The notes under the pieces were generated by a model, which saw only the letters and a program-made list of their open reading frames with translations, was not told where the DNA came from and made no database searches. Positions 1 to 64,000 of a stretch of DNA of 64,000 nt are shown here, piece by piece. Position 1 is the first letter of the stretch. Each line of letters opens with the position of its first letter. Made by a program: the position numbers and the translations under genes. Location: contig NZ_AP025523.1 in assembly GCF_027923555.1 (NCBI RefSeq), forward strand, positions 186,001 to 250,000, read 5' to 3'. The stretch comes from Vulcanimicrobium alpinum. GTDB taxonomy: Bacteria; Vulcanimicrobiota; Vulcanimicrobiia; Vulcanimicrobiales; Vulcanimicrobiaceae.

Positions 1-1486
1 TGCGGATGTAGGTGATCACGTCGGCGATCTGCTTGTTGGTGAGCTGGCCTTTCCACGCCGGCATCACGCCTTGATATGCCGTGCCCTTCACGTCGATCTT
101 CTGGTTGTTGAGGCCGTTGAGCAGCACTTTGATGACCGCGACCTTGTCGCCGCTGACCATATCGTTGCCGGCGAGCGGCGGGAAGACACCGGGCTGACCG
201 GCGCCGGCCGCGCCGTGGCAGCCGGAGCAGTTGGTGCTGTATACGTTCGCGCCGCCGCCGCCGGCCGCCGCGGCAGCGCCGCCGCCGGCGGCCGGCGCCG
301 GCGCGCCCGCGCCCGCCGAGCTTCCGACCGAACCGGTGGTCCCGACGGGGCCCGTTTCGCCGGATGACTTTGTGACCGCGGCCTGCGCGGCGTTGGGTCC
401 GATGAGGTTGTGCGCGAGCTGCTGCTGCACGACGTTGTTCTGCCCGAACCACGAGAAGAAGATCGCGCCCGCCATCGTCACGCCGGTGAGACCGAGAACC
501 CACGGACGGCGCGAGAGCCGGCGCGACGGGTTGCGGTCGATGAACGGCAGGGCGATCAGCAGGACGATCAGCAGCGTCGGGCCGACGATCGTCGCTACGA
601 GCGTCGCGGTCTGCACGAGCGCCGGCGGGAAGCCGCCGACGATGTCGAGCAGCGCATAGAGCGCGAGGAAATACCACGCCGGATACGGGACGAACTGCGC
701 GTTGTTCGGATCGGCCTTGTCGTCGAGCGGGACCGGCGAGAACGTCGCGAGCGCGACGATGATCACGAACATCGCGAACGAGACGACGGTGTCCATGAAC
801 ATCTGATCCGGCCAGAAGCGGCCGGGCTTGAGCTTCGGCGCTTCGTCGATCGGCGGCCCGGCCGGGCCGTTCCAGCGGAAGATCGCGAGGTGCGCGCCGA
901 CGAGCAGGACCAGCAGCGCGGGCATCAGCCACACGTGGATGCCGAAGAAACGGTTGATGGTAAGCGTCCCGATCCCGCTGCCGTCCTGCAGGAACGAGAG
1001 GACCGCGGGTCCGAGGATCGGCGCGTTGCCGGAGATGTTGATCGCGACGCGCGATGCGAGCAGCGCGTTGAGATCCCACGGCAGCAGGTAGCCGGTCAAC
1101 CCGAGGACGAGCGTGATGATGAAGAGCAGCACGCCGACGATCCACTGCAGTTCGCGCGGCTTCTTGTACGCGCCCCACAGCAGCACTTGCAGCAGATGCA
1201 TCGCCATGAACGCGATCATCGCCGAGGCGCCCCAGTAATGCAGCGAGAGGACGAAGTGGCCCGCGGGGACCTTCTCGATGAGATACTTCGTCGATTCCCA
1301 CGCCGTCGCCGTCGACGGCGCGTAGTAGAAGCACAGGAAGATCCCGGTCGCGATCTGCAGGATCATCGCGAACACGGTCGCGCTTCCGAACGCGTACCAG
1401 TAGGAGGCGCCGCCGGGAACGTCTTCGGTCAGGAAATCTTTGGTGGCGGTGACGATCCCGGTGCGCTGGTCGAGCCAAGTCAGCAT
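1..1486 (-). CDS. cytochrome b fused to c-type cytochrome (bc complex), C-terminus cut by window edge
   Basis: This is the membrane quinol-oxidising cytochrome b of a bc-type complex, carrying a C-terminal c-type heme domain. The frame is open from an ATG at 1486 and runs off the left edge, so the stop is missing. Transmembrane segments with paired histidines are visible (GHFVLSLHYWGASAMIAF near residue 76; HVWLMPALL with a later GAH near 185). An Ala/Gly/Pro-rich linker follows, then CSGCH at residues 420-424 and a GVMPAW segment that can supply the Met ligand. It starts 8 bp after the Rieske stop and is clearly co-transcribed with it. Electrons would pass from menaquinol through Rieske or cytochrome b to the fused heme c. 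Family assignment is secure. Whether more heme domains follow cannot be seen. Confidence 0.93.
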   Translation of the reverse strand, partial: MLTWLDQRTGIVTATKDFLTEDVPGGASYWYAFGSATVFAMILQIATGIFLCFYYAPSTATAWESTKYLIEKVPAGHFVLSLHYWGASAMIAFMAMHLLQVLLWGAYKKPRELQWIVGVLLFIITLVLGLTGYLLPWDLNALLASRVAINISGNAPILGPAVLSFLQDGSGIGTLTINRFFGIHVWLMPALLVLLVGAHLAIFRWNGPAGPPIDEAPKLKPGRFWPDQMFMDTVVSFAMFVIIVALATFSPVPLDDKADPNNAQFVPYPAWYFLALYALLDIVGGFPPALVQTATLVATIVGPTLLIVLLIALPFIDRNPSRRLSRRPWVLGLTGVTMAGAIFFSWFGQNNVVQQQLAHNLIGPNAAQAAVTKSSGETGPVGTTGSVGSSAGAGAPAPAAGGGAAAAAGGGGANVYSTNCSGCHGAAGAGQPGVFPPLAGNDMVSGDKVAVIKVLLNGLNNQKIDVKGTAYQGVMPAWKGQLTNKQIADVITYIR

Positions 1487-1493
1487 AGCGCGG

Positions 1494-2126
1494 TTATCCG
1501 ACCTTCAAGACGACGTGAGCGGGCATGTTCGGGGCGTACTCGATCCAGGTCACTTGGACTTTGCCTTGATACTCCCGCAGCGGCAGCGGATCGAGGCCGC
1601 GCAGCGCGGGGCCGGCTTCGTGCGTTCCGAGCACGCTGTACACCGAACCGTGGCAGGGGCAGATGAATTTTTTCTGCGCGGCGATCCAGGCGTAGCGGCA
1701 GCCGAGATGCGGGCAGAGCGGGCTGAAGACGACGAAGCCCATGTTGACCGCGTCGTACGGCAGCTTGGCGGAACCGTCGAAGAGTTCCGGCCGCGCCTTC
1801 TTCAGCTCGTCGTCGCTCGCGCGCACCGCCCAGACGAACTGCTCGTTGTCGGCGGCGCCGAAGTAGCCGTTCGTTTCGTGGACGTTGAACGTGACCTTGA
1901 CCGGCGCGTCGGCGGTGGCTTTTTTCAGCGCGTTCGCCTGCTCCGGCGTCAGACCCGACCACTGATCGTTGGTCGCGTCGGCCGCGGGGATCAGCGAAGC
2001 GACGAGCGGGATCGTGAGGCTGATACCGATCACGCCGCCCAGCGCGATCACGGCGTTCGCCATGAAGGTGCGCCGGCTTTGTTCTTCGGGCGTCCCCGGT
2101 TCTTTGTACGCCTCTGCGTGAGCCAT
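1494..2126 (-). CDS. Rieske [2Fe-2S] iron-sulfur protein of the bc complex
   Basis: This Rieske subunit (210 aa) carries electrons from quinol to cytochrome c. The N-terminus has a twin-arginine stretch (SRRTFMANAV) followed by a hydrophobic anchor, as in Tat-exported Rieske proteins. The cluster boxes are CPHLGC (Cys138, His140) and CPCHGS (Cys156, His159), with the disulfide pair at Cys143 and Cys158. The frame is open up to 2255, but the ATG at 2126 is preceded by a strong GAGGAGAG ribosome site and gives the family-like N-terminus, so I chose it. It is the first gene of the Rieske/cytochrome b operon and is divergent from the MFS gene at 2273. Confidence 0.93.
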   Translation of the reverse strand: MAHAEAYKEPGTPEEQSRRTFMANAVIALGGVIGISLTIPLVASLIPAADATNDQWSGLTPEQANALKKATADAPVKVTFNVHETNGYFGAADNEQFVWAVRASDDELKKARPELFDGSAKLPYDAVNMGFVVFSPLCPHLGCRYAWIAAQKKFICPCHGSVYSVLGTHEAGPALRGLDPLPLREYQGKVQVTWIEYAPNMPAHVVLKVG

Positions 2127-2272
2127 CTCTCTCTCCTCTGTGCTGGTGCCGCGAAATCCGCCCAACCGCATCGTAAGCGAACGCCCGGCCAAACTCGCGT
2201 ACCTTCGTAGGAATCGCGATCCCGTTCCTTCGGACGGTGCGCGAAATTCGGCCATGACGGTAGACTGACGAG

Positions 2273-3394
2273 ATGCCCTACGCGATCCTGGTCGTCGCCG
2301 CGATTCTTGTCGAACTCGCGGTGAATCTGCCGACCGGATCGCTCCCGCTGGCCTTGATCGCCGACGGCGTCGGCCCGACCGGGATCGCGGTCGTGGCCGC
2401 GATCGCCGCGCTCGCGCCGCTGCTCGGGAGCGTCCCGGTCGGCGGGCTCGTCGATCGCTTCGGGCGGGTGCGGGCGGTCCGGATCGCCGCGGTCGTCTCG
2501 GCGGCGGCGCTGCTCGCGCTGGCCTGGGTGCACGGACCGGCCGGAGCCGCGGGTGCGATGGCCCTGCGCAGCCTGGCGATCACGGCATTGGTCACCGCCG
2601 AGTTCGCCTACGCGAGCGCGATCGTGCGCGAGGACCGGGCCGTCTCCGCGGTCGCGACGCTCGGGATGGTCGGGAACCTCTCGCTCGCCGTCTCGCCGGC
2701 GCTCGGCGTGTGGCTGTGGCAGCACGGTGTCGGGCGCGAGCAGTTCGTCTGGGGCGCGCTCCCGGCGGGGCCTTGGGGCGGCGGTCCTGCTGTGGCTGCC
2801 AAAGCGCCACGACGTGCGGGTGAAGCGGTCGCGGCGGATCTTCATGCGCTCCGCATGGTTACCGGCGATGATGTTCCTGATCGGCGCGACGTTGGTCGGC
2901 GGCGTCAACGCCGCGCTCGCGGTCGTCACGCTGCACCAGCGTGGGATCGCCAACGCCGCGCTGCTGTTCACGGCGGTCGCCGCGACGACGTTTTGCCTGC
3001 GCTATCCCGCCGGACGGATGGTCGACCGCTTCGGACCGCGGCTCGTCGCGATCCCCACCGCGGCGTTTCACCTCGCGGGGTCGGCGCTGGCCGCGACGGC
3101 GCACAGCGATGCGATCGTCGTGATCTCCGGAATCTGCTCCGGGTGCGCGTGGTCGGCGATGGTCCCGGTCGGGATCGCGTTGCTGTTTGAGCGGAGTTCG
3201 CGCTCGACGCGCGGTGCGGCCATGGGCGCTTACAACCTCGCCTTCGCGATCGGCAGCGTCGGCGGGCGCTTCTCGCGACGATCACCTCGGCGCTACGCTT
3301 CGGCTACGCGCCGGCGGTCCTCGTCGCGGGGCTGGGGCCGGCGCTTGCGCTGCCGTGGGTGTTCGCGAACCGATCGGGAAGAGTGCGGACGTGA
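2273..3394 (+). pseudogene. MFS transporter, two compensating single-base frameshifts
   Basis: A 12-helix major facilitator superfamily permease is spread over two frames. The ATG at 2273 gives an N-terminal half with a LVDRFGRVRAV loop (the MFS A-motif region). Near 2771 an extra C in GGGGCCTTGGGG moves the match to the next frame (LGAAVLLWLPKRHDVR). Near 3266 a missing G in GGCGGGCGC moves it back to the first frame (ALLATITSALRFGYAPAV), ending in the TGA at 3392-3394. Both halves keep clean hydrophobic helices and a second MVDRFGPRLVAI loop. It is therefore either a very young pseudogene or two sequencing errors in G/C runs. The substrate is unknown. The stop overlaps the GTG of the next gene. 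Confidence 0.75.
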
Positions 3395-3627
3395 ACGATC
3401 AGGACGTGCATCAATCGATTGAAAAGCTGGTCGCCGAAGAGCACGCGCTGCTCGAGAAGGGCGGCGCCATCACCGACGACGAGCGCAAGCGGCTCGGCGC
3501 GATCAACGTGCAGCTCGACCGCATGTGGGATCTGCTGCGCCAGCGGCGCGCGCGCGAAGAGTTCGGCCAGGACCCCAACAGCGCGCACGAGCGCAGCGCC
3601 GACACCGTCGAGAAGTATCTGCAGTAA
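3391..3627 (+). CDS. DUF2630 family protein
   Basis: This small acidic/basic helical protein (78 aa) has the pattern of the DUF2630 family: an SIEKLVAEEHALLEKG start, a DDERKRLGAINVQLDRMWDLL core and the RQRRAREEFGQDP tail. No biochemical function is known for the family. The GTG start at 3391 overlaps the TGA of the upstream MFS gene in a GTGA, so the two are probably translated together. It converges on the RRM gene with 13 bp between the stops. Confidence 0.8.
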   Translation: MNDQDVHQSIEKLVAEEHALLEKGGAITDDERKRLGAINVQLDRMWDLLRQRRAREEFGQDPNSAHERSADTVEKYLQ

Positions 3628-3640
3628 CGATCCTGCCGGG

Positions 3641-3946
3641 TCAGCGGGGCGCCGAGAAGCGGCGGCCGCGCGGCGGTTTGGGCGGTCGTTCGTCGGCGAT
3701 TTCGACGGTGACGGTCTTCTCGGCGAGGACCGCGTGCTGCAGGGCTTCGATCGCCGCCGCGGCGAGGCGCCCGTTGGCCACGATAACGTAGGCGATCCCC
3801 TTGCGGCGCCGCGTGCGGCGGTCGCGCGGGAGCGCGATGCGTTCGGGATCGCAGCCGAACGGCGCGAACAGTTCCGCGATCTCCGTCGACGAGACGCCCT
3901 TGGCGATGTTGCGGACCAGCAGTCGGACCTCGGCGCTCGAGCGCAT
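3641..3946 (-). CDS. RRM-type RNA-binding protein
   Basis: This is a single RNA recognition motif protein of 101 aa. The two RNP signatures are visible: LLVRNIA near residue 9 (RNP2-like) and RKGIAYVIV near residue 48 (RNP1-like). The usual aromatic positions are partly replaced by aliphatic ones. The C-terminus is basic and proline-rich (RPPKPPRGRRF), as in small bacterial glycine/arginine-tailed RRM proteins that bind RNA. It lies 54 bp downstream of the SelO gene on the same strand and may be co-transcribed with it. No RNA target can be inferred. Confidence 0.78.
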   Translation of the reverse strand: MRSSAEVRLLVRNIAKGVSSTEIAELFAPFGCDPERIALPRDRRTRRRKGIAYVIVANGRLAAAAIEALQHAVLAEKTVTVEIADERPPKPPRGRRFSAPR

Positions 3947-4000
3947 CGCGCACGCGTTCCCGGCGACGGACGCCGCGTCCTCGCACCGGCCCGCGCAGCG

Positions 4001-5458
4001 TCAGGACGAGCAGCTGACGGAGAGGTGCGCGTATTCCGGCGGCGCGGGCTGCGCCCACGCCGCGTGCTCGGGATGTTCGTCGAACGGCGCGCGCAGGACG
4101 TCGTAGACCGCGCGCACGACCGTATCGTCGCCGGCTTCGCAGGCTTCGATCGCCTGCTGGGCGACCCAATTCCGCAGGACGTACTTCGGGTTCACCGCGC
4201 GCATCGCGGCGTGCCGGAGATCGTCGCCGCGCGCGTCGGCCGCGGAGAGTGCCGCGTAGCGTGCGAACCACGCGCGTGAGGTCTCATCGTCGGCGGTCAG
4301 CGCGAGCGCGCGCGCGTCGTCGTGCGAGAGCGCGCGCCAGAAGCGGGTCCAGTCGACGCGCCGCGCGGCGAGCAGTTCGAGCAGATCGGGGAGCAGACGG
4401 CGCGCGTCGACGGAATCGGCGAGGCCGAGTTTCGCGACGAGCAGCGTCGCGTACGCGTCCCAGAACGCCGGTTCGTACGTCGCGAGGATCGCGGTGCGTT
4501 CGTCCTCGGCGATCAGCGTCGAGAGCGACTGCGCGAGCGCGTAGCAGTTCCACAGCCCGATCGTCGGCTGCCGGTCGAACGCGTAACGGCCGAGCGAATC
4601 GGTGTGATTGCAGATGAAGCCCGGATCGTACGCTTCGATGAAGCCGTACGGACCGTAGTCGAGGGTCAATCCGAGGATCGAGAAGTTGTCGGTGTTCATC
4701 ACGCCGTGCGCGAATCCGACCGCCTGCCAATGCGCCATCAGCACGGCCGTGCGTTCGACGACCGATGCGAAGAAGCGCGCATAACGCGCGGCGCCGTCGA
4801 GCGCGGCGGCGGCGGGGAAGAAGCGCTCGACCGCGTAGTCGGCCAGCCGCCGGACCTCCGCGCGGCGGTCGCGGTAGTGAAAGATCTCGAACGAGCCGAA
4901 GCGCAGGAACGATGGCGCGAGCCGGATCACCGTCGCGGCGCGTTCGACGCGCTCACGCAGCACCGGTTCGCTCCCCGCCGTCATCGCGAGCGCGCGCGTC
5001 GTCGGCACGCCCAGCGCGTCCATCGCTTCGCTGGCGAGAAACTCGCGGACGGTGGAGCGGATGACGGCGCGGCCGTCGGCACCACGCGAGAACGCAGTCA
5101 TCCCCGCGCCCTTGATCTGCAGTTCCCACGGTCCGGCGGTCTCGCCGAGCAGGATCGCACGGCCGTCGCCGAGCTGACCGGCCCACACGCCGAATTGGTG
5201 GCCGCCGTAGATCGAGGCGACCGGTTCCATCCCGCGCACGATCGCGTTCCCGCTAACGAGCGCGACGAACTCCGGCCGCTCGACCTCGCTCGAGCGCAGC
5301 GCGATCAGCTCCGCCGCGGCTGGGCTCCAGGCGACCAGGCGGGCGTCGGGGAGCCCGGCCGGCGTTCGCCGCTCCGCAAACGGTTCGCCGAGCGCCGCGA
5401 AGCTGTTGGAGAACGGAAGCTCTTCGAGAGTACGATCCGGCTGTGCGGCGATGGCCAT
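4001..5458 (-). CDS. selO: SelO/YdiU protein adenylyltransferase
   Basis: This pseudokinase-fold enzyme transfers AMP to Ser/Thr/Tyr of target proteins; family members act in redox homeostasis. With the ATG at 5458 it is 485 aa, close to E. coli YdiU. Family sequences are clear: YGGHQFGVWAGQLGDGRA (nucleotide loop), ELQIKGAGMTAFSRGADGRA, GVPTTRALAM, HGVMNTDNFS, the DYGPYGF metal motif, and the SVSCSS C-terminus with Cys where eukaryotic SelO has selenocysteine. The frame stays open up to 5560, but that extension is Arg-rich and would overlap the divergent cytochrome c start, so I rejected it. It is followed by the RRM gene. Confidence 0.92.
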   Translation of the reverse strand: MAIAAQPDRTLEELPFSNSFAALGEPFAERRTPAGLPDARLVAWSPAAAELIALRSSEVERPEFVALVSGNAIVRGMEPVASIYGGHQFGVWAGQLGDGRAILLGETAGPWELQIKGAGMTAFSRGADGRAVIRSTVREFLASEAMDALGVPTTRALAMTAGSEPVLRERVERAATVIRLAPSFLRFGSFEIFHYRDRRAEVRRLADYAVERFFPAAAALDGAARYARFFASVVERTAVLMAHWQAVGFAHGVMNTDNFSILGLTLDYGPYGFIEAYDPGFICNHTDSLGRYAFDRQPTIGLWNCYALAQSLSTLIAEDERTAILATYEPAFWDAYATLLVAKLGLADSVDARRLLPDLLELLAARRVDWTRFWRALSHDDARALALTADDETSRAWFARYAALSAADARGDDLRHAAMRAVNPKYVLRNWVAQQAIEACEAGDDTVVRAVYDVLRAPFDEHPEHAAWAQPAPPEYAHLSVSCSS

Positions 5459-5550
5459 CGCGCCGTACGACCGCCGGCGCCGCGGCGAGCGTTGCACGCA
5501 GGTCGCGGGCGCCAGCAGTTTCCAAGCGTTTCGGGGAACGATTGGCCGGT

Positions 5551-6159
5551 ATGCGGCCATTCTTCCTTGGTTTTCTCATCGCACTCGCGCTCGTCGCGCT
5601 CGCGGCCTTCGGCGCGGTACAGACCGGCGCAGTCCCCGCGCGCGGCGACGAAAAGCCCGGCGCGCTCGAGAAGTGGGCGGCGCACACCTCGCTCAACGCG
5701 ACAATAGCGCGCGAAGCGCCGAAGCCGCCGTACCCCTACGGTCCGCCCACCGGCGCCGACTTCGTCCATGCGGCGAACCTCTACGTGCAGAACTGCGCCG
5801 TCTGCCACGGGACCGCGAACAGCACGCCGACCGCGATCGCGCGCGGCTTTTCGATCGAGCCGCCGCAGTTCGGCAAGCACGGTGTCGCCGACGATCCCGA
5901 AGGCGAAACGTACTGGAAGATCGAGCACGGGATCCGCTTCACCGGGATGCCCGCGTACAATCAGTCGCTCGACGAGAAATCGATCTGGCAGCTGACATAC
6001 TTCATGAAGCATCTTCCCGAATTGCCCGCAAACGCCAGGGCGATCTGGGAGGATCCGTCGCTCGCCGCCTCTGCGACGCCCGGACCCGTGCCTTCGCCCG
6101 GCGCAGAGGGCGGCCACGACCATGGGGCATCACCGCTGCCGTCGGGCGGTCCAACGTGA
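5551..6159 (+). CDS. membrane-anchored monoheme cytochrome c
   Basis: This 202-aa cytochrome c has an N-terminal hydrophobic anchor (residues 4-24) and one heme site, CAVCH at residues 82-86, with FTGMPAYN supplying the likely Met ligand. The C-terminus is Pro/Ala/Gly-rich and ends in a His-containing GGHDHG sequence. It would sit on the outer face of the membrane as an electron carrier, possibly taking electrons from the bc complex encoded at the left edge. ATG at 5551 is chosen because it gives the signal anchor directly. It is followed 4 bp later by a small membrane protein gene and is divergent from selO. Confidence 0.86.
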   Translation: MRPFFLGFLIALALVALAAFGAVQTGAVPARGDEKPGALEKWAAHTSLNATIAREAPKPPYPYGPPTGADFVHAANLYVQNCAVCHGTANSTPTAIARGFSIEPPQFGKHGVADDPEGETYWKIEHGIRFTGMPAYNQSLDEKSIWQLTYFMKHLPELPANARAIWEDPSLAASATPGPVPSPGAEGGHDHGASPLPSGGPT

Positions 6160-6163
6160 TCGC

Positions 6164-6391
6164 ATGGAAACGATCCTCGGTCTGATCTTCTCCTATCTCG
6201 TCTTCGTCACGCGGACGTGGCCGGCGACGCGGCTCGCCGTGCTCACCGACATCGCGCTCGCGCTGCTCTACGACTTCACGCCGCTGCGCCTGCATTTCGG
6301 CCCGCTGCTCACGATCGCGCTCTCCGCGACGCTGCTGCTCTGGATCGTGAACCTCGTCGTCGACCGCCGCGAACCCGCCAAGTCACGCTGA
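6164..6391 (+). CDS. small two-helix membrane protein
   Basis: This 75-aa protein has two hydrophobic segments (ILGLIFSYLVFV, and LLTIALSATLLLWIVNLVV near the C-terminus) and a basic tail. I do not recognise a family. ATG at 6164 lies 4 bp after the cytochrome c stop, so translational coupling in a two-gene operon is likely, and a role near the electron-transfer chain is a guess from position only. Its stop codon lies inside a copy of the dispersed GCTTC...AGCGTGAC repeat. Confidence 0.55.
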   Translation: METILGLIFSYLVFVTRTWPATRLAVLTDIALALLYDFTPLRLHFGPLLTIALSATLLLWIVNLVVDRREPAKSR

Positions 6392-6406
6392 GCCCATTGA
6401 AGCGTC
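6382..6406 (-). repeat. dispersed GCTTC-hairpin repeat, copy 1
   Basis: Read on the minus strand this is GACGCTTCAATGGGC followed by a CAGCGTGAC tail. It matches the copies at 8085-8100, 30321-30342 and 62480-62501. GCTT and GGGC flank a 4-nt loop. The stop codon of the small membrane protein lies inside it. Confidence 0.6.
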
Positions 6407-6483
6407 GCCGGCAGCGTGTACGCAGGCGGAGCGGAATCTGTCAAGGTGTTTGGTCCTGTTAGTCATCTGCTTTTTGTGAGCGC

Positions 6484-7488
6484 CTACACGGCGACCCCGT
6501 CGTGAGCGGGCGGATTTATCCACACCGCGGGCGGTAACACGATCCGCTTTGGCGATCCGCCGATGAATCGTTCCGGTTTGGCGCGGTAAGCCGCGAGCAT
6601 CACGTCGTGTCTGGCGGCGAGCACGCGGTCCGCCTGGCCGTGATGCACCATTGCCGGCGTCAGCATCGCGATTCCGGAGTGCCGGTGCTCGTTGTTGTAC
6701 CAGGTCATGAACTCACCAACGAAATCGTGCCCGTGCTCAAACGACCCAAATCGATCGGGGAATTCGGGATGGTACTTCAGCGTGCGGAACTGGGACTCCG
6801 AGAAGGGGTTATCGTCGCTAACGTGCGGACGGCTGTGCGAACGTACGACGCCGAGCTTGTCCATCAGGGCGCACACGGGTTGCGCCGTCATCTCCGCGCC
6901 GCGATCGGCGTGAACGATCGCGTGCCCGGGCTGGATGCCTTCACGTTCCAGCGTCTGCGCGATGAAGTGCCGTGCGAGTTCGGCGTTGGCCCGATGCACG
7001 AGCATCCAGCCGACGACAAACCGGCTGAAGATGTCGAGCATCACCAGCAGCGAGAACCACTCACCCGGGTGCGGGCCGCGCAGCTTCGTGATATCCCACG
7101 AGAAAACTTGACGCGGACCGGTGGCCACCAGTTCGGGCTTACGGTACTCCGGATGACGTGCAATACGGCGACGTTCGCGCACCTCCGCGTTTGCTCGCAG
7201 CAGGCGGTACATCGTGCTCACCGAGCACAGGTAGATACCTTCGTCCAGCAAGGTCGCGTGGATCGTCGCCGGCGCGCGATCGGCAAACCGCTCGCCATGC
7301 AGCACCGCGAGCACCTCAGCTTGCTCGTGTTCGCTCAGTGCTCTTCTCGAGCGCCGGCGCGAGATCACGGACGGAAGTCGTTCCGGCGTGCCGTTTAGGC
7401 GGCGCCGCAGCGTCGAGCGGCTGATGCCCGCTGCAGTGCACAACGCGCGCTGCGGAATCTCGTGGGCAAGTTCCAGCGCCGCACTCAT
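6484..7488 (-). CDS. IS3-family transposase OrfB (DDE integrase)
   Basis: This 334-aa protein is the catalytic part of the IS3 transposase. The integrase core shows the acidic triad in context: FSWDITKL (first Asp), VHADRGAEM (second Asp) and NPFSESQFRTLK (Glu followed by the conserved K region). The N-terminal third is a helical region that begins with a helix-turn-helix-like AAGISRSTLRRRL. The ATG at 7488 overlaps the orfA stop (ATGA). The OrfB frame is also open upstream to the A8 run at 7545-7552, so an OrfAB fusion by -1 frameshifting is possible. It looks full length. Confidence 0.9.
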   Translation of the reverse strand: MSAALELAHEIPQRALCTAAGISRSTLRRRLNGTPERLPSVISRRRSRRALSEHEQAEVLAVLHGERFADRAPATIHATLLDEGIYLCSVSTMYRLLRANAEVRERRRIARHPEYRKPELVATGPRQVFSWDITKLRGPHPGEWFSLLVMLDIFSRFVVGWMLVHRANAELARHFIAQTLEREGIQPGHAIVHADRGAEMTAQPVCALMDKLGVVRSHSRPHVSDDNPFSESQFRTLKYHPEFPDRFGSFEHGHDFVGEFMTWYNNEHRHSGIAMLTPAMVHHGQADRVLAARHDVMLAAYRAKPERFIGGSPKRIVLPPAVWINPPAHDGVAV

Positions 7489-7904
7489 TCTGCGTTCTCG
7501 TTCGTCTCGGGGCTCTCCAGATCGACGCCCAGGAGCCCCGCAAATTTTTTTTGGATATCGTTTATGAGCTCGGCGCGCGCCAACTGGCGACGGAGTTTCC
7601 GGTTTTCCCGCTCGAGTTCTTTGAGCCGCTGCGCAACCTCGTCGGCTTGCATTTTGGCTTTTGCACGTTGGCGCACCGCACCTGGATCGAGGTCGCCTTG
7701 ATCGCGCTGCCTTCGCCAGGCATAGAGCTGCGATGAGTAAATACCTTCGCGCCGGAGAAACGCTCCGATCGTGCCGGCTGGACGCGCATCAGCCTCGCGC
7801 ACGATGCGCAGCTTCTCGGCGGCGGAGAACCGACGTCGCTGAGGTTTTTGGGGTGAACTGGTTGCCTTGATTTCCGTTGAAACGGTTCCGTTCGAGGACT
7901 GCAT
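7485..7904 (-). CDS. IS3-family OrfA (HTH DNA-binding protein)
   Basis: This 139-aa protein binds the IS ends. The N-terminal half is a helix-turn-helix of the IS3 OrfA type (RRRFSAAEKLRIVREAD, then EGIYSSQLYAWRRQRDQG). The C-terminal half is a charged coiled coil (RLKELERENRKLRRQL) used for multimerisation. It contains the in-frame CAA AAA AAA TTT slippery site close to its end. It is clearly related to the orphan OrfA at 12401-12883, which shares FLRREGIYSSQLYAWR. Confidence 0.9.
   Translation of the reverse strand: MQSSNGTVSTEIKATSSPQKPQRRRFSAAEKLRIVREADARPAGTIGAFLRREGIYSSQLYAWRRQRDQGDLDPGAVRQRAKAKMQADEVAQRLKELERENRKLRRQLARAELINDIQKKFAGLLGVDLESPETNENAE
7545..7552 (-). promoter_or_regulatory. 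programmed -1 frameshift slippery run (A8) in IS3 orfA
   Basis: Eight consecutive A residues on the minus strand are read by OrfA as CAA AAA AAA, so the A-AAA-AAA heptamer is in the phase needed for -1 slippage. The OrfB frame has no stop between this run and its ATG. That fits the usual way IS3 elements make the OrfAB fusion transposase. Confidence 0.7.
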
Positions 7905-8084
7905 CTGTTGCAGGACTTTCTCGCCCCCGCGTGCTTTGCATCGTTCCGGATGTTTTCCACAGTATCCCCGTTATCCACAGCTCTGCTGCTGCGACGAACG
8001 TTGTACAAAAAACTCCCTATGCTACCGGTACCACTCTATCTTGACACGGGGGGGAGCGCCGCGCTTGCTCGTGGCGAGAGCGGC

Positions 8085-8100
8085 GCTTCGACAGGCTCAG
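8085..8100 (+). repeat. dispersed GCTTC-hairpin repeat, copy 2
   Basis: GCTTCGACAGGCTCAG lies between the IS3-type and ISL3-type elements. It keeps the GCTT-CGAC-AGGC hairpin and the CAG of the tail. The GTGAC part is not conserved here. Confidence 0.5.
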
Positions 8101-8205
8101 GTACTGTATCAGTTATCAAGCGCCGAAGCTGGGATTGAAGGCCCGTCCAATTGCGACGGTGCCCCATTCAATTGGCCAGCGCTGACCGTGAGTTGAATGT
8201 CGTTT

Positions 8206-9517
8206 GATTTTGTGGGTCTTCCGGTTTTGTAGTGGGCGGGCGAGAGGAAATCGGTCGGCCGTCGTAATGCTACGCCATGCGAGACACCGAATTCATCCGC
8301 GGGTTGCTGCGCGTCGAAGATCCTTGGGACGTGACCGAATCAAAGCTCGATCTCGAGCGAAATCGGGTCGATGTTCGGCTTGAATGGCAAGGCGCGGGTC
8401 GCTGTCCAAAATGCGATCGGGAGTGCCCCAAGCACGATCATCGCGAGCGCGTCTGGCGTGACCTCGATCTGGCCGGCGACCAACTTTTCTTGCACGCCTC
8501 CGTACCCCGGATCGATTGTCCCGAGCACGGCGTCACGACCGTTGCGATTCCCTGGTCAAGCGGTCGCACCGAGTTTACGTCGCGCTTCGAGCGTTTGGCG
8601 ATCGCCCTCCTACTCGAGATGTCCGTCGCGGCGGTCGCGCGTCGCTTGGGCATCAGCTGGGAGCAAGTCGATTCCATTATGCTCCGGGCGGTCGAGCGCG
8701 GTAAGCAGCGGCGACTGCCACGTCTTGTGCGGCATCTCGGCATCGACGAGAAGGCCGTCAAAAAGCGGCATCGGTACTTCACGATCGTGTCCGACTTGGA
8801 CCGCGGCGAGGTCCTGTGGGTCGGTCGCGGTCGCAAGCGCGAATCGATTGACGCTTTCTACGACGGCCTTTCGCACGAACAACTTCATGCCATTGAGGGC
8901 ATCGCGATGGATATGTGGCAGCCGTACTTCGAGTCGACCGTAGCACACGTGCCCGATGCGGCACGGAAGATCGTCTTCGATAAGTACCACATCACGGCAT
9001 ATCTCACCAAAGCCGTCGATCTCACTCGTCGAGCGATGATGCGTGACAAGACGCTCGACCGAACGGCATTGAAAGGGACTAAGTATTCCTGGTTGCGCTC
9101 GTTTGCGAATCTCGACCGCGACGAACGACGTGATCTGAGCGCCTTGCGGAGCCAGTACAAACGCCTTGGCCGCGCGTGGTCGATGAAGGAGCACTTTACG
9201 GAGTTCTGGCGATATCGGCGTGAGTCCGCAGCGCGTCGTTTCTTTGCCGATTGGTACCGGTGGGCGACGCACTCTCAATTGCCCGAAATGATCAGCGTCG
9301 CGCGCACGCTCAAACGTCACTTTGCGAACATCATCACGTACATTCGCAAGCCGATCACCAATGCGGCAGCCGAGAGCCTCAACAGCAAGATCCAAATGAT
9401 CAAATTCCGCGCGCGCGGCTATCGCAATGAGGGCCGATTTGCAGCGGCGATTCTATTCCACTGTGGTGGGCTCGACCTCTTGCCCGCCCACCCGAAGTCC
9501 TGAAGCGCCGATTTTGT
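8206..9517 (+). mobile_element. ISL3-family insertion sequence with 8-bp target duplication
   Basis: The element proper is 8214-9509 (1296 bp). Its ends are inverted repeats of about 34 bp sharing GTGGGCGGGC and an outer GG..CTTC. It is flanked by perfect 8-bp direct repeats GATTTTGT at 8206-8213 and 9510-9517, the duplication size expected of ISL3 elements. One intact transposase gene fills it. It is inserted in the remnant of an IS3-type orfB. Identical flanks and an intact gene indicate a recent insertion. Confidence 0.92.
8277..9503 (+). CDS. ISL3-family transposase
   Basis: This 408-aa transposase appears intact. The N-terminus has the family zinc-binding region (RCPKCDRECPKHDH, then a Cys/His pair in DCPEHG). 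It is followed by a helix-turn-helix (VAAVARRLGISWEQVD) and the DDE catalytic region: LGIDEKAVKK, then GIAMDMWQPY, with the final Glu in NAAAESLNSKIQ. The C-terminal RARGYRN is typical of the family. ATG at 8277 is the only good start after the left inverted repeat. Codons are noticeably more AT-tolerant than in neighbouring chromosomal genes. Confidence 0.92.
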   Translation: MRDTEFIRGLLRVEDPWDVTESKLDLERNRVDVRLEWQGAGRCPKCDRECPKHDHRERVWRDLDLAGDQLFLHASVPRIDCPEHGVTTVAIPWSSGRTEFTSRFERLAIALLLEMSVAAVARRLGISWEQVDSIMLRAVERGKQRRLPRLVRHLGIDEKAVKKRHRYFTIVSDLDRGEVLWVGRGRKRESIDAFYDGLSHEQLHAIEGIAMDMWQPYFESTVAHVPDAARKIVFDKYHITAYLTKAVDLTRRAMMRDKTLDRTALKGTKYSWLRSFANLDRDERRDLSALRSQYKRLGRAWSMKEHFTEFWRYRRESAARRFFADWYRWATHSQLPEMISVARTLKRHFANIITYIRKPITNAAAESLNSKIQMIKFRARGYRNEGRFAAAILFHCGGLDLLPAHPKS

Positions 9518-9628
9518 AGGATAAACTCCGCCGACGTCAAGCCGTGGCTGGGTATGAGGACGCCGCTTGTTGTAATCCACACGCCAGGCCTCGACCGCCG
9601 TACGAGCGTGGAAATCGTCTCCCCATGT
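9518..9628 (-). pseudogene. C-terminal remnant of an IS3-type orfB
   Basis: Read on the minus strand, 9611-9553 encodes HARTAVEAWRVDYNKRRPH, the C-terminal signature of IS3 transposases. About 10 codons later the family sequence LTSAEFILQ appears in another frame (around 9543-9520), so the remnant is frameshifted. The ISL3 element is inserted immediately after it, and the bases at 8047-8213 are probably its displaced end. Nothing upstream of the WRVDYN region is left. Confidence 0.65.
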
Positions 9629-9769
9629 GTCAGGATGATGTGGTACCAGCTCCCTCGGAAAAGTTCTGTTAAGCTGGGGCTGTCAGGAGCATACCATGAA
9701 CCCACCCTCAAACGGTTCGATCGTGTCCCCAGCCGTGGTGTACGAGCGGTGGCTCGGCGAGGGTAGCGC
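9629..9769 (+). other. IS3-type terminal fragment
   Basis: TGTCAGGATGATGTGGTACC at 9629 resembles the right end of the IS3-type element at 6439-8046, which reads TGTCAAGATAGAGTGGTACC inward. A short open frame follows from 9696. The fragment is cut off by the IS256-type element. The assignment is tentative. Confidence 0.35.
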
Positions 9770-10900
9770 TCAGCCGTTAATCACGGCGGAGAGCTTGGCG
9801 GGCTGATTATCGCTGACGGCACTGAGTCCTTCGAGTTGCATGTAGCGCCGCTGCAGTTGCCATTCGTCGTTCTGTTCCAGTAGGAGCGCACCGACGAGGC
9901 GTACGATGGCAGCATCGTTCGGGAAGATACCGACGACATCGGTGCGCCGCTTGATCTCCGCGTTGACCCGTTCGAGCGGATTGGTTGAGGCGATCTGCTT
10001 GCGGTGCGCCTTGGGAAAGTCCATGTACGCGAGCACGTCGTTCTCGGCGTCGTCCATCATCGCCGCGAGCTTCGGGAACTTCTGCCGAAGCTGCTCGGAG
10101 ACGATACGCCATTGCTCGTGCGCAGCTTCCGCTGTCTCTTGCGCGAATACCGTGTTGATCAACGCGAGGACCATCTGCCGTTGCCCTTTACCCGCATGTG
10201 CGAGCGCGTTTCGCATAAAATGCACGCGGCAGCGCTGCCACGTTGCTTTGAATACTTTCGCGATGGCCGCTTTCAGGCCGACATGCGAGTCGGAAATGAC
10301 GAGCTTGACACCGCGCAATCCGCGGCGGCTCAAGCTGCGAAGAAAGTCGATCCAGAACGGCTCTGCTTCGCTCGGACCAACCGCGAGGCCCAACAATTCC
10401 CGTGTCCCATCGGTGTTTACGCCGACGGCCAGTATCACGGCGACCGAGACGATGCGTCCGCCGGAGCGCGTCTTCACGTACGTCGCGTCGATCCAAAGAT
10501 AGGGCCAGTCGCCTTCGATCGGCCGGGTAAGAAATGCGTTCACGCGTTCGTCGATCTCTTCGCACAGCCGTGAGACCTGACTCTTGGAGATGCCTGTCAT
10601 CCCCATCGCCTTGACGAGCTCGTCGACCGAGCGCGTGGAGATGCCCTGGATGTAGGCCTCTTGGATGACGGCGGTGAGCGCCTTCTCCGCCGTGCGGCGC
10701 GGCTCGAGGAACGCGGGGAAGTAGCTACCTTTGCGCAACTTGGGGATGCGCAGTCCGATCGTGCCGGAACGCGTCTCCCATTGGCGCTCGCGGAAGCCGT
10801 TGCGGGCGTTCTGTCGGCCGGGGCCGCGCTCGCCGTAGGGCAAGCCGCAGAGTTCCTCAACATCGATCTCCATGATCCGCTGCGCGGCGTACTGGAGCAT
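9770..10900 (-). CDS. IS256-family (mutator-type) transposase, short N-terminus
   Basis: This 376-aa transposase has the IS256 core: [33 protein letters not shown] (first Asp), [15 protein letters not shown] (second Asp), [11 protein letters not shown], and the C-terminal [15 protein letters not shown] with the catalytic Glu, then [15 protein letters not shown]. Family members usually have about 20-30 more residues before [16 protein letters not shown]. Upstream of the ATG only eight sense codons precede a TAG, so the 5' end looks clipped, perhaps by the element at 10930 onward. Catalytic residues are intact. Exact ends were not resolved. Confidence 0.85.
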
Positions 10901-11015
10901 CTCGCGAACGAAGTGGCCGAGTCCCTATAATTGATGTAAATTGAGCGGGCGGGTAGCCACCGCCCCGGTTCGAAGATTGACGTTGTTCAACACCTCAATC
11001 GAAAGGACCGAAACG

Positions 11016-12233
11016 GTGGCCGATTACGATCTTACCCTATCCCGCGACGCGATTCCAGCTTTGCTTGATCAGCCGGCGGCGCTCGGCAAACTCGTCGAAG
11101 TGATTCTCAACCAAGTGCTCGAGGCACAGATGCGCGATCATCTGGGCGCCGAGCGGTACGAACGCTGTCAAGAACGGGAGGGCTATCGGAATGGGTATCG
11201 CGATCGACAGCTCTCGACCCGCGTCGGATCGCTGGTCCTGCGCGTGCCGCAAACGCGCGACGGCAGCTTCTCAACCGACATCTTTGAGCGTTATCGCCGC
11301 AGCGAACAAGCCTTTGTCGTGGGCCTGATGGAGATGGTCGTCAACGGCGTCTCGACGCGGAAGGTCACGCGGATAACCGAAGGCCTCTGCGGGACGTCGT
11401 TTTCGAAATCGACGGTAAGTCGCCTTACGAAGGCACTCGACGAACCGGTCGCGGGATTCTTGAATCGCCGGCTCGACGCAGCGTACCCATTCATCATCGT
11501 TGACGCGCTCTTTACGAAGGTGCGCACCGACAAGAGCGTCGTCAGCAAAGCACTACTCATCGCGAGCGGCATTCGCGCTGACGGGTACCGCGAAATCCTT
11601 GGTCTTTCGATCGGCGATTCGGAGAGCTTTGCGACGTGGAACGAGTTCTTTCGCGGCCTCAAAGCGCGCGGCTTGCACGGCGTCGACGTTGCCGTCTCCG
11701 ACAATCACTCGGGCTTACGCGAGGCGATCGCCAAGCAATTCGTCGGCGCGACGTGGCAGCGTTGCCAGTTCCACGTGATGAAGAACTTGCTCGATCACGC
11801 GCCCAAGAAAGAACGGGAAAACGTAACCGCTGCAGCTCGGCTGATCTTCCTCGCAACTGATCGCAAAGAGGCCGAGCGTCGATATGCGGAATTCATGGCC
11901 CGCTTCGCAGAAACGGCGCCCAAGTCGTGCGTGTGCTTGGAAGGAGCGTTCGAAGACATGCTTGCGATCTTGCCGCTGCCGGAGAAATATCGCCGGCGAC
12001 TGCGCACGAGCAACATGCAAGAGCGGCTCAATGAAGAGATTCGTCGCCGGGAGAAAGTCATTCGCATCTTCCCAAACGACGCCGCGGCGATTCGCATGGT
12101 CGGCGCGCTACTCTCCGAGCAAAACGACGAATGGTTAGGCCGAGCCTACTTCGACATGACCGAATACTTCGAATGGAAAGCAACGACGGTGGCCAAGCCG
12201 GCCGCCGTAAAACGAGACAGACGAGCAGCCTAA
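11016..12233 (+). CDS. IS256-family (mutator-type) transposase, second type
   Basis: This 405-aa transposase is full length for the family but clearly different from the one at 9770. The order is a helical N-terminus with LEAQMRDHLGAERYER, RNGYRDRQLSTRVGSLVLRVPQ, FIIVDALFTKVR (first Asp), GVDVAVSDNHSGL (second Asp), WQRCQFHVMKN, TSNMQERLNEEIRRREK (Glu), and FPNDAAAIRMVGALL. I chose the GTG at 11016 because GAAAGGA lies just upstream and the family N-terminus begins there. Short similar ends (TGATGTAAATT near 10932; TGCTGTAATT read inward near 12267) are possible terminal repeats. Confidence 0.87.
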   Translation: MADYDLTLSRDAIPALLDQPAALGKLVEVILNQVLEAQMRDHLGAERYERCQEREGYRNGYRDRQLSTRVGSLVLRVPQTRDGSFSTDIFERYRRSEQAFVVGLMEMVVNGVSTRKVTRITEGLCGTSFSKSTVSRLTKALDEPVAGFLNRRLDAAYPFIIVDALFTKVRTDKSVVSKALLIASGIRADGYREILGLSIGDSESFATWNEFFRGLKARGLHGVDVAVSDNHSGLREAIAKQFVGATWQRCQFHVMKNLLDHAPKKERENVTAAARLIFLATDRKEAERRYAEFMARFAETAPKSCVCLEGAFEDMLAILPLPEKYRRRLRTSNMQERLNEEIRRREKVIRIFPNDAAAIRMVGALLSEQNDEWLGRAYFDMTEYFEWKATTVAKPAAVKRDRRAA

Positions 12234-12337
12234 CTAACGCGATCGACGAACCGGAATTACAGCAGATTTGGGACTTGACTAACGAAGTCGACGTCGCCGC
12301 CCTTTTCGACGAGCTCGGAAAGTGCGATACTGGGTTT

Positions 12338-12406
12338 GGCCATCGTGGATCCCTTTCGGTCGGTTATTTGTTGCAAAAACAACCTTCGCCGAAAGCCACG
12401 ATGGCC
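12338..12406. repeat. long imperfect hairpin (possible MITE or IS end)
   Basis: GGCCATCGTGG (12338-12348) pairs perfectly with CCACGATGGCC (12396-12406). Inside this, TTTCGG (12354-12359) pairs with CCGAAA (12389-12394) and GTTG pairs with CAAC around an A-rich loop. The structure lies between the second IS256-type gene and the orphan IS3 orfA. Confidence 0.6.
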
Positions 12407-12883
12407 GCTCTCTATGCTACAAGGGCGACCCTCTCATACACCACGGGCCGGGACACGATCAACGGTGTTTCGCCGCCGTCGATTGAGCGTCGGCTCTCGA
12501 TTGTCGAGACGCCGGTTCAGCGGCCGACGCGACGTCGCTTCTCGGTCGCCGAAAAGGCGCGTATTGTGAACGATGCTGATGCCTGCGAGTCGGGTACGGT
12601 CGGTGCGTTCTTGCGCCGCGAAGGCATCTACTCTTCGCAGCTGTACGCATGGCGCAAGGAGCGCGATCGCGGCGATTACGATCCAAAGGAAATTAAGGCC
12701 CGAGCTCTCGATCGTAAGGAAGCCGAATCGCTCAAGAAAATGAACCACGAGCAAGACATTGAGATACGCAGGTTGCAACGCAAGATCGCGCGCTTGGAGC
12801 TTCTCGAAGACATCCGAAAAAAAGCAGCGGGGCTCTTGAACATCGAGTACAAGAGCCCCAAGTTCGACGACCTGGACGACTGA
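12401..12883 (+). pseudogene. orphan IS3-type orfA, orfB lost
   Basis: This is an OrfA-type DNA-binding protein (160 aa from the ATG at 12401; the true start is uncertain). It has RRRFSVAEKARIV, EGIYSSQLYAWRKERDRG and a charged coiled coil (IRRLQRKIARLELLEDI). It parallels the OrfA at 7485-7904, including the slippery A7 in CGA AAA AAA at 12817-12823. No orfB follows, because an IS481 element begins 19 bp after its stop and nothing orfB-like resumes after 14034. It is listed as broken because the element cannot transpose on its own. Confidence 0.75.
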
Positions 12884-12901
12884 TCTGTAGAAGTCAGGAT
12901 T

Positions 12902-14034
12902 TGATCTGACGGTTGTCGAATACCGGTGGTGAATCCTCCTGAGGAGCCATCCATGAACAGCGACCGAAAAGTCATCAAGGCGAAAGTGGGCCTACTCCAG
13001 CTCGGCAAGCAGCTCGGAAATGTGACTGAAGCCTGCCGCGTGATGGGTTACAGCCGTGATAGCTTCTACCGTTTCAAAGAGCTCTACGAGACGGGCGGCG
13101 ATCTGGCCTTGGCCGAGATCACCAAGCGAAAGCCGAACCTCAAGAACCGCATTGCTCCCGAAGTCGAGGATGCGATTGTCGATCTTGCGATCGAGTTCCC
13201 TGCGTACGGTCAAGTGCGCGCAGCGAACGAGCTCGCCAAGCGTGGGATGCGTATGTCGCCGGCGGGACTTCGCGGGGTGTGGCTGCGACACGATCTTGAG
13301 ACGATGAAGAAACGGCTCAAAGCGCTGGAAGCAAAGAGCGCCCAAGATGGGCTCGTCCTGACTGAGGCGCAAGTCGTCGCGCTGGAGCGTGCCAAGCTCG
13401 AGAAAGAAGCGCACGGCGAGTTCGAGAGTGAGTGCCCCGGCTACTGCGGCGCGCAGGACACCTTCTTCGTTGGGACGATGAAGGGCGTCGGCCGCATCTA
13501 CCAGCAGACCTTCATCGACACCTATGCGAAGGTGGGCGTCGCGAAGCTCTATTTGGACAAGACACCAATCACTGCGGCCGACCTGCTCAACGATCGCGTG
13601 TTACCGCTATACGAAGAGTACGGGATTACGTTGCAACGGATCCTGACCGACCGCGGCACGGAGTTTTGCGGGCGTGAGGGACATCCGTACGAGCTCTACC
13701 TGGCGATCGAAGACATCGACCACACCCGAACGAAGGCACGCCATCCGCAGACCAACGGCATCGTCGAGCGTTTTCACAAAACGATGCTTGATGAGTTTTA
13801 TCGGATCGCGTTTCGCAAGACGATCTACACGTCGCTCGAGCAACTGCAGCGGGACCTCGATGCGTGGACCGAGGAGTACAACACGCAGCGTCCGCATCAA
13901 GGACGCTGGTGCTACGGCAAGACGCCGATGCAGACATTCGTCGACAGTGTCTCCCTTGCGAAAGAGAAACAGATCGCTTAGACTGAAACCCAACCTATCT
14001 GACACTACCGCAAGATCGTACGACTGTCAGATCA
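12902..14034 (+). mobile_element. IS481-family insertion sequence
   Basis: TGATCTGAC followed by GGTTGT at the left (12902) and TGATCTGAC followed by AGTCGT read inward from 14034 form the inverted repeats. They enclose one intact transposase gene, giving about 1.13 kb, normal for the family. I found no clear target duplication. It interrupts or abuts the orphan IS3 orfA. Confidence 0.8.
12953..13981 (+). CDS. IS481-family transposase
   Basis: This 342-aa transposase begins at the ATG at 12953, which has GAGGAG 7 bp upstream. The N-terminus is a helix-turn-helix ([19 protein letters not shown]), followed by an HTH_21-like region ([14 protein letters not shown]) and the rve catalytic domain. 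The acidic residues lie in the region around TFIDTYAKV, in [11 protein letters not shown] and in [17 protein letters not shown]. The C-terminus has [21 protein letters not shown]. It looks intact. A relic of a close relative lies at 16886-16981. Confidence 0.9.
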
Positions 14035-14445
14035 CATAGTAGCTAGTACAGCTTATGCGTTGCAGCCGCATCGCTTTGCCGCTGGCGCGCCAAAACTCGC
14101 AACAATTCCGAGCCAAGTCTGGATCAACGAGTCGAAGGCTGCCGACATCGCCGCATGACCAAGATGCTCACAAACTCCCGCAACCTGCTGGTATCAAATT
14201 ACTTGACAAGTTCCGCATCACGCAGCGTATTTACTGCTCGCTCAGTGCCCAAAGCGAATGCCACGCCGTCGAACCTTGCCAATACGCACCTTTGGGAACA
14301 CCTGATTCCTCACTGTCGATAACAGACCGCAGTGTCGTCGACCAGCAAGCGATGAAATTGAGAATGCTCGCGGTCGTTCGTGGCCGTTGCCCTGCTCAAT
14401 CGTGCCGCCGTCGCGGGAACGAAGCTCCTCAGAATGGGGCTGACA
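14035..14445. other. about 410 bp without a recognisable gene
   Basis: This lies between the IS481 element and the anti-sigma gene. The base composition is more AT-rich than the chromosomal genes around it. The only long open frame (14055-14465) has no family resemblance and is rich in Arg, Ser and Gln, as chance frames are. It may be decayed mobile-element DNA; I see no repeat or promoter I can name. Confidence 0.4.
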
Positions 14446-15078
14446 TCACGAGCCGTCGCTGCTAACCTGCGGCGGCCCCGTGCGTGCAGCTGAACCGCCT
14501 GCCGGCTCCATCGTCACGCCGATGTGATGAGTTCCAGCGAGAATGTTGCCGGGCACGACGAGAACTTCAAGGCCGCCGGAAGTGCGATGGAGCATCCCCG
14601 GCGAGCGGACTGTCTCGCGGCGCACCCAGACTTGGTAACCGCGGCCAGCCGGCGGCGGCGGAAGGCCATCGACCACGAAAGCCGTGCGTCGTCCCCCACT
14701 GCCGAGGAGCGCGGTGCCGTGCGCTGTCGCGCCGTTCAAAGCGATTTGAAGCGGACGGTCCGTGATCATCTGCACGACCGCAGTAAGATCACCATCGGAA
14801 CCGACGTGCGAGGTCCAGGCGATGCCGCCGGCGAGCAAGAGGGATGCAGCGATTGCCGCGACCGCTGGCAACCGGCGAAAAAACATCGCCCCCACACGCG
14901 GCACGCGCGGCGGAGCGTTAACCGGAAGCGTGCGAAACGCGCGCAAGACATTGGCGTACGAAGCGACGCCGTCTCGGCACGGGGAGCAGTCGCGACAGTG
15001 CGCTTCGAACACCTGCGATTCACCGGATTCCAGGGCGCCGAGCACGTAGGCTTCGAGATCATCGTGCACTTGGTTCAT
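14446..15078 (-). CDS. RskA-type anti-sigma factor
   Basis: This is a membrane anti-sigma factor of 210 aa. The cytoplasmic N-terminus carries the zinc-binding anti-sigma motif HCRDCSPC (His-x3-Cys-x2-Cys) near residue 27. One transmembrane helix (AVAAIAASLLLAGGIAW) lies near residue 80, and the outer domain is of the RskA type (GRGYQVWVRR..., then THHIGVTMEPAGGS). It would hold the ECF sigma factor encoded just upstream until the outer domain is cleaved or senses a signal. Its ATG overlaps the sigma stop (ATGA), typical of sigma/anti-sigma pairs. Confidence 0.88.
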   Translation of the reverse strand: MNQVHDDLEAYVLGALESGESQVFEAHCRDCSPCRDGVASYANVLRAFRTLPVNAPPRVPRVGAMFFRRLPAVAAIAASLLLAGGIAWTSHVGSDGDLTAVVQMITDRPLQIALNGATAHGTALLGSGGRRTAFVVDGLPPPPAGRGYQVWVRRETVRSPGMLHRTSGGLEVLVVPGNILAGTHHIGVTMEPAGGSAARTGPPQVSSDGS

Positions 15079-15656
15079 GCCGGATCACCCGCCGGTGCCT
15101 CCAACGACCGCCGCAGGTGGCGCATAGCGAGCCGCACGCGGCTCTTGACCGTACCTAACGGAGTGCCCGTCGCCTCGGCGATCTCACTTTGCGTTAACCC
15201 GCCAAAATAGGCAAGTTCCACAACGGCACGCTGCTCGGCGCCGAGTGAATCGAGCGCGGTTCGAATATCGTGCTGCTCTTGGCGCTCCATAACGATGTCC
15301 TCGGGCCCGGCCGCGCCGGACGGAAAATGCTCGTGAATCGGTCCGCTCACGCGTCGCGCGTCACGCCGGCGAATGCGGTCAATCGCCGCATTGCGCCCGA
15401 TGATCACTAGCCACGCGCGCACCGAGCGCCCGCGCTGTTCGAACGAACCGGCGCATCTCCATAACGCCATGAACGCAGACTGTGTGGCGTCGTCCGCGTC
15501 AACGCGGTCGGCGACCACACGAGCGGCGACGGCCGAAACTGCACTCGCGTGGCGCCGGTACAGTTCCTCGAATGCGTCGGCGTGTTTTTCTCCGACGAGG
15601 CGCACGAGCGCCTCATCGGAGAGTTCCGCTACTTCTTGGCGGTAAGATCGCCGCAA
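15075..15656 (-). CDS. ECF-type RNA polymerase sigma factor (SigK-like)
   Basis: Region 2 is visible as AFEELYRRHASAVSAVAARV...DDATQSAFMALW, with RAWLVIIGRNAAIDRIRRR. Region 4 is seen as LGAEQRAVVELAYFGGLTQSEIAEATGTPLGTVKSRV. The frame is open much further upstream, but that part lies inside the neighbouring gene and is Arg-rich. I used the TTG at 15656, which gives 193 aa, a usual length; no ATG fits and the start is uncertain. It overlaps both the upstream secreted-protein gene and the downstream anti-sigma gene, making a three-gene operon. Confidence 0.85.
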   Translation of the reverse strand: MRRSYRQEVAELSDEALVRLVGEKHADAFEELYRRHASAVSAVAARVVADRVDADDATQSAFMALWRCAGSFEQRGRSVRAWLVIIGRNAAIDRIRRRDARRVSGPIHEHFPSGAAGPEDIVMERQEQHDIRTALDSLGAEQRAVVELAYFGGLTQSEIAEATGTPLGTVKSRVRLAMRHLRRSLEAPAGDPA

Positions 15657-16045
15657 GCGACGTACGTCGGAATGTCGGTCGTGGACTTGTGGACGTTCAC
15701 CGCGAAGCCCCCGCCTATCAGTTGTGCGATCGGGACGTCGACCATCGAGGTTGACGTGCCATCGACCACGACTACGAGCGGATACTTGGGCTTCGGATTG
15801 AGCTTCGCGCACGAGCCCTCGTGGATGTGCGCAGGCTGCGGGACGTCGGTCGGCGCATTGGCGAGCGCAACCACGACGCGCGTCTTATCGCCGATCGGTG
15901 TGAGCGTGACGGTTCCAAGCTCACCGGACGCATTTTGCGTCGCGATCGCGTAGACGCGGGTGGGGCCGTCGGCGGCGAAAGCCGGGGCGGCAGCGATTAA
16001 CAGCGCGCCGGCCGCGGCCGCGGCAAGCATCTTAGAATTCAGCAA
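15629..16045 (-). CDS. secreted CHRD-like protein
   Basis: This is an exported protein of about 138 aa with a signal peptide (AAAAAGALLIAAAPAFAADG). The mature part has QPAHIHEGSCAKLNPKPKYPL and a late AVNVHKSTTDIPTYVACGDL. That pattern is seen in small periplasmic proteins that resemble CHRD or superoxide-dismutase-like domains. The TTG at 16045 is preferred because GGAGG lies 5 nt before it, while the ATG at 16030 would be 20 nt away. As first gene of the sigma/anti-sigma operon it may be a target of that sigma factor. Function unknown. Confidence 0.7.
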   Translation of the reverse strand: MLNSKMLAAAAAGALLIAAAPAFAADGPTRVYAIATQNASGELGTVTLTPIGDKTRVVVALANAPTDVPQPAHIHEGSCAKLNPKPKYPLVVVVDGTSTSMVDVPIAQLIGGGFAVNVHKSTTDIPTYVACGDLTAKK

Positions 16046-16111
16046 GAAAGCCTCCGGAAAAGAGATTGATGCTTCCTGAACGCGGCGGCTGGCGTCTCGG
16101 ATCACAAACAC

Positions 16112-16730
16112 GGCGGCATTCTTCCGATCGGCGCTCTCCCCCGCGCCTCTCGCTGCGTTCTCTCCATCCCGAAGAAGAGAGCGTCGCGCTGACCTTGCCC
16201 CGGATGTCAGGCCGCGGATAACCGTGAGTTTGGTGTAGTGCGATATTTGGACCGACGACGATCACTCGGCCGCATCGAGTCGTACGTGATGCAAAGCGCG
16301 CCGAAGCAGCCTGTCTCCTATCGTTTCCTCCCCTGACGACGCTCCCAGGCTCGCGTTTGCCCTTGTCCTCGCGATCGCCGCGACGGGCGGCAGCCGCTTT
16401 TTGCCGATCGTAGGCGGTCCTTTGCTCGCGATCCCATTCGCCGCGATCGACCGAGCATGTCTCGCCGCCCGCTCGGCACGAGCGGAGCATCCGATATGCG
16501 GCGAAGCAGATTTTGCATCCGCGATACCGATTCCGGATTCGGGCTTTCGATCGTCAGCGTGGTCCGCTCAGGTATCGGGACGCTTCCGGTTATGCTCGCG
16601 ACAGTTGTGATAGCGCCGATATTGGCGCCGCAATTGGGTCGCCTGCTCTGTCTGGACGGCGGGCGTTCGCCGTTTCTACGCGACGAACGGCGTTGTGCTT
16701 GATCGTGTCCCGCATTCTTGACGCTACCGC
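16112..16730. other. about 620 bp without a supported gene
   Basis: Open frames here are short, overlap in several frames and match nothing I recognise. One (16457-16702) contains a hydrophobic run (LPVMLATVVIAPILAPQLG) that could be debris of a transporter, but no family motif supports it. The stretch leads into two transposase relics and is probably decayed DNA. Confidence 0.4.
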
Positions 16731-16812
16731 GGAAGGCGACTGGCCGTATCTGTGGATCGACGCGACGTACGTAAAAGTTCGTCAGGCGGGCCGCATCGTT
16801 TCGGTTGCGTTA
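16731..16812 (+). pseudogene. internal fragment of an IS256-family transposase
   Basis: This stretch encodes [17 protein letters not shown] then AGRIVSVAL. It is nearly the same as [26 protein letters not shown] in the transposase at 9770-10900. The match starts and ends abruptly (27-28 codons), so it is a scar of a lost element, not a gene. Confidence 0.75.
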
Positions 16813-16831
16813 ATATGTGTTAACCGACACT

Positions 16832-16981
16832 TCGTCTGACAGTCCGCTCGGTTTATCCGGCTAGTTGTCAGATGGTTCGCAGCTGTTAGGCCGCATGCTT
16901 TTCTCGCGCAATCGCGAGGCTGTCTACGATCTCCATGGGAGCCTTCACATAGCACCAGCGACCTTGATGTTCGCGTCTTCG
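16832..16981 (-). pseudogene. C-terminal relic of an IS481-family element
   Basis: Read on the minus strand, 16981-16886 encodes EHQGRWCYVKAPMEIVDSL then AIAREKHAA and a stop. This matches the end of the IS481 transposase at 12953-13981 ([28 protein letters not shown]). It is followed by TGTCAGAC-type terminal sequence near 16842. The break falls exactly where the IS256 fragment begins, so two elements met here. Confidence 0.75.
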
Positions 16982-17050
16982 TTCTTCGCAAGCGGTTGAA
17001 AACCGTCCTCAGGTCAGACCCGCCTGCCCGGACAACATATCAGCGTGACA

Positions 17051-18058
17051 TTACATCTTGTACGAGTGCAGGCCGCTGATCCAGATGTTCACGCCGAGAT
17101 AGCAGAAGACGATCGAGGCGAAGCCGATCACGCTGACCCAGGCGGTGCGCGTTCCGCGCCATTCCGGACGCGTGTGCAGATGCATGTACATCGCGTACAC
17201 GATCCACGAAGCGAGCGCCGCGGTCTCCTTCGGATCCCATTGCCAGTAGGCGCCCCACGCCTCTTTCGCCCACATCGCGCCGGTGATGATCCCGAGCGAG
17301 AGCAGCGGCAGTCCGACCGCGACGATGCGGTACTGCATCACGTCGAGCCGCGCGAGTGACGGCAAACCGGCCAGCCATTGCGCGAGCGCATCGCCCGCGC
17401 CGGCGGCCGGCGCGATCGCCGGCGTATCGATCCGCGTCACGCCCGGCGTTGCCGCGTTCGCCGCGACGCTCGCCGACGACGATGCCGGCAGCGTGACGCC
17501 GACGGTCCCGCCGCCGGGCGCGGCCGCGACCGCGCGCAGCGTCGCGCCGTGGCGCGCGTACCGCTGTTCCGCGTAGGCTTTGAGCAGGTAGATCAGCGAG
17601 ACGCAGAACGCGACCATGAACGATGCGTACGACGCGATCACGATCGGGACGTGGATCTTGATCCAGTACGACTGCAGTGCGGGCACCGCCGGCATGTAGC
17701 CTTCGTTCCAGGTCGTCGCGTAGCCGAGCGCGATCGCCGCGAGCGCGAGTACCGGGCCCCCGACGAACGCAAGGTCGTAGCGGAACGCGAACACGAGAAA
17801 CACCAGCACCGCGACCGCGCTGAAGAGCGAGAGCGATCCGTAGAGGTTGGTGAGCGGCCAGATCCCCGTCATCCACCAGCGCGCGCCGAGTTCGGCGAAC
17901 TGGGCGGCGCAGCCAGCGATTGCGAGCGGAAGCCCGATCGTTCGCAGCACGGGCGTGCGCAGCAGGAAGTAGCCGAGCAGGACGAATGCGCCGGTGACGT
18001 AGGCGGCGATCCCGATGACGAGCAGTCCTTGATCGAGCGTCTGACGGAACGGGTCCAT
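17051..18058 (-). CDS. ccsA: System II cytochrome c biogenesis protein CcsA/ResC
   Basis: This 335-aa polytopic membrane protein, with ResB, carries heme across the membrane and attaches it to apocytochrome c. The WWD heme-handling motif is clear near residue 275 (EAWGAYWQWDPKETAALASW). Conserved histidines lie on both sides (WIKIHVPIVIASY; AMYMHLHTRPEWRG). A long Ala/Pro/Gly-rich loop at about residues 160-205 is unusual for the family but contains no frame break. It starts 8 bp after the ResB stop. It would serve the cytochrome b-c fusion and the monoheme cytochrome of this window. Confidence 0.92.
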   Translation of the reverse strand: MDPFRQTLDQGLLVIGIAAYVTGAFVLLGYFLLRTPVLRTIGLPLAIAGCAAQFAELGARWWMTGIWPLTNLYGSLSLFSAVAVLVFLVFAFRYDLAFVGGPVLALAAIALGYATTWNEGYMPAVPALQSYWIKIHVPIVIASYASFMVAFCVSLIYLLKAYAEQRYARHGATLRAVAAAPGGGTVGVTLPASSSASVAANAATPGVTRIDTPAIAPAAGAGDALAQWLAGLPSLARLDVMQYRIVAVGLPLLSLGIITGAMWAKEAWGAYWQWDPKETAALASWIVYAMYMHLHTRPEWRGTRTAWVSVIGFASIVFCYLGVNIWISGLHSYKM

Positions 18059-18066
18059 AGGTCTCC

Positions 18067-19494
18067 TTATACGCCGCCGAGGACGGTTTCGGCCGTGACT
18101 TCGGTGGCCGGACCGGCTCCGCGCTCGGTCCGCGTGAGCGCCTCGACGATCTCGCGGAAGCGGTCCTCGAAGACATCGTAGCCCTTGACGGTCGTCGCCG
18201 CCAGGCCGACCTCGGTCGCGCCGTCGACGGCCCGCGCCGTCACGAACAGCCGCGCGGGGAGGAAGTAGAACGAGATGCACAGCCCGGCGAGCAGGACGAA
18301 CGCGCCCAGGCCAACGATCGGGATCCCCGGATCGTAGCGATACTGGAAGCCGGAGTAGAGCACGTAGCGCGCCGGCGTGAGCGCGTAGCCGGCCCCCAGA
18401 TCCAGGGGCTGGCCTAGCGCGACCAGCGCGCTGCCGACGGGACGATCGCCGTCGTATGCCTGGATGACGATCCCGGGGTCGTTCGGACGCGGATCGGCCG
18501 CGGGCTGACCGCTGGCGCGGTCGATCGTGCCGACGAAGCGCGTGTATTGGATCGCGCGCGACGTGCCGCCAATCGGAAACCCTTCGCCTTCCTTGAGCGG
18601 GTGATCGGGGCCGCCCGGGACCGGCTTGCCGTCCTTCGTCAGCCGGAAATCGATCGCGAAGCCGTACGATGCCTGATAGATCAGCGTGCCGTCGATGTCG
18701 TAGGGCTGGTTGACGCGAATTACCGCGTCGTGGACGCGGCCGTCGCGGCCGGTCACCTTCGCGTTGGAGACGTAGTCGATCGGCTGGTAGACGATCCCGG
18801 ACTTCGTGCGCACCGGATCGATGCGATAGGCGAAACGCTGCAGCGCGATCCTCGCGCCGTTCTCCGGGATCGTCGCGGTCTGTCCACTGAGCACCGCGAA
18901 CTGGCCGCTGTAGCCCTTCGCCCAGTAGATCGTCGTTCCGATCGCGATGACGACGAAGCCGACGTGCGCGACGAGAACGCCGCGCCGTGCCCAATTGTTC
19001 TTATCGGCGAACGTCCACTCGGTGCCGCCGAACTCGCGCTTGCGCACCTGCCAGCCGCGCGCCCCGAAGAACGCCGCCAGCCGCTCGCGGACCACGTCGA
19101 CGTCGCCGGGGACGCGCAGCGTCGCGTGCAGCGGGATCTTCTCGACCTTCACCGGAGCCAGCCGCGGGATCCGCCGCGGGATCACCTTGGTGAACGTCGC
19201 GGCCGTCATCGAGCACAGGATGAGGCCCAGTACGCCGATGTACGCCGCGCTGTGGTAGATGTTCGCGAGGTCGAGCCGCGCGATGAGCCGCGCGAGCGGC
19301 GGCGCGTAGTTGGCCGCATAGAACGACGGATCTTTCCCCTGCTCGATCACCACGCCGATCAGCGTCAAGAGCGCCCAGATCCCGAGCAGCGAGACGCCGA
19401 ACGTCACGTTGGCGAACAGCGCGACGAGCTCGTTCCAGCCCTCGCGCAACGGCCGCAGCGCGCCCAGCGCTACGCCTCCGCTTCGCGCTTCCAC
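18067..19494 (-). CDS. resB: System II cytochrome c biogenesis protein ResB/Ccs1
   Basis: This 475-aa membrane protein is the partner of CcsA. The N-terminus has FANVTFGVSLLGIWALLTLIG and SAAYIGVLGLILCSMTAATF helices, then a large outer domain (NNWARRGVLVAHVGFVVIAIG marks the third helix), and a last helix near residue 390 (GLGAFVLLAGLCISFYF). I used the GTG at 19494 because GGAGGGG stands just before it. It overlaps the end of tatC by 25 bp; a TTG at 19449 is the alternative. The frame extends further upstream only as a shadow of tatC. Confidence 0.88.
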   Translation of the reverse strand: MEARSGGVALGALRPLREGWNELVALFANVTFGVSLLGIWALLTLIGVVIEQGKDPSFYAANYAPPLARLIARLDLANIYHSAAYIGVLGLILCSMTAATFTKVIPRRIPRLAPVKVEKIPLHATLRVPGDVDVVRERLAAFFGARGWQVRKREFGGTEWTFADKNNWARRGVLVAHVGFVVIAIGTTIYWAKGYSGQFAVLSGQTATIPENGARIALQRFAYRIDPVRTKSGIVYQPIDYVSNAKVTGRDGRVHDAVIRVNQPYDIDGTLIYQASYGFAIDFRLTKDGKPVPGGPDHPLKEGEGFPIGGTSRAIQYTRFVGTIDRASGQPAADPRPNDPGIVIQAYDGDRPVGSALVALGQPLDLGAGYALTPARYVLYSGFQYRYDPGIPIVGLGAFVLLAGLCISFYFLPARLFVTARAVDGATEVGLAATTVKGYDVFEDRFREIVEALTRTERGAGPATEVTAETVLGGV

Positions 19495-20246
19495 CGCCCC
19501 TCCATGAACACGATGAGCCAGATCGCCGCTTCGAACAGCACGTACATCGGCGTCGCGATCAGCATCATCGTTGCGGGGTTGCCGTCGGGCGCGAGCACGC
19601 CGCCGGTCACGAGCATTCCGAAGATGATGTATCGCCGATAGGTGCGCAGCATCGTGCTGTTGACCAGACCGATGCGCGCCAGCAGCAGCATTACCACCGG
19701 CGTCTGGAAGACGAGCGCGAATGCGAGGAACAGCAGCAGAACGAAATTGATCGTCGACTCGATGCCGAACGTCGGATCGGCGATCGAGCTGGTGATCCCG
19801 ATCAGCGCGCTCACCACGCGCGGGATCACGAAGACGTGCGCGAACGCGACCCCGGCGAGCGCCAAGCCGAACGACGGCGCGATGTACGAGTACACCGCTC
19901 GGCGCGTCTTCGGGTGGACCGCCGGCACGACGAACATCCAGATCTGATACAGCAGCATCGGCAGGCCGAGCACGATCGCGCCGTAGATCGCAAACTTGAA
20001 GATTGCCCACACCGCGTCGGTCGGCCCAAAGGCGTGCAGGACGACTTTGTCACCGAAATAGAGGCGCGTCAGGGGGCGGATCGCCTGCTGTGCGGGCCAC
20101 AGCAGGAGCACGGCCAGGCCGAGCACGGTCGCGACGCAGATCGCCAGCCGGTTCCGGAGCTCCCGCAGGTGCTCCGTGAACGGCATCTCCTTCTGGTCCC
20201 ACTCCGCGTCCGGCTCGCGCGCGCCGACCGGGCGCTCGGCGAGCAC
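19470..20246 (-). CDS. tatC: Sec-independent protein translocase TatC
   Basis: This is the core receptor of the twin-arginine translocon, 258 aa, with six transmembrane helices. The conserved cytoplasmic N-terminal motif MPFTEHLRELRNRL is present at residue 21, and the P-R-Y-S loop is represented by FVVPAVHPKTRR. GTG at 20246 lies 3 bp after the TatA stop. It would export the Rieske protein, whose twin-arginine leader is visible at 1494-2126. Confidence 0.95.
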   Translation of the reverse strand: MLAERPVGAREPDAEWDQKEMPFTEHLRELRNRLAICVATVLGLAVLLLWPAQQAIRPLTRLYFGDKVVLHAFGPTDAVWAIFKFAIYGAIVLGLPMLLYQIWMFVVPAVHPKTRRAVYSYIAPSFGLALAGVAFAHVFVIPRVVSALIGITSSIADPTFGIESTINFVLLLFLAFALVFQTPVVMLLLARIGLVNSTMLRTYRRYIIFGMLVTGGVLAPDGNPATMMLIATPMYVLFEAAIWLIVFMEGRWKREAEA

Positions 20247-20249
20247 GCG

Positions 20250-20549
20250 CTACGCGCGGGGCGGGGCGACTGAGGTCGGGCCGGGCGCGCCGGTCTGCGG
20301 GTCGGGGACGACGGTCGGCTGACCGACCCCGTTCACGCTGGTCGCCGCTTCGGCCGCGTGGACCTCGCCCTCGACGCGGCGGCGCGCTTCGTCGCGGGCG
20401 CGCTCGGCGGCGAGATCCGCCTCGGCCTGACCGACCAGGAACTCTTTCTTGGCCTGTCCGGCGCTGCGCGCCAGTTTCGGCAGCTTGTCGACGCCGAAGA
20501 GCAGAATCGCCGCGCCGGCGATGAGCATGATTTCCGTGGTTCCGAGCAT
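20250..20549 (-). CDS. tatA: TatA/TatB-type translocase subunit
   Basis: This 99-aa protein has one N-terminal transmembrane helix (IMLIAGAAILLFGVDKLPKLAR, with the family FG hinge) and a charged amphipathic helix (AKKEFLVGQAEADLAAERARDEARRR). The tail is Pro/Thr/Val-rich and disordered. It pairs with tatC immediately downstream. Only one TatA-like gene is present, so it may serve both A and B roles, as in minimal Tat systems. Confidence 0.9.
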   Translation of the reverse strand: MLGTTEIMLIAGAAILLFGVDKLPKLARSAGQAKKEFLVGQAEADLAAERARDEARRRVEGEVHAAEAATSVNGVGQPTVVPDPQTGAPGPTSVAPPRA

Positions 20550-20570
20550 GGGATTCTCCGGATAAACGTT

Positions 20571-21527
20571 TTAGAGGAGGGCGTCGGCCAGGGCGGCGAG
20601 TTCCGTGCGGGCCGGGGCGTTTCCGAGGGGCGCGAGCGACTGCTTCGCCCGTTCGAGGTAGCCGGCAAGGGCGGCTTCGGTCTTGGCGAGCCCCCCGTGG
20701 ATGCCGATCCCGGCGACGATACCCGCGATCCGCTCGCGCGTGTCGTCGTCCTCGGCGAAGAAACGTTCGACGTCGGAACGGAATTCCCGATCACCCGACT
20801 CCAGCGCGAGGACGAGCGGAACGGTCATCTTCCGCTCCCGCAGGTCGTTCCCCACCGGCTTGCCCAGCGTCGCCTCGTCGGCGGTGAGGTCGAGCAGGTC
20901 GTCACGCATCTGGAACGCGATCCCGTACGCGGTCCCGAAGTCGCGCAGGGCCTTGACCGCGAATGGCGAGGCGCCCGCCGCAAGCGCGCCGCACTCGGCC
21001 GAGGCGGCGAAGAGCGAGGCGGTCTTCTTCGTCGCCACCTCGACGTAGTTCGCGAACGTCGTCTCGAGATCGCCGAGCGCCCGCAATTGCAGCACCTCGC
21101 CGTCGGTGATGTCGGCGAGCGTCGCGGAGAGCACGTGCGGGATCGGATGCGCGTACTCGGCGGTGACGTTCTTGAAGATCCACGCGAACAGATAGTCGCC
21201 GGCAAGGACGCTGACGCGGTTCCCGAAGTCGACCGCGGTCGCGTTCACGCCGCGCCGCGTGTCGGCGTTGTCGACGACGTCGTCGTGGATGAGCGTCGCG
21301 ACGTGGATCAGTTCCATGAACGCGGCGAGGCGCAGGTGCTCGGCGGCGTCGCCGCCGACCGCCTCCGCCGCGAGCAGCGCGAAGCGCGGGCGCAGCCGCT
21401 TTCCGCCCGCGTCGAGCATCCGCCGCACCGCTTCGGTGATCAGCTCGTTCTCGGTCTGAAAATCGTTGCGGAAGAAGTTCTCGACGAGCGCGTAGAGATC
21501 GCGGCCGGGCTGCGCGCGGTGCAGCAT
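20571..21527 (-). CDS. all-trans polyprenyl diphosphate synthase
   Basis: This 318-aa prenyltransferase makes the isoprenoid side chain of menaquinone. The two Asp-rich motifs are present: LIHDDVVDNADTRRG near residue 80 and QMRDDLLDLTAD near residue 210. Also visible are the substrate-binding GGKRLRPRF near residue 42 and DYLFAWIFKNV. The ATG at 21527 overlaps the methyltransferase stop in a TGATG, so the two genes are translationally coupled. That supports a quinone role over a general isoprenoid role. Confidence 0.92.
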   Translation of the reverse strand: MLHRAQPGRDLYALVENFFRNDFQTENELITEAVRRMLDAGGKRLRPRFALLAAEAVGGDAAEHLRLAAFMELIHVATLIHDDVVDNADTRRGVNATAVDFGNRVSVLAGDYLFAWIFKNVTAEYAHPIPHVLSATLADITDGEVLQLRALGDLETTFANYVEVATKKTASLFAASAECGALAAGASPFAVKALRDFGTAYGIAFQMRDDLLDLTADEATLGKPVGNDLRERKMTVPLVLALESGDREFRSDVERFFAEDDDTRERIAGIVAGIGIHGGLAKTEAALAGYLERAKQSLAPLGNAPARTELAALADALL

Positions 21528-22222
21528 CAGGCGAACCCGACGTGCGCGGCGATCGCGCCCGCGCCGAGCCGCAGGTAGCGCACGTCGCGGAACCCGGCGA
21601 TGCGGAAACGTTCCGCGAGGCCGTCGGCGTCGGGGAAGTTCGTCAGCGAGTTGGGGAGATACGTGTACGCGCGTTTCGATCCGCCGACCAGTCCGCCGAT
21701 GAGTGGGACGAGGCCGTAGAAGTAGACGCCGAACGCGCGCCGCACCAGCGGGTTGGGCGGCTTGGTGACGTCGAGGTTGACGAAACGCGTCCCCGGCTTG
21801 AGGACGCGTCGCGCCTCCTTGAGCGTAGCGACGATATCGACGACGTTGCGCATCGAGAAGCCCATCGTCGCACCGTCGAAGGTCGCGTCGGCAAACGGCA
21901 GCTGCGTCACGTCGCCCTCGACGAAGGTCGCCCGGCCGCCGGCGTCCTCGCGCGGCGCGCGGGCGCGCGCCCCGTCGAGCATCGGAACGGTGAAGTCGAC
22001 GCCGGTGACGGTCAGGCTGGGATCGGTCCGCAGCAGGTGGAATACGAGATCGCCGGTCCCGCAGCACAGGTCGACCACGTGCCCGCCCTTGGGGGCCGCG
22101 AGTTCGGCGACGGCACGCTTGCGCCACGCCTCGTCGATCCCTGCGGTAAGGAGTCGGTTCGCGCGGTCGTACCGCGGTGCGATCGCCGCGAACATCTCGC
22201 GGACATACAGGGCCTTATCCAT
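21527..22222 (-). CDS. menG: demethylmenaquinone methyltransferase (MenG/UbiE family)
   Basis: This SAM-dependent methyltransferase (231 aa from the ATG at 22222) performs the last step of menaquinone synthesis. The family start is YVREMFAAIAPRYDRANRLL. Motif I is VVDLCCGTGDLVFHLL, followed by GVDFTVPML and the UbiE signature FADATFDGATMGFSMRNV. The frame is open to an ATG at 22282, but the added residues are proline-rich and not family-like, so the inner ATG is preferred. No strong ribosome site is visible at either. It is coupled to the polyprenyl synthase. Confidence 0.9.
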   Translation of the reverse strand: MDKALYVREMFAAIAPRYDRANRLLTAGIDEAWRKRAVAELAAPKGGHVVDLCCGTGDLVFHLLRTDPSLTVTGVDFTVPMLDGARARAPREDAGGRATFVEGDVTQLPFADATFDGATMGFSMRNVVDIVATLKEARRVLKPGTRFVNLDVTKPPNPLVRRAFGVYFYGLVPLIGGLVGGSKRAYTYLPNSLTNFPDADGLAERFRIAGFRDVRYLRLGAGAIAAHVGFA

Positions 22223-22327
22223 GGTCGAGCGACCGTGCGTGTTCGGCGGCGGGGGGATGATCCACTCTGAGCCTCCTTCCATGGGACGCCGGCCGCCGGG
22301 GCGAGGTTGCCCGTGCGGCGCCCGGGC

Positions 22328-23359
22328 TCACGTCCAGCGCTTGTAGCGGAAGTACGCGACGAGGGCGATCGCCGCGGCGACCTGCGAGCCGACACCGATG
22401 ACCCAGAACGACCGCGGGCTTTGGATCCCGGCGACCATCCAGCCGAAGTTCTGGCCGAAGAATCCGGTGATGTACGTCAGCGGCAGAAAGATCGTCGCGA
22501 TCACCGTGAGCTGCTTGGCGATCTCGCCCTGCTGGTGCGCCTCGGAGGAGAGGTGGATGTCGAGCGTGCTGTTGAGCAGGTCGCGGATCGAATCGATCTG
22601 ATCGGTCACCCGCGCCGCATGGTCGGCGACGTCGCGGAAGTACGCGTTCATCGAGCGGTCGGCGGTGAGTTCGCTGCGCAGCAGCGTGCTCAGGATGTCG
22701 CGGACCGGCGCGACCGCGCGCTTGAGCGCGATGAGATCGCGCTTGAACAGCAGAACGCGCCGCAGGAGCAGCCGCGGATGAGTGCGCTTGCGCTCGCCGA
22801 GCACCGCGTTCTCGATCCCGACGAGCCGCTCGTCGTACTCGACCGTCACCGGATGGTACGCGTCGACGACGACGTCGAGGATGACGTAGAGCAGGCTGAC
22901 CGGATCGTACGCGACGCCGCTGCGTTCGGTCCAGCGGCGTTCGATCTCGTCGAGCGGGAAGACCGGGTGCGCGCGGATCGTCACGACGAAGTTCTTGCCG
23001 ACGAACACCGCGAGTTCGTGCTCGATCAGTTGCCCGTCCGCGTCAAGCGACGCGGCGTGCAGCACGACCAGCAGGTAGTCGTCGTAGGTCTCGACCTTCG
23101 GGCGTTCGTGGACGAGCGCCGCATCTTCGACGGCGGTCGGGTGGAGGGAGAACTCCTCCTTGAGCATGGCGAGGTCGTCCGGCGTCGGCTCGGCCAGATC
23201 GAACCACACGAACGTGCTCGCGTCCTTCAGCAGTTCGCTGATCTCGGCGGGATTGCGCAGCGAGCGCGGCCCGGCACCGTCCGTGAAGATCAGACAGCGC
23301 GACTCGTGTTCTTCTGAGATCGCCGGCGTCGCGCGGTACTCGCGCGGCTTCGCGATCAC
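22328..23359 (-). CDS. corA: CorA-family divalent metal ion transporter
   Basis: This 343-aa member of the CorA family has a long cytoplasmic N-terminal domain and two C-terminal helices. The first helix ends in YITGFFGQNFGWM, so the usual GMN selectivity triplet reads GQN. The second helix is VIGVGSQVAAAIALVAYF, followed by a basic tail. CorA proteins form pentameric Mg2+/Co2+ channels; the altered triplet may change ion choice. Its ATG overlaps the TatD stop (ATGA). Confidence 0.88.
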   Translation of the reverse strand: MIAKPREYRATPAISEEHESRCLIFTDGAGPRSLRNPAEISELLKDASTFVWFDLAEPTPDDLAMLKEEFSLHPTAVEDAALVHERPKVETYDDYLLVVLHAASLDADGQLIEHELAVFVGKNFVVTIRAHPVFPLDEIERRWTERSGVAYDPVSLLYVILDVVVDAYHPVTVEYDERLVGIENAVLGERKRTHPRLLLRRVLLFKRDLIALKRAVAPVRDILSTLLRSELTADRSMNAYFRDVADHAARVTDQIDSIRDLLNSTLDIHLSSEAHQQGEIAKQLTVIATIFLPLTYITGFFGQNFGWMVAGIQSPRSFWVIGVGSQVAAAIALVAYFRYKRWT

Positions 23360-24138
23360 GCCGCCACCGGCAGGGCCAGGATACGGCGGGCGTTCGCGTC
23401 GGATCGCGCCGTCACGGTCGCGACGTCGACGCCCAGCACGCCGGCGACGACCCGCGCGGTCTCGGCGACGAACGCGGGCTCGTTGCGCTTCCCGCGATAC
23501 GGGATCGGCGCGAGATACGGGCAGTCGGTCTCGAGGACGACCGCGTCGAGCCCGGCGCGCCGGACCGCGTCGCGCAACGGCTGCGCGGTCTTGAACGTGA
23601 CGACGCCGCCGATCCCCAACGCGAGCCCGAACTCGCCGGTGAAGACCGCCGCTTCCTCGGAGCTCCCGGTGAAGCAGTGCACGATCCCGCGCTGCGAGGC
23701 CGCGTCGTAGCCGGCGCGCAGGGCCGCGACGAAGTCGTCGTGGGCCTCGCGCTGGTGAAAGATCAGCGGGAGGTCGCGGGCGCGCGCGTAGGCGAGCTGC
23801 GCACGGAGCACCTCGCGCTGCACATCGCGCGGACTGTGATCGTAGTGATAGTCCAGCCCCGTCTCGCCGACCGCGACGACGCGCGCGCCGAAGCGCTCGC
23901 GCAGCGCGTCGAACGCCGCGGCGATCTCGGCCGGCGCGTCCTTCGCCTCGTGCGGATGGATCCCGATCGTCGCCGCCAATCCGTATCGCTCAGCCGCTTC
24001 GCATGCACGGCGGCTATCCTCGACGTCGCAGCCGACCGTTACGATCGCGTCGACCCCGGCGTCACGTGCGCGCGCGAGCATCGCGGGGCGGTCGTCGTCG
24101 AACGCGCGGTCGTGCACGTGGGCATGCGTGTCGATCAT
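23356..24138 (-). CDS. tatD: TatD-family metal-dependent DNase
   Basis: This is a 260-aa TIM-barrel hydrolase of the amidohydrolase superfamily. Metal ligands are visible as THAHVHD (residues 4-6), GETGLDYHYD, FHQREAHDD, VHCFTGS and LETDCPYLAP. Family members are 3'-5' exonucleases that process damaged DNA or RNA. It is the first gene of the tatD-corA pair. Its ATG is only 20 bp from the divergent GTG of the next gene, so its promoter must lie inside that gene or be very compact. Confidence 0.92.
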   Translation of the reverse strand: MIDTHAHVHDRAFDDDRPAMLARARDAGVDAIVTVGCDVEDSRRACEAAERYGLAATIGIHPHEAKDAPAEIAAAFDALRERFGARVVAVGETGLDYHYDHSPRDVQREVLRAQLAYARARDLPLIFHQREAHDDFVAALRAGYDAASQRGIVHCFTGSSEEAAVFTGEFGLALGIGGVVTFKTAQPLRDAVRRAGLDAVVLETDCPYLAPIPYRGKRNEPAFVAETARVVAGVLGVDVATVTARSDANARRILALPVAA

Positions 24139-24158
24139 GGTGAAGTCTTAGGCTCCTC

Positions 24159-25145
24159 GTGCAGCTGTTCCCCGAGCGCTCCTATACCTACGGCCGCCGG
24201 TTTCTGGCGATCGCGCTCGTTCTCTCGCTGTTCATTCACGGCGCCGGGGGAACGATCTGGGCGCTCTACGGCCGCCGCATCACCGCGCAGGTGCAGAAGA
24301 TGCTGCCCCGTCCGACCCCGATGCCCGAGGTCGTCGCCCTCTCCGACGCGATCCATATCGAGAAGCGCAGGGTGCCGCGTCCTCAGCGGCGGGCACGTCC
24401 GGCGGCGGCGGTGCGCGAGCAGCGCCCGCAGCGCCCGCCGCGCGCCCGGATGGCCGTCGCGGCGACGCTTCCGGTCCCGACGCTCGCTCCGCTGGAGACG
24501 CCGCGCCCAACGCGCGAGCCGAAACCGGCGCCGACGCTGCACGCCGTGCACGCGACGATTCACCGTCCCTTGCCGGAGCCGACCGGGCGTCCGGTGCAGC
24601 AGCCGACGATCGAACCGGGGCGCGGCGCGTTCTCGCCGCAGCAGATCGCACAGCTCGAATCGCAGTTCCGCCGCACGATCGATGCAGCGCAGCGCGCGGT
24701 CGAGGAACCGCCGGCGCGCGGCGGCGCCGCCAACGTGCCGCCGCAGCACGCACCGCCCGCGACCGACCGTCTGCGTTACCAGCAGATCATGGCCGGAACG
24801 CCCGAACAGTTTCTCTCCGCGCAGGGTGACTGCGTTCCGCTGCAGGGACCGATGCCGCACGGTGCCCTGCGCGCGTACTTCATCCGCTGCGTGATCCACT
24901 ACTCCGACGGGTACTTCGAGGAAGTGTCGTTTCCGTGGACGTTCTCGTTTACGCCCCGGATGGACCCGTTCGAACATCCCGACGAGCGGATCGTGTTCGG
25001 GATGCAGGCGCCGCCGCCGGGCTTGGTGCTCCCGCAGACCTTCGCGCTCTCGCGTGCGGTGTGCTCGTTCTACCGCGCCCGCTGCGCCGCCGTCGTCAAC
25101 GCCGAGCAGCAGCGCGGCGACCCCGCATACGGCAAGCCGCCGTAA
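24159..25145 (+). CDS. TonB-like membrane-anchored proline-rich protein
   Basis: This 328-aa protein has a short cytoplasmic N-terminus, one transmembrane helix (FLAIALVLSLFIHGAGGTIWA, including the SLFIHG seen in TonB-like anchors) and a long Pro/Arg/Ala-rich stretch (residues 45-170). The C-terminal folded domain has conserved Cys residues (GDCVPLQG, FIRCVIHYSDGYFEEVSFPW, CSFYRARC). It lacks a recognisable TonB C-terminal signature, so energy transduction is only a suggestion. The start is GTG at 24159; no strong ribosome site is visible. Confidence 0.55.
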   Translation: MQLFPERSYTYGRRFLAIALVLSLFIHGAGGTIWALYGRRITAQVQKMLPRPTPMPEVVALSDAIHIEKRRVPRPQRRARPAAAVREQRPQRPPRARMAVAATLPVPTLAPLETPRPTREPKPAPTLHAVHATIHRPLPEPTGRPVQQPTIEPGRGAFSPQQIAQLESQFRRTIDAAQRAVEEPPARGGAANVPPQHAPPATDRLRYQQIMAGTPEQFLSAQGDCVPLQGPMPHGALRAYFIRCVIHYSDGYFEEVSFPWTFSFTPRMDPFEHPDERIVFGMQAPPPGLVLPQTFALSRAVCSFYRARCAAVVNAEQQRGDPAYGKPP

Positions 25146-25154
25146 GCCGGGACT

Positions 25155-25707
25155 TTAGCGCGATCTGACGGCGATGACGAGCGAGATCGCGCCGTAGATC
25201 AGGGCGAAGAGGCCGAGCGCGATGCCGGGGGCGAGGAGGCCGCCGAAGGTGACCCAGAGCAGCGCGCAGCCGAGGACGAGCGCGAGGATTCCGCCGGCCA
25301 GCCACAGCCAGGCGTCGTGCAGACGCCGCCACGTCACCGCGGCGAACACGATCGTGAGCGCGCCGATCGCGAACGCCCACTCCGCGACCGTCCACGTCAG
25401 CGCGATCAGCGAGCGCGACGCGGAAGACCGCGAAGCCGAGCGCGATCCCGATCGCGCCTTCGAGGGCGTGCAGCAGCCACGCTTTGTCGGCGCCCGTCGA
25501 TCGCAGCGCGACCACGATGCGCACGATCCCGTCGAGAATCGCGAACGCCGCGAACGCGACGACGAGCAGCGTCGAGATGTCGGCGCGGTAGAGCGCGAAG
25601 CCGCCCAGCGCGAGCGCGGCGACGCCGCGCACCGCGAACCCCGCGCGATGGAGCGTGTCGTTGGCGCCGGTGCGGGCGGGCGGCGCAGGCCGCTGCATCA
25701 CGCTCAT
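25155..25707 (-). pseudogene. HdeD/DUF308-like membrane protein, frameshifted
   Basis: This is a six-helix small membrane protein of the HdeD (DUF308) type in two frames. From the ATG at 25707: GFAVRGVAALALGGFALY, TLLVVAFAAFAILDGIVRIV and AIGIALGFAVFRVAL. After about 25420 the family sequence continues in another frame: LIALTWTVAEWAFAIGALT, WLWLAGGILALVLGCALLW and LFALIYGAISLVIAVRS, to the stop at 25155. A one-base change in CGCGTCGCGCTCGC would restore one gene. It is either a fresh mutation or a sequencing error. Confidence 0.75.
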
Positions 25708-25708
25708 G

Positions 25709-27271
25709 CTATGCCTCGACCGGTTCCGGTTCGATGCGCGGGAAGAGCGGTGCGCCGGGATCGGTCTGCGTTCCGGCGCCGAGCGTGCCCCACTGCAGCG
25801 CGTCGTCCCAGCGCACTTCGGGCGTCCCCGTCTGTCCCAACTGCGCCCACATTGCGTCCGACTTCGACGGCATGAACGGGTACAGCAGGATCGCAAGCCA
25901 CCGCAGTCCCTCGCAGAGGGTGTAGAGCAGCGCGTCGAGTTCGTCGCCGCGGCCGTGCTTGTGCAGATCCCACGGCTTCTGTTCGTCGATCGCGCGGTTG
26001 AGCGCAGTGACGAGGTTCCAGATCTCGTCGAGCGCTTCCCGGAAGCGCATCGCCGTCACGTGCTCGTGCACCAGCGTGCCGAGGTCGGCAAAGCGTTCGC
26101 CGATCGCGCTCTCGGCGGGTTCGGGGACGAGCCCGTTGCGGTACTTCTGCAGCATCGCGAGCGACCGCCGCAGCAGGTTTCCCAGGTCGTTGCCGAGATC
26201 GCTGTTGTGCCGCTGCCGCAATTTCTCGACCGAGATCGAGAAGTCGCTGCCGAACGGCGCCTCGCGAAACAGAAAATACCGCACCGAGTCGGCGCCGAAG
26301 CGCTGCGCGAGCGAGAACGGTTCGATCACGTTTCCGAGCGACTTCGACATCTTCTCGCCGTCGGCGAGAATCCAGCCGTGCGCGAAGATCCGCTCGGGGA
26401 TCTCGAGCCCCGCCGACCACAGCATCGCCGGCCAGATCAGCGTGTGAAAGCGCGCGATCTCCTTGCCGATCAGATGCGTCGCGGGCCAGAACGTCGCGAA
26501 GAGACCGTCGCGGTCGGCGGGCCAGCCCAGCGCGCTGATGTAGTTGATCAGCGCGTCGAACCACACGTAGATCACGCCGCCGCCCGGCAGCGGGATCCCC
26601 CAGTCGAACGACGAGCGCGAGATCGAGAGGTCGTCGAGCCCCGCCTCGAGCACCGCCATCATCTCGTTGTAGCGCGTCTGCGGCCGCACGAACTCCGGAT
26701 GCGCGCGGAAGTGCGCGAGCAGCCGATCGCGATACGCGGAGAGCTTGAAGAACCAGTTCTGCTCCGAGAGCCACTGCACCGGACGATGGCATTCGGGATT
26801 GGGGCAACGGCCGTCGATCAATTTCGCTTCGGGCCAGAACGTCTCGTCGTTGGTGCAGTACCAGCCCTCGTACACGCCCTGATACACGTCGCCGTTCGCG
26901 CGCATCCGCTCGAAGAGCGCGAGACACGCTTCCGCATGGCGCGGCTCGGTGGTGCGGATGAAATCGTCGAAGCGGCAGTCGTAGGCGGCGGCGAGTTCCT
27001 TCCACTTCGGCGCCAGCATGTCGGTGTACGCCTGCGGCGACATCCCGGCCGCTTCGGCGGCCTGCGCGACCTTCTGGCCGTGCTCGTCGGTTCCGGTCAG
27101 CGCGCGCGCGGGCCCGAACGCGCGCGCGCTGCGCGCCAGGATGTCGGCCGCGATCGAGGTGTACGCGTGCCCGATGTGCGGCGTCCCGCTGATGTAGAAG
27201 ATCGGTGTGGTGACGTAGAACGCGGCCTTGGACACGACCCCCGGCTTTCGCCGCGGCGCCCCTTGCGGCAT
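25709..27271 (-). CDS. metG: methionyl-tRNA synthetase
   Basis: This class I aminoacyl-tRNA synthetase (520 aa) charges tRNA-Met. The HIGH signature is in SGTPHIGHAYTS (about residue 31) and the KMSKS loop reads GEKMSKSLGNV (about residue 307). The connective region has a Cys-rich zinc-binding part (YCTNDETFW, GRCPNPECHRPVQW) and WFFKLSAY. The anticodon-binding helices are at the C-terminus. There is no C-terminal tRNA-binding EMAP domain, so it is the shorter form. ATG at 27271 fits the alignment. Confidence 0.95.
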   Translation of the reverse strand: MPQGAPRRKPGVVSKAAFYVTTPIFYISGTPHIGHAYTSIAADILARSARAFGPARALTGTDEHGQKVAQAAEAAGMSPQAYTDMLAPKWKELAAAYDCRFDDFIRTTEPRHAEACLALFERMRANGDVYQGVYEGWYCTNDETFWPEAKLIDGRCPNPECHRPVQWLSEQNWFFKLSAYRDRLLAHFRAHPEFVRPQTRYNEMMAVLEAGLDDLSISRSSFDWGIPLPGGGVIYVWFDALINYISALGWPADRDGLFATFWPATHLIGKEIARFHTLIWPAMLWSAGLEIPERIFAHGWILADGEKMSKSLGNVIEPFSLAQRFGADSVRYFLFREAPFGSDFSISVEKLRQRHNSDLGNDLGNLLRRSLAMLQKYRNGLVPEPAESAIGERFADLGTLVHEHVTAMRFREALDEIWNLVTALNRAIDEQKPWDLHKHGRGDELDALLYTLCEGLRWLAILLYPFMPSKSDAMWAQLGQTGTPEVRWDDALQWGTLGAGTQTDPGAPLFPRIEPEPVEA

Positions 27272-27309
27272 CCCCGCGTCAGCGTGATACGATCCATGCG
27301 AGGATCGTG

Positions 27310-27876
27310 ATGGCCGTCGTCTTCCGGCCGCTCTCCCCGCCGGACGACGAGGAGATGCTGGCCCTGCATGGACTCAACCCCGGATACCGCGTCGAGCGGC
27401 TCGCCGACGGTTCGTTGCTGGTGAGTCCCAACGGCGCCCTCGGCAGCGCGCGAAACGCCGAACTCACGCGCCAACTCGGCAACTGGCATCACGCCCGGCG
27501 CACGGGGAAGATCTTCGACTCTTCTGCCGGCTTCGTGCTTCCCGATCGTTCGCTGTTCGGCCCCGACGGCGCGTACGTGAGCGAGGAACGCTGGAGCGTG
27601 CTCTCGCGTGCCCGCCAGGAGAAGTACTTCACCGGCGCGCCCGACGCTGCGTTCGAGGTCGTCTCCCAAAGCGACGAACGGGCGCAGCAACTTGCAAAAT
27701 GTGCGTCGTTCGCACTTCAGGGAAGCGCGCTGGTCGTACTCATCGATCCCTACCGCCGGACAGTCGATGTCTGGCGCGAGGGCGCCCAAGCGGAGCTCGG
27801 CGATATCGCCGAACTCGACTGCGCGCCGGTGATGCCGGCGTTCGTCCTCGACGTCGCCGCGATCGTCGCCGGCTGA
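27310..27876 (+). CDS. Uma2-family (DUF820) putative restriction endonuclease-fold protein
   Basis: This 188-aa protein has the PD-(D/E)XK-like Uma2 fold: GYRVERLADGSLLVSP, RNAELTRQLGNWHHA, FDSSAGFVLPDRSLFGPDGAYVS, then PDAAFEVVSQSDERAQQLAKCASF and ALVVLIDPYRRTVDVWR. Such genes are common in cyanobacteria and other phyla, often in many copies, and their biological role is unclear. The catalytic Asp and E-x-K/Q equivalents appear present. It stands alone between metG and rsmI, with its stop 3 bp from the convergent rsmI stop. Confidence 0.85.
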   Translation: MAVVFRPLSPPDDEEMLALHGLNPGYRVERLADGSLLVSPNGALGSARNAELTRQLGNWHHARRTGKIFDSSAGFVLPDRSLFGPDGAYVSEERWSVLSRARQEKYFTGAPDAAFEVVSQSDERAQQLAKCASFALQGSALVVLIDPYRRTVDVWREGAQAELGDIAELDCAPVMPAFVLDVAAIVAG

Positions 27877-27879
27877 CGT

Positions 27880-28734
27880 TTACGCGTCCTGCGCGCGGCG
27901 CTCGATGACGCGGGCGTAGAGGTGGCGGCGCTCGCCGCGGCCTTCGTCGGCGAGCCGTTTCGCGATCGCCGACGTGGAGAGACCCTCGGCGAGCAGCGCG
28001 TCGATCGCAGCGTCGATCGCGGCATCATCCTGCGCGCTCGCGGCGCCGCCGTCCGCCGCCGCGCCCGCGCTCTCCCGCGCACCGCCCTCGACGACGAAGA
28101 CGAACTCGCCGCGGATCGGATCGGCGATCGCGCGGTTCACATCGGCGGCCGTTCCGAGCACCTGCTGTTCGTGCAGCTTGGAGAGTTCGCGCACCAGGAA
28201 GACGCGCCGGTCCGGCGCGGCCGCGGCCAGATCCGCGAGGGCCGCGCGGATCCGGTGCGGGGCCTCGTACCACACCGTCGTCTCGCCGAGCGCCTCGCGG
28301 AACGCCGCCCGCCGCGCGCCGCCGCTGCGCGGCGGAAAGCCGGCGAAGGCGAAGCGCCGCAGATCGAAGCCGGAGAGCACCGCGGCGCAGACGAACGCCG
28401 CCGGCCCCGGCAGCACCTCCACCCCGATCCCGGCCTCCCGCGCCGCCGCGACGAGCGCCGAGCCGGGATCGCTGATCCCCGGCGTCCCGGCGTCGCTGAC
28501 GACGGCGACGTCGCCCTCGCGCGCGCGCTCGAGGATCGCGGGCGTCGCGGTGCGGGCGTTGTGGTCGTGATACGTCCAGATCTCTTTCGTTCCGATCGCC
28601 AGCGCATTGAGCAGCCGGCGCGTCACGCGCGAGTCTTCGGCGACGATCAGGCTCGCATCGCGCAGCGTGTCGACCGCGCGCAGCGTGATGTCGCGAAGGT
28701 TGCCCAGCGGCGTCGGTACGAACACGAGCCCCAT
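27880..28734 (-). CDS. rsmI: 16S rRNA (cytidine-2'-O)-methyltransferase RsmI
   Basis: This 284-aa SAM-dependent enzyme methylates C1402 of 16S rRNA. The family N-terminus FVPTPLGNLRDITLRAV follows the ATG at 28734. Other signatures are VAEDSRVTRRLLN, DAGTPGISDPGSALV, EVLPGPAAF, GFPPRSGG and YEAPHRI. The frame is open further upstream, but the true start is fixed by the family. Its ATG overlaps the ATG of the divergent gene at 28733 in the same CATG, leaving no intergenic space. Confidence 0.93.
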   Translation of the reverse strand: MGLVFVPTPLGNLRDITLRAVDTLRDASLIVAEDSRVTRRLLNALAIGTKEIWTYHDHNARTATPAILERAREGDVAVVSDAGTPGISDPGSALVAAAREAGIGVEVLPGPAAFVCAAVLSGFDLRRFAFAGFPPRSGGARRAAFREALGETTVWYEAPHRIRAALADLAAAAPDRRVFLVRELSKLHEQQVLGTAADVNRAIADPIRGEFVFVVEGGARESAGAAADGGAASAQDDAAIDAAIDALLAEGLSTSAIAKRLADEGRGERRHLYARVIERRAQDA

Positions 28735-29992
28735 GGCATCCGCTTCGTCGTCCGCGACGGTCGTCCGCCGCATCGAACTGCGCGGCCACATCCTCGACTC
28801 CGGGATCTTCAACCGCGTCCTCGGCGTGCTCACCGATCACGAGCGGGCCGCGTACGTGATCGAAGAGTTCGACTCGGGCCGCACCAAGGTCGATCCATCG
28901 TACGCGCGGCTTGCGATCGAAGCCGACGATCAGGCGTATCTCGACGAGCTGATCGACAAACTCCGCGAGCAGGGCGCCGAGGTGATGGAGGAAGGCGACG
29001 CGGCGACGGAACCGGCTCCCGCCGACGGCGTCCTCCCCGATCAGTTCTACGCAACCACCAACTACGCGACGGAGGTGCGGGTCGGCGGCAGCTGGCTCCC
29101 GGTGGCCAACCCCGAGATGGACTGCGCGATCGTGCTCGACGACGGCGGAGCGCTCACCGTTCCGCCCTCCGACGTGAAGGCGGGCGATCCCGTCGTCGTC
29201 GGTCATCAGGGCGTGAAGGTCTCGATCCCGCAACGCGCGCGCCGCAAGGCGGTCTTCGAGTTCATGGCCAGCGCCGTCTCGAGCGAAAAGCCGCGCCACG
29301 CGCTGCTCGGCGAGCTCGCGCGCGAACTGCTCGCCGTCCTGCGCTCCGGGAAGCGCGTCCTCGTCGTCGGCGGTCCGGCGATCATCCACACCGGCGCCGG
29401 TCCGTATCTCGCCGACCTCATCCGCGGCGGCTACGTGACCGCGCTCTACGCGGGCAACGCGCTCGCCGTGCACGACATGGAGTCGCAATTCTTCGGAACC
29501 TCGCTCGGGGTCAACCTCGAGGATGCGTTCCCGGCGGAGGAAGGGCACGTCCATCACCTGCGCACGGTCAACCGCTTGCGCGCGGCCGGCGGAATCCGCA
29601 ACGCGATCGATCGCGGGATCCTGCGTGCCGGCGTGATGTACGAAGCCTATCAGAAGAAGATCCCGGTCGTGCTGTGCGGCTCGATTCGCGACGACGGTCC
29701 GATCCCCGACGTCATCACCGACGTCGTCGAGGCGCAGCGCGCGATGCGCGCGTACGTCCCGCAGATCGGGATGGCGCTGATGGTCTGCACTCTCCTGCAC
29801 TCGGTCGCCGTCGGCAACCTGCTCCCGGCGACGTGCAAGACCGTCTGCGTCGACATCAACCCGTCGTCGGTGACGAAGCTGACCGACCGCGGCTCGCACC
29901 AGACCCTGGGGATCGTGATGGATGCATCGTCGTTTCTGCGCGAGCTCACCCTGGCAATCGAAGCCGCCGAGGCCGAACTGGGGTCTGGGTGA
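28733..29992 (+). CDS. TIGR00300-family protein (ornithine cyclodeaminase / LOR-SDH type)
   Basis: This 419-aa protein belongs to the TIGR00300 group. Archaeal members act as ornithine cyclodeaminase, and the cyanobacterial version is the C-terminal half of ArgZ/AgrE. N-terminal part: IELRGHILDSGIFNRVL and a small LOR-like domain with TKVDPSYARLAI. The Rossmann-like C-terminal part has RVLVVGGPAIIHTGAGPYLADLI, ALYAGNALAVHDMES, GVMYEAYQKKIPVVLCGSIRDDGP and VCVDINPSSVTKLTDRGS. It would turn ornithine into proline plus ammonia; substrate identity is inferred. A thioredoxin-fold gene follows after 2 bp. Confidence 0.82.
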   Translation: MASASSSATVVRRIELRGHILDSGIFNRVLGVLTDHERAAYVIEEFDSGRTKVDPSYARLAIEADDQAYLDELIDKLREQGAEVMEEGDAATEPAPADGVLPDQFYATTNYATEVRVGGSWLPVANPEMDCAIVLDDGGALTVPPSDVKAGDPVVVGHQGVKVSIPQRARRKAVFEFMASAVSSEKPRHALLGELARELLAVLRSGKRVLVVGGPAIIHTGAGPYLADLIRGGYVTALYAGNALAVHDMESQFFGTSLGVNLEDAFPAEEGHVHHLRTVNRLRAAGGIRNAIDRGILRAGVMYEAYQKKIPVVLCGSIRDDGPIPDVITDVVEAQRAMRAYVPQIGMALMVCTLLHSVAVGNLLPATCKTVCVDINPSSVTKLTDRGSHQTLGIVMDASSFLRELTLAIEAAEAELGSG

Positions 29993-29994
29993 GC

Positions 29995-30243
29995 ATGGAC
30001 CTGGAAACGCTCGAACCCGGCCGCACCGTGGAGCTCTACATCTCGCCGGCCTGTCCGTACTGTTCCGCCGCGCTGAAGCATTTCGACGCGCGCGGCGTCA
30101 CCTACGCGGTCCACGACGCGCAGAACGACCGCGCCGCGCGCGACGCGATGTTCCGCTACACCGGCGGCGATCCGACCGTCCCGGCGATCGTCGTCGACGG
30201 CGTCTACGTGCAGTCGGGCTGGGGCTCACCGCCCCGCGGTTGA
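29995..30243 (+). CDS. glutaredoxin-like thioredoxin-fold protein
   Basis: This 82-aa protein has a thioredoxin-fold beginning (VELYISPACPYCSAALKHF) with a CPYC redox motif at residues 19-22 and the cis-Pro loop TVPAIVVDGVYVQ. It ends in SGWGSPPRG. That ending resembles the glutaredoxin-like UXX-star group, in which the first Cys can be selenocysteine; here it is a plain TGT/TGC Cys. ATG at 29995 lies 2 bp after the upstream stop, so the two genes form an operon. Confidence 0.72.
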   Translation: MDLETLEPGRTVELYISPACPYCSAALKHFDARGVTYAVHDAQNDRAARDAMFRYTGGDPTVPAIVVDGVYVQSGWGSPPRG

Positions 30244-30289
30244 ACCGTCTACTAAAACGCGCACCGGTCCGGTGCGCATCACACTCCCG

Positions 30290-31477
30290 TCACGCATCTG
30301 CGTGCGCGATCGCGGTCGGCGCTTCGACAAGCGCAGCGTGACGCGGGGGGGCCAACAGGCGGAATCCGAGCGCGAGCGCGACGCACGCGAACGTCGCGGG
30401 GACGATCCCGCTGAGGTGCGGGTTCACGCGCAGCAGCGCGGTCGCCACGAACGGCGCCACGATGAACGCGAGATTGTTGAGGCTGTCGTTCACGCTGAGG
30501 ATCGTCCCGCGCTGCGCCGCCGGCGCGGCGTCGGAGATCAGCGCGCCCAGTGCGGGGCGGATCAGCGCCCCCGCGAGCGACCACAGCACGACGAACGCAT
30601 AGACCTGCGCCGGCGCGGTCACGAACCCGACGCCGCCGTAGGCGACGACCGCGATCGCGAAGCCGGTCAGCGCGACGCGTCCTTCGCCGAAGCGATCGAC
30701 GAGTTTTCCGATCAAGCCCGCCTGCACGCCGATCCCGACGATGCTCGAGACGATGAAGATCGTCGAGACGTGCACGGCATCGAAGTGCAGCACGCGTTCG
30801 GCCCACAGCGCGAAGACCGTCACCCACGACGTGAACGCGATCGCGAACGCGAACTGCGTGAGGATCAACCGGCCGAGCACCGGTGAGGCCAGTGAGATCC
30901 GGATCTCCGCGAACGTCGGCGCCGTTTTTACCGCGCCGGTCGACGCGGGCAGCAGCAGCATCGTCAGCACGATGGTGAGCAGCGCGAGTGCGGCAGCGAC
31001 CGCGAACGGGACGTGGTATCCGAAGCGCACCAGCGCGCCGGCGAGCGCAGGCCCGATCAAGAAGCCGAGTCCGTACGTCGCGCCGACCAAACCGAACGCC
31101 CGGGCACGGCTCTGCGGCGACGTCACGTCGGTGACGTACGCGGCGGTGACGCCGAGACCGCCGCCGCCGAGCCCCTCGATCGCGCGGGCCGCGAAGATCG
31201 TCCACAACGCGTTTCCGCTCGCCAGCAGCGTGAAGCCCGCGAACGAAAAGACCTGCGCCGCGATCAGCACCCCTTTGCGTCCGATACGGTCGCTCAGCGC
31301 GCCCCAGAACGGCGACGAGACGAGAGAGCAGAACGCGACCGTCGCGTAGATGGCGCCCACGACGGTGGGGTTCGCGCCGAACTGCTCGGCGTAGAACGGC
31401 AGGATCGGGATGAGGATCGTGAACCCGAGGACGTCGACGAACGTGATCGCGAGCAGCGGGAGGAGCGCGCGGGGCAT
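30290..31477 (-). CDS. MFS drug/metabolite efflux transporter (TetA-like)
   Basis: This 395-aa permease has twelve helices and an N-terminal half like DHA1 exporters: ITFVDVLGFTILIPILPFY, the A motif GALSDRIGRKGVL, and the C motif GLGFLIGPALAGAL. These features favour proton-driven export of a small drug-like molecule. It follows an ABC exporter with a 6-bp gap, which suggests a shared export or resistance operon. The last codons overlap a copy of the GCTTCGAC repeat, so its C-terminus (LVEAPTAIAHADA) is partly written by that repeat. Confidence 0.87.
   Translation of the reverse strand: MPRALLPLLAITFVDVLGFTILIPILPFYAEQFGANPTVVGAIYATVAFCSLVSSPFWGALSDRIGRKGVLIAAQVFSFAGFTLLASGNALWTIFAARAIEGLGGGGLGVTAAYVTDVTSPQSRARAFGLVGATYGLGFLIGPALAGALVRFGYHVPFAVAAALALLTIVLTMLLLPASTGAVKTAPTFAEIRISLASPVLGRLILTQFAFAIAFTSWVTVFALWAERVLHFDAVHVSTIFIVSSIVGIGVQAGLIGKLVDRFGEGRVALTGFAIAVVAYGGVGFVTAPAQVYAFVVLWSLAGALIRPALGALISDAAPAAQRGTILSVNDSLNNLAFIVAPFVATALLRVNPHLSGIVPATFACVALALGFRLLAPPRHAALVEAPTAIAHADA
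30321..30342 (+). repeat. dispersed GCTTC-hairpin repeat, copy 3
   Basis: GCTTCGACAAGC is followed by a GCAGCGTGAC tail. GCTT and AAGC pair around a CGAC loop. It lies in the last codons of the minus-strand MFS gene, near the end of that operon. Confidence 0.6.
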
Positions 31478-31483
31478 CGCGTC

Positions 31484-32725
31484 CTAGCGCTGGCGCATCG
31501 CGGCGACGAACTGGCGCGGCGTGGGGAGCTTTCCGTACATGAGCAGGCCGACGCGATAGATGCGCCCCGCGAACCACGCGAGCGCGACCGCGGCGCCGAT
31601 GTTGATCGCGAGCGAGAGCGCGAGCTGCCAGGCCGGCACGGTCGAGACGATCACGCGCGTGAACATGACGAACGGAGCGAAGAGCGGGATGAAGCTGAAC
31701 GTCACCACGTTCGTCGCGTTGGGAAACTGGAGCGCGAACTGCGCGATGAAGATCGCTCCGATGATCGGGATGTAGAGCGGTCCGGTCACGCTGCCGACGT
31801 CCTCGCTGCGGCTGACGAGCGAACCGGCGGCGGCGAAGAGGACCGCGCACTGCGCGAACCCGATGACGAAGAACACGATGAACCACAGCACCTCGGGCAC
31901 CGACGGTGCGGTGAGGGTCGCGGCGGAGGCTGCGCTCGCGCTCGCCGGCGCGGTGGAGAGCGCGTTGCTGAACAGCATCCCCACCGATTGCGCGGCGATC
32001 GCCGCGGTGACGATCCAGATCCCGAGCTGAATGAATCCCGTCGCCGTCGCCGCGAGCACTTTCGCGAAGAGCAGCCGGCTCGGATCGATCGCCGAGATCA
32101 GGAGCTCGGCGATCCGGCTCGTCTTCTCTTCGGCGACCGCCATGACGATCGACTGCGCGTTGAGCAGGATCGAGAGGTAGAGCACCATCACGAACACCAG
32201 GCCGATGAACTTCGCGCCCTCGGCGTGATCGGCGTCGGCGAACTTGCCGCCGATGTCGCGCTCTTCGACCGCGACGCGGCTGAGCGACGTCACCTTCACT
32301 TGCGGGATCCCGGTCGCGAACTGCAGCTGCAGCGCGGCGAGATCGCGCGCGAAGGAGGGGCGCAGCGAACCCGGATCGCGCGTGTACGCGGTCACGTGGA
32401 GCAGGCTCCCGCGACGTTCGAGGACCGCGACGGCGGCGGCTTTGCTGTGCGCGTCGAGGTACGCGATCGTCGGCGGCGCGTTCAATCGGGGCTCGCGGGC
32501 GACGATCGCGTAATCGCCGCGCAGGGCGTTCGCCGCCGCCGCGGTGAGCTCGGAATCGCCGACGAGCACGACGTTCTTCGTCGAGACCGCGAAGCCGGTC
32601 ACCGCGACCGGGAGAAACGCGATCAGCGCGATCGCGATCGCGCCGAGCAGCGTCCCCGCGATGTAGATCCGCGAGCGCAGCCGCCGTTCGAATTCGGCGC
32701 TGAAGACGACCGCGATCGTGTTCAC
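31484..32725 (-). CDS. ABC-2 type transporter permease (NatB-like)
   Basis: This 413-aa integral membrane subunit has an N-terminal helix, a large outer domain and five to six C-terminal helices. NatB-type hallmarks are MAVAEEKTSRIAELLISAIDPSRLLFAK and the pattern of the last helices. Its GTG overlaps the stop of the ATPase gene (GTGA), so the two form one exporter. NatAB-like systems export sodium or peptides and lipids; the substrate here is not known. Confidence 0.87.
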   Translation of the reverse strand: MNTIAVVFSAEFERRLRSRIYIAGTLLGAIAIALIAFLPVAVTGFAVSTKNVVLVGDSELTAAAANALRGDYAIVAREPRLNAPPTIAYLDAHSKAAAVAVLERRGSLLHVTAYTRDPGSLRPSFARDLAALQLQFATGIPQVKVTSLSRVAVEERDIGGKFADADHAEGAKFIGLVFVMVLYLSILLNAQSIVMAVAEEKTSRIAELLISAIDPSRLLFAKVLAATATGFIQLGIWIVTAAIAAQSVGMLFSNALSTAPASASAASAATLTAPSVPEVLWFIVFFVIGFAQCAVLFAAAGSLVSRSEDVGSVTGPLYIPIIGAIFIAQFALQFPNATNVVTFSFIPLFAPFVMFTRVIVSTVPAWQLALSLAINIGAAVALAWFAGRIYRVGLLMYGKLPTPRQFVAAMRQR

Positions 32726-33630
32726 GCCGCCGGCCCCACGGCGCGCAGGTAGATGTCGTTGAGCCGCGGTTCGACTCGCTCGAACCGCGTGACGTCGCCG
32801 GCCGCCACGAGATCGCGCAGCAGCGATGCGGCATCGGTGTCGGCGGGGACCTCATAGGCCAATGTCGCGCGTCCGTTGGTGTAGAGCGCCCGCGCCAGCG
32901 GATCGCGCGCGAAGACCGCGCGCAACGCATCGGTCGCCGGTTCGACTTCGATCACGCGCGTCGGCCACTGCGCCCGCAGTTCCGGCAGCGTCCCGGCAGC
33001 TTTCACCGTACCGCTGGCGATGATGCAGAACCGCTCGCAGAGTTCCTCGACCTGCCACATCTGATGCGAGGAGATGATCAGCGTCGTCCCGGCCGTACGC
33101 AGCGTGCGCAGTGCGTCGAGCAGGATCTCGGCGTTCACCGGGTCGAGCCCGGAGAACGGCTCGTCCAGAACGAGCAGCTCGGGCTGATGGAGCGCGGCGC
33201 TGGCGATCTGCACTTTCTGCTGGTTGCCCTTCGAGAGCTCGCCGCATTTGCGGTCGGCGTACGGGCGCAGCCCGAGCAGTTCGATCCAGGCGTCGGCGCG
33301 GGTGCGGTCGTCGGGCCGATGCACGCCGTGCAGGCGGCCGAAGTACGCGATCTGATCGCGCACGCGCATCTTCGCATAGAGGCCGCGCTCTTCGGGGAGG
33401 TAGCCGAAGCGGCGCCGGACCGACAGATCGATCGGCTCGCCGTTCCACGTGAGGGTCCCGCGATCGGGGACCAAGATCCCGAGGATCATGCGCATCGTGG
33501 TCGTCTTGCCGGCACCGTTGGGACCGAGCAGACCGAGCGTCGACCCTGCCGGCAGCTCGAACGAGACGTCGCGGACCGCTTGGATATCGCCGAACGAGCG
33601 CGCGACTCCGGAAAGGATCAACTTGTTCAC
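32722..33630 (-). CDS. ABC transporter ATP-binding protein (NatA-like)
   Basis: This 302-aa ATPase has Walker A GPNGAGKTTTMRMILG near residue 35, signature ELSKGNQQKVQIASAAL, Walker B LLVLDEPFSGLDPVN and a switch His in LIISSHQMWQVEEL. A C-terminal domain of about 80 residues follows, as in NatA and other ABC-2 exporters. Its GTG at 33630 lies 35 bp from the divergent TTG of the SDR gene. It is the first gene of the three-gene export operon. Confidence 0.9.
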   Translation of the reverse strand: MNKLILSGVARSFGDIQAVRDVSFELPAGSTLGLLGPNGAGKTTTMRMILGILVPDRGTLTWNGEPIDLSVRRRFGYLPEERGLYAKMRVRDQIAYFGRLHGVHRPDDRTRADAWIELLGLRPYADRKCGELSKGNQQKVQIASAALHQPELLVLDEPFSGLDPVNAEILLDALRTLRTAGTTLIISSHQMWQVEELCERFCIIASGTVKAAGTLPELRAQWPTRVIEVEPATDALRAVFARDPLARALYTNGRATLAYEVPADTDAASLLRDLVAAGDVTRFERVEPRLNDIYLRAVGPAA

Positions 33631-33665
33631 GGGGCGATCTCCTTACCCACAGGAGGGCGGCGACC

Positions 33666-34463
33666 TTGTTCGCGATCGATTTACACGACCGGATCAGTCT
33701 TGTGACGGGAGGAGCCCGCGGCATCGGACGCGCGTGCGGAGAAGCGCTGGCGCGTGCCGGTTCGCGCATCGCCGTCGTCGATCTCGACGAAGCGACCGCC
33801 GCGGCCGCCGCCGACGCGATTGCCGCCGCGTTTCACGTTGCGACGCGCGGTTACGCCTGCGACGTGCGCGACCCCGCTGCGGTGCGCCGCACGTTCGACG
33901 CCGTAGCATCGGACTTCGGTGCGCTCGATCACCTCGTGAACAACGCCGGGATCCAGTTCGTCTCGCCGATCGCGGAGTTTCCGGACGACAAGTACGATCT
34001 CGTCCGCGGCGTCGATCTCGACGGCGTCTTTCACGCGACCAAGGCCGCGTGGAAGCATCTGGTCGCGCGCGGTCGCGGACGCATCGTCAACATCGCGAGC
34101 GTCCACGGGCTCGTGGCATCGCCTTTCAAACCGGCGTACGTCGCCTCGAAGCACGGCGTCGTCGGGCTGACGAAGGCCGCGGCGCTCGAAGGCGCCGAGG
34201 CCGGGATCACCGTGAACGCGATCTGCCCCGGCGCGGTGATGACCGATCTGGTGCGCGGTCAAGCCGCCGATCTGGTCCGGTCGTACGGCGGCGGGATCAG
34301 CGAAGAGGAAGCGCTCGAGCGCGCGTTTCTGCAGGCGATGCCGACGAAGCGTTTCATCGACGTCGCGGAAGTCGGTGCGCTGTGCGCGTTCCTGTGCAGC
34401 GACGAAGCACGCTCGATCACGGGCGCTCCGATCGCGATCGACGGCGGCTGGTCGGCGCACTAG
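33666..34463 (+). CDS. short-chain dehydrogenase, probable 3-hydroxybutyrate dehydrogenase
   Basis: This 265-aa classical SDR has the NAD-binding TGGARGIGRACGEALARAG, the NNAGIQFVSPI motif and the active site S-x12-Y-x3-K as NIASVHGLVASPFKPAYVASKHGV. The NIASVHG and FKPAYVASKHG wording is that of D-3-hydroxybutyrate dehydrogenases, which reoxidise PHB-derived hydroxybutyrate to acetoacetate. The PHA synthase at 56912 makes this plausible. TTG at 33666 has AGGAGG upstream (33649-33656). It would be cytoplasmic and tetrameric. Confidence 0.82.
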   Translation: MFAIDLHDRISLVTGGARGIGRACGEALARAGSRIAVVDLDEATAAAAADAIAAAFHVATRGYACDVRDPAAVRRTFDAVASDFGALDHLVNNAGIQFVSPIAEFPDDKYDLVRGVDLDGVFHATKAAWKHLVARGRGRIVNIASVHGLVASPFKPAYVASKHGVVGLTKAAALEGAEAGITVNAICPGAVMTDLVRGQAADLVRSYGGGISEEEALERAFLQAMPTKRFIDVAEVGALCAFLCSDEARSITGAPIAIDGGWSAH

Positions 34464-34555
34464 CAATCCGCCTTAGACTAGACAACCTGGGCGACCGCAT
34501 GATACCCTCGGCGAACGCACGGCGCGCGACGCACGTGCAGAAAGGAGATGGCCAT

Positions 34556-34648
34556 ATGAATCAGTTCGTGCAGCAGATGATCCCCGTCGGAACGACCGGA
34601 CTCGTTTCGCGCACCTTCATTGCATCTCCGGAGGCAGCAACAGGCTGA
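34556..34648 (+). CDS. 30-codon small ORF with strong ribosome site
   Basis: The ORF (MNQFVQQMIPVGTTG... ending in EAATG) begins at an ATG with AAAGGAG 8 nt upstream, one of the best ribosome sites in the window. It lies in an otherwise non-coding stretch of 440 bp and is followed by an intrinsic terminator. I recognise no family. It could be a leader peptide for the structure behind it, or a stand-alone small protein with its own transcript. Confidence 0.5.
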   Translation: MNQFVQQMIPVGTTGLVSRTFIASPEAATG

Positions 34649-34700
34649 TCCGACGCTTCGTCGTCGCGTCGTTCTGATGAAGCCTCCGGTTCCCCGGAGG
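34628..34700 (+). promoter_or_regulatory. possible transcription attenuator (antiterminator overlapping terminator)
   Basis: CCGGAGGC (34628-34635, inside the end of the small ORF) is perfectly complementary to GCCTCCGG (34682-34689). The latter is also the left arm of the terminator at 34683-34700. Between them CGACGC and GCGTCG form a smaller hairpin. Pairing of the first two would prevent the terminator from forming. This is the layout of a leader-peptide attenuator; function is inferred from base pairing only. Confidence 0.4.
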
Positions 34701-34706
34701 TTTTTT
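34683..34706 (+). terminator. intrinsic terminator
   Basis: The perfect 7-bp stem CCTCCGG/CCGGAGG has a TTCC loop and is followed by six T residues. This is the clearest rho-independent terminator in the window. Confidence 0.88.
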
Positions 34707-34707
34707 C

Positions 34708-34905
34708 GTGTCACTCTCATTGCTCGTCCTCGCCGTCTTGGTCGAGGAACGGCGGCGTTCGTGCGCGCGTGACTACGCGTTCGCACGCCGTTTCCGCCTG
34801 CGCCGCCGCATAGCGATCGCGATCGGCGCGATCGCATACGCCGTGTCGGCGCTTGCCGTCGCAGTTGACGACGAACCCCGTTCGCAGGGTACGATCTCGG
34901 CATGA
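34708..34905 (+). CDS. doubtful small hydrophobic ORF
   Basis: This 65-codon frame starts with a GTG right after the terminator's T-run and ends in an ATGA overlap with the phosphodiesterase start. It has an N-terminal hydrophobic run and a second one near the end (IAIAIGAIAYAVSALAV) but no ribosome site and no family. If real, it could only be read when the terminator is passed. Confidence 0.25.
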   Translation: MSLSLLVLAVLVEERRRSCARDYAFARRFRLRRRIAIAIGAIAYAVSALAVAVDDEPRSQGTISA

Positions 34906-35414
34906 CCCGGATCGGCGTCGTCAGCGACACGCATATCCCGCGCTTCGGCCGCGCGCTCCCGCGCGCGCTCGAAGCCGGACTGCGTCGCGCGCGCGTCGAC
35001 CGCATCCTGCACTGCGGCGATCTCACCGATCTGCTCGCGGTCCCGCTGTTCGAAGCGATCGCGCCGTTCGACGCCGTCGCCGGCAACAACGACGGCGAGG
35101 CGATCCGCGAACGGTTCGGACGCCGCAAGATCGTGACCGTCGAGGACGTGCGCATCGGGATGATTCACGGCGACGGCAAACGAGGCACGACGCGCGAGCG
35201 CGCGGTGGACGCGTTCGCCGGCGGCGACGCCGACGTCGTGCTGTTCGGCCACAGCCATCGTCCGTACGTCGGGAACGCGGGCGCGATGCTGGTCGCGAAT
35301 CCCGGCTCGCCGACCGACAAACGACGCAATCCGCTCTATTCGTACGCGATTCTCACGGTTGACGGAAGCGCGGCGCGCGTCGCGCTGAAATTCTACGCCG
35401 GCAACGCCGCCTAA
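34902..35414 (+). CDS. YfcE/MJ0936-type metallophosphoesterase
   Basis: This 170-aa calcineurin-like phosphodiesterase has metal ligands in GVVSDTHIPRFG, LHCGDLTD, GNNDGEAIR, MIHGDGKR and FGHSHRPYV, ending with NPGSPTDKRR. Family members cleave small phosphodiesters in vitro; the natural substrate is unknown. An IS5-type element is inserted exactly at its TAA stop. The 4-bp duplication rebuilt the stop, so the protein is unchanged. Confidence 0.88.
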   Translation: MTRIGVVSDTHIPRFGRALPRALEAGLRRARVDRILHCGDLTDLLAVPLFEAIAPFDAVAGNNDGEAIRERFGRRKIVTVEDVRIGMIHGDGKRGTTRERAVDAFAGGDADVVLFGHSHRPYVGNAGAMLVANPGSPTDKRRNPLYSYAILTVDGSAARVALKFYAGNAA

Positions 35415-36684
35415 CAGGGTGCTGAAAAAGTCGCGTTTCCCTTCCTTGTCGGGTAAGCGTTTGATACAATGAGACATGCGAACGCGAGAGAAAGTGCAGC
35501 GCGGCATGTGGAGTTATGTTGCGGATGAGGATCGGATTCCGAAAGATCATCCATTACGCGCGATGCGAGCGTTGATCGACCCCGTTCTGCGCGATCTCTC
35601 GCCGCGTTTCAGCCAGCTATATGCGAGCAACGGTCGTGCCTCGATCCCGCCGGAATATCTGCTCAGAGCGCTGCTCTTGCAACTGCTTTACAGCGTTCGC
35701 AGCGAACGCATGCTGATCGAGCAGTTGCACTACAACATGCTTTTTCGATGGTTCGTAGGGCTCAATACGGACGATCCCGTTTGGCACGCGACCACGTTCA
35801 CCAAGAACCGTGAACGGCTAATGCAAGGTGATATCGCACGTGCGTTTTTCGACCGAGTGTTTGCCATCGCTCAGGCGCGCGAACTCGTATCGGATGAGCA
35901 TTTCACCGTGGATGGAACGCTGATTGAAGCCTGGGCCGGCCAAAAGAGTTTTCGACCCAAGGACGACTCAGGCGATGGTCGTCCGGGACCGGGAAGCAAT
36001 CCAACGGTCGATTTTCGCGACGAGCGCCGCAGCAATGAAACGCACGCGTCCCGGACCGATCCCGACGCGCGTTTGGTCAAGAAGGCACGAGGCCAAGCAT
36101 CGCACCTGGGTTATCACGACCACGTACTGATGGAGAATAGAAACGGGTTGGTCGCACAGGCGACGCTCACGATAGCCAGCGGTCGCGCCGAGCGAGAGGC
36201 AGCGCTCGCATTGGTAGATCGGTTGCGGAATCGCGGACGTATTACGCTGGGCGCAGACAAAGGGTACGACGTCGCGGACTTCATCGCGCAGTGTCGTGAA
36301 CGCGAAGTTACACCTCATGTGGCATGTACAAGCGACCCTCGACGGAGTAGCGCGATCGACGGGCGGACGACGCGGCACCCCGGGGTATGTTTGGAGTCAA
36401 CGAAAGCGCAAGCGTGTTGAAGAGATCTTCGGTTGGCTCAAAACGGTCGGAGCGCTCCGCAAGACGCGACATCGGGGCCGAGATCGCATAGACTGGATAT
36501 TCACCTTCGCCGCCGCGGCATTCAACTTGACGAGGATACGGAATCTGATTGGGGCTGCGGCGTGATGCGAGGTTGCAACACCCCAAAAATGCCCCGAACG
36601 AGAGACTTCCGCGATGGAAACCCTTGTCAGAACCGCTACGAGTGCTGAAATGGCTCGGCATCGGCCGGCCATTTCAGCACCCTG
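35415..36684 (+). mobile_element. IS5-superfamily insertion sequence with CTAA target duplication
   Basis: The perfect 13-bp terminal inverted repeats are CAGGGTGCTGAAA and TTTCAGCACCCTG. The element is flanked by CTAA at 35411-35414 and 36685-36688, the 4-bp target size and TA-centred preference of IS5-type elements. The 1270-bp element carries one transposase reading frame broken by a single-base shift. Confidence 0.88.
35476..36565 (+). pseudogene. IS5/IS1182-type transposase, one-base frameshift
   Basis: The first frame (35476-36420) gives the DUF772-type N-terminus (DEDRIPKDHPLRAMRALID, PPEYLLRALLLQLLYSVRSER), TVDGTLIEAWAG (first Asp), LGADKGYDV (second Asp) and SSAIDGRTTRHPG. Near 36380 the match moves to another frame (VWSQRKRKRVEEIFGWLKTVG, with the catalytic Glu, then TFAAAAFNLTRIRN), ending at 36565. 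One extra G in CCCCGGGG explains it. The element is inactive unless this is a sequencing error. Confidence 0.85.
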
Positions 36685-36736
36685 CTAAGCGAACGGTCGG
36701 CGAAACTTCCGCGGCTGGGCGACGTTATCGGTGCCC

Positions 36737-37027
36737 ATGGCACTCATCCGATTTCTCGTCACCTCGCGCACCACGCTGACGCGCGCCTACACCCTCGCGC
36801 GCGACGCCCGCGTTCCGCTGCGGCTGAAGCTCCTCGCGCTCGCCGGAGCGCTGCTGATCCTCTCGCCGCTCAACATCCTGGGCGACATCCCGCTGCTCGG
36901 CATCGTCGACGACGCCGCGCTCCTCGGGCTGCTCGCCGCCTGGTTCGTTCGCCAGGCGGCGCGCGCGATCGAAGTCCCGGTCTACGCGGCCGAGACGTCC
37001 AGGCAGACCTTGATGGCCTCGCGCTGA
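36737..37027 (+). CDS. DUF1232 family membrane protein
   Basis: This 96-aa protein has the DUF1232 (YkvA-like) core: VPLRLKLLALAGALLILSPLNILGDIPLLGIVDDAALLGLL. The YxxSPxDxxPD-like motif is written SPLNILGDIPLLG. It probably has two membrane segments. Function unknown. The first GTG (36731) and the ATG at 36737 are both possible; I prefer the ATG. Its 3' end overlaps the convergent alcohol dehydrogenase gene by 46 bp, so the two transcripts are antisense at their ends. Confidence 0.8.
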   Translation: MALIRFLVTSRTTLTRAYTLARDARVPLRLKLLALAGALLILSPLNILGDIPLLGIVDDAALLGLLAAWFVRQAARAIEVPVYAAETSRQTLMASR

Positions 37028-38025
37028 TCCATCGCCCGATACCCGTCGGGCGATCCCGGGAGCGGCAGGCGGTGGGTGAACACCGGTGACGGATCGATCG
37101 TCCCCGCCGCCAGCGCATCCATCAGCTCCGGCAGGTATGCGCGGACTGGCGCGAGCGCCCCGCGCAGCGCGACGTTCCCGCCGAAGAGCCGGCGGAAGTC
37201 GACGGTCGACATCCCCCACGGGACGCCGACGAAACTGACGGTTCCTCCGTCGCGCACCACCGCGAGCGCGAGATCGAGCGAGCTCTGCTGGCCGACGGCC
37301 TCGACCACGGCGCTCGTGCCGCCGGTGATCTCCTTGATCTTCTCCGCCGCGTCGGGATCGTTCGAATCGACCACGTCCGTCGCGCCGAAGCCCTGCGCCA
37401 TCTCCAGCCGCGCGGGATGGTGGCCGACGCTCACGATCCGCTCGGCACCGAGGTAGCGCGCAGCGATCACGCCGCACAGCCCGACGGCGCCGTCGCCGAT
37501 CACGACGGCGGTCCCGCCGGCGCTCACGCCGGCGGCCTTCGCGCCGTGGAATCCCGTCCCCATGACGTCGGTCAGCGCCAGCGCGGCGACGCGCTTGCGT
37601 TCGTCGGCGCGGACGGCGTCGGGGATGCGGACCAGGGTCGCGTCGGCGAACGGGACGCGGACGAACTCGCCCTGGCCGCCGTCGTTCTCCTGACCGCCCC
37701 AGAACCCGGCGTGCTCGCACGACGTCTGCAGGCCGGCGCGGCAGAACGCGCAGCTGCCGTCTGAAAACGAGAACGGCGCCGCGACGAAGTCGCCGGCGCG
37801 GACGGCGTGCACGCCGGAACCGACGGCCTCAACGACGCCGGTGAACTCGTGGCCGAGGCGCGCCCCCGGCTGCCAGGGCGCGGTGCCGCGATACGGCCAC
37901 AGGTCGGAGCCGCAGATCGCTGCGTTGACGACGCGGACGATCGCATCGCCGGGGTTCGCGATCGCGGGATCGGGGACGGTCTCGACGCGCACGTCGCGCG
38001 CGCCGTGGAAGACGGTAGCTTTCAC
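36982..38025 (-). CDS. zinc-dependent alcohol dehydrogenase (MDR family)
   Basis: This 347-aa medium-chain dehydrogenase has catalytic zinc ligands in NAAICGSDLWPY and LGHEFTGVVEAVG. The structural zinc loop is CAFCRAGLQTSCEH, which keeps only three clear cysteines. The Rossmann part has VVIGDGAVGLCGVIAARYLGAERI. It would oxidise an alcohol or reduce an aldehyde with NAD(P). The closest motif pattern is that of formaldehyde/threonine-type dehydrogenases, and the substrate is uncertain. GTG at 38025 is used since the upstream frame is Arg-rich shadow sequence. It stands alone. Confidence 0.87.
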   Translation of the reverse strand: MKATVFHGARDVRVETVPDPAIANPGDAIVRVVNAAICGSDLWPYRGTAPWQPGARLGHEFTGVVEAVGSGVHAVRAGDFVAAPFSFSDGSCAFCRAGLQTSCEHAGFWGGQENDGGQGEFVRVPFADATLVRIPDAVRADERKRVAALALTDVMGTGFHGAKAAGVSAGGTAVVIGDGAVGLCGVIAARYLGAERIVSVGHHPARLEMAQGFGATDVVDSNDPDAAEKIKEITGGTSAVVEAVGQQSSLDLALAVVRDGGTVSFVGVPWGMSTVDFRRLFGGNVALRGALAPVRAYLPELMDALAAGTIDPSPVFTHRLPLPGSPDGYRAMDQREAIKVCLDVSAA

Positions 38026-38060
38026 GGTGTCCGCTAACCGCGCCGGACGCCTGCGGGTTG

Positions 38061-39755
38061 CTACGAGCCCGCGGTGACGAAGCGCTCGCGCACCGCGGCG
38101 CCCAGCGCATCCGGCGGAAGCAGGCCTTGATCGAGGATGAAATCGTGGAAGGCGCAGGCGTCGAAGCGTGCGCCGAGCGCCGCTTCGGTTGCGGCACGCA
38201 GTGCGACGAGCTTCGTGTAGCCGTAGAAGTACGACGTCGCCTGACCGGGCGCGCGGAACGTATAGCGTTCGACCTCGCTGCGCGCGAACGTCGGCGAGTA
38301 GACGATCTCGCGCTCGAGAAACGCCTGCGCCTCGGCCGGCGTGCGCTCGCCGCTCTGCAGTTCCGGATCGAGAAATGCGCGGGCGGCGCGATGCAGCCGC
38401 ATCAGCAGCGAACAGAGCTGCGCGGCGAGCGGCATGAACGGCAGCACGATCTCTTCGGCGTAGAGCGCCCAACCTTCGACGTTGACCGAGTTGAACGCGA
38501 AGACGGCGCGCGCGAGCGACAGTTCGCCCTCGAGCATGCGGTCGAACTGGACCTCGTGTCCCGGCCGCGCTTCGTGCGCGGTGAGCGTCCACGTGACCGC
38601 GTCGTGGGTGAAGTCGTCGGCGCGTTCGGTGCCGTCGCTCCCCGCCGCGGGCGGGACGTCGAGCGGGAGGACGAACTCGCCGACCTGACCGGTGTTCCCG
38701 ACCAGCGGCGGCGGGCTCATGTGCGCGACGGGGAGTTCGGCGCTCTCCGCGAGCGACGCGATGCGAATCCGCGCCGGCCGCGCCGGAAGCGTGACGAGCC
38801 GCTCGCGGCGCACGATCGTCTCGATCTCGGCGAGCCGCGCTTCGTAGAACGCGCGAATCGCATCGGCGTCGCCCCGGATCTGCCGCGCTTTGAGCGCGCG
38901 GATCACGTCGCGATAGTCGTGCGCGTCGATCCCGAGCTCCACCGCGACGCGCGGTGCGAGCGCCTGCATCTCGGCGGCGATCGCGTCGAAGGCCTCGTGC
39001 GCGCGGCGCGCGAGCTCGCGCGGCGCGATATCGACGCCGACGTGGCGCAGCGCGAACGCATAGGCGGCGGGCGGCAGGCGATGATCGGTGCGCGCGCGCG
39101 GGAGGACCTCGCGCTCGACGAAGCGGGCGTATGCATCGCACTGCGCTGCGAATGCCGCGAGCGCGTCCTCCCAGCCGTGCAGCCCGCTTCCGCGCAGCAT
39201 TTCGCCGAGCCCGGCGACGAGCACCGGATGGAGGGCGAGCATCGTGCGAACCTCGACATCGTAGGGCCCGGTGAGCCCGTCGACCGCCAGGCGCTCCCGC
39301 GTCTCGCGCTCGGCCGAGACCGCGAGCGGCTCGCCGCCGTCCGTGCCGGCGTAGCGCCGCAGACGCGCGAGCGCGAGCGCTTTGCGCTCGGGCGGGTTCT
39401 GCGTCCCGAGCAGGACGCGCAAACCGAGGAACGCGAGCTTCGGCACGTCGACGAGCGTGACGAGGTACGCGTCGTGCACCGCGATACCGTCGACGATGTC
39501 GTCGATGCGCGCGTGCATGATCGCGATGTCCTCGCGCAGGCGCGGCTCGGCCTCATCGCGGAGCGCGGCATCAAGCGCGGTGCGCGCCGCGCTCGCCGCC
39601 GTCGCGATCCGCTCGCGCCAGCCGGAGCGCAGATCGGTCGTCGCGCCGTCGGCGCTGCTCAGCCCCATGTTCGAGGCCTGCTCCGGCGCCGCGAGCGCCA
39701 TCAGCGTGACCACGGACTGCGCGAGCGCATCGCTGCGGCGTACCCATTCGCTCAA
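38061..39755 (-). CDS. DUF885 family protein, probable metallopeptidase
   Basis: This 564-aa protein of the DUF885 family carries the zinc-peptidase-like motif TLTAHEARPGHEVQ near residue 394, with a downstream Glu in VNVEGWALYAEEI. A Tyr-rich C-terminus follows (GQATSYFYGYTKLVALR). Members are secreted or cytoplasmic peptidases of unknown substrate. No signal peptide is seen. The TTG start at 39755 has AGAGGAAA upstream. It follows the peptide-binding protein gene with 28 bp between, which hints at peptide use. Confidence 0.8.
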   Translation of the reverse strand: MSEWVRRSDALAQSVVTLMALAAPEQASNMGLSSADGATTDLRSGWRERIATAASAARTALDAALRDEAEPRLREDIAIMHARIDDIVDGIAVHDAYLVTLVDVPKLAFLGLRVLLGTQNPPERKALALARLRRYAGTDGGEPLAVSAERETRERLAVDGLTGPYDVEVRTMLALHPVLVAGLGEMLRGSGLHGWEDALAAFAAQCDAYARFVEREVLPRARTDHRLPPAAYAFALRHVGVDIAPRELARRAHEAFDAIAAEMQALAPRVAVELGIDAHDYRDVIRALKARQIRGDADAIRAFYEARLAEIETIVRRERLVTLPARPARIRIASLAESAELPVAHMSPPPLVGNTGQVGEFVLPLDVPPAAGSDGTERADDFTHDAVTWTLTAHEARPGHEVQFDRMLEGELSLARAVFAFNSVNVEGWALYAEEIVLPFMPLAAQLCSLLMRLHRAARAFLDPELQSGERTPAEAQAFLEREIVYSPTFARSEVERYTFRAPGQATSYFYGYTKLVALRAATEAALGARFDACAFHDFILDQGLLPPDALGAAVRERFVTAGS

Positions 39756-39783
39756 CGGACGGTTTCCTCTCGAGACGGTACGG

Positions 39784-41397
39784 TCAGATCGACCAGTCGG
39801 CGACGTTCCAAAAGTCGCTGACGGCGACCGCCGGCTTCACGCCGTGCAGGTCGTCGTTCCAGGCGTTGATGTTCGCGCGCCAGACGATCGTGTGCGAGAA
39901 GAGCAGTTCGCCGAAGCGGCGTTCGAGCTGCGCGTAGATCGCGCGCCGCGGCCCGCGCTCGTACACCGCGCTCGCGCGCAGCTGAAGTCGGCCCATCTCG
40001 GGGTCGACGATCCCCGCATAGTTCGCGCCGTGCGGCGGGATGTAGCCGGGGCCGGTCGTCTGCGTGTCGTCGGGATCGGGATTCTTCGTCCATGCGTAGA
40101 TGCCCAGATCGAATTTTCCGGTCGCCAGCAGACCGCCGGCGCCGTAGGGCGCGAAGAGCATGTTGGCGGGCGCGTTGCGCACCTGCACGTCGAATCCGGC
40201 GGCATGCAGCTGCGACTGCAGCGCGACCTCGGCGTTCTCGCGAACCATGACGCCGGCGACCGTCGAGAGCGTGACCTCGAGCCGCTTGCCGTTCTTCGTC
40301 CGGATCCCGTCGGGACCGGGTTGCCAGCCGGCCTCGTCGAGCAGCGCGCGCGCACGCGCGAGGTCGAACGGGTTCGGATCGGGGAGGTTCGGATACGCCC
40401 ACGATTTCGGAAAGATGTCGCCCCAGTCGGCGAGGTCGACGTTGAGATACGTCGTCGCGGCGAGGTTTTTCCAATCGATGGCCTTCGCGGCGGCGCGCCG
40501 TACGCGCACGTCGGAGAACGGTTCGCGGCGCGCGTTGAAAGCGACCATCTCGTACTGCTGACTCGGCGCCGCGCTCGAGGACACGTGCGGGAGCGATCGC
40601 AGCTCCGCATACTGCTGTTCGGGCGCCCCGAAGTAGAAGTCGATCTCGTGCGTTCGCAGCGCGACCAGCAGCGTGTTCTCGCTCGGGATGATGCGGTACG
40701 TCACGCGCTTGAGGCCCGGTTTGCCGCCGAACCAGTAGGGGTTCGGCACCATCTCGAGCGTGCTGTTGATGTCGTAGCGCTCCACCATGAACGGCCCGCT
40801 GCCGACCGGGTGCGTGTTGAACGGCGCGCGGTTGAAGTCGGGGACGTTCGCGAGCAGATGCTTCGGCAGGATCACGCCTTGCGCGCCGCAGCGGAAGAAA
40901 CTCGCGACGAACGGCGCCGACGGTGCCTTCAGCCGGACGACCACGGTGTAGGGATCCGTCGCCGTGACGCTCGTGGGCAGATCGTACGGAAAATGATACG
41001 GAACGTTATTGTGCGGGTTGACGTCCTGCCGGTACGTGTAGACCACATCCTCGGCGCGCAGCGGGACGCCGTCGGAGAAGCGGAGATCGCGGCGCAGATG
41101 ATAGGTGATCGTCTTGCCGTCCGCAGAGATCCCGCCGTTCGCGCGCGTCGGCACCGCGGTCGCGGCGTCGGGGATCGCGTTCCCGGCGTCGTCGTAGCGG
41201 ATGAGGCCGTCGAAGAGAAACTGTGCGAGATCGGTCGACGCGGCCTGACCGGAGAGCAGCGGATTGAGGCTGTCGAGCGTCCTCACGACGCCGATGCGGA
41301 CGTGACCGGCCTGGGTCCAAGGGTTGCGCGCGCGGGCCGGGGACGTCGCGCCGAGCAGCGCCAGCGCGCACAACGACGCGGCCGCGCGGCGGGTCAC
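39784..41397 (-). CDS. ABC transporter substrate-binding protein, family 5 (peptide/nickel type)
   Basis: This 537-aa periplasmic or lipid-free solute-binding protein has an N-terminal signal (RRAAASLCALALLGATSPARA) and the SBP_bac_5 fold: DSLNPLLSGQ, LFDGLIRYDDAGN, ADGKTITYHLRRDLRFSDGVPL, GSGPFMVERYD, AFNARREPFSDVRVRRA and LARARALLDEAGWQPG. It would bind oligopeptides or similar molecules. The permease and ATPase partners are not in this window. The GTG at 41397 overlaps the helicase stop (GTGA), an unexpected pairing of a helicase with a binding protein. Confidence 0.87.
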   Translation of the reverse strand: MTRRAAASLCALALLGATSPARARNPWTQAGHVRIGVVRTLDSLNPLLSGQAASTDLAQFLFDGLIRYDDAGNAIPDAATAVPTRANGGISADGKTITYHLRRDLRFSDGVPLRAEDVVYTYRQDVNPHNNVPYHFPYDLPTSVTATDPYTVVVRLKAPSAPFVASFFRCGAQGVILPKHLLANVPDFNRAPFNTHPVGSGPFMVERYDINSTLEMVPNPYWFGGKPGLKRVTYRIIPSENTLLVALRTHEIDFYFGAPEQQYAELRSLPHVSSSAAPSQQYEMVAFNARREPFSDVRVRRAAAKAIDWKNLAATTYLNVDLADWGDIFPKSWAYPNLPDPNPFDLARARALLDEAGWQPGPDGIRTKNGKRLEVTLSTVAGVMVRENAEVALQSQLHAAGFDVQVRNAPANMLFAPYGAGGLLATGKFDLGIYAWTKNPDPDDTQTTGPGYIPPHGANYAGIVDPEMGRLQLRASAVYERGPRRAIYAQLERRFGELLFSHTIVWRANINAWNDDLHGVKPAVAVSDFWNVADWSI

Positions 41398-43316
41398 GGC
41401 GACGTGCGCGGAACCCGGGCGCGGCGTCCGCGGCGACGGCGACCGCCGCCGTTCGCCGACGGTTTCGGCTTGGTGCCGTTCGCCGTTCCGTTGGGGGCAG
41501 GCCGTGCGGCGCCGTTCCCGTTGACCGGGATCGCGGTGTAGCCCGAGAGCATCTCGTCGACCCGCTGGTACGCGCTGCCGAGCGCGCCGGGGAGCGACGA
41601 GCTCACCTCGATCACGCGCTCGGGGAGATCTTCGGTGGAGTAGAGCGTGACGTATTTCTCGCCGTCGCGCTTCACGTCGATCCGGCGGCGTTCCCAGCGC
41701 ACCGTCTTCGGGTCGACGCTGAGCATCCGCGAGGCGAACCGTTCGGCGTCTTCGTGCGGCGCGATGCGCCGTGCTTCGGCGACCCATTGGTCCCACTTCG
41801 TCGCGAAGCCGGGGATCGCGCGGCCGCGCCGATCGTACGCGACGCGCGTCGGGGGGAGTTCGAGCCGCCAGTGGTCGACCGGATCGATCGCCTGCCACGT
41901 CGGCTTGATCTCGCGCGGGGCCGCGAACGCATCGATCTCGACCAGGGCCGTCTCGATCTCTTCGGCGCTGCGCACTTTGGCCGCGCGCTTGGGATCGCGG
42001 CGCAGCAGCTCCTCGAACTTGTCCGCGACCTGCGCGGTCATGCGGCCCTGCGCGTCGATGTGCGGCGGAAGTCCGTACAGCGACGGTACCGTGACGAGCT
42101 GATGGCGGTGTGCCTGGTCGACCAGGTCGATCACGATCGCCGCCGGTTTGGGCGACTTCTCGATCAGCTCGCGGCGCTCGAGCGCGCTCCCGGTGTGTGA
42201 GAGCGCGTGGGCGATCTCGTCAACCGGGCGCAGCGCGCGGCCGGTGATCTGCGTGTAGAGCGTCGTCGACTTGGTGGGGCGCGCGTTCAGGATCACCTGG
42301 ACCGACGGGACGTCGAACCCTTCGAGATAGAGTCCGCAGTTGACGAGCACGTCGATCCCGTCGCCGCGGAATTCGCGCACGATCCGCTCGCGCTCCTCGC
42401 GCGGCGTCTCGCCGGACGCCCATTCGGCGCGTATCCCGTACTCGACGAATTCTTGGGCGACGTCGCGCGCGTGTTCGACCGATGCGGTGAAGACCAGCGT
42501 CTTGAGGCCGGGCGTGTGCTGTTTGTAGGCGGCGACGATGCGCTTGTTGCGATCGACCGTGTTGACCGCCGCGGCCAGTTGGCCGATCACGAAATCGCCG
42601 CCGCGCGAGGCGATGTCGTCGAGGTTGGTCGAGGTCGCGACCGCGTACGACTTGACCGGGACGAGGTACCCCGCGTCGATCGCCTTGCGCGCGTCCATGG
42701 TGTAGACGATCTTCTCGAAGACGTCGACGAGGCGGACGCCGTCGCCGCGATTCGGCGTCGCGGTGAAGCCGAGGATCATCGCCTCGGGACGCTGCGCGAG
42801 GACGGCGTCGACGATCGCCCGATAGGACGGCGCCGCAGCATGATGCGCTTCGTCGATGACGAAGAGCGCGATCCGTCGCTTGAACCGGGCGACGAACTCT
42901 TCGAGCCGTTTCTCGGCCAGCGTCTGCACGGTGGCGACGACGATGTTGCACTCGTCGGAGGCGCGGCGCTCGGCCTTCTCCACGCCGATCAGCGCGTCAG
43001 GGTTCTCGACGCGGAACTTGTCGACGAGCTGCTCGATCAGTTCGTCGCGGTGCGCGACGACGACGGTGACGTCGCCCGGCCGCAGCGAGAGCAGCTTCGG
43101 TAGGGTCGCGATGACAACCGACTTGCCCAGCCCCGTGGCAAGCGAGACCAACTGCGTGCGCACGCCGCGCGCGCGGTGCTCGAGGATCGCCTGCTGCGCT
43201 TCGACCTGATAGGGACGAAGATGCGGCACGCGCGGCTGCGCGGCACGGGCCGGATCGTGCGCCGGACGACGACGCGGCCGTGCTGGAGCGGTCGCCGTCG
43301 CTTCGTGTAGTTCCAT
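41394..43316 (-). CDS. DEAH-box superfamily 2 helicase
   Basis: This 640-aa SF2 helicase has LRPYQVEAQQAI (Q-like), Walker A ATGLGKSVVIATLP, DEAH in FVIDEAHHAAAPSY, motif III GFTATPNRGDG, then a C-terminal helicase domain (KTLVFTASVEHARDVAQEF, NCGLYLEGFDVPSVQ, TQITGRALRP). The last 60 residues are basic and low in complexity (GGGRRRRGRRARV). It resembles the helicase part of type III restriction enzymes and the RAD25/SSL2 class. No nuclease or methylase is nearby, so a repair role is as likely as defence. Confidence 0.87.
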   Translation of the reverse strand: MELHEATATAPARPRRRPAHDPARAAQPRVPHLRPYQVEAQQAILEHRARGVRTQLVSLATGLGKSVVIATLPKLLSLRPGDVTVVVAHRDELIEQLVDKFRVENPDALIGVEKAERRASDECNIVVATVQTLAEKRLEEFVARFKRRIALFVIDEAHHAAAPSYRAIVDAVLAQRPEAMILGFTATPNRGDGVRLVDVFEKIVYTMDARKAIDAGYLVPVKSYAVATSTNLDDIASRGGDFVIGQLAAAVNTVDRNKRIVAAYKQHTPGLKTLVFTASVEHARDVAQEFVEYGIRAEWASGETPREERERIVREFRGDGIDVLVNCGLYLEGFDVPSVQVILNARPTKSTTLYTQITGRALRPVDEIAHALSHTGSALERRELIEKSPKPAAIVIDLVDQAHRHQLVTVPSLYGLPPHIDAQGRMTAQVADKFEELLRRDPKRAAKVRSAEEIETALVEIDAFAAPREIKPTWQAIDPVDHWRLELPPTRVAYDRRGRAIPGFATKWDQWVAEARRIAPHEDAERFASRMLSVDPKTVRWERRRIDVKRDGEKYVTLYSTEDLPERVIEVSSSLPGALGSAYQRVDEMLSGYTAIPVNGNGAARPAPNGTANGTKPKPSANGGGRRRRGRRARVPRTSP

Positions 43317-43584
43317 TGCGCCTTTAAGGGAAACGCTCCGTCGCTCCTCGACGGGGCGAGAGGTCCGGTTCGAGGCACAAAGCCTGCAAGAGCCGGAAGT
43401 TGGTTGATCCCATTAGGTGGACGCGGGCGTGAATCCTGGAGTTGCGGCCCGGGAAGAAGAGGGATTGCATGCCGCTCGCGTTGCTGCCGATACTAGGGGC
43501 TAGGGACCGCCCGCGTTGCGGGAAGGTGGTCATCGTGTTGGTACGTGCGGTCAGGTGCCGGTAACGGCACCCGAAGGTCGCGCC

Positions 43585-45810
43585 GTGACGCGCTCGCTCG
43601 TGCTCGCCGGTCGCGATGCGAAGGCCCTGCGCGCCGTCGGCGCGTGTGCCCGGCCGGCGTCCCGCTTCCGCGTGCACGTGGTCGCGTCGGGACTCGATGC
43701 GCTCGCTGCCGCGTCGGCGGAACGCCCCGACCTCGTCGTGCTCGACGAATCGCTCGGATTCGACCAGCTCCTCGGCGCGGTCGACGCGCTGCGCGGCGAC
43801 TCCGCCTTCGCGGCCGTCCCGGTGCTCGCGATCGTCGACGATCGCGCGACCGGCGACGCAGCGATCGCACGCGGCGCCACCGACGTCATCGTCCGGCCGT
43901 TCGACGCCGCGGAGTGCTCGCGCCGCATCGAGATCCTCACGGCGCTGGGCGAATCGCGCGTGCGGCTGGCCGAACTGACCGGCGACGAGGTGCTGCGCGG
44001 CCGCGAACACGCGGCCCGGCTCGAGACGCTGTGGCGGATCGGTTCGAGCGCGCTCGACGACGAAGCGTTTCTGCGCGCGCTGCTCGACGAGTCGTCGCGC
44101 GCGATGCGCGAGCACGTGCTCTTCAACGGGCTGATCGGGCACCTCGACGGCGCCGACCTCGTCATCGACGTCGTGCAGGACGACGGCGGGATCCCGACGC
44201 TCCGGCCCGGGACGCGGGTGCCGATCGCCGACGCGATCTCCGGCGTCATCCTGCGCGAGGGGCGGACGTGCGCGTGGACCGATCTGCGCGCGGACCCGCG
44301 CGTCGCCGGGAAGCGCATGGTGCGCACGGCGCCGTGGCGCTCGCTGATCGGCACGCCGTTCCGCGCCGGCGGAACGCTCCACATCATCATGTTCTTCGCG
44401 GCGCAGCCCCTGCACAAAGAGTTCGACGCGCACGACCGGGCCTACGTCGAGACGCTGGCGTCGTTCTGCGCGGCCCGCCTCCAGCAGCGGATCGAACGCG
44501 AGCGGATGCGCTACCAGGTCGAGCACGATCCGCTCACCGGCGTCCTCAACCGTCCGTCGTTCCGCGCGCGCAGCTTCAGCGCGCTGCGCAGCGGCGGCCG
44601 CAGCGCCCTGGTCGTCGTCGACCTCGACAACTTTCGCGACGTCAACGAGGCGCTGGGCCCGCAGGGCGGCGACTCCGTGCTGGTCGAGATCGCCGGCGCG
44701 CTGATGGCCCGCGCCGGCGAGGACGCGGTGGCTCGCGTCGCCGGCGATTCGTTCGCGCTGCTGATGCACGGCGTCGGCGACCGCGCGGACGTCGAGCGCC
44801 GTCTCGCGCCGTACGTCGAGGTCTTCTCGGCGCCGTTCCGCACCGGCGATCGCGATGCGTCGCGGACGATCGGCGTGACCGCGACCTTCGGGATCGCGAT
44901 CGCGCCGGACGACGGCACGACGTTCGAACACTTGCTGGCGCGCGCCGAGAGCGCGACGCTGGCCGCCAAGCAGGCCGGCCGCGGTCGGCACAAGTTCTTC
45001 GATCCGCGCGTCGAGGAACGTCTCGCGCTCGCACGGCGGCTGCAGAACGATCTCGCGCAGGCGCTGGTCCGCGACGAACTGCAATTGTATTTTCAGCCGC
45101 ACGTCGATCTGCACTCGCGCCGCACCGTCGGTGCCGAGGCGCTGCTCCGCTGGAATCATCCCGAACGCGGGCTCTTGCGCCCGGCGGAGTTCCTCCCGTT
45201 CGCCGAGCGACACGGGATGCTCGGTGCGATCGGTTCGTGGGTGATGCGCGAGACGATCGACGCGACGCGACTGTGGCGGCGCGCCGACGCATCACTGCGG
45301 GTGTGGTTCAACCTCTCCGCGTCGGATCTCTCCGATCCGCAGTTCGTCGTGCGGTTGCACGACTTCGACGGCGATCTCGACGGCATCGGGGTCGAGATCA
45401 CCGAGGCGGTCGCGATGCGCGACGTCGAGCTGACGCAGCGCAGCGTCGCATCGCTGCGCGATGCCGGCGTCCGCGTCGCGCTCGACGACTTCGGCACCGG
45501 ATACTCCTCGCTCGCGCACCTCAAACGCCTGCCGATCGACGTGGTGAAGATCGACGGCGCGTTCGTCGCCGGATTGCCGCACGACGCGCACGATGCCGCG
45601 ATCGTCGATGCGGTGGTGGGAATCGGTGAGCAGTTCGGCTTCGAGGTGATCGCCGAGTGCGTCGAGACGTCGGAACAGGCGCGCTGGCTGACCGACGCGG
45701 GCTGCGGCTACGGTCAAGGGTACCGGTTCGCGCCGCCGATGCCGGCGACGATGTTCGACGATTGGCTGCGCGCAACGCCCGAAACTCCGGGCCTGCAGCG
45801 CCGTACATGA
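43585..45810 (+). CDS. REC-GAF-GGDEF-EAL cyclic-di-GMP protein (degenerate GGDEF)
   Basis: This 741-aa signalling protein has a receiver-like domain (residues 1-125, phosphoacceptor-like Asp in LVVLDESL), a GAF-like domain (140-305), a GGDEF domain (320-470) and an EAL domain (480-735). The GGDEF signature reads VAGDSF, so cyclase activity is unlikely. The EAL domain keeps EALLRW, NLSASDL, EITEAVAM, DDFGTGYSSL and VVKIDGAFV, as in active c-di-GMP phosphodiesterases. It is predicted to degrade c-di-GMP in response to a phosphorelay or ligand. The GTG at 43585 is chosen at the start of the receiver fold. Confidence 0.88.
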   Translation: MTRSLVLAGRDAKALRAVGACARPASRFRVHVVASGLDALAAASAERPDLVVLDESLGFDQLLGAVDALRGDSAFAAVPVLAIVDDRATGDAAIARGATDVIVRPFDAAECSRRIEILTALGESRVRLAELTGDEVLRGREHAARLETLWRIGSSALDDEAFLRALLDESSRAMREHVLFNGLIGHLDGADLVIDVVQDDGGIPTLRPGTRVPIADAISGVILREGRTCAWTDLRADPRVAGKRMVRTAPWRSLIGTPFRAGGTLHIIMFFAAQPLHKEFDAHDRAYVETLASFCAARLQQRIERERMRYQVEHDPLTGVLNRPSFRARSFSALRSGGRSALVVVDLDNFRDVNEALGPQGGDSVLVEIAGALMARAGEDAVARVAGDSFALLMHGVGDRADVERRLAPYVEVFSAPFRTGDRDASRTIGVTATFGIAIAPDDGTTFEHLLARAESATLAAKQAGRGRHKFFDPRVEERLALARRLQNDLAQALVRDELQLYFQPHVDLHSRRTVGAEALLRWNHPERGLLRPAEFLPFAERHGMLGAIGSWVMRETIDATRLWRRADASLRVWFNLSASDLSDPQFVVRLHDFDGDLDGIGVEITEAVAMRDVELTQRSVASLRDAGVRVALDDFGTGYSSLAHLKRLPIDVVKIDGAFVAGLPHDAHDAAIVDAVVGIGEQFGFEVIAECVETSEQARWLTDAGCGYGQGYRFAPPMPATMFDDWLRATPETPGLQRRT

Positions 45811-45814
45811 GGGC

Positions 45815-45928
45815 ATGAAAACCACGATCAAACAGCCCGAACCGGAACGCCTGGTGCGCACGCTGCGCCCGTACTACGCCGACGCATCGTCCTTCCGCGG
45901 CTGGGGTCCGCGCGTCCCCGGAATCTGA
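45815..45928 (+). CDS. 37-codon small ORF
   Basis: This short frame begins 4 bp after the EAL protein stop and ends before the MaoC gene. It has a plausible ATG but no clear ribosome site and no family. Codon usage resembles that of the neighbours. It could be a small protein or chance. Confidence 0.25.
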   Translation: MKTTIKQPEPERLVRTLRPYYADASSFRGWGPRVPGI

Positions 45929-45980
45929 TCCGCAACACGTCCGCAAGGCCCGCGCCTCACGCGGCGCCGAAGGCGCCGCG

Positions 45981-46469
45981 ATGGTCAAAGAAGGCTGGAC
46001 CGGACGCTACTACGAGGATTTCGAGACGGGCGACCTCTACCGCCATCGTCTCGGGCGGACCGTGACGGAGACGGACAACACGCTCTTCACGATGCTCACG
46101 CTCAACACCAATCCGATCCACTTCGACGAGCATCTGGCCGCGAAGATGCCGTTCGGAAAGATCCTCGTCAACTCGTGCTTCACGCTCTCGCTCGCGGTGG
46201 GACTCTCGGTCTCCGATCTGAGCGAACACGTGATGGCCAACCTGCAATGGAACGACGTCAAGCTGCCGAGCCCGGTGTTCGTCGGCGACACGATCTACGC
46301 GTCGAGCGAGATCCTCGGCAAGCGCGAGTCGACTTCGCGCAAGGACGTCGGCATCGTCACCGCCCGTACCACCGGCACGAACCAGCGCGGTGAGACGGTG
46401 ATCTCCTACGAGCGCACGTTCATGGTGTACAAGCGCGGCCACGACCCGCGCGACACGCTCGAGCGCTGA
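45981..46469 (+). CDS. MaoC-like dehydratase (enoyl-CoA hydratase type)
   Basis: This 162-aa hotdog-fold hydratase has the MaoC pattern YYEDFETGDLYRHRLGRTVTETDNTLFTMLTLNTNPIHFDEH, where TNPIHFDE carries the catalytic Asp/His equivalents. The rest is FGKILVNSCFTLSLAVG, FVGDTIYASSEI and ERTFMVYKR. Members hydrate enoyl-CoA to (R)-3-hydroxyacyl-CoA, the PHA monomer, or mesaconyl-CoA. With the CitE-like lyase nearby, a C4/C5 dicarboxyl-CoA substrate is also possible. It is co-oriented with the following hydrolase. Confidence 0.82.
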   Translation: MVKEGWTGRYYEDFETGDLYRHRLGRTVTETDNTLFTMLTLNTNPIHFDEHLAAKMPFGKILVNSCFTLSLAVGLSVSDLSEHVMANLQWNDVKLPSPVFVGDTIYASSEILGKRESTSRKDVGIVTARTTGTNQRGETVISYERTFMVYKRGHDPRDTLER

Positions 46470-46486
46470 GCCCGAACGCGCTTCCC

Positions 46487-47323
46487 GTGCTTGCTCCGTG
46501 GGAGGCCGCCCCGGGCCTGACCGGCTATCGCGTCGACGCGCCGCATCCGCTCGCTGCGGTCCTGCTCGTGCACGGCTATGCCGAGCATGCGGGACGCCAC
46601 GAACGCACGATGCGGCGCTTCGCCGAACGGGGCATCACGACGTTTTCCTACGATCAGCGGGGCCACGGGCGCTCGCCCGGGGCGCGGGCATTCATCGAGC
46701 GTTTCGAGGCCCTGGTCGACGATGCGGCCGCGATGCGCGGAGCCGCGGCGCGCGCGGCCGCCGGGGTCCCGCTGTTTCTGTTCGGCGCGAGCATGGGCGG
46801 GCTGGTCGCGATCCGCTCCGTCGAGCAGTCGGCAGACGGGCTGGCGGGGCTCGTGCTGGTTGCGCCGGCCCTGCGCATCGATCACGCGACGCCGGCGATC
46901 GTCCGCGCGCTCGCGCCGTTCGCCGCCGCGCTCGTGCCGCGCACGCCGGCCGCCCGGCTCGACGTGCGGCTTCTCTCGCGCAATCCGTCCGTCGGCGCCG
47001 GGTTTCTCGCCGATCCGCTGACCAGCAAAGACGGAGTCACCGTGCGCAGCGCGCACGAGATGGTGCGCGGCGGCGTCGCGGCGCTCGTCGATGCGTCGCG
47101 CGTCGCGCTGCCGCTGCTGATCGTGCACGGTGACGAGGACGCGATCGCCGCGATCGCGGGCTCGCAGTTGTTCCTTTCCGCGGTCGGTTCTGGCGACGCG
47201 ACGCTGCGCAGCGTGCCCGGCGGATTCCACGAGCCGTTCACCGATCCGGGCGGCGATGCGCTCGTCGACGAGACGGCGGAGTGGATCCTCGCGCGCGCCG
47301 GATTACGCGCCGACGCGTCGTAA
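46487..47323 (+). CDS. alpha/beta hydrolase, lysophospholipase/monoacylglycerol lipase type
   Basis: This 278-aa serine hydrolase has the oxyanion segment VLLVHGYAEHAGRHERTMRRFAERG, YDQRGHGRSPG, nucleophile FGASMGGLVAIR, acid in LIVHGDEDAI and His in GGFHEPFTD. That is the complete triad of the Hydrolase_4 family. It would cleave monoacylglycerols or lysophospholipids. GTG at 46487 follows the MaoC stop by 17 bp. Its end overlaps the convergent CitE-like gene by 21 bp. Confidence 0.85.
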   Translation: MLAPWEAAPGLTGYRVDAPHPLAAVLLVHGYAEHAGRHERTMRRFAERGITTFSYDQRGHGRSPGARAFIERFEALVDDAAAMRGAAARAAAGVPLFLFGASMGGLVAIRSVEQSADGLAGLVLVAPALRIDHATPAIVRALAPFAAALVPRTPAARLDVRLLSRNPSVGAGFLADPLTSKDGVTVRSAHEMVRGGVAALVDASRVALPLLIVHGDEDAIAAIAGSQLFLSAVGSGDATLRSVPGGFHEPFTDPGGDALVDETAEWILARAGLRADAS

Positions 47324-48115
47324 CACGCGTTCGGCGGCGAGGATGATCGGCGGATCGATCATCGTCCCGTCGAGGACCGCGGGGTTGGCGCGCGCGGCGG
47401 CGTCGACGATCCGCCGCGCGTACGCGACCTCGTCGGCGGTCGGTGCGAACGCGGCGCGGACGGGCGCGAGCTGCGCGGGGTGGATCAAGAGTTTTCCGTC
47501 GTAGCCGAGCCGCTTTGCGTGTTCGGCGTCGCGGGCCGGGATCGCGGGGTCGCCGTATTCGCGCGACGGGCCGTCGATCGCGAGGCAGCCGGCGGCGCGC
47601 GCCGCGATCAGCAGGCGCGCCCGGTGGGGAAGCATCACGTCGGCCGACGTGTCGCCGCCGAGTTCCGCCGCCAGATCGTACGGTCCGAACGCGAGCGCGA
47701 GCACGTGCGCCGTCGCGGCGAGGCGCTCGCAGTTGACGACGCCGCGCGCGGTCTCGACGATCGCGATCAGCGGAACGTCGCCGGCGGCGTCGCTCACACG
47801 TTCGAGGTCGGCGCGATCGTTCGCTTTGGGGACGACGATCGCCGCGGCGCTCGGCGCCGACGCCAGCATCGCGAGGTCGGCGACGCCCTCGGGGCCGTCG
47901 GCCGGATTGATGCGGACGGCCGTGCGGGCGCGATCATCGCCGGCGGCGAGAAACGCGCGCACCTGTTCGCGCGCGAACGCTTTGCGATCGGGGGAGACGG
48001 CGTCTTCGAGATCGAGGATCGCGCCGGTCGCGCCGGAGGCGATCGCTTTCGCGTAGCGTTCCGGACGATCGGCGGGGACGAACAGCAGCAGCGACGGGTC
48101 GAACGCGGCCTTCAT
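47303..48115 (-). CDS. CitE/HpcH-type CoA-ester lyase
   Basis: This 270-aa TIM-barrel lyase of the HpcH/HpaI superfamily has SLLLFVPADRPERYAKAI, GAILDLEDAVSPDRKAFAR (metal-binding Glu/Asp), VRINPADG, VVPKAND, AIVETARGVVN, AFGPYDLAAELGGD and LLIHPAQLAPV. It resembles the malyl-CoA/citramalyl-CoA lyases and stand-alone citrate lyase beta-like proteins. With the MaoC gene near it, it may act on beta-methylmalyl- or citramalyl-CoA. The exact substrate cannot be set from sequence. Confidence 0.85.
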   Translation of the reverse strand: MKAAFDPSLLLFVPADRPERYAKAIASGATGAILDLEDAVSPDRKAFAREQVRAFLAAGDDRARTAVRINPADGPEGVADLAMLASAPSAAAIVVPKANDRADLERVSDAAGDVPLIAIVETARGVVNCERLAATAHVLALAFGPYDLAAELGGDTSADVMLPHRARLLIAARAAGCLAIDGPSREYGDPAIPARDAEHAKRLGYDGKLLIHPAQLAPVRAAFAPTADEVAYARRIVDAAARANPAVLDGTMIDPPIILAAERVLRRVGA

Positions 48116-48137
48116 ACCGCCGCGTTCGCTGGATCGG

Positions 48138-48821
48138 TCAGCAGATCTCCAGGAGATGGTCGCTCGTCGAGCATGACGCCGGGGGCTGGCTGTTGTTGCC
48201 TACCGTGTGTCCGATCGAACCGGCGAGCCACGCGAAGAACGGCACGAACAGCGAGTGATGACCGGCGGCCGCAGCAACCGGGGCGACCGGTGCAGCGACG
48301 GCGGTTTCGACCGGCGGCAGAAACGCGACCGGTGCGCTCGCCGCCGGCGGTGCCGCCTGGGGAGGCTTGGGCGCCGGCGGCGCGACGACGTGCGCCGCGG
48401 CGACGCGCGGATGGAACTGCGGCGTGCGATGGTGCGCAGGGACGTGCGCGACGACGGCCGGCGCCGGGCGTCGCACCAACGAGAGGTTCCCGCACTTCAC
48501 GGGGACGTAGACGCGCTTTCCGTCCGAGAGCGCGATCAGATAACTCCATTCACCGGGGCGTACCTGCACCGATTTGATCGCGTACACGCGTCCGCGGTGC
48601 TGACCCGCCATCGCGTCCAGCGCGAGCGGAAGGTGCGTCCTGGTGACCTTGCCGTCGAAGACGCGTCCTTCGAATTCGTTGAACTCGGCGTCGTTCAAAC
48701 CGATCTGATGTCCGGCGTCGCGATACCGGTCCTCATCGAAGATCAGAGCCGCCTGCACGTCGGCAACCGCTTGAAATGGTACGGCCGCCATGCGGTCGTG
48801 GCTCAGATCGAAGACCAGCAT
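48138..48821 (-). CDS. hypothetical protein with PRC-barrel-like start
   Basis: This 227-aa protein has a globular N-terminal 100 residues (GLNDAEFNEFEGRVFDGKVTRT; VQVRPGEWSYLIALSDGKRVYVPVK) that may be a beta-barrel. A long Ala/Pro/His-rich linker follows, then a hydrophobic C-terminal segment (SLFVPFFAWLAGSIGHTVG). I do not recognise a family. It stands alone between the lyase and the benzoate cluster. Confidence 0.55.
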   Translation of the reverse strand: MLVFDLSHDRMAAVPFQAVADVQAALIFDEDRYRDAGHQIGLNDAEFNEFEGRVFDGKVTRTHLPLALDAMAGQHRGRVYAIKSVQVRPGEWSYLIALSDGKRVYVPVKCGNLSLVRRPAPAVVAHVPAHHRTPQFHPRVAAAHVVAPPAPKPPQAAPPAASAPVAFLPPVETAVAAPVAPVAAAAGHHSLFVPFFAWLAGSIGHTVGNNSQPPASCSTSDHLLEIC

Positions 48822-48915
48822 GACATCAGAGTACCCGTAATTGCATGCCGAAGCGACGGACCTGCGCCGACTTTGCCGGGACGCAAGGCCTATCCGCGAC
48901 CGACTCTTTTGCGAT

Positions 48916-49356
48916 TCAGTCCCGATCGTCGACCGTGATCGCGGCGGAGAGCGATGCGCGGAGCTCGTCGGGCAGCGGCTCCGACGCGATCGCGCCGCCC
49001 TCTCCGACGGCGATGAAGACGCGCACCTCGAAGCCGCGCGCGACCTCGGTCTCGCCGCGGAGGATGACGTGCTCGACCCGCAGCGACCGCGTCCCGATCT
49101 CGACCACGCTCGAGCGGATCGCGATCGGGTCGTCGAAGTAGAGCGGCGCCGAGAATCGGGCGCCGCTCTCGACGATCGGGAGCGGCCAGCGCGGGTGCCC
49201 GTCGCCGAGGCGGAGCGACTCGGTCGCCGCGGAGCGCAGCAGCGCGGTGGTGCCGAGGTCGAACCAGACGAAGAACGTCGGGTAGAAGACGATCCCGGCC
49301 GCGTCCGTCTCGCCGAACCGCACCCGCGTCCGCGTGACCGCGGTCCGGCCGGTCAT
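48916..49356 (-). CDS. acyl-CoA thioesterase of the hotdog (4-hydroxybenzoyl-CoA) type
   Basis: This 146-aa hotdog thioesterase has RVRFGETDAAGIVFYPTFFVWFD, the Asp-containing active-site motif of 4HBT-type enzymes. It hydrolyses an aromatic or acyl-CoA thioester. In box clusters such an enzyme is thought to relieve CoA trapping as benzoyl-CoA or a dead-end intermediate. The ATG at 49356 overlaps the boxB stop (ATGA), so it is the last gene of the boxC-boxB operon. Confidence 0.85.
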   Translation of the reverse strand: MTGRTAVTRTRVRFGETDAAGIVFYPTFFVWFDLGTTALLRSAATESLRLGDGHPRWPLPIVESGARFSAPLYFDDPIAIRSSVVEIGTRSLRVEHVILRGETEVARGFEVRVFIAVGEGGAIASEPLPDELRASLSAAITVDDRD

Positions 49357-50774
49357 GCCAGCCGGACGTACTCGTACGAAACCGGGCGGTCTTTGATCCC
49401 TTTGTCGGGCGGCGCGATCCAGGCGGCCATCTTGCCGGGTTCGGTCACGCGCTGCATCAGGCTGCCGATGAACGCACGGTCGTCGCCGCTGGGCAGCCAC
49501 GAGGCGATCTGCGCGTCGTACTGTTCCTGCGGGATGCGGTTGCCGGCCGGATCGGTCGGCACGTTCGCCCAGCTCCCGACGCCGCGGCGGAACCGCGTGC
49601 TCGGCAGGGTGAAGCGGTACGCGTGCCCGGCCGCCTCCAGGATGCGGTTCCAGTGCGTGAGCCCTTTCATGCAGTCGTCGACGTACGCGTTGCGCACGAC
49701 CTCGTTCATCGCGTTGCGCATCGCGATCGTTTCAATGCGGGTCCCGGCGTCGCCGTCGGGGATCTCGAGGTCGAACGTTCCGGCCGCGACGTGATCGCCG
49801 TATTTCTTCTCGTCGGGACGGCCCTTGATGCCGTTGGCGAAATACGACGCCGCATTCGACGACGCGTCGGCGCCGAACAGATCGAGCGACGAGGAGAACC
49901 AGAAGTTGAGGTAGCGCTGGATCGTCGGCAGATCGATCGCGCCGGCGCGGCGCACCGCTTCGGGATCGTCGGTGCCGATCTCATCGATCACCTCGAGGGT
50001 GCGTCGCACGACGCGCGCGATCCCGGTGTCGCCGACGAACATGTGGTGCGCTTCTTCGGTCAGCATGAAGCGGCAGGTGCGCGCGAGCGGATCGAAGCTC
50101 GACTCCGCCAGCGACTTCAACTGGAACTTGCCGTCGCGGTCGGTGAAGAACGTGAACATGAAGAACGAGAGCCAGTCGCGGATCGGCTCGTTGAAGGTGG
50201 AGAGGATGCGCGGGTTGTCGGCGTCGCCGGAGTGACGCGCCAGCAGTTCTTCGGCTTCCTCGCGGCCGTCACGCCCGAAGTACGCGTGGAGCAGGTAGAC
50301 CATCGCCCACAGATGGCGGCCTTCTTCGACGTTGACCTGAAAGAGGTTGCGCAGGTCGTAGAGCGACGGCGCGGTGTGGCCGAGCAGACGCTGCTGTTCG
50401 ACCGACGCCGGTTCGGTGTCGCCTTGCGTCACGATCAGCCTGCGCAGCGTCGAGCGGTGTTCGCCGGGGACTTGCTGCCACACCGGTTTGCCGAGCTCGT
50501 CGCCGAAGCCGACGCGCCGATCCGTCTCCGGTTCGGCGAGGAAGATGCCCCAGCGGTACTCGGGCATCTTCACGTAGTCGTAGTGCGCCCAGCCCTTCGG
50601 ATCGACCGAGATCGCGGTGCGCAAGTAGACGTCGGCGGCCTGGAAGTCGCTGGGGCCGAGTTCTTTCCACCAGTTGAGGAACGCCGGCTGCCAGTGCTCG
50701 AGCGCGCGCTGCAGCGTGCGGTTCGACGCCAGTTCGACGTTGTTGGGGATCCGTTCGGTGTAATCGATCGCCAT
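49353..50774 (-). CDS. boxB: benzoyl-CoA 2,3-epoxidase subunit B (BoxB)
   Basis: This 473-aa di-iron epoxidase converts benzoyl-CoA plus O2 to 2,3-epoxybenzoyl-CoA; it needs electrons from BoxA. It has the BoxB N-terminus (IPNNVELASNRTLQRALEHW, FLNWWKELGP) and the ferritin-like metal helices with QVNVEEGRHLWAMVYLLHAYFG and FMLTEEAHHMFVGD. The length equals that of characterised BoxB. It follows boxC by 5 bp and overlaps the thioesterase. The boxA gene for the reductase is not in the window. Confidence 0.93.
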   Translation of the reverse strand: MAIDYTERIPNNVELASNRTLQRALEHWQPAFLNWWKELGPSDFQAADVYLRTAISVDPKGWAHYDYVKMPEYRWGIFLAEPETDRRVGFGDELGKPVWQQVPGEHRSTLRRLIVTQGDTEPASVEQQRLLGHTAPSLYDLRNLFQVNVEEGRHLWAMVYLLHAYFGRDGREEAEELLARHSGDADNPRILSTFNEPIRDWLSFFMFTFFTDRDGKFQLKSLAESSFDPLARTCRFMLTEEAHHMFVGDTGIARVVRRTLEVIDEIGTDDPEAVRRAGAIDLPTIQRYLNFWFSSSLDLFGADASSNAASYFANGIKGRPDEKKYGDHVAAGTFDLEIPDGDAGTRIETIAMRNAMNEVVRNAYVDDCMKGLTHWNRILEAAGHAYRFTLPSTRFRRGVGSWANVPTDPAGNRIPQEQYDAQIASWLPSGDDRAFIGSLMQRVTEPGKMAAWIAPPDKGIKDRPVSYEYVRLA

Positions 50775-50779
50775 GATGT

Positions 50780-52465
50780 TCAGACTCGCTCCCAATCGAA
50801 GCTCGGCTTCGAACCGCTGCCGAAGAGTTTCAGTGCCCCGCGTTCGCCCGTCGCGTTGGGTCGATAAAAGACCCAGTTCTGCCACGCCGAGAGACGGCCG
50901 AAGATCTTGGTCTCGAGCGTCTCCGCGCCGCCGAATCGCAAACTCGCCTCCATCGCGGTGAGCGCGTCGGGCGAAAGCGTCGCGCGTTCCTCGAGCGCGA
51001 GGCGCAGTTCGTCGTCCCAGTCGAGTTCGTCGGGCGTGACGGTGACGACGCCGGCGCCGGAGGCCGCCTGCGCGTCGTAGGCGCGTCCGCGCTCGGCTTC
51101 GAGCGCCGCGTACGCGGCGGGGTCGCCGAGAAAACGCGTCGCGAGGCGCGTCCGTCCGTTGACCGCGGGGAGCAGACCGAAGTTCGTGTCGTCGAGGACG
51201 ATCGCCGGACCGCCGCCTTCGAGCGCGAGCATGTAGATGCGATCGGCTGCGGCAGCGAGTTCGAAGAAGAGTCCGGCCGCGCACGCGTCCTCGCCGATCA
51301 CGGCGTAGATGCTGCGCGAGGTGACGTCGAGCCGTGCGAACGTGCGCCGCAGGAGGCCGATCGTCTCTCGCACCAGCCAGTGTTCGCGCAGCGCCGACAG
51401 CGTGCGCCCGGCGGCCAGCACCGCGCCGGTATCGCCGCGCGTTTCGAGCACGAGCAAGCCGAGTTCCGGTTCGTTCGTGCGCAGCATCAGCAGCGCGTCG
51501 TCGAGCTCGCGCGCAAAGGCGAGCGGCCACCACGCGTCGCCGAGCGCGACGATCGCGTCCGCCGCGTCGGGCTGCGTCTCGCGCGGCGCGTGGGCGATCA
51601 GCGTCGCGCGGCGAGCGTCGCGATCGAACTGCACGTCGAGGTGACGGTAGCGGTACGCCGCGGAGCGGCCTTCGCCGTCGGTCTCGATCGTGCGCTCGAG
51701 CGGCCGCAACGCGATCCCGCGCGCATCGGCGCGACGCGGCGACGACGCGACGCGTGCGGCCGCGCGCTCGGCGATCAGCGTCGCAAACTCCGACGGCGCG
51801 GCGCTCGCGTCGACGAGCCCCCAAGCCTTCGCGCGCTCCGCCCGCACGCCGTCGGCGTTGGTGCAGAACAGGTCGGCGAGGTCGCGCCGCACCTTGCGCT
51901 TGTCGACGAGCCGCGTCAAGCCGCCGGTGCCGGGGAGCACGCCGAGCAGCGGTACTTCGGGGAGCGAGACGGTCGTCGAGCGATCGTCGACGATCAGGAT
52001 CTCGTCGCACGCGAGCGCGATCTCGTAGCCGCCGCCGGCGCACGCGCCGTTCACCGCCGCGATGAACGAGAGGCCGTCGTTGCGGCTGGAGTCCTCCATC
52101 CCGTTGCGCGTCTCGTTGGTGAACTTGCAGAAGTTCACTTTCCATTGATGCGACGACGTGCCCAGCATGTAGATGTTCGCGCCGGCGCAGAACATGCGGT
52201 CCTTCGCGCTGGTGACGACGACGCAGGCGACCTCGGGATGCTCGAAGCGCACGCGGTCGAGCGCGTCGCGGAACTCGATGTCGACACCGAGGTCGTACGA
52301 GTTCAGTTTGAGTGCGTATCCCGGTCGGATCCCGCCGTCTTCATCGACGTCGAGGGTCAGCGTCGCGACGCGTCCGTCGACCGCCAGATTCCAGTGCCGG
52401 TAGCGATCGGGAGAGGTGCGGAAGTCGATCAGACCGGTCGAGCCGGGCGCGGCGATCGTGAGCAT
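50780..52465 (-). CDS. boxC: 2,3-epoxybenzoyl-CoA dihydrolase (BoxC)
   Basis: This 561-aa crotonase-superfamily enzyme opens the epoxybenzoyl-CoA ring hydrolytically to 3,4-dehydroadipyl-CoA semialdehyde plus formate. It has YALKLNSYDLGVDIEFRDAL, VVVTSAKDRMFCAGANIYML, NGACAGGGYEIALACDEI and LPEVPLLGVLPGTGGL. A second, degenerate crotonase-like half follows, which is normal for BoxC. ATG at 52465 gives the family start MLTIAAPG. An 8-bp inverted repeat (52506-52526) lies 40 bp upstream as a likely regulator site. Confidence 0.93.
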   Translation of the reverse strand: MLTIAAPGSTGLIDFRTSPDRYRHWNLAVDGRVATLTLDVDEDGGIRPGYALKLNSYDLGVDIEFRDALDRVRFEHPEVACVVVTSAKDRMFCAGANIYMLGTSSHQWKVNFCKFTNETRNGMEDSSRNDGLSFIAAVNGACAGGGYEIALACDEILIVDDRSTTVSLPEVPLLGVLPGTGGLTRLVDKRKVRRDLADLFCTNADGVRAERAKAWGLVDASAAPSEFATLIAERAAARVASSPRRADARGIALRPLERTIETDGEGRSAAYRYRHLDVQFDRDARRATLIAHAPRETQPDAADAIVALGDAWWPLAFARELDDALLMLRTNEPELGLLVLETRGDTGAVLAAGRTLSALREHWLVRETIGLLRRTFARLDVTSRSIYAVIGEDACAAGLFFELAAAADRIYMLALEGGGPAIVLDDTNFGLLPAVNGRTRLATRFLGDPAAYAALEAERGRAYDAQAASGAGVVTVTPDELDWDDELRLALEERATLSPDALTAMEASLRFGGAETLETKIFGRLSAWQNWVFYRPNATGERGALKLFGSGSKPSFDWERV

Positions 52466-52505
52466 GCGGCATCCTCGGAGCGGCGGGGAGGGGCTGCGGT
52501 GATGT

Positions 52506-52526
52506 GCACTATACTGCATATAGTGC
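52506..52526. promoter_or_regulatory. putative BoxR operator upstream of boxC
   Basis: GCACTATA and TATAGTGC form a perfect 8-bp inverted repeat around CTGCA, giving TGCA-N6-TGCA spacing. It lies between the boxC start and the end of the boxR-like gene. BzdR/BoxR-type regulators of benzoate genes use TGCA repeats. Binding is inferred. Confidence 0.6.
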
Positions 52527-52570
52527 GATCGCGCAAGCAGTATCGTGCCGAAATCGAAGGCTGTGCGGCC

Positions 52571-53449
52571 TCAGGCTAGTGCGGCGATGAGCGCGTCGAG
52601 GCTCGCTGCGGGCGGCCGCCCGCCGGTGTCCACGTCGGCGTCGGCGCGCCGGTAGAGCCCTTCGCGCCCTTCGAGGATGCGCCGCAGGTCGGCCATCGAC
52701 TCGTCGTTCCCGGCCATCGGGCGCATGTCGCCCTGGGCGACGACCCGTTCCATGTGCTCGGCCGGGGACGCGTGGAGCCAGACCGTGTAGCACGCCGAGA
52801 GGAGGCGCTCGAACGTCGCCGGTTCCGAGACGATGCTGCCGCCGGTCGCGAGGACGAAGCGCGGATGGTGTTCGAGGATGCGGTCGAGGCACGAGCGCTC
52901 GAGCCGGCGGAACCCCGCCTGACCGTAGAACTCGAAGATCGTCGCCAGCGAGACGCCGCTGGTCCGTTCGATCTCGCGGTCGAGTTCGATGAACGGGACG
53001 TCGAGCCGTTCGGCGAGCAGGCCGCCGAGCGTCGTCTTCCCGGCGCCGCGCAGGCCGATCAGCGCGATGCGGTGCCGGCGCTGCTCGGGGTCGGCGTCGC
53101 CGAAGGCGCGGGCGAGGAGGTCGCGGGCCTCGGCCTGCCGCGGGCCGTCGAGGCTGCGCAGGAGCTCGGTGGCATGCACGAGATCGTCGGACTCGTCGCC
53201 GGCGTCGGCGACGAGGCGGCGGAGCGGGACGTTCAGCGCGCGCGCTAACTGGCGCATCAGCAGGATCGAGACGTTGCCCTGGCCGCTTTCGAGCTGGGCG
53301 AGATACCGTTCCGAGAGCCCGGAATCGCGGGCGAGGATCCGGCGCGTCATCCCGCGGCGCGCCCGCAGCCCGCGCACGCGCTCGCCGAGGAGACGCAAGA
53401 ACGCCTCCTCCGCCTCGGGATCGTCCTTGCCCGGGACCGGCGCGCTCAC
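52571..53449 (-). CDS. boxR: BoxR-like regulator: HTH fused to shikimate-kinase-like domain
   Basis: This 292-aa fusion has an N-terminal XRE-type helix-turn-helix (GERVRGLRARRGMTRRILARDSGLSERYLAQLESGQGNVS, residues 21-60). A shikimate-kinase-like domain follows, with a P-loop (LIGLRGAGKTTLGGLLAERL, about residue 130), FIELDREIER and LATGGSIV. In BzdR/BoxR the kinase-like domain senses benzoyl-CoA and the HTH represses the genes. It lies between the boxC operon (same strand) and the divergent ligase gene, with inverted repeats at both promoters. Confidence 0.92.
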   Translation of the reverse strand: MSAPVPGKDDPEAEEAFLRLLGERVRGLRARRGMTRRILARDSGLSERYLAQLESGQGNVSILLMRQLARALNVPLRRLVADAGDESDDLVHATELLRSLDGPRQAEARDLLARAFGDADPEQRRHRIALIGLRGAGKTTLGGLLAERLDVPFIELDREIERTSGVSLATIFEFYGQAGFRRLERSCLDRILEHHPRFVLATGGSIVSEPATFERLLSACYTVWLHASPAEHMERVVAQGDMRPMAGNDESMADLRRILEGREGLYRRADADVDTGGRPPAASLDALIAALA

Positions 53450-53467
53450 CGGCCGCCCCCGGCAAAA

Positions 53468-53510
53468 TGCACTATCACGCTTGCGTAACCTCTGATATGC
53501 ATTATAATGC
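53468..53510. promoter_or_regulatory. putative BoxR operator pair between boxR and the ligase gene
   Basis: TGCACTAT at 53468-53475 repeats the half-site seen upstream of boxC. GCATTATAATGC (53499-53510) is a perfect 12-bp palindrome. The pair lies in the 98-bp divergent region and could control both boxR and the ligase gene. TATAAT at 53504 onward may be part of the ligase -10 element. Confidence 0.55.
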
Positions 53511-53547
53511 CCGAAGTTTGCCGGGTTTTCCTACGGAGTCGGTGCCG

Positions 53548-55152
53548 ATGATCGCCAGCGCCCCGCCCTTCGCCGCCCTCGACGGCACCGCGCTCTACAA
53601 TTGCGCGGCCGATTTGCTCGACCGGAATCTGGCGGAGCGCGGCGGCCGGGTCGCGATCGTCGACGACGGCGGGACCTGGACGTTCGCCGCACTCGCGCGG
53701 CGGGTCGATGCCTGCGCCGGCGCCCTGCTCGGCCTCGGCCTCGAAGCCGAGCAGCGCGTCGTGCTGTGTCTGCTCGACACCATCGATTTCCCGACCGCGT
53801 TTCTGGGCGCGATCAAAGCCGGGATCGTCCCGATCCCCGTGAACACCCTCTTCCCGGCCGCCGACTACGCCTACATCCTCGCCGACAGCCGCGCGAAGGC
53901 CGCGATCGTCTCGAGCGAGCTCCTCGCGACGTTCCTCGACGCCGCCCGGCAGGCCGGCTGGGCCGGAACGATCGTTGTCTCCGACCCCCGCGGGACCGCG
54001 CCCGACCCGCGCTTCGCCGCGCTCGACGCGCTCGTCGCGGCCGCGACGCCGCTGCAGAACGCCGCGCCGACGCGGCCGGACGACGCCTGCTTCTGGCTGT
54101 ACTCGTCGGGCTCGACGGGCAAGCCCAAGGGGACGGTGCACGTGCAGACCAGCCTGGTGCGCACCGCGGAGCTCTTCGCGCAGGGCGTCCTCGGCCTGCG
54201 CGAGGACGACGTCGTCTACTCGGCGGCGAAGCTGTTCTTCGCCTACGGTCTGGGCAACGCGCTGACGTTTCCGCTCGCGGCCGGAGCGACGGCGGTCCTG
54301 CACGCCGGCCGCGCCACGCCGTACGCGGTGAGCCGCATCCTGCGCGATGCGAAGCCGACTGTCTTCTGCGGCGTCCCGACGCTGTTCGCTTCGCTGCTCG
54401 TGCATCCGGAGTTCCCGCCGCGCGAGCGCCTCGCGCTGCGGCTGTGCACCTCCGCCGGCGAGGCGCTGCCCGAAGAGATCGGACGCGCGTGGACGGCGCG
54501 CACCGGCGTCGAGATCGTCGACGGGATCGGCTCCACCGAGATGCTGCACATCTTCGTCTCTAACCGTCCCGGGGCGGTCCGCTACGGCACGACCGGGACG
54601 CCGGTCCCGGGCTACGCCGTGCGGCTCGTCGACGAGACGGGCGCGATCGCGGCGTTCGGCGAGATCGGCGAACTCGAAGTCAACGGTCCGACGTCGGCGG
54701 CGTATTATTGGAACGCGCGCGAGAAATCACGCCGCACGTTCCTCGGCGAGTGGACGCGCACGGGCGATAAGTTCCGGCAGGACCAGGACGGCAACTTCAT
54801 CCACTGCGGCCGCGCCGACGACATGCTCAAGGTCGGCGGGATTTGGGTCTCACCCGGCGAGGTGGAGTCGGCGCTCGTCGCGCACGAGCACGTCCTCGAA
54901 GCCGCGGTCATCGGCGTGTGCGACGAACAGGACCTCGTCAAGCCCAAAGCGTTCGTGATCCTCAAGCCCGGCGTGGTGCCGAGCGACGAACTTGCCGACG
55001 CGCTCAAGGTGCACGTCAAAGCGCGGCTCGCGCCGTACAAATATCCGCGCTGGATCGCGTTCGTCGACGAACTGCCGAAGACCGCGACCGGGAAGATTCG
55101 CCGTCACGTGCTGCGCGCGCAGGAAGACGCGCAGCGCGGAGGCGCGCACTGA
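53548..55152 (+). CDS. bclA: benzoate-CoA ligase
   Basis: This 534-aa adenylate-forming enzyme activates benzoate with ATP and CoA. Signatures are the P-loop-like YSSGSTGKPKGTVHVQTS (residue 190), FFAYGLGNALTFPLAAGAT typical of benzoate/aryl-CoA ligases, GIGSTEMLHIFVSNRPG, TRTGDKFRQDQDGNF, GRADDMLKVGGIWVSPGEVE and the catalytic Lys in LPKTATGKIRR. The FAYGLGN and EMLHIFVSN wording separates it from acetate and long-chain ligases. ATG at 53548 is chosen. It is the first gene of the rightward arm. Confidence 0.92.
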   Translation: MIASAPPFAALDGTALYNCAADLLDRNLAERGGRVAIVDDGGTWTFAALARRVDACAGALLGLGLEAEQRVVLCLLDTIDFPTAFLGAIKAGIVPIPVNTLFPAADYAYILADSRAKAAIVSSELLATFLDAARQAGWAGTIVVSDPRGTAPDPRFAALDALVAAATPLQNAAPTRPDDACFWLYSSGSTGKPKGTVHVQTSLVRTAELFAQGVLGLREDDVVYSAAKLFFAYGLGNALTFPLAAGATAVLHAGRATPYAVSRILRDAKPTVFCGVPTLFASLLVHPEFPPRERLALRLCTSAGEALPEEIGRAWTARTGVEIVDGIGSTEMLHIFVSNRPGAVRYGTTGTPVPGYAVRLVDETGAIAAFGEIGELEVNGPTSAAYYWNAREKSRRTFLGEWTRTGDKFRQDQDGNFIHCGRADDMLKVGGIWVSPGEVESALVAHEHVLEAAVIGVCDEQDLVKPKAFVILKPGVVPSDELADALKVHVKARLAPYKYPRWIAFVDELPKTATGKIRRHVLRAQEDAQRGGAH

Positions 55153-55937
55153 ACGCAACGCCGGGCGAACGCCGCGACGTCGTCGTCGACGGCGTGCGGC
55201 TCGAAACCGCGGCATGGCCCGGTGACGACGATCGGGCGCCGATCGTACTGCTTCACGAAGGGCTCGGTTCGGTCGCGATGTGGAAGGCGTTTCCCGCGCG
55301 GCTCGCCGCGCGCACCGGACGCCGCGTCGTCGCGTACTCGCGACGCGGATACGGACGCTCCGCGCCGCGCGCGGAGCCGTACGCGCACGCGTACATGCAG
55401 CGCGAAGGCGAGGCCGTGGTGCCGGCCGTCCTCGCGGAACTGGGGATCGCGCGCGCCGTGCTGTTCGGTCACAGCGACGGCGCGTCGATCGCGCTGGTCG
55501 CGGCCGCGGAACACCCGATGCTCGTCGAAGCGCTCGTCCTCGAAGCGCCGCACGTGTTCGTCGAAGACCTCTCCGTGCGCAGCATCGCCGCGGCGCGCGC
55601 TGCGTGGGAGGAGACCGATCTGCGCGCGCGGCTGGGGCGGTATCACGACGACGTCGACGGCGCGTTCCGCGGCTGGAACGAGATCTGGCTCTCGCCGGCG
55701 TTCCGCGACTGGAACATCGAAGCGTACGCCGCGCGCGTCCGCGCGCCGATGCTCGTGATTCAAGGCGAGGCCGACGAATACGGCACGCGCGCGCAAGTGG
55801 AGAGCATCGCCGTGCGAGCGCCGCGCGTACGGACGTGCATGCTTGCGGGCGCTGGGCACAGTCCGCATCGCGACGACGAAGGCGCCGTGCTCGAACGCGT
55901 CGCCGCATTCCTCGATGCGCCGAACGATGCGGCGTGA
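55149..55937 (+). CDS. alpha/beta hydrolase linked to the benzoate cluster
   Basis: This 262-aa serine hydrolase has PIVLLHEGLGSVAMWKAFPARL (oxyanion region), YSRRGYGRSA, nucleophile LFGHSDGASIALVAA, acid in VIQGEADEYG and His in GAGHSPHRD. The frame starts right at the ligase stop: a CTG at 55149 overlaps that stop (CTGA) and has GGAGG 6 nt upstream; a GTG near 55194 is the other option. Lactone or enol-lactone hydrolases occur in known box clusters, so a role in clearing a lactone side product is likely but unproven. Confidence 0.8.
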   Translation: MNATPGERRDVVVDGVRLETAAWPGDDDRAPIVLLHEGLGSVAMWKAFPARLAARTGRRVVAYSRRGYGRSAPRAEPYAHAYMQREGEAVVPAVLAELGIARAVLFGHSDGASIALVAAAEHPMLVEALVLEAPHVFVEDLSVRSIAAARAAWEETDLRARLGRYHDDVDGAFRGWNEIWLSPAFRDWNIEAYAARVRAPMLVIQGEADEYGTRAQVESIAVRAPRVRTCMLAGAGHSPHRDDEGAVLERVAAFLDAPNDAA

Positions 55938-56000
55938 CGCGGCGTCGCAACCTCGGCCGTCGCCGGTGCGGTCACGAGACCATCCCCAAGGGTAAATGCG

Positions 56001-56873
56001 ATGACCGACGGTTTCCACGATGCTCCCGCGCCGGGGTCCGGCGCCATCCCGCTCGTTCGCCGCGACCGTCACCCGTTTGCCGCCTTCGGCGCGCTCGTGC
56101 TGCTGCTGATCGGTGCGGCGCTGGCGATCGCGACGCTCGTCGTCACCCGGCGCGATGCCGACGTGCGCACGCTCTCGGTGCAGGTGGCGAGCGCCGCCGG
56201 CGTCTCCCAGGGCGACGCCGTCTGGCTCTCCGGGATGCGGGTGGGGCGCGTCGCCGCGATCGCGCTGACCGAAGGGCGCTTGGTGACGATTCGCTGCGAG
56301 GTGGACCCGCGGATCGGGCTGCCGCCGGGCGCGCAGGTCGTGGTGACGACCGGCCTGTACGGCGATCGCAAGGTCGAGATCGCGACCCGCGGCGGGGAGA
56401 CGCCGGACGACAACGCGCTCGTCGGCTACGTCCGGGCTGAAGAGGGGCTGCGGTCGAACCCCTTCGACCCGCTGGCGGCGGCGACCGCGCACCTCTTCGC
56501 CGACGTGTCCCGCCTGCAGAATCGCGGCCAAGGCCAGGCAGCGGCCACGATCGCCTCGGTCGCGCGGCTCCAAGCCGCCGTGGTGCGGTTGCGCGCGAAC
56601 GCCGGTGCGCTCGCCGCGCGGGGAAGCCCGCTGGTGCACGTACCGTCGATGCGCCGTGCGATCCTCCCGGCGCCGGCGCCGGCGATGCGGGCGCAACTCG
56701 GCGATGCAGTCGCCCAAGCGCAGCGTGCCCGTACTCACCTCACCGTGGCGCGCGCCACGCTCGTCGACGATCCGGCACTGCGCCGCGGCATCGAGGGTGA
56801 CGAGCGTGCGGTGCAAGCCGCGCTCGCCGCGATCCGCGAGACGATGCCGCGGGCGTTTCCGCACGATCGCTGA
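56001..56873 (+). CDS. MlaD/MCE-domain protein
   Basis: This 290-aa protein has one N-terminal helix (FAAFGALVLLLIGAALAIATLVV) and an MCE domain (VQVASAAGVSQGDAVWLSGMRVGRVAAIAL, CEVDPRIGLPPGAQVVVTTGLYGDRKVEIATRGG). A helical C-terminus follows. Such proteins bind lipids in Mla-type transport; the MlaE and MlaF partners are absent here. ATG at 56001 is used. It precedes the PHA synthase gene with 38 bp between. Confidence 0.82.
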   Translation: MTDGFHDAPAPGSGAIPLVRRDRHPFAAFGALVLLLIGAALAIATLVVTRRDADVRTLSVQVASAAGVSQGDAVWLSGMRVGRVAAIALTEGRLVTIRCEVDPRIGLPPGAQVVVTTGLYGDRKVEIATRGGETPDDNALVGYVRAEEGLRSNPFDPLAAATAHLFADVSRLQNRGQGQAAATIASVARLQAAVVRLRANAGALAARGSPLVHVPSMRRAILPAPAPAMRAQLGDAVAQAQRARTHLTVARATLVDDPALRRGIEGDERAVQAALAAIRETMPRAFPHDR

Positions 56874-56911
56874 CGGGACGCCTTGCCCCGCCGCCGAACT
56901 CTTGCGGTCCG

Positions 56912-58591
56912 GTGAAACCTGCAAATCCGTTCGATCCGCTCGGCTTGGCGGCAGCGTCGACCGAGTTGTGGCGCTCGCTGCTTGCCAACCCGCAGGAACT
57001 CTTCGAGGCGCAGGCGGCGCTCGGGCGTGCGCTCACCGACGTTGCGACGCGCTCCGCCGAAGTCGCCGCCGGCGACGGCCCTGCGGCGCCGCCGCTGGCG
57101 CAACCGTCGCCCAACGATCGCCGCTTCGTCAGCGAGGCGTGGGCGAAGAATCCGTATTACGACGCGCTCAAGCAGGCCTATCTGCTGGCGAGCAAAGCGG
57201 TCGTCGAGACGATCGACAACGCCCAGGGGATCGACGAGCAGGATCGCCGGCGCATCAAGTTCTTCACCAAGCAGTTCATCGACGCGATGAGCCCGACGAA
57301 CATTCCGTGGCTCAATCCCGACGTGCTCGAGGAGACCATCCGCAGCGGCGGCGCCAACCTCCAGCACGGCCTGCGGAACATCGCCGAAGACGCGCAGGCC
57401 AACGAAGGCCGCCCCGCGCTCGTCGACGACAAAGCGTTCGCAGTCGGGAAGAACGTCGCGACGACGCCCGGCAGCGTCGTCTTCCGCAACGAGCTGATGG
57501 AGCTCATCCAGTACGCGCCGACCCAGCCGGAGATCTACGCGCGACCGTTGATCGTCGTGCCGCCGTGGATCAACAAGTTCTACATCCTCGATCTGCAGCC
57601 GGCGAACAGCTTCATCAAATACGCGACCGACAGCGGACGAAATACCTTCGTCATCTCCTGGCGCAACCCCGATTCGTCGCTGCGCGACATGACGATGGCG
57701 GATTACTTGCGGCTGGGACCCCTGACGGCGGCGCGCGTCGCCTGCGAGATCAGCGGCGCCGAGCGGGTGGACGCGGTCGGCTACTGCATCGGCGGGACGC
57801 TGCTTGCGATGCTGCTCGGCTACCTGCAGCGGATCGGCAGCAAACTGATCGCCAGCGCGACCTTCTTCACGGCGCTGGTCGACTTCGCCGATCCCGGCGA
57901 GGTGCAGGCGTTCGTCAGCGAAGAGTCGCTGGCGTACATCGAAGACCGGATGCGCGAACACGGCTACTTGAGCGGGCGCGAGATGGCGGACACGTTCAGC
58001 ATGCTGCGCTCCAACGACCTGATCTGGTCGGTCGCGGTGAACCGCTATCTGCTGGGCAAGGACGCGCCGGCGTTCGATCTGCTCTATTGGAACAACGACG
58101 CGACGCGGATCCCCGAAGCGATCCACAAATACTATCTGCGCCAGATGTATCTGGAGAACAATCTGGTGAAACCGAACGTGCTCGAGGTCGACGGCGTCCC
58201 GCTCGATCTGCGCACGGTGCGCGTGCCGACGTACTGCGTCGCGACGTCGGAAGATCATATCGCGCCGTGGCGGAGCGTCTACGCGATGACGCAGCTGTTC
58301 TCCGGCGAGGTGACGTTCCGGCTCGGCGCATCCGGCCACATCGCCGGCATCATCAGCCCGCCGGGGAAAAAGAAGGCTGCGTGGTGGGGCAACGCGCCGG
58401 GCGCGAAGTCGCCCGCGAGCGCCGACGAGTGGCTGCGCACGGCGGAGAAGCACGAGGGTTCGTGGTGGCCCGACTGGGAAGCCTGGATGGCGAAGCGCAC
58501 CAAGAGGAAGATCGCCGCGCCGGCGGCGCCGGGCTCTGCGCAGTATCCGATCCTCGGCGACGCGCCGGGCACCTACGTTCTGGAGCGCTAA
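56912..58591 (+). CDS. phaC: poly(3-hydroxyalkanoate) synthase, class I
   Basis: This 559-aa PhaC polymerises (R)-3-hydroxyacyl-CoA into storage granules. The lipase-like box is GYCIGGTLLAM with catalytic Cys292, followed by SEDHIAPWRS (Asp448) and GASGHIAGIISPPGKKK (His476). PWINKFYILDLQPANSFIKYATDSG is the class I core and the N-terminal FVSEAWAKNPYYDALKQAYL is also typical. The length agrees with class I. GTG at 56912 is used, with GGTCCGG rather than a clear ribosome site upstream. No phaA, phaB or phasin gene is adjacent. Confidence 0.95.
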   Translation: MKPANPFDPLGLAAASTELWRSLLANPQELFEAQAALGRALTDVATRSAEVAAGDGPAAPPLAQPSPNDRRFVSEAWAKNPYYDALKQAYLLASKAVVETIDNAQGIDEQDRRRIKFFTKQFIDAMSPTNIPWLNPDVLEETIRSGGANLQHGLRNIAEDAQANEGRPALVDDKAFAVGKNVATTPGSVVFRNELMELIQYAPTQPEIYARPLIVVPPWINKFYILDLQPANSFIKYATDSGRNTFVISWRNPDSSLRDMTMADYLRLGPLTAARVACEISGAERVDAVGYCIGGTLLAMLLGYLQRIGSKLIASATFFTALVDFADPGEVQAFVSEESLAYIEDRMREHGYLSGREMADTFSMLRSNDLIWSVAVNRYLLGKDAPAFDLLYWNNDATRIPEAIHKYYLRQMYLENNLVKPNVLEVDGVPLDLRTVRVPTYCVATSEDHIAPWRSVYAMTQLFSGEVTFRLGASGHIAGIISPPGKKKAAWWGNAPGAKSPASADEWLRTAEKHEGSWWPDWEAWMAKRTKRKIAAPAAPGSAQYPILGDAPGTYVLER

Positions 58592-58660
58592 CCGGGCTCT
58601 GGAGAACTTTCCCAGGCTCCGCCCGCGTTGAGAAGATCACCATCATCCGCGAGGGCTTTC

Positions 58661-60793
58661 ATGCATTCGTTGTTCGGCCGGCGGACCGCGCTTCTCGCCG
58701 CGGCGGTCGCGGCGCTCCTCCCCTTCGCGCTTCCCCATCCCGCCGTCGCCGACGGCGATGCGTCGACCGGCGTCGCGGTCGCGCGCCTGAGCCTCATCGA
58801 CGGCTCCGTCGCGGTGCGTCGCGGCGACTCCGACGCGCCGATCGCCGCCGCGATCAACGCTCCGGTGCTGGGCGGCGACTACCTCTCGACCGGTGACGGA
58901 TCGCGCGCAGAACTGCAGATCGACGGCAGCACGCTGGTGCGTCTGGGCAAGAACGTGCAGATGCGCGTGACGCATCTCGACAACGACAACCGCGCGCTTC
59001 AACTCGCGCAAGGAACGATCGAACTGCGGCTGCTGCGCGGTACCGACGGGCGCTCCGACATCGACACGCCGTCGGTCACGGTGCGGCCGACGTCCGCCGG
59101 CAGCTATCGCGTCGCCGTCAGCGGCGACGGCGTCACCTTCGTGACGGTGCGTTCCGGGAGCGTCGCGATCGTCACCCCGCAGGGTGAACGCTCGCTCGGC
59201 ACGGGCGTCACGCTGGTTGCGCAAGGTCCGTCGTCGTCGCCGGCGATCACCGAGCAGGACGCGATCGCGCTCGACGAGTTCGATCGTTTCAATCACGATC
59301 GCGACGAGCGCTACGAACGCGCGCTCGCCGACGAACCGTACGTCAGCCGCGATCTGGCCGGCGTGGACGATCTCAACACGTACGGCCGCTGGGTTCCCGA
59401 TGCGACCTACGGCGAGTTGTGGGTTCCCGCGGGCGTCGCGCCCGGGTGGGCGCCCTACACGCAAGGCCGCTGGGTGTGGGAAGACGGCTTCGGCTGGACC
59501 TGGGTCGGAATCGAGCCGTGGGGCTGGGCGCCGTATCACTACGGCGCGTGGTACCGCAGCCCGATCTACGGCTGGTGCTGGTACCCGCCGCGCCGGAACG
59601 CCGTCGCCGCCTGGCGTCCCGCGCTCGTTGCGTTCTTTGCGTTCGGCGGCGGATCGTCGTTCGGGTTCGGCTACGGCAGCGGCTTCAACCTCGGCTGGGT
59701 TCCGCTCGCGCCGTTCGAGCCGTGGCATCCGTGGTGGGGCCCGCATTGGGGCGGGACGACGATCGTCAGCAACACCACCGTCGTCAACAATACGATGAAC
59801 ACGTACTACGGCAACGCGTACGTCAACAACGGTGAGATCACCCGTTTCTACAAGAACGCGCGCTACGGCGTGGTGACGGTGCCGGGTCAGCGGTTCCTCG
59901 AAGGACGCTTCGACCATCCGCGGATCGTGCAGGCCGCGCAGCTCCCGGCGGTGCGCGTGATGCGCGGTGCGCTCCCCGTGGTCCCCACCGCGGCGAACCT
60001 GCGCTACACCGACCGTCCGATCGCGCCGCAGCTCGCGGTGCAGGACCCGGCGGTGCATCGCACGTTCGCGGGCGCATCGATTCCCGTGACGCGCTTGCCG
60101 TTCGAACAGCAGCGCGCGGCGATCGCGACCGCGACCCATCAGCGGTACACGCAGGCGCCGGCGACCGATTCGTGGTCGCGCTTTGCGCCGCCGCCCGGTT
60201 CGCACGCGGGCGCGGTGCGCGGCTACGATCGTTCGGGCTCGCAGACGATCACGACGACGACACCGGCGAGTGCGAACGTGCCGGCGCACGCGCAGCGCGT
60301 GATGCAATCGCGTGCACCGGCTGCGGGGAGCGACCCGTGGAGCCGGTTCTCCGCCGCCCGCGGCGAGGCCGACGCGCACCCGGTCCCCGTCTTCGACGGG
60401 GGTTCTGGCCGCACGCGGACGTACGAAGCGAGCGGGACCGTCCGCGCGCGCGGTGCGGAGACGAACGCACCGCCGGTCCGCGTTCACACGTTCGAAACAA
60501 CGACTGCGCCGGCGGCCGCGGGCACGACCGCCGCCCCGCCGGTGCGCCGCGGTCTCTCAGCATCGGCGGTCGAGACGCGACGCACGCCCAGCTACGTGCT
60601 CCCCGACGCCGGTTCGAGCCGGCGGCACGAGACGTACGAGCGGAGCGAGACCGGATCGCCCGCCGTGGTGACGCGTGCGGCGTCGGCCGCCGCGCCCCGC
60701 CCGGCGCCGGCAGCGGGGCCGGCGCAGCACCCGCCGGCTGCGGCCGTGCACGCGGCGGTGTCGCACGCAGCGACCGCCGACCACCCCCGCTAA
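58661..60793 (+). CDS. secreted FecR-domain protein with DUF6600-type repeats
   Basis: This 710-aa exported protein has a signal peptide (residues 6-31), a FecR-like domain (GDYLSTGDGSRAELQIDGST, residues 40-190) and a Trp/Tyr/Gly-rich part (DLNTYGRWVPDATYGELWVP, GRWVWEDGFGWTWVGIEPWG) as in DUF6600 proteins. The Ala/Pro/Thr-rich tail of about 250 residues is disordered. FecR domains here bind wall or envelope material and do not act as sigma regulators. The role is unknown. ATG at 58661. Confidence 0.82.
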   Translation: MHSLFGRRTALLAAAVAALLPFALPHPAVADGDASTGVAVARLSLIDGSVAVRRGDSDAPIAAAINAPVLGGDYLSTGDGSRAELQIDGSTLVRLGKNVQMRVTHLDNDNRALQLAQGTIELRLLRGTDGRSDIDTPSVTVRPTSAGSYRVAVSGDGVTFVTVRSGSVAIVTPQGERSLGTGVTLVAQGPSSSPAITEQDAIALDEFDRFNHDRDERYERALADEPYVSRDLAGVDDLNTYGRWVPDATYGELWVPAGVAPGWAPYTQGRWVWEDGFGWTWVGIEPWGWAPYHYGAWYRSPIYGWCWYPPRRNAVAAWRPALVAFFAFGGGSSFGFGYGSGFNLGWVPLAPFEPWHPWWGPHWGGTTIVSNTTVVNNTMNTYYGNAYVNNGEITRFYKNARYGVVTVPGQRFLEGRFDHPRIVQAAQLPAVRVMRGALPVVPTAANLRYTDRPIAPQLAVQDPAVHRTFAGASIPVTRLPFEQQRAAIATATHQRYTQAPATDSWSRFAPPPGSHAGAVRGYDRSGSQTITTTTPASANVPAHAQRVMQSRAPAAGSDPWSRFSAARGEADAHPVPVFDGGSGRTRTYEASGTVRARGAETNAPPVRVHTFETTTAPAAAGTTAAPPVRRGLSASAVETRRTPSYVLPDAGSSRRHETYERSETGSPAVVTRAASAAAPRPAPAAGPAQHPPAAAVHAAVSHAATADHPR

Positions 60794-60879
60794 ACGGGCC
60801 GGACCCCTTGCCTCTTGGCCGCTTGGGGCTTATGCTGACCTTGGCTTTGGCCAAACAGCGAACGACAAAGGCAGATGGT

Positions 60880-61140
60880 ATGACATTCGATCAATGGATC
60901 GACACCGTGAACGCCCAGGTCAAGGGGCGTCTCGGTGCCGGCGTGCGCACGGAAGAGCTCTCGTGGGACTCCGCGATGTGGGTCGGCGGCGGCGGTACGG
61001 TCGTCGCGGCGCTCGCAGAGGACGAGGCGACGGTGGCGTTCTCGTTCGACGACGGCGAGAAGCTGCAGATGGCGTACAACGACGCCGCGCCGGAGTCGGT
61101 CGGCGCGACGATCGCAAAACGCCTCACCTCAGCGGCTTAG
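60880..61140 (+). CDS. hypothetical protein, 86 aa
   Basis: This small soluble acidic protein (MTFDQWIDTVNAQVKGRLG..., VAFSFDDGEKLQMAYNDAAPES) begins at the ATG at 60880. The frame continues upstream into the FecR gene's shadow, but the composition changes at this ATG. No family recognised. It is followed by another small hypothetical gene on the same strand. Confidence 0.6.
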   Translation: MTFDQWIDTVNAQVKGRLGAGVRTEELSWDSAMWVGGGGTVVAALAEDEATVAFSFDDGEKLQMAYNDAAPESVGATIAKRLTSAA

Positions 61141-61219
61141 ACGTTTCATCAACCCGGGCCGCGCACGGATGGCCGTGCGGCCCGTGTCCGGGCGAGCGGG
61201 AGACGCTATCCTGTCGCCC

Positions 61220-61585
61220 ATGGACTCCGCCTCGGCGACCTGGTCGCTGGTCGACGCTGTTGCTCCGCTGATCGCCGCCTTCGGCGACCGCCTCCGCCTG
61301 TGGCGTGACGGCGAGATCGCCTGCTGGGGCTACGACGGGATGACCGTCGCGGTACGGCGCCGCCTCGACGGCGCGCTGGATGCCGCGTTTCTCGACCGCC
61401 CCTGCCTCGACGCCGTCGCAGGCGAGCCCGCCGCTGCCGCCTACCGCCGGCTCGGCGCGGTCCCGTATGCGATGAGCCCGGTGGGCGCGGAGCGCATCGT
61501 CGCCGACATGACGGCATTCTTCGAAGGCGTCCGCGAGCCGCGGTTCATCTTCGTTTCGGCCTGCGCGCTCCCGCGCGCGAGTTAA
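61220..61585 (+). CDS. hypothetical protein, 121 aa
   Basis: A small globular protein (SLVDAVAPLIAAFGDRLRLWRDGEIACWG...; AERIVADMTAFFEGVREPRFIFVSAC) with no family I know. ATG at 61220 is chosen because the upstream part of the frame is Arg-rich shadow sequence. It precedes the PhyH gene by 41 bp and may be in the same transcript. Confidence 0.6.
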   Translation: MDSASATWSLVDAVAPLIAAFGDRLRLWRDGEIACWGYDGMTVAVRRRLDGALDAAFLDRPCLDAVAGEPAAAAYRRLGAVPYAMSPVGAERIVADMTAFFEGVREPRFIFVSACALPRAS

Positions 61586-61626
61586 CCGCCGCAGAGGTTC
61601 GGCCGCCGGCGCGAGAACGCACCGGT

Positions 61627-62469
61627 ATGCAGCTCGCGCGGTCGCCGCACGATCGGCTCGAGGCCGACGGCTTTCTCGTGATCCCCGGCTTCGTCGACGC
61701 CGGCGCGATCGCGTCGCTGCGCGCCCGCGCGCAAGAGATCGTCGAGGCGTTCGATCCGGGCGCGTCGCGCGCGATCTTCACCACCCGCGACGAGGCGAAG
61801 ACGAAGTCCGACGCCTACTTTCTCGAATCGGGTTCCGCGATTCGCTGTTTCTTCGAAGAAGAAGCGTTCGACGAACGCGGCATGCTGCGGCGGCCCAAGG
61901 CGCAGTCGATCAACAAGATCGGGCACGCGGTGCACGATCTCGACCCGGTCTTCGAGGCGTTTTCGCATGGGGCGCACCTGCAGGCGCTCGCGCATGCGCT
62001 CGGGCTCGAGAATCCGCGCGTCTACCAGTCGATGTACATCTTCAAGCAGCCGCACATCGGCGGCGAAGTGCGCTGGCATCAAGACGCGACGTACTTCGTC
62101 ACCGAACCGCAGACGGTCACGACGTTCTGGTTCGCGCTCGAACGTGCCGACCGTTCGAACGGGTGTCTGTGGGTGCAGCGCGGCGGTCACCGAACGGCGC
62201 TGCGCGAGCGGTTCGTCGTCGACGAGCGCGGGCCGCGCGCCGAGGTGCTCGATCCGACGCCGTGGCCCTCGCAGGACGAGGCCGAGCCGGTGGAAGTGGA
62301 GGCCGGGACGCTGGTGGTATTTCACGGACTGCTGCCGCACTACAGCGCACCGAATCGCTCCGCGCGATCGCGTCACGCGTACACGCTGCACGCGGTGGAC
62401 GGCCGCGCGCACTATGCGGCGACGAACTGGCTGCAGCGCGGTGCGTCGCTTCCGGTCAGAGGTTTTTGA
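61627..62469 (+). CDS. phytanoyl-CoA dioxygenase (PhyH) family protein
   Basis: This 280-aa Fe(II)/2-oxoglutarate dioxygenase has the metal ligands in RWHQDATYF (His, Asp) and in LPHYSAPNRSARSRHAYTLH (distal His, then Arg for 2-oxoglutarate). Other features are GFLVIPGFVDAGAI and SMYIFKQPHIGGEV. It hydroxylates a lipid or branched acyl group; substrates are diverse in bacteria. It converges with the acyl-CoA dehydrogenase gene and a copy of the GCTTC repeat lies between their stops. Confidence 0.85.
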   Translation: MQLARSPHDRLEADGFLVIPGFVDAGAIASLRARAQEIVEAFDPGASRAIFTTRDEAKTKSDAYFLESGSAIRCFFEEEAFDERGMLRRPKAQSINKIGHAVHDLDPVFEAFSHGAHLQALAHALGLENPRVYQSMYIFKQPHIGGEVRWHQDATYFVTEPQTVTTFWFALERADRSNGCLWVQRGGHRTALRERFVVDERGPRAEVLDPTPWPSQDEAEPVEVEAGTLVVFHGLLPHYSAPNRSARSRHAYTLHAVDGRAHYAATNWLQRGASLPVRGF

Positions 62470-62479
62470 GCACCGTCGG

Positions 62480-62501
62480 GCTTCGATGAGCTCAGCGTGA
62501 C
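62480..62501 (+). repeat. dispersed GCTTC-hairpin repeat, copy 4
   Basis: GCTTCGATGAGC is followed by a TCAGCGTGAC tail. It sits exactly between the converging phyH and acyl-CoA dehydrogenase stops, overlapping the latter's last base. It could act as a shared 3' structure. Confidence 0.6.
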
Positions 62502-63649
62502 TAAAGGCCGATTTGGCGGGCGATGACGAGGCGTTGCACTTCGTTGGTGCCTTCGCCGATCTCGTTGATTTTTTGGTCGCGGTACATCCGTGAGATCGGG
62601 TATTCGTCCATGAAGCCGTAGCCGCCATGGATTTGCAGCGCTTCGTTGACGACGCGGCGTGACATCTCACCCGAGAAGAGTTTCGCAAGCGACGCGTTCA
62701 GTTCGAACGGCCGTCCCTGATCCTTTTCCCACGCGGCTTTGAGCACCATGAGCTTTGCGTGCTCGATCTCCATCAGCATGTCGGCGAGCTTGAACTGGAT
62801 CGCCTGGAACTTCGAGATGGGTTTCCCGAACTGATGGCGTTCCTTGGCGTATTTGTAGGCTTCGTCGTACGCGCCCATCGCGAGCCCGACCGAGAGCGCG
62901 GCGACCGAGATGCGTCCGCCGTCGAGGATGGAAAGGAACTGGCGGAAGCCGTGGCCGCGCCGGCCGAGGAGATTCTCCTCGGGGACCTTCGCGTCGACGA
63001 ACGAAAGCTCGCGCGTGTCGCTCGCGCGCCAGCCCATCTTCTTGTACTGTTTCGAGCGGGTGAAGCCCGGCGTGTCCTGCGGAACGATGATGTTGGAGAT
63101 CTCGGGCTTGCCGTCGGCGTCGGTGCCGGTGATCGCGGTGATCGTCGTGCCGCCGGTGATCTCGGTGCCGCTGTTGGTGATGAAGGCTTTGGTGCCGTTG
63201 ATCGTCCATTGACCGTCGCCGAGCACGGCGCGCGTTTGCGTTCCGCCCGCGTCGCTCCCCGCGTTGGGCTCGGTCAGTCCGAAGCCCCAGAGTTTCTCGC
63301 CGCGTGCGAGCGGGACGAGGTACGTCTGCTTTTGGGTTTCGGTGCCGAAGTAGTAGATCGGCGACGCGCCGAGCGAGACGTGCGCGGCCAGGGTAATTCC
63401 GGTCGACGCGTCGGCGCGGCTGATCTCCATCACCGCGAGCGCGTAACTCACCGTGTCGGCGCCGGCGCCGCCGTATTCTTCGGGGAACGGCAACCCCATG
63501 AGTCCGAGCTCGGCCATCTTCGCGACTAGCTCGTACGGGAAGCGCGCCTCGGCGTCGTTGCGCTCCGCTTGCGGTGCGACCTCGTTCTGCGCGAAGTCGC
63601 GGCAGAGTTCTTGGATCGCGCGCTGGTCGTCGGTCAGCTCGAAGTTCAT
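62501..63649 (-). CDS. acyl-CoA dehydrogenase
   Basis: This 382-aa FAD enzyme oxidises acyl-CoA to enoyl-CoA in beta-oxidation. It has EYGGAGADTVSYALAVMEISR, the FAD-binding WGFGLTEPNAGSDAGG and FITNSGT, GGRISVAALSVGLAMGAYDEA, QIHGGYGFMDEYPISRMYRD and the catalytic Glu in IGEGTNEVQ, as in short-chain (butyryl/glutaryl) enzymes. ATG at 63649 gives the usual MNFELTDDQ start. It is divergent from the MmyB-type regulator at 63729 and could be controlled by it. Confidence 0.92.
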   Translation of the reverse strand: MNFELTDDQRAIQELCRDFAQNEVAPQAERNDAEARFPYELVAKMAELGLMGLPFPEEYGGAGADTVSYALAVMEISRADASTGITLAAHVSLGASPIYYFGTETQKQTYLVPLARGEKLWGFGLTEPNAGSDAGGTQTRAVLGDGQWTINGTKAFITNSGTEITGGTTITAITGTDADGKPEISNIIVPQDTPGFTRSKQYKKMGWRASDTRELSFVDAKVPEENLLGRRGHGFRQFLSILDGGRISVAALSVGLAMGAYDEAYKYAKERHQFGKPISKFQAIQFKLADMLMEIEHAKLMVLKAAWEKDQGRPFELNASLAKLFSGEMSRRVVNEALQIHGGYGFMDEYPISRMYRDQKINEIGEGTNEVQRLVIARQIGL

Positions 63650-63728
63650 GGCGGCCTCGAAATAACGCGGAAGAAGGCGCCGGACCCTCCCGGGAGTGCG
63701 CTTGCGCCGTAGTGAGAAAGTTACCACC

Positions 63729-64000
63729 GTGGATGCTCGGGAGGATCATCGGCGTCGCGTCGGCGCGTTCTTGCGGGCGCAGCGCAAGCGCTTGCTCCCC
63801 CAGGAGGTCGGTCTGGGCCCCGAGCGCGGCCGGCGCGGCGAGGGCCTGCGGCGCACCGAGGTCGCCGCGCTCGCCTATGTGAGCGTAACGCTCTACACGT
63901 GGCTCGAGCAAGGCCGAGATTTCCCCGTCTCCGCCGTCGCACTCAATGCCGTCGCGAACGCCCTGCGTCTCGACGAATCGGGCCGGGCTTACCTGATGAC
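63729..64000 (+). CDS. MmyB-like HTH transcriptional regulator, C-terminus cut by window edge
   Basis: The open frame from the GTG at 63729 runs past the right edge. Its N-terminus is of the XRE/MmyB class: RVGAFLRAQRKRLLPQEVGL, then GLRRTEVAALAYVSVTLYTWLEQGR and VALNAVANALRLDESGRAYL. These regulators have a C-terminal ligand-binding PAS-like domain, not visible here. It is divergent from the acyl-CoA dehydrogenase with 79 bp between the starts, so it may repress that gene. Confidence 0.85.
   Translation, partial: MDAREDHRRRVGAFLRAQRKRLLPQEVGLGPERGRRGEGLRRTEVAALAYVSVTLYTWLEQGRDFPVSAVALNAVANALRLDESGRAYLM

Follow-up and report, generated by a model that had tools for sequence, protein, structure and literature searches.

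A probable leader-ORF transcription attenuator upstream of a small arginine-rich protein gene in Vulcanimicrobium alpinum and its relatives

A real leader-ORF attenuator of a known kind, kept through much of the bacterial family, lies upstream of a gene for a small arginine-rich protein in Vulcanimicrobium alpinum. At the level of sequence, a short open reading frame (ORF) with a ribosome site stands between a promoter and an intrinsic terminator, and an antiterminator that overlaps the 3′-end of this leader ORF excludes the terminator and has been kept by compensating changes. The arrangement is probably a ribosome-mediated transcription attenuator responding to whether the leader ORF is translated. 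The literature searched gave no description of this element and nothing on leader peptides in Eremiobacterota, and among the matches listed there were only other systems.

Organisation of the locus

The window analysed here, a stretch of 64,000 nucleotides, sits on the single 3,508,363-bp chromosome of V. alpinum. The gene order on the forward strand is an SDR dehydrogenase gene (33666–34463), close to 3-hydroxybutyrate dehydrogenases, followed by the leader region, a 65-aa ORF (34708–34905), a gene for a YfcE-type metallophosphoesterase (34902–35414) and an insertion sequence. The phosphodiesterase belongs to TIGR00040 (97.7 bits against a curated cut-off of 56.25), also matches Metallophos_2 (6.7e-34), and has a start that overlaps the small ORF by 4 nt. 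The insertion sequence (35408–36691) lies directly behind it and is bounded by 20-nt inverted repeats that are 90% complementary; its transposase, with DUF772 and DDE domains, is split into two overlapping frames (35476–36420 and 36296–36565).

The leader region begins with a putative extended −10 promoter, in which TAGACA (34479–34484) is separated by 18 nt from TACCCT (34503–34508), the latter preceded by TGA. A Shine-Dalgarno sequence, AAAGGAGAT (34541–34549), with similar sites in relatives, precedes a leader ORF of 30 codons (34556–34648) that starts with ATG, encodes MNQFVQQMIPVGTTGLVSRTFIASPEAATG and stops at UGA. The last leader codons contain segment 1, CCGGAGGC (34628–34635), which is complementary to segment 2, GCCTCCGG (34682–34689). 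Pairing of the two segments gives the antiterminator hairpin (34628–34689), whose inner pairs enclose the leader stop. Segment 2 is at the same time the left arm of an intrinsic terminator (34682–34706) of the form GCCTCCGG-TTCC-CCGGAGG-T6, in which seven G+C pairs form the stem, TTCC the loop and CCGGAGG (34694–34700) the right arm, with six T residues (34701–34706) behind it. The GGAGG of the right arm (34696–34700) doubles as the small ORF's Shine-Dalgarno sequence and lies 7 nt ahead of the GTG start codon.

The exact form CCTCCN{3,12}GGAGGTTTT occurs a single time in the 3.5-Mb genome and not once in the backwards control, and the leader region is more stable than dinucleotide shuffles (z −2.22 and −2.16). 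A simple terminator scan of the whole window listed no terminators, probably because A-U and G-U pairs extend the stem into the T tract. The minimum-energy fold of positions 34620–34712 in V. alpinum is the terminator, without the antiterminator, and the alternative pairing therefore rests on comparison with relatives.

Conservation of the alternative pairings

Relatives of the leader were located via synteny and RNA models; a search of 98 genomes with the 30-aa peptide gave the query itself as the sole convincing E-value match. A DNA search recovered a syntenic region with good scores in eight of ten relatives, and RNA model R1 added G005, bringing the count to 10 of 11 genus genomes, query included. 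The genome left without a match, G009, is 73% complete, and a terminator pattern screen of one weak R1 row (L053) found none. Nine aligned genus sequences have in common the promoter-like sequence, a purine-rich ribosome site, a leader of 30–34 codons, GGAGG in the last leader codons, CCTCC and GGAGG-T6. Their RNAalifold consensus, obtained unprompted, is the antiterminator with its inner pairs around the leader stop; 94.7% of cells are paired and three pairs are changed on both sides, which was reached by 10 of 500 shuffles.

Leader, small ORF and phosphodiesterase are also present in three genomes from two other genera (G038, G028 and G054), and both alternative pairings are retained in these as well as in the 10 of 11 genus genomes. 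When 149 phylum genomes were searched with RNA model R2, those 13 were found at E ≤ 5e-12, and the next match stood at 0.019. The GGAGG of segment 1 is invariant in all 13 sequences, and the terminator has 100% of cells paired. The pair beside GGAGG/CCTCC (position 18/71) is C-G in eight sequences, U-A in four and U-G in one, while the terminator partner of the same base is U in 13/13, so the change tracks the antiterminator and its leader segment. Five cells are changed on both sides across the 13 sequences, and both this count and the covariation score exceeded 500/500 shuffles; counted as pairs changed on both sides, there are two, a number equalled by 239/500 shuffles.

Taken alone, the antiterminator has a folding energy of −25.7 to −33.1 kcal/mol and the terminator hairpin one of −12.3 to −17.5 kcal/mol in these 13 sequences. 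Together with the upstream hairpins, the terminator reaches −21.2 to −34.3 kcal/mol, which is near the antiterminator and better than it in G005 and G006, and the closeness of the two folds means that folding order must decide between them. The whole-stretch minimum-energy fold holds the antiterminator in 11/13 sequences and lacks it in V. alpinum and G005. GGAGG-T6 is present in 13/13, at a distance of 7 nt from the start codon in 11/13 and of roughly 12 nt in the other two, G028 and G054.

The initial annotation had described a 30-codon ORF with a very good ribosome site, an ORF end able to pair with the left arm of the terminator, and a T tract ending at 34706, all of which agree with the coordinates given above; its proposal of a leader-peptide attenuator layout is strengthened by relatives that keep the alternative pairings with compensating changes.

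The regulated gene encodes a small arginine-rich protein

In G001, G003 and G005 the leader and the small ORF are present and the phosphodiesterase is not beside them. The small ORF of G003 (L027) has only 27 codons, with leader and switch intact, and may reflect either recent loss or an artefact of assembly. In five further family genomes, weak R2 matches are leaders too, each before a protein of 58–65 aa of similar make-up. These came from an inspection by eye of 12 of the 21 weak R2 rows, among which five were same-family leaders of the same kind, four were poly-Cys leaders of family f13, and three (L196, L199 and L203) gave nothing that could be seen by eye. The f13 leaders (L193, L194, L205 and L208), from larger genomes of the same phylum, combine a Cys codon run with a terminator, and in three of these four cases the leader is followed by a similar protein of 109–118 aa.

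A small-protein profile, built from 16 proteins chosen because each follows a leader, gave matches at E ≤ 0.05 in 72 of 117 class genomes; in 49 of these a single match fell below 1e-3. The 49 loci that were parsed are those of these 49 genomes, minus G070 and plus G023. A leader ORF and a terminator were found by script upstream of the small gene in 40/49 loci, in 24/33 without the 16 seeds, and in 23/32 unforeseen loci when G004, whose leader was already known, is excluded as well; the same script found leader and terminator in 29 of 1965 random windows. Inspection by eye recovered the layout in three of the nine script-missed loci (G018, G046 and G123). In G112, G047, G036 and G074 no leader was seen in this look by eye, which covered the missed loci save G042 and G124; chance probably accounts for the match in G036, and a fragment for G112.

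At phosphodiesterase loci of other genera, leader and terminator lay upstream in 0 of the 10 that could be placed, two of which had just 170 and 285 nt of upstream sequence, while the positive loci were found in 3/3; one further locus (L067), without a start, was uncounted. The phosphodiesterase was therefore dropped as the constant target. Because leader and small ORF occur together without it in three genomes and none of the ten other-genus loci has the leader and terminator, sequence comparison points to the small ORF at 34708–34905 as the regulated gene and the constant target, and to the phosphodiesterase as a gene joined to it in some lineages only. The initial annotation had placed the attenuator before a doubtful hydrophobic ORF and a phosphodiesterase gene. 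Both do lie downstream, but the small ORF belongs to a family of small arginine-rich proteins found widely in the bacterial family, and the phosphodiesterase is not a constant target.

None of 16 members of the small protein family matches any Pfam family at E ≤ 0.1, DUF1127 included, and NCBIfam gave two marginal matches only, in one member each. The V. alpinum protein is predicted as one long helix (pLDDT 81, pTM 0.38), so that it is probably helical, and a fold search with it returned no PDB match.

Pairing in other genera of the family

In the 40 loci with a parsed leader, pairing between the leader end and the terminator arm plus loop is stronger than for dinucleotide-shuffled leader ends (mean z −2.0). 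The duplex test gave p ≤ 0.05 in 25 loci, with p ≤ 0.01 in nine, and values above 0.05 in 15. The alignment for the other genera comprises 15 sequences from four genera (11 from one and four from three), with G051 left out. Here the pairing is between CCUUCG and CGAAGG, and at one of its pairs A-U has come in twice as a replacement; one such pair arose in 118/500 shuffles and two such cells in 3/500. In addition, the terminator loop pairs with another leader segment, GGGUCGA, three of the six pairs being changed on both sides (6/500 shuffles), with a covariation score above that of 500/500 shuffles. Run on these 15 sequences, RNAalifold chose the terminator and no antiterminator. The small-gene match begins 33–101 nt past the terminator in the other genera. 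A related small gene in G069 (L253), from family f3 of the same class, has a leader with a strong antiterminator signal (p 0.005), and in view of this case the system may be older than the bacterial family.

The promoter pattern TTGAC-N14-19-TGNTANNNT stands ahead of 38/40 parsed leaders; reversed upstream regions gave 0 and the shuffled expectation is 0.0. V. alpinum has the weaker TAGACA form only, and G038 is without a pattern match. The size class and place of the leader are kept, with 24–46 codons in the 40 loci, and its stop lies 20–38 nt ahead of the terminator where the script permitted 5–90. Involvement of UGA and release factor 2 was rejected, as the 40 leaders use UAG 17 times, UGA 12 times and UAA 11 times.

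The fold might instead be picked by a trans-acting ligand or protein and not by the ribosome, possibly via a hairpin inside the leader ORF (34591–34595 with 34602–34606). This hairpin covaries within the genus, where four of its five pairs are changed on both sides in nine sequences, but its register is not unique, one slid by 3 scoring nearly equally, and its signal is weak outside the genus, the advantage of the matching region over shuffles in the 40 leaders being slight (mean z −0.85). No Rfam 15 family matched at gathering score in the window, and the best match in 34440–34920 was far below it. The 40 parsed loci, moreover, all hold an open frame, a ribosome site and a stop near the switch, as the script required of them. 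A ligand or protein is thus judged an improbable arbiter of the fold.

The leader peptide and its codons

Across genera, leader peptides are 21.0% identical against 18.9% for shuffled sequences (165 pairs among 19 leaders of 16 genera, with same-genus pairs omitted; 21.2% against 19.2% when six such pairs are included). The three codon positions vary alike in seven genus members, with 13, 9 and 9 extra states and no third-position excess. Since the peptide is hardly conserved and its codon positions vary alike, it is unlikely to act via its own sequence, and what selection seems to retain is the fact of its translation. The initial annotation had named a conserved peptide with lost pairing as an outcome that would speak against an attenuator; what the comparison gave is the opposite, the pairing being kept and the peptide not.

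These results also bear on an alternative in which the leader ORF would be an ordinary gene for a small protein, equipped with a terminator of its own, with weak read-through into the downstream gene and an incidental pairing. Ribosome site, promoter and terminator do make up a complete unit, as such a gene would have. A peptide that is hardly conserved across genera and shows no codon-position bias is not what it predicts, however, and the leaders of two genus members (G003 and G004) end in a different frame with the GGAGG retained, while the pairing covaries. An ordinary gene is therefore very hard to credit, and of the explanations weighed here it is given the least weight.

An attenuator specific to one amino acid is another matter, in which scarcity of a charged tRNA, with Asn as the best candidate and Arg or Cys next, would stall the leader ribosome and switch the gene on. 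Before the last nine codons, Asn is enriched about 3-fold and Cys about 2.7-fold, and Asn is present there in 38/40 leaders; Glu, Asp, Tyr and Ala are depleted in the 40 leaders. An Arg codon was seen by eye 7–12 codons ahead of segment 1 in the 13 closest leaders. The Asn codons cluster beside the start, however (29/160 positions at codons 2–5), a place at which A-rich codons may be preferred on other grounds, and arginine was dropped as the signal, with a ratio of 0.91 and hence no overall enrichment. No run of codons for a single amino acid occurs in the 40 parsed leaders, and the examined loci have no amino-acid pathway, transport or tRNA-charging gene downstream. The lack of a regulatory codon run means that a nutrient-specific attenuator is not indicated, and one tuned to a single amino acid is regarded as unlikely.

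Such runs do occur in leaders of the same geometry elsewhere, which lends the amino-acid explanation some weight by analogy and at the same time shows what the present leaders lack at the corresponding place. Among the matches listed, five leaders, mostly from Microgenomates (L090, L097, L103, L109 and L120), have the same GGAGG/CCTCC/GGAGG-T arrangement with aromatic or branched-chain codon runs, and that of L120 precedes an acetolactate-synthase-like gene (named by eye). These are apparently classical attenuators in Patescibacteria; leader-peptide attenuation in that group was not found in the literature searched. A Chloroflexi leader (L073) that reads ...NAIAIEIRLGGPAT before a citramalate-synthase-like gene (also named by eye) is likely an isoleucine attenuator. 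The same geometry with classical codon runs, which a pattern search turned up in Microgenomates and one Chloroflexi genome, supports the attenuator reading of the layout.

Proposed switch and related systems

In the ribosome-mediated attenuator favoured here, ribosomes at the leader stop would cover the left arm of the antiterminator, so that the terminator forms and transcription stops. With leader translation slow, missing or halted at an early point, the antiterminator, the first of the two to be transcribed, would form and polymerase would read on, and this state would leave the ribosome site of the small gene free. In Vulcanimicrobium and the two other genera, the terminator hairpin would also hide the GGAGG of the small gene and, since this GGAGG is its Shine-Dalgarno sequence, one hairpin would block both transcription and translation. 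Given the lack of a codon run and a peptide that is free to change, the most likely signal is general translation status (stalled ribosomes, too few of them, or inhibitors) and not one amino acid. The small protein would then probably be switched on when protein synthesis falters.

The systems nearest in logic, as far as the portions of the reports consulted describe them, are the DUF1127 uORF of Sinorhizobium meliloti, vmlR and toiL, none of which is the same element. In S. meliloti, a uORF likewise precedes the gene of a small arginine-rich protein, its translation lowers expression of the DUF1127 gene, and in the authors' proposal it acts as a sensor of how efficient translation is and how available ribosomes are (PMC12218461). 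The consulted text reports that system without an intrinsic terminator, as probably Rho-dependent and with C-rich codons at the uORF start, whereas an intrinsic terminator and an antiterminator are found here, with a small protein that has no Pfam match at the threshold given above (PMC12218461). The vmlR leader of Bacillus subtilis, induced when translation is compromised, shares the uORF, the antiterminator, the intrinsic terminator and a hairpin hiding the ribosome site of the gene; as described there, it differs in having an anti-antiterminator, in dividing termination and masking between separate hairpins, where one would do both here, and in its target, an ABCF factor, which the present target is not (PMC9226507). 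In toiL-topAI of Escherichia coli, one uORF answers several translation stresses and the likeness extends to re-pairing of the target's ribosome site, but regulation is described as translational repression followed by Rho-dependent termination within the target gene (PMC12121999). Classical amino-acid attenuators, such as those of trp and ilvB in Actinobacteria, have a leader ORF, a terminator and an alternative RNA structure as here, and differ from the present leaders, which have neither a regulatory codon run nor an amino-acid gene downstream (PMC1262725).

Taken further, the leaders could form a family-wide sensor of translation status whose only constant output is a new arginine-rich helical protein, acting as a translation-stress effector, with one hairpin locking transcription and translation in three genera; this is offered tentatively, as possible rather than probable. 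If this is true, the Sinorhizobium DUF1127 system would have an independent counterpart here. The attenuator itself, from a phylum of which few members are in culture, is a regulatory RNA that persists across a bacterial family as its peptide changes freely, and it is now tied to a small protein family without annotation. As V. alpinum is cultivated, both the signal and the role of the protein are directly testable.
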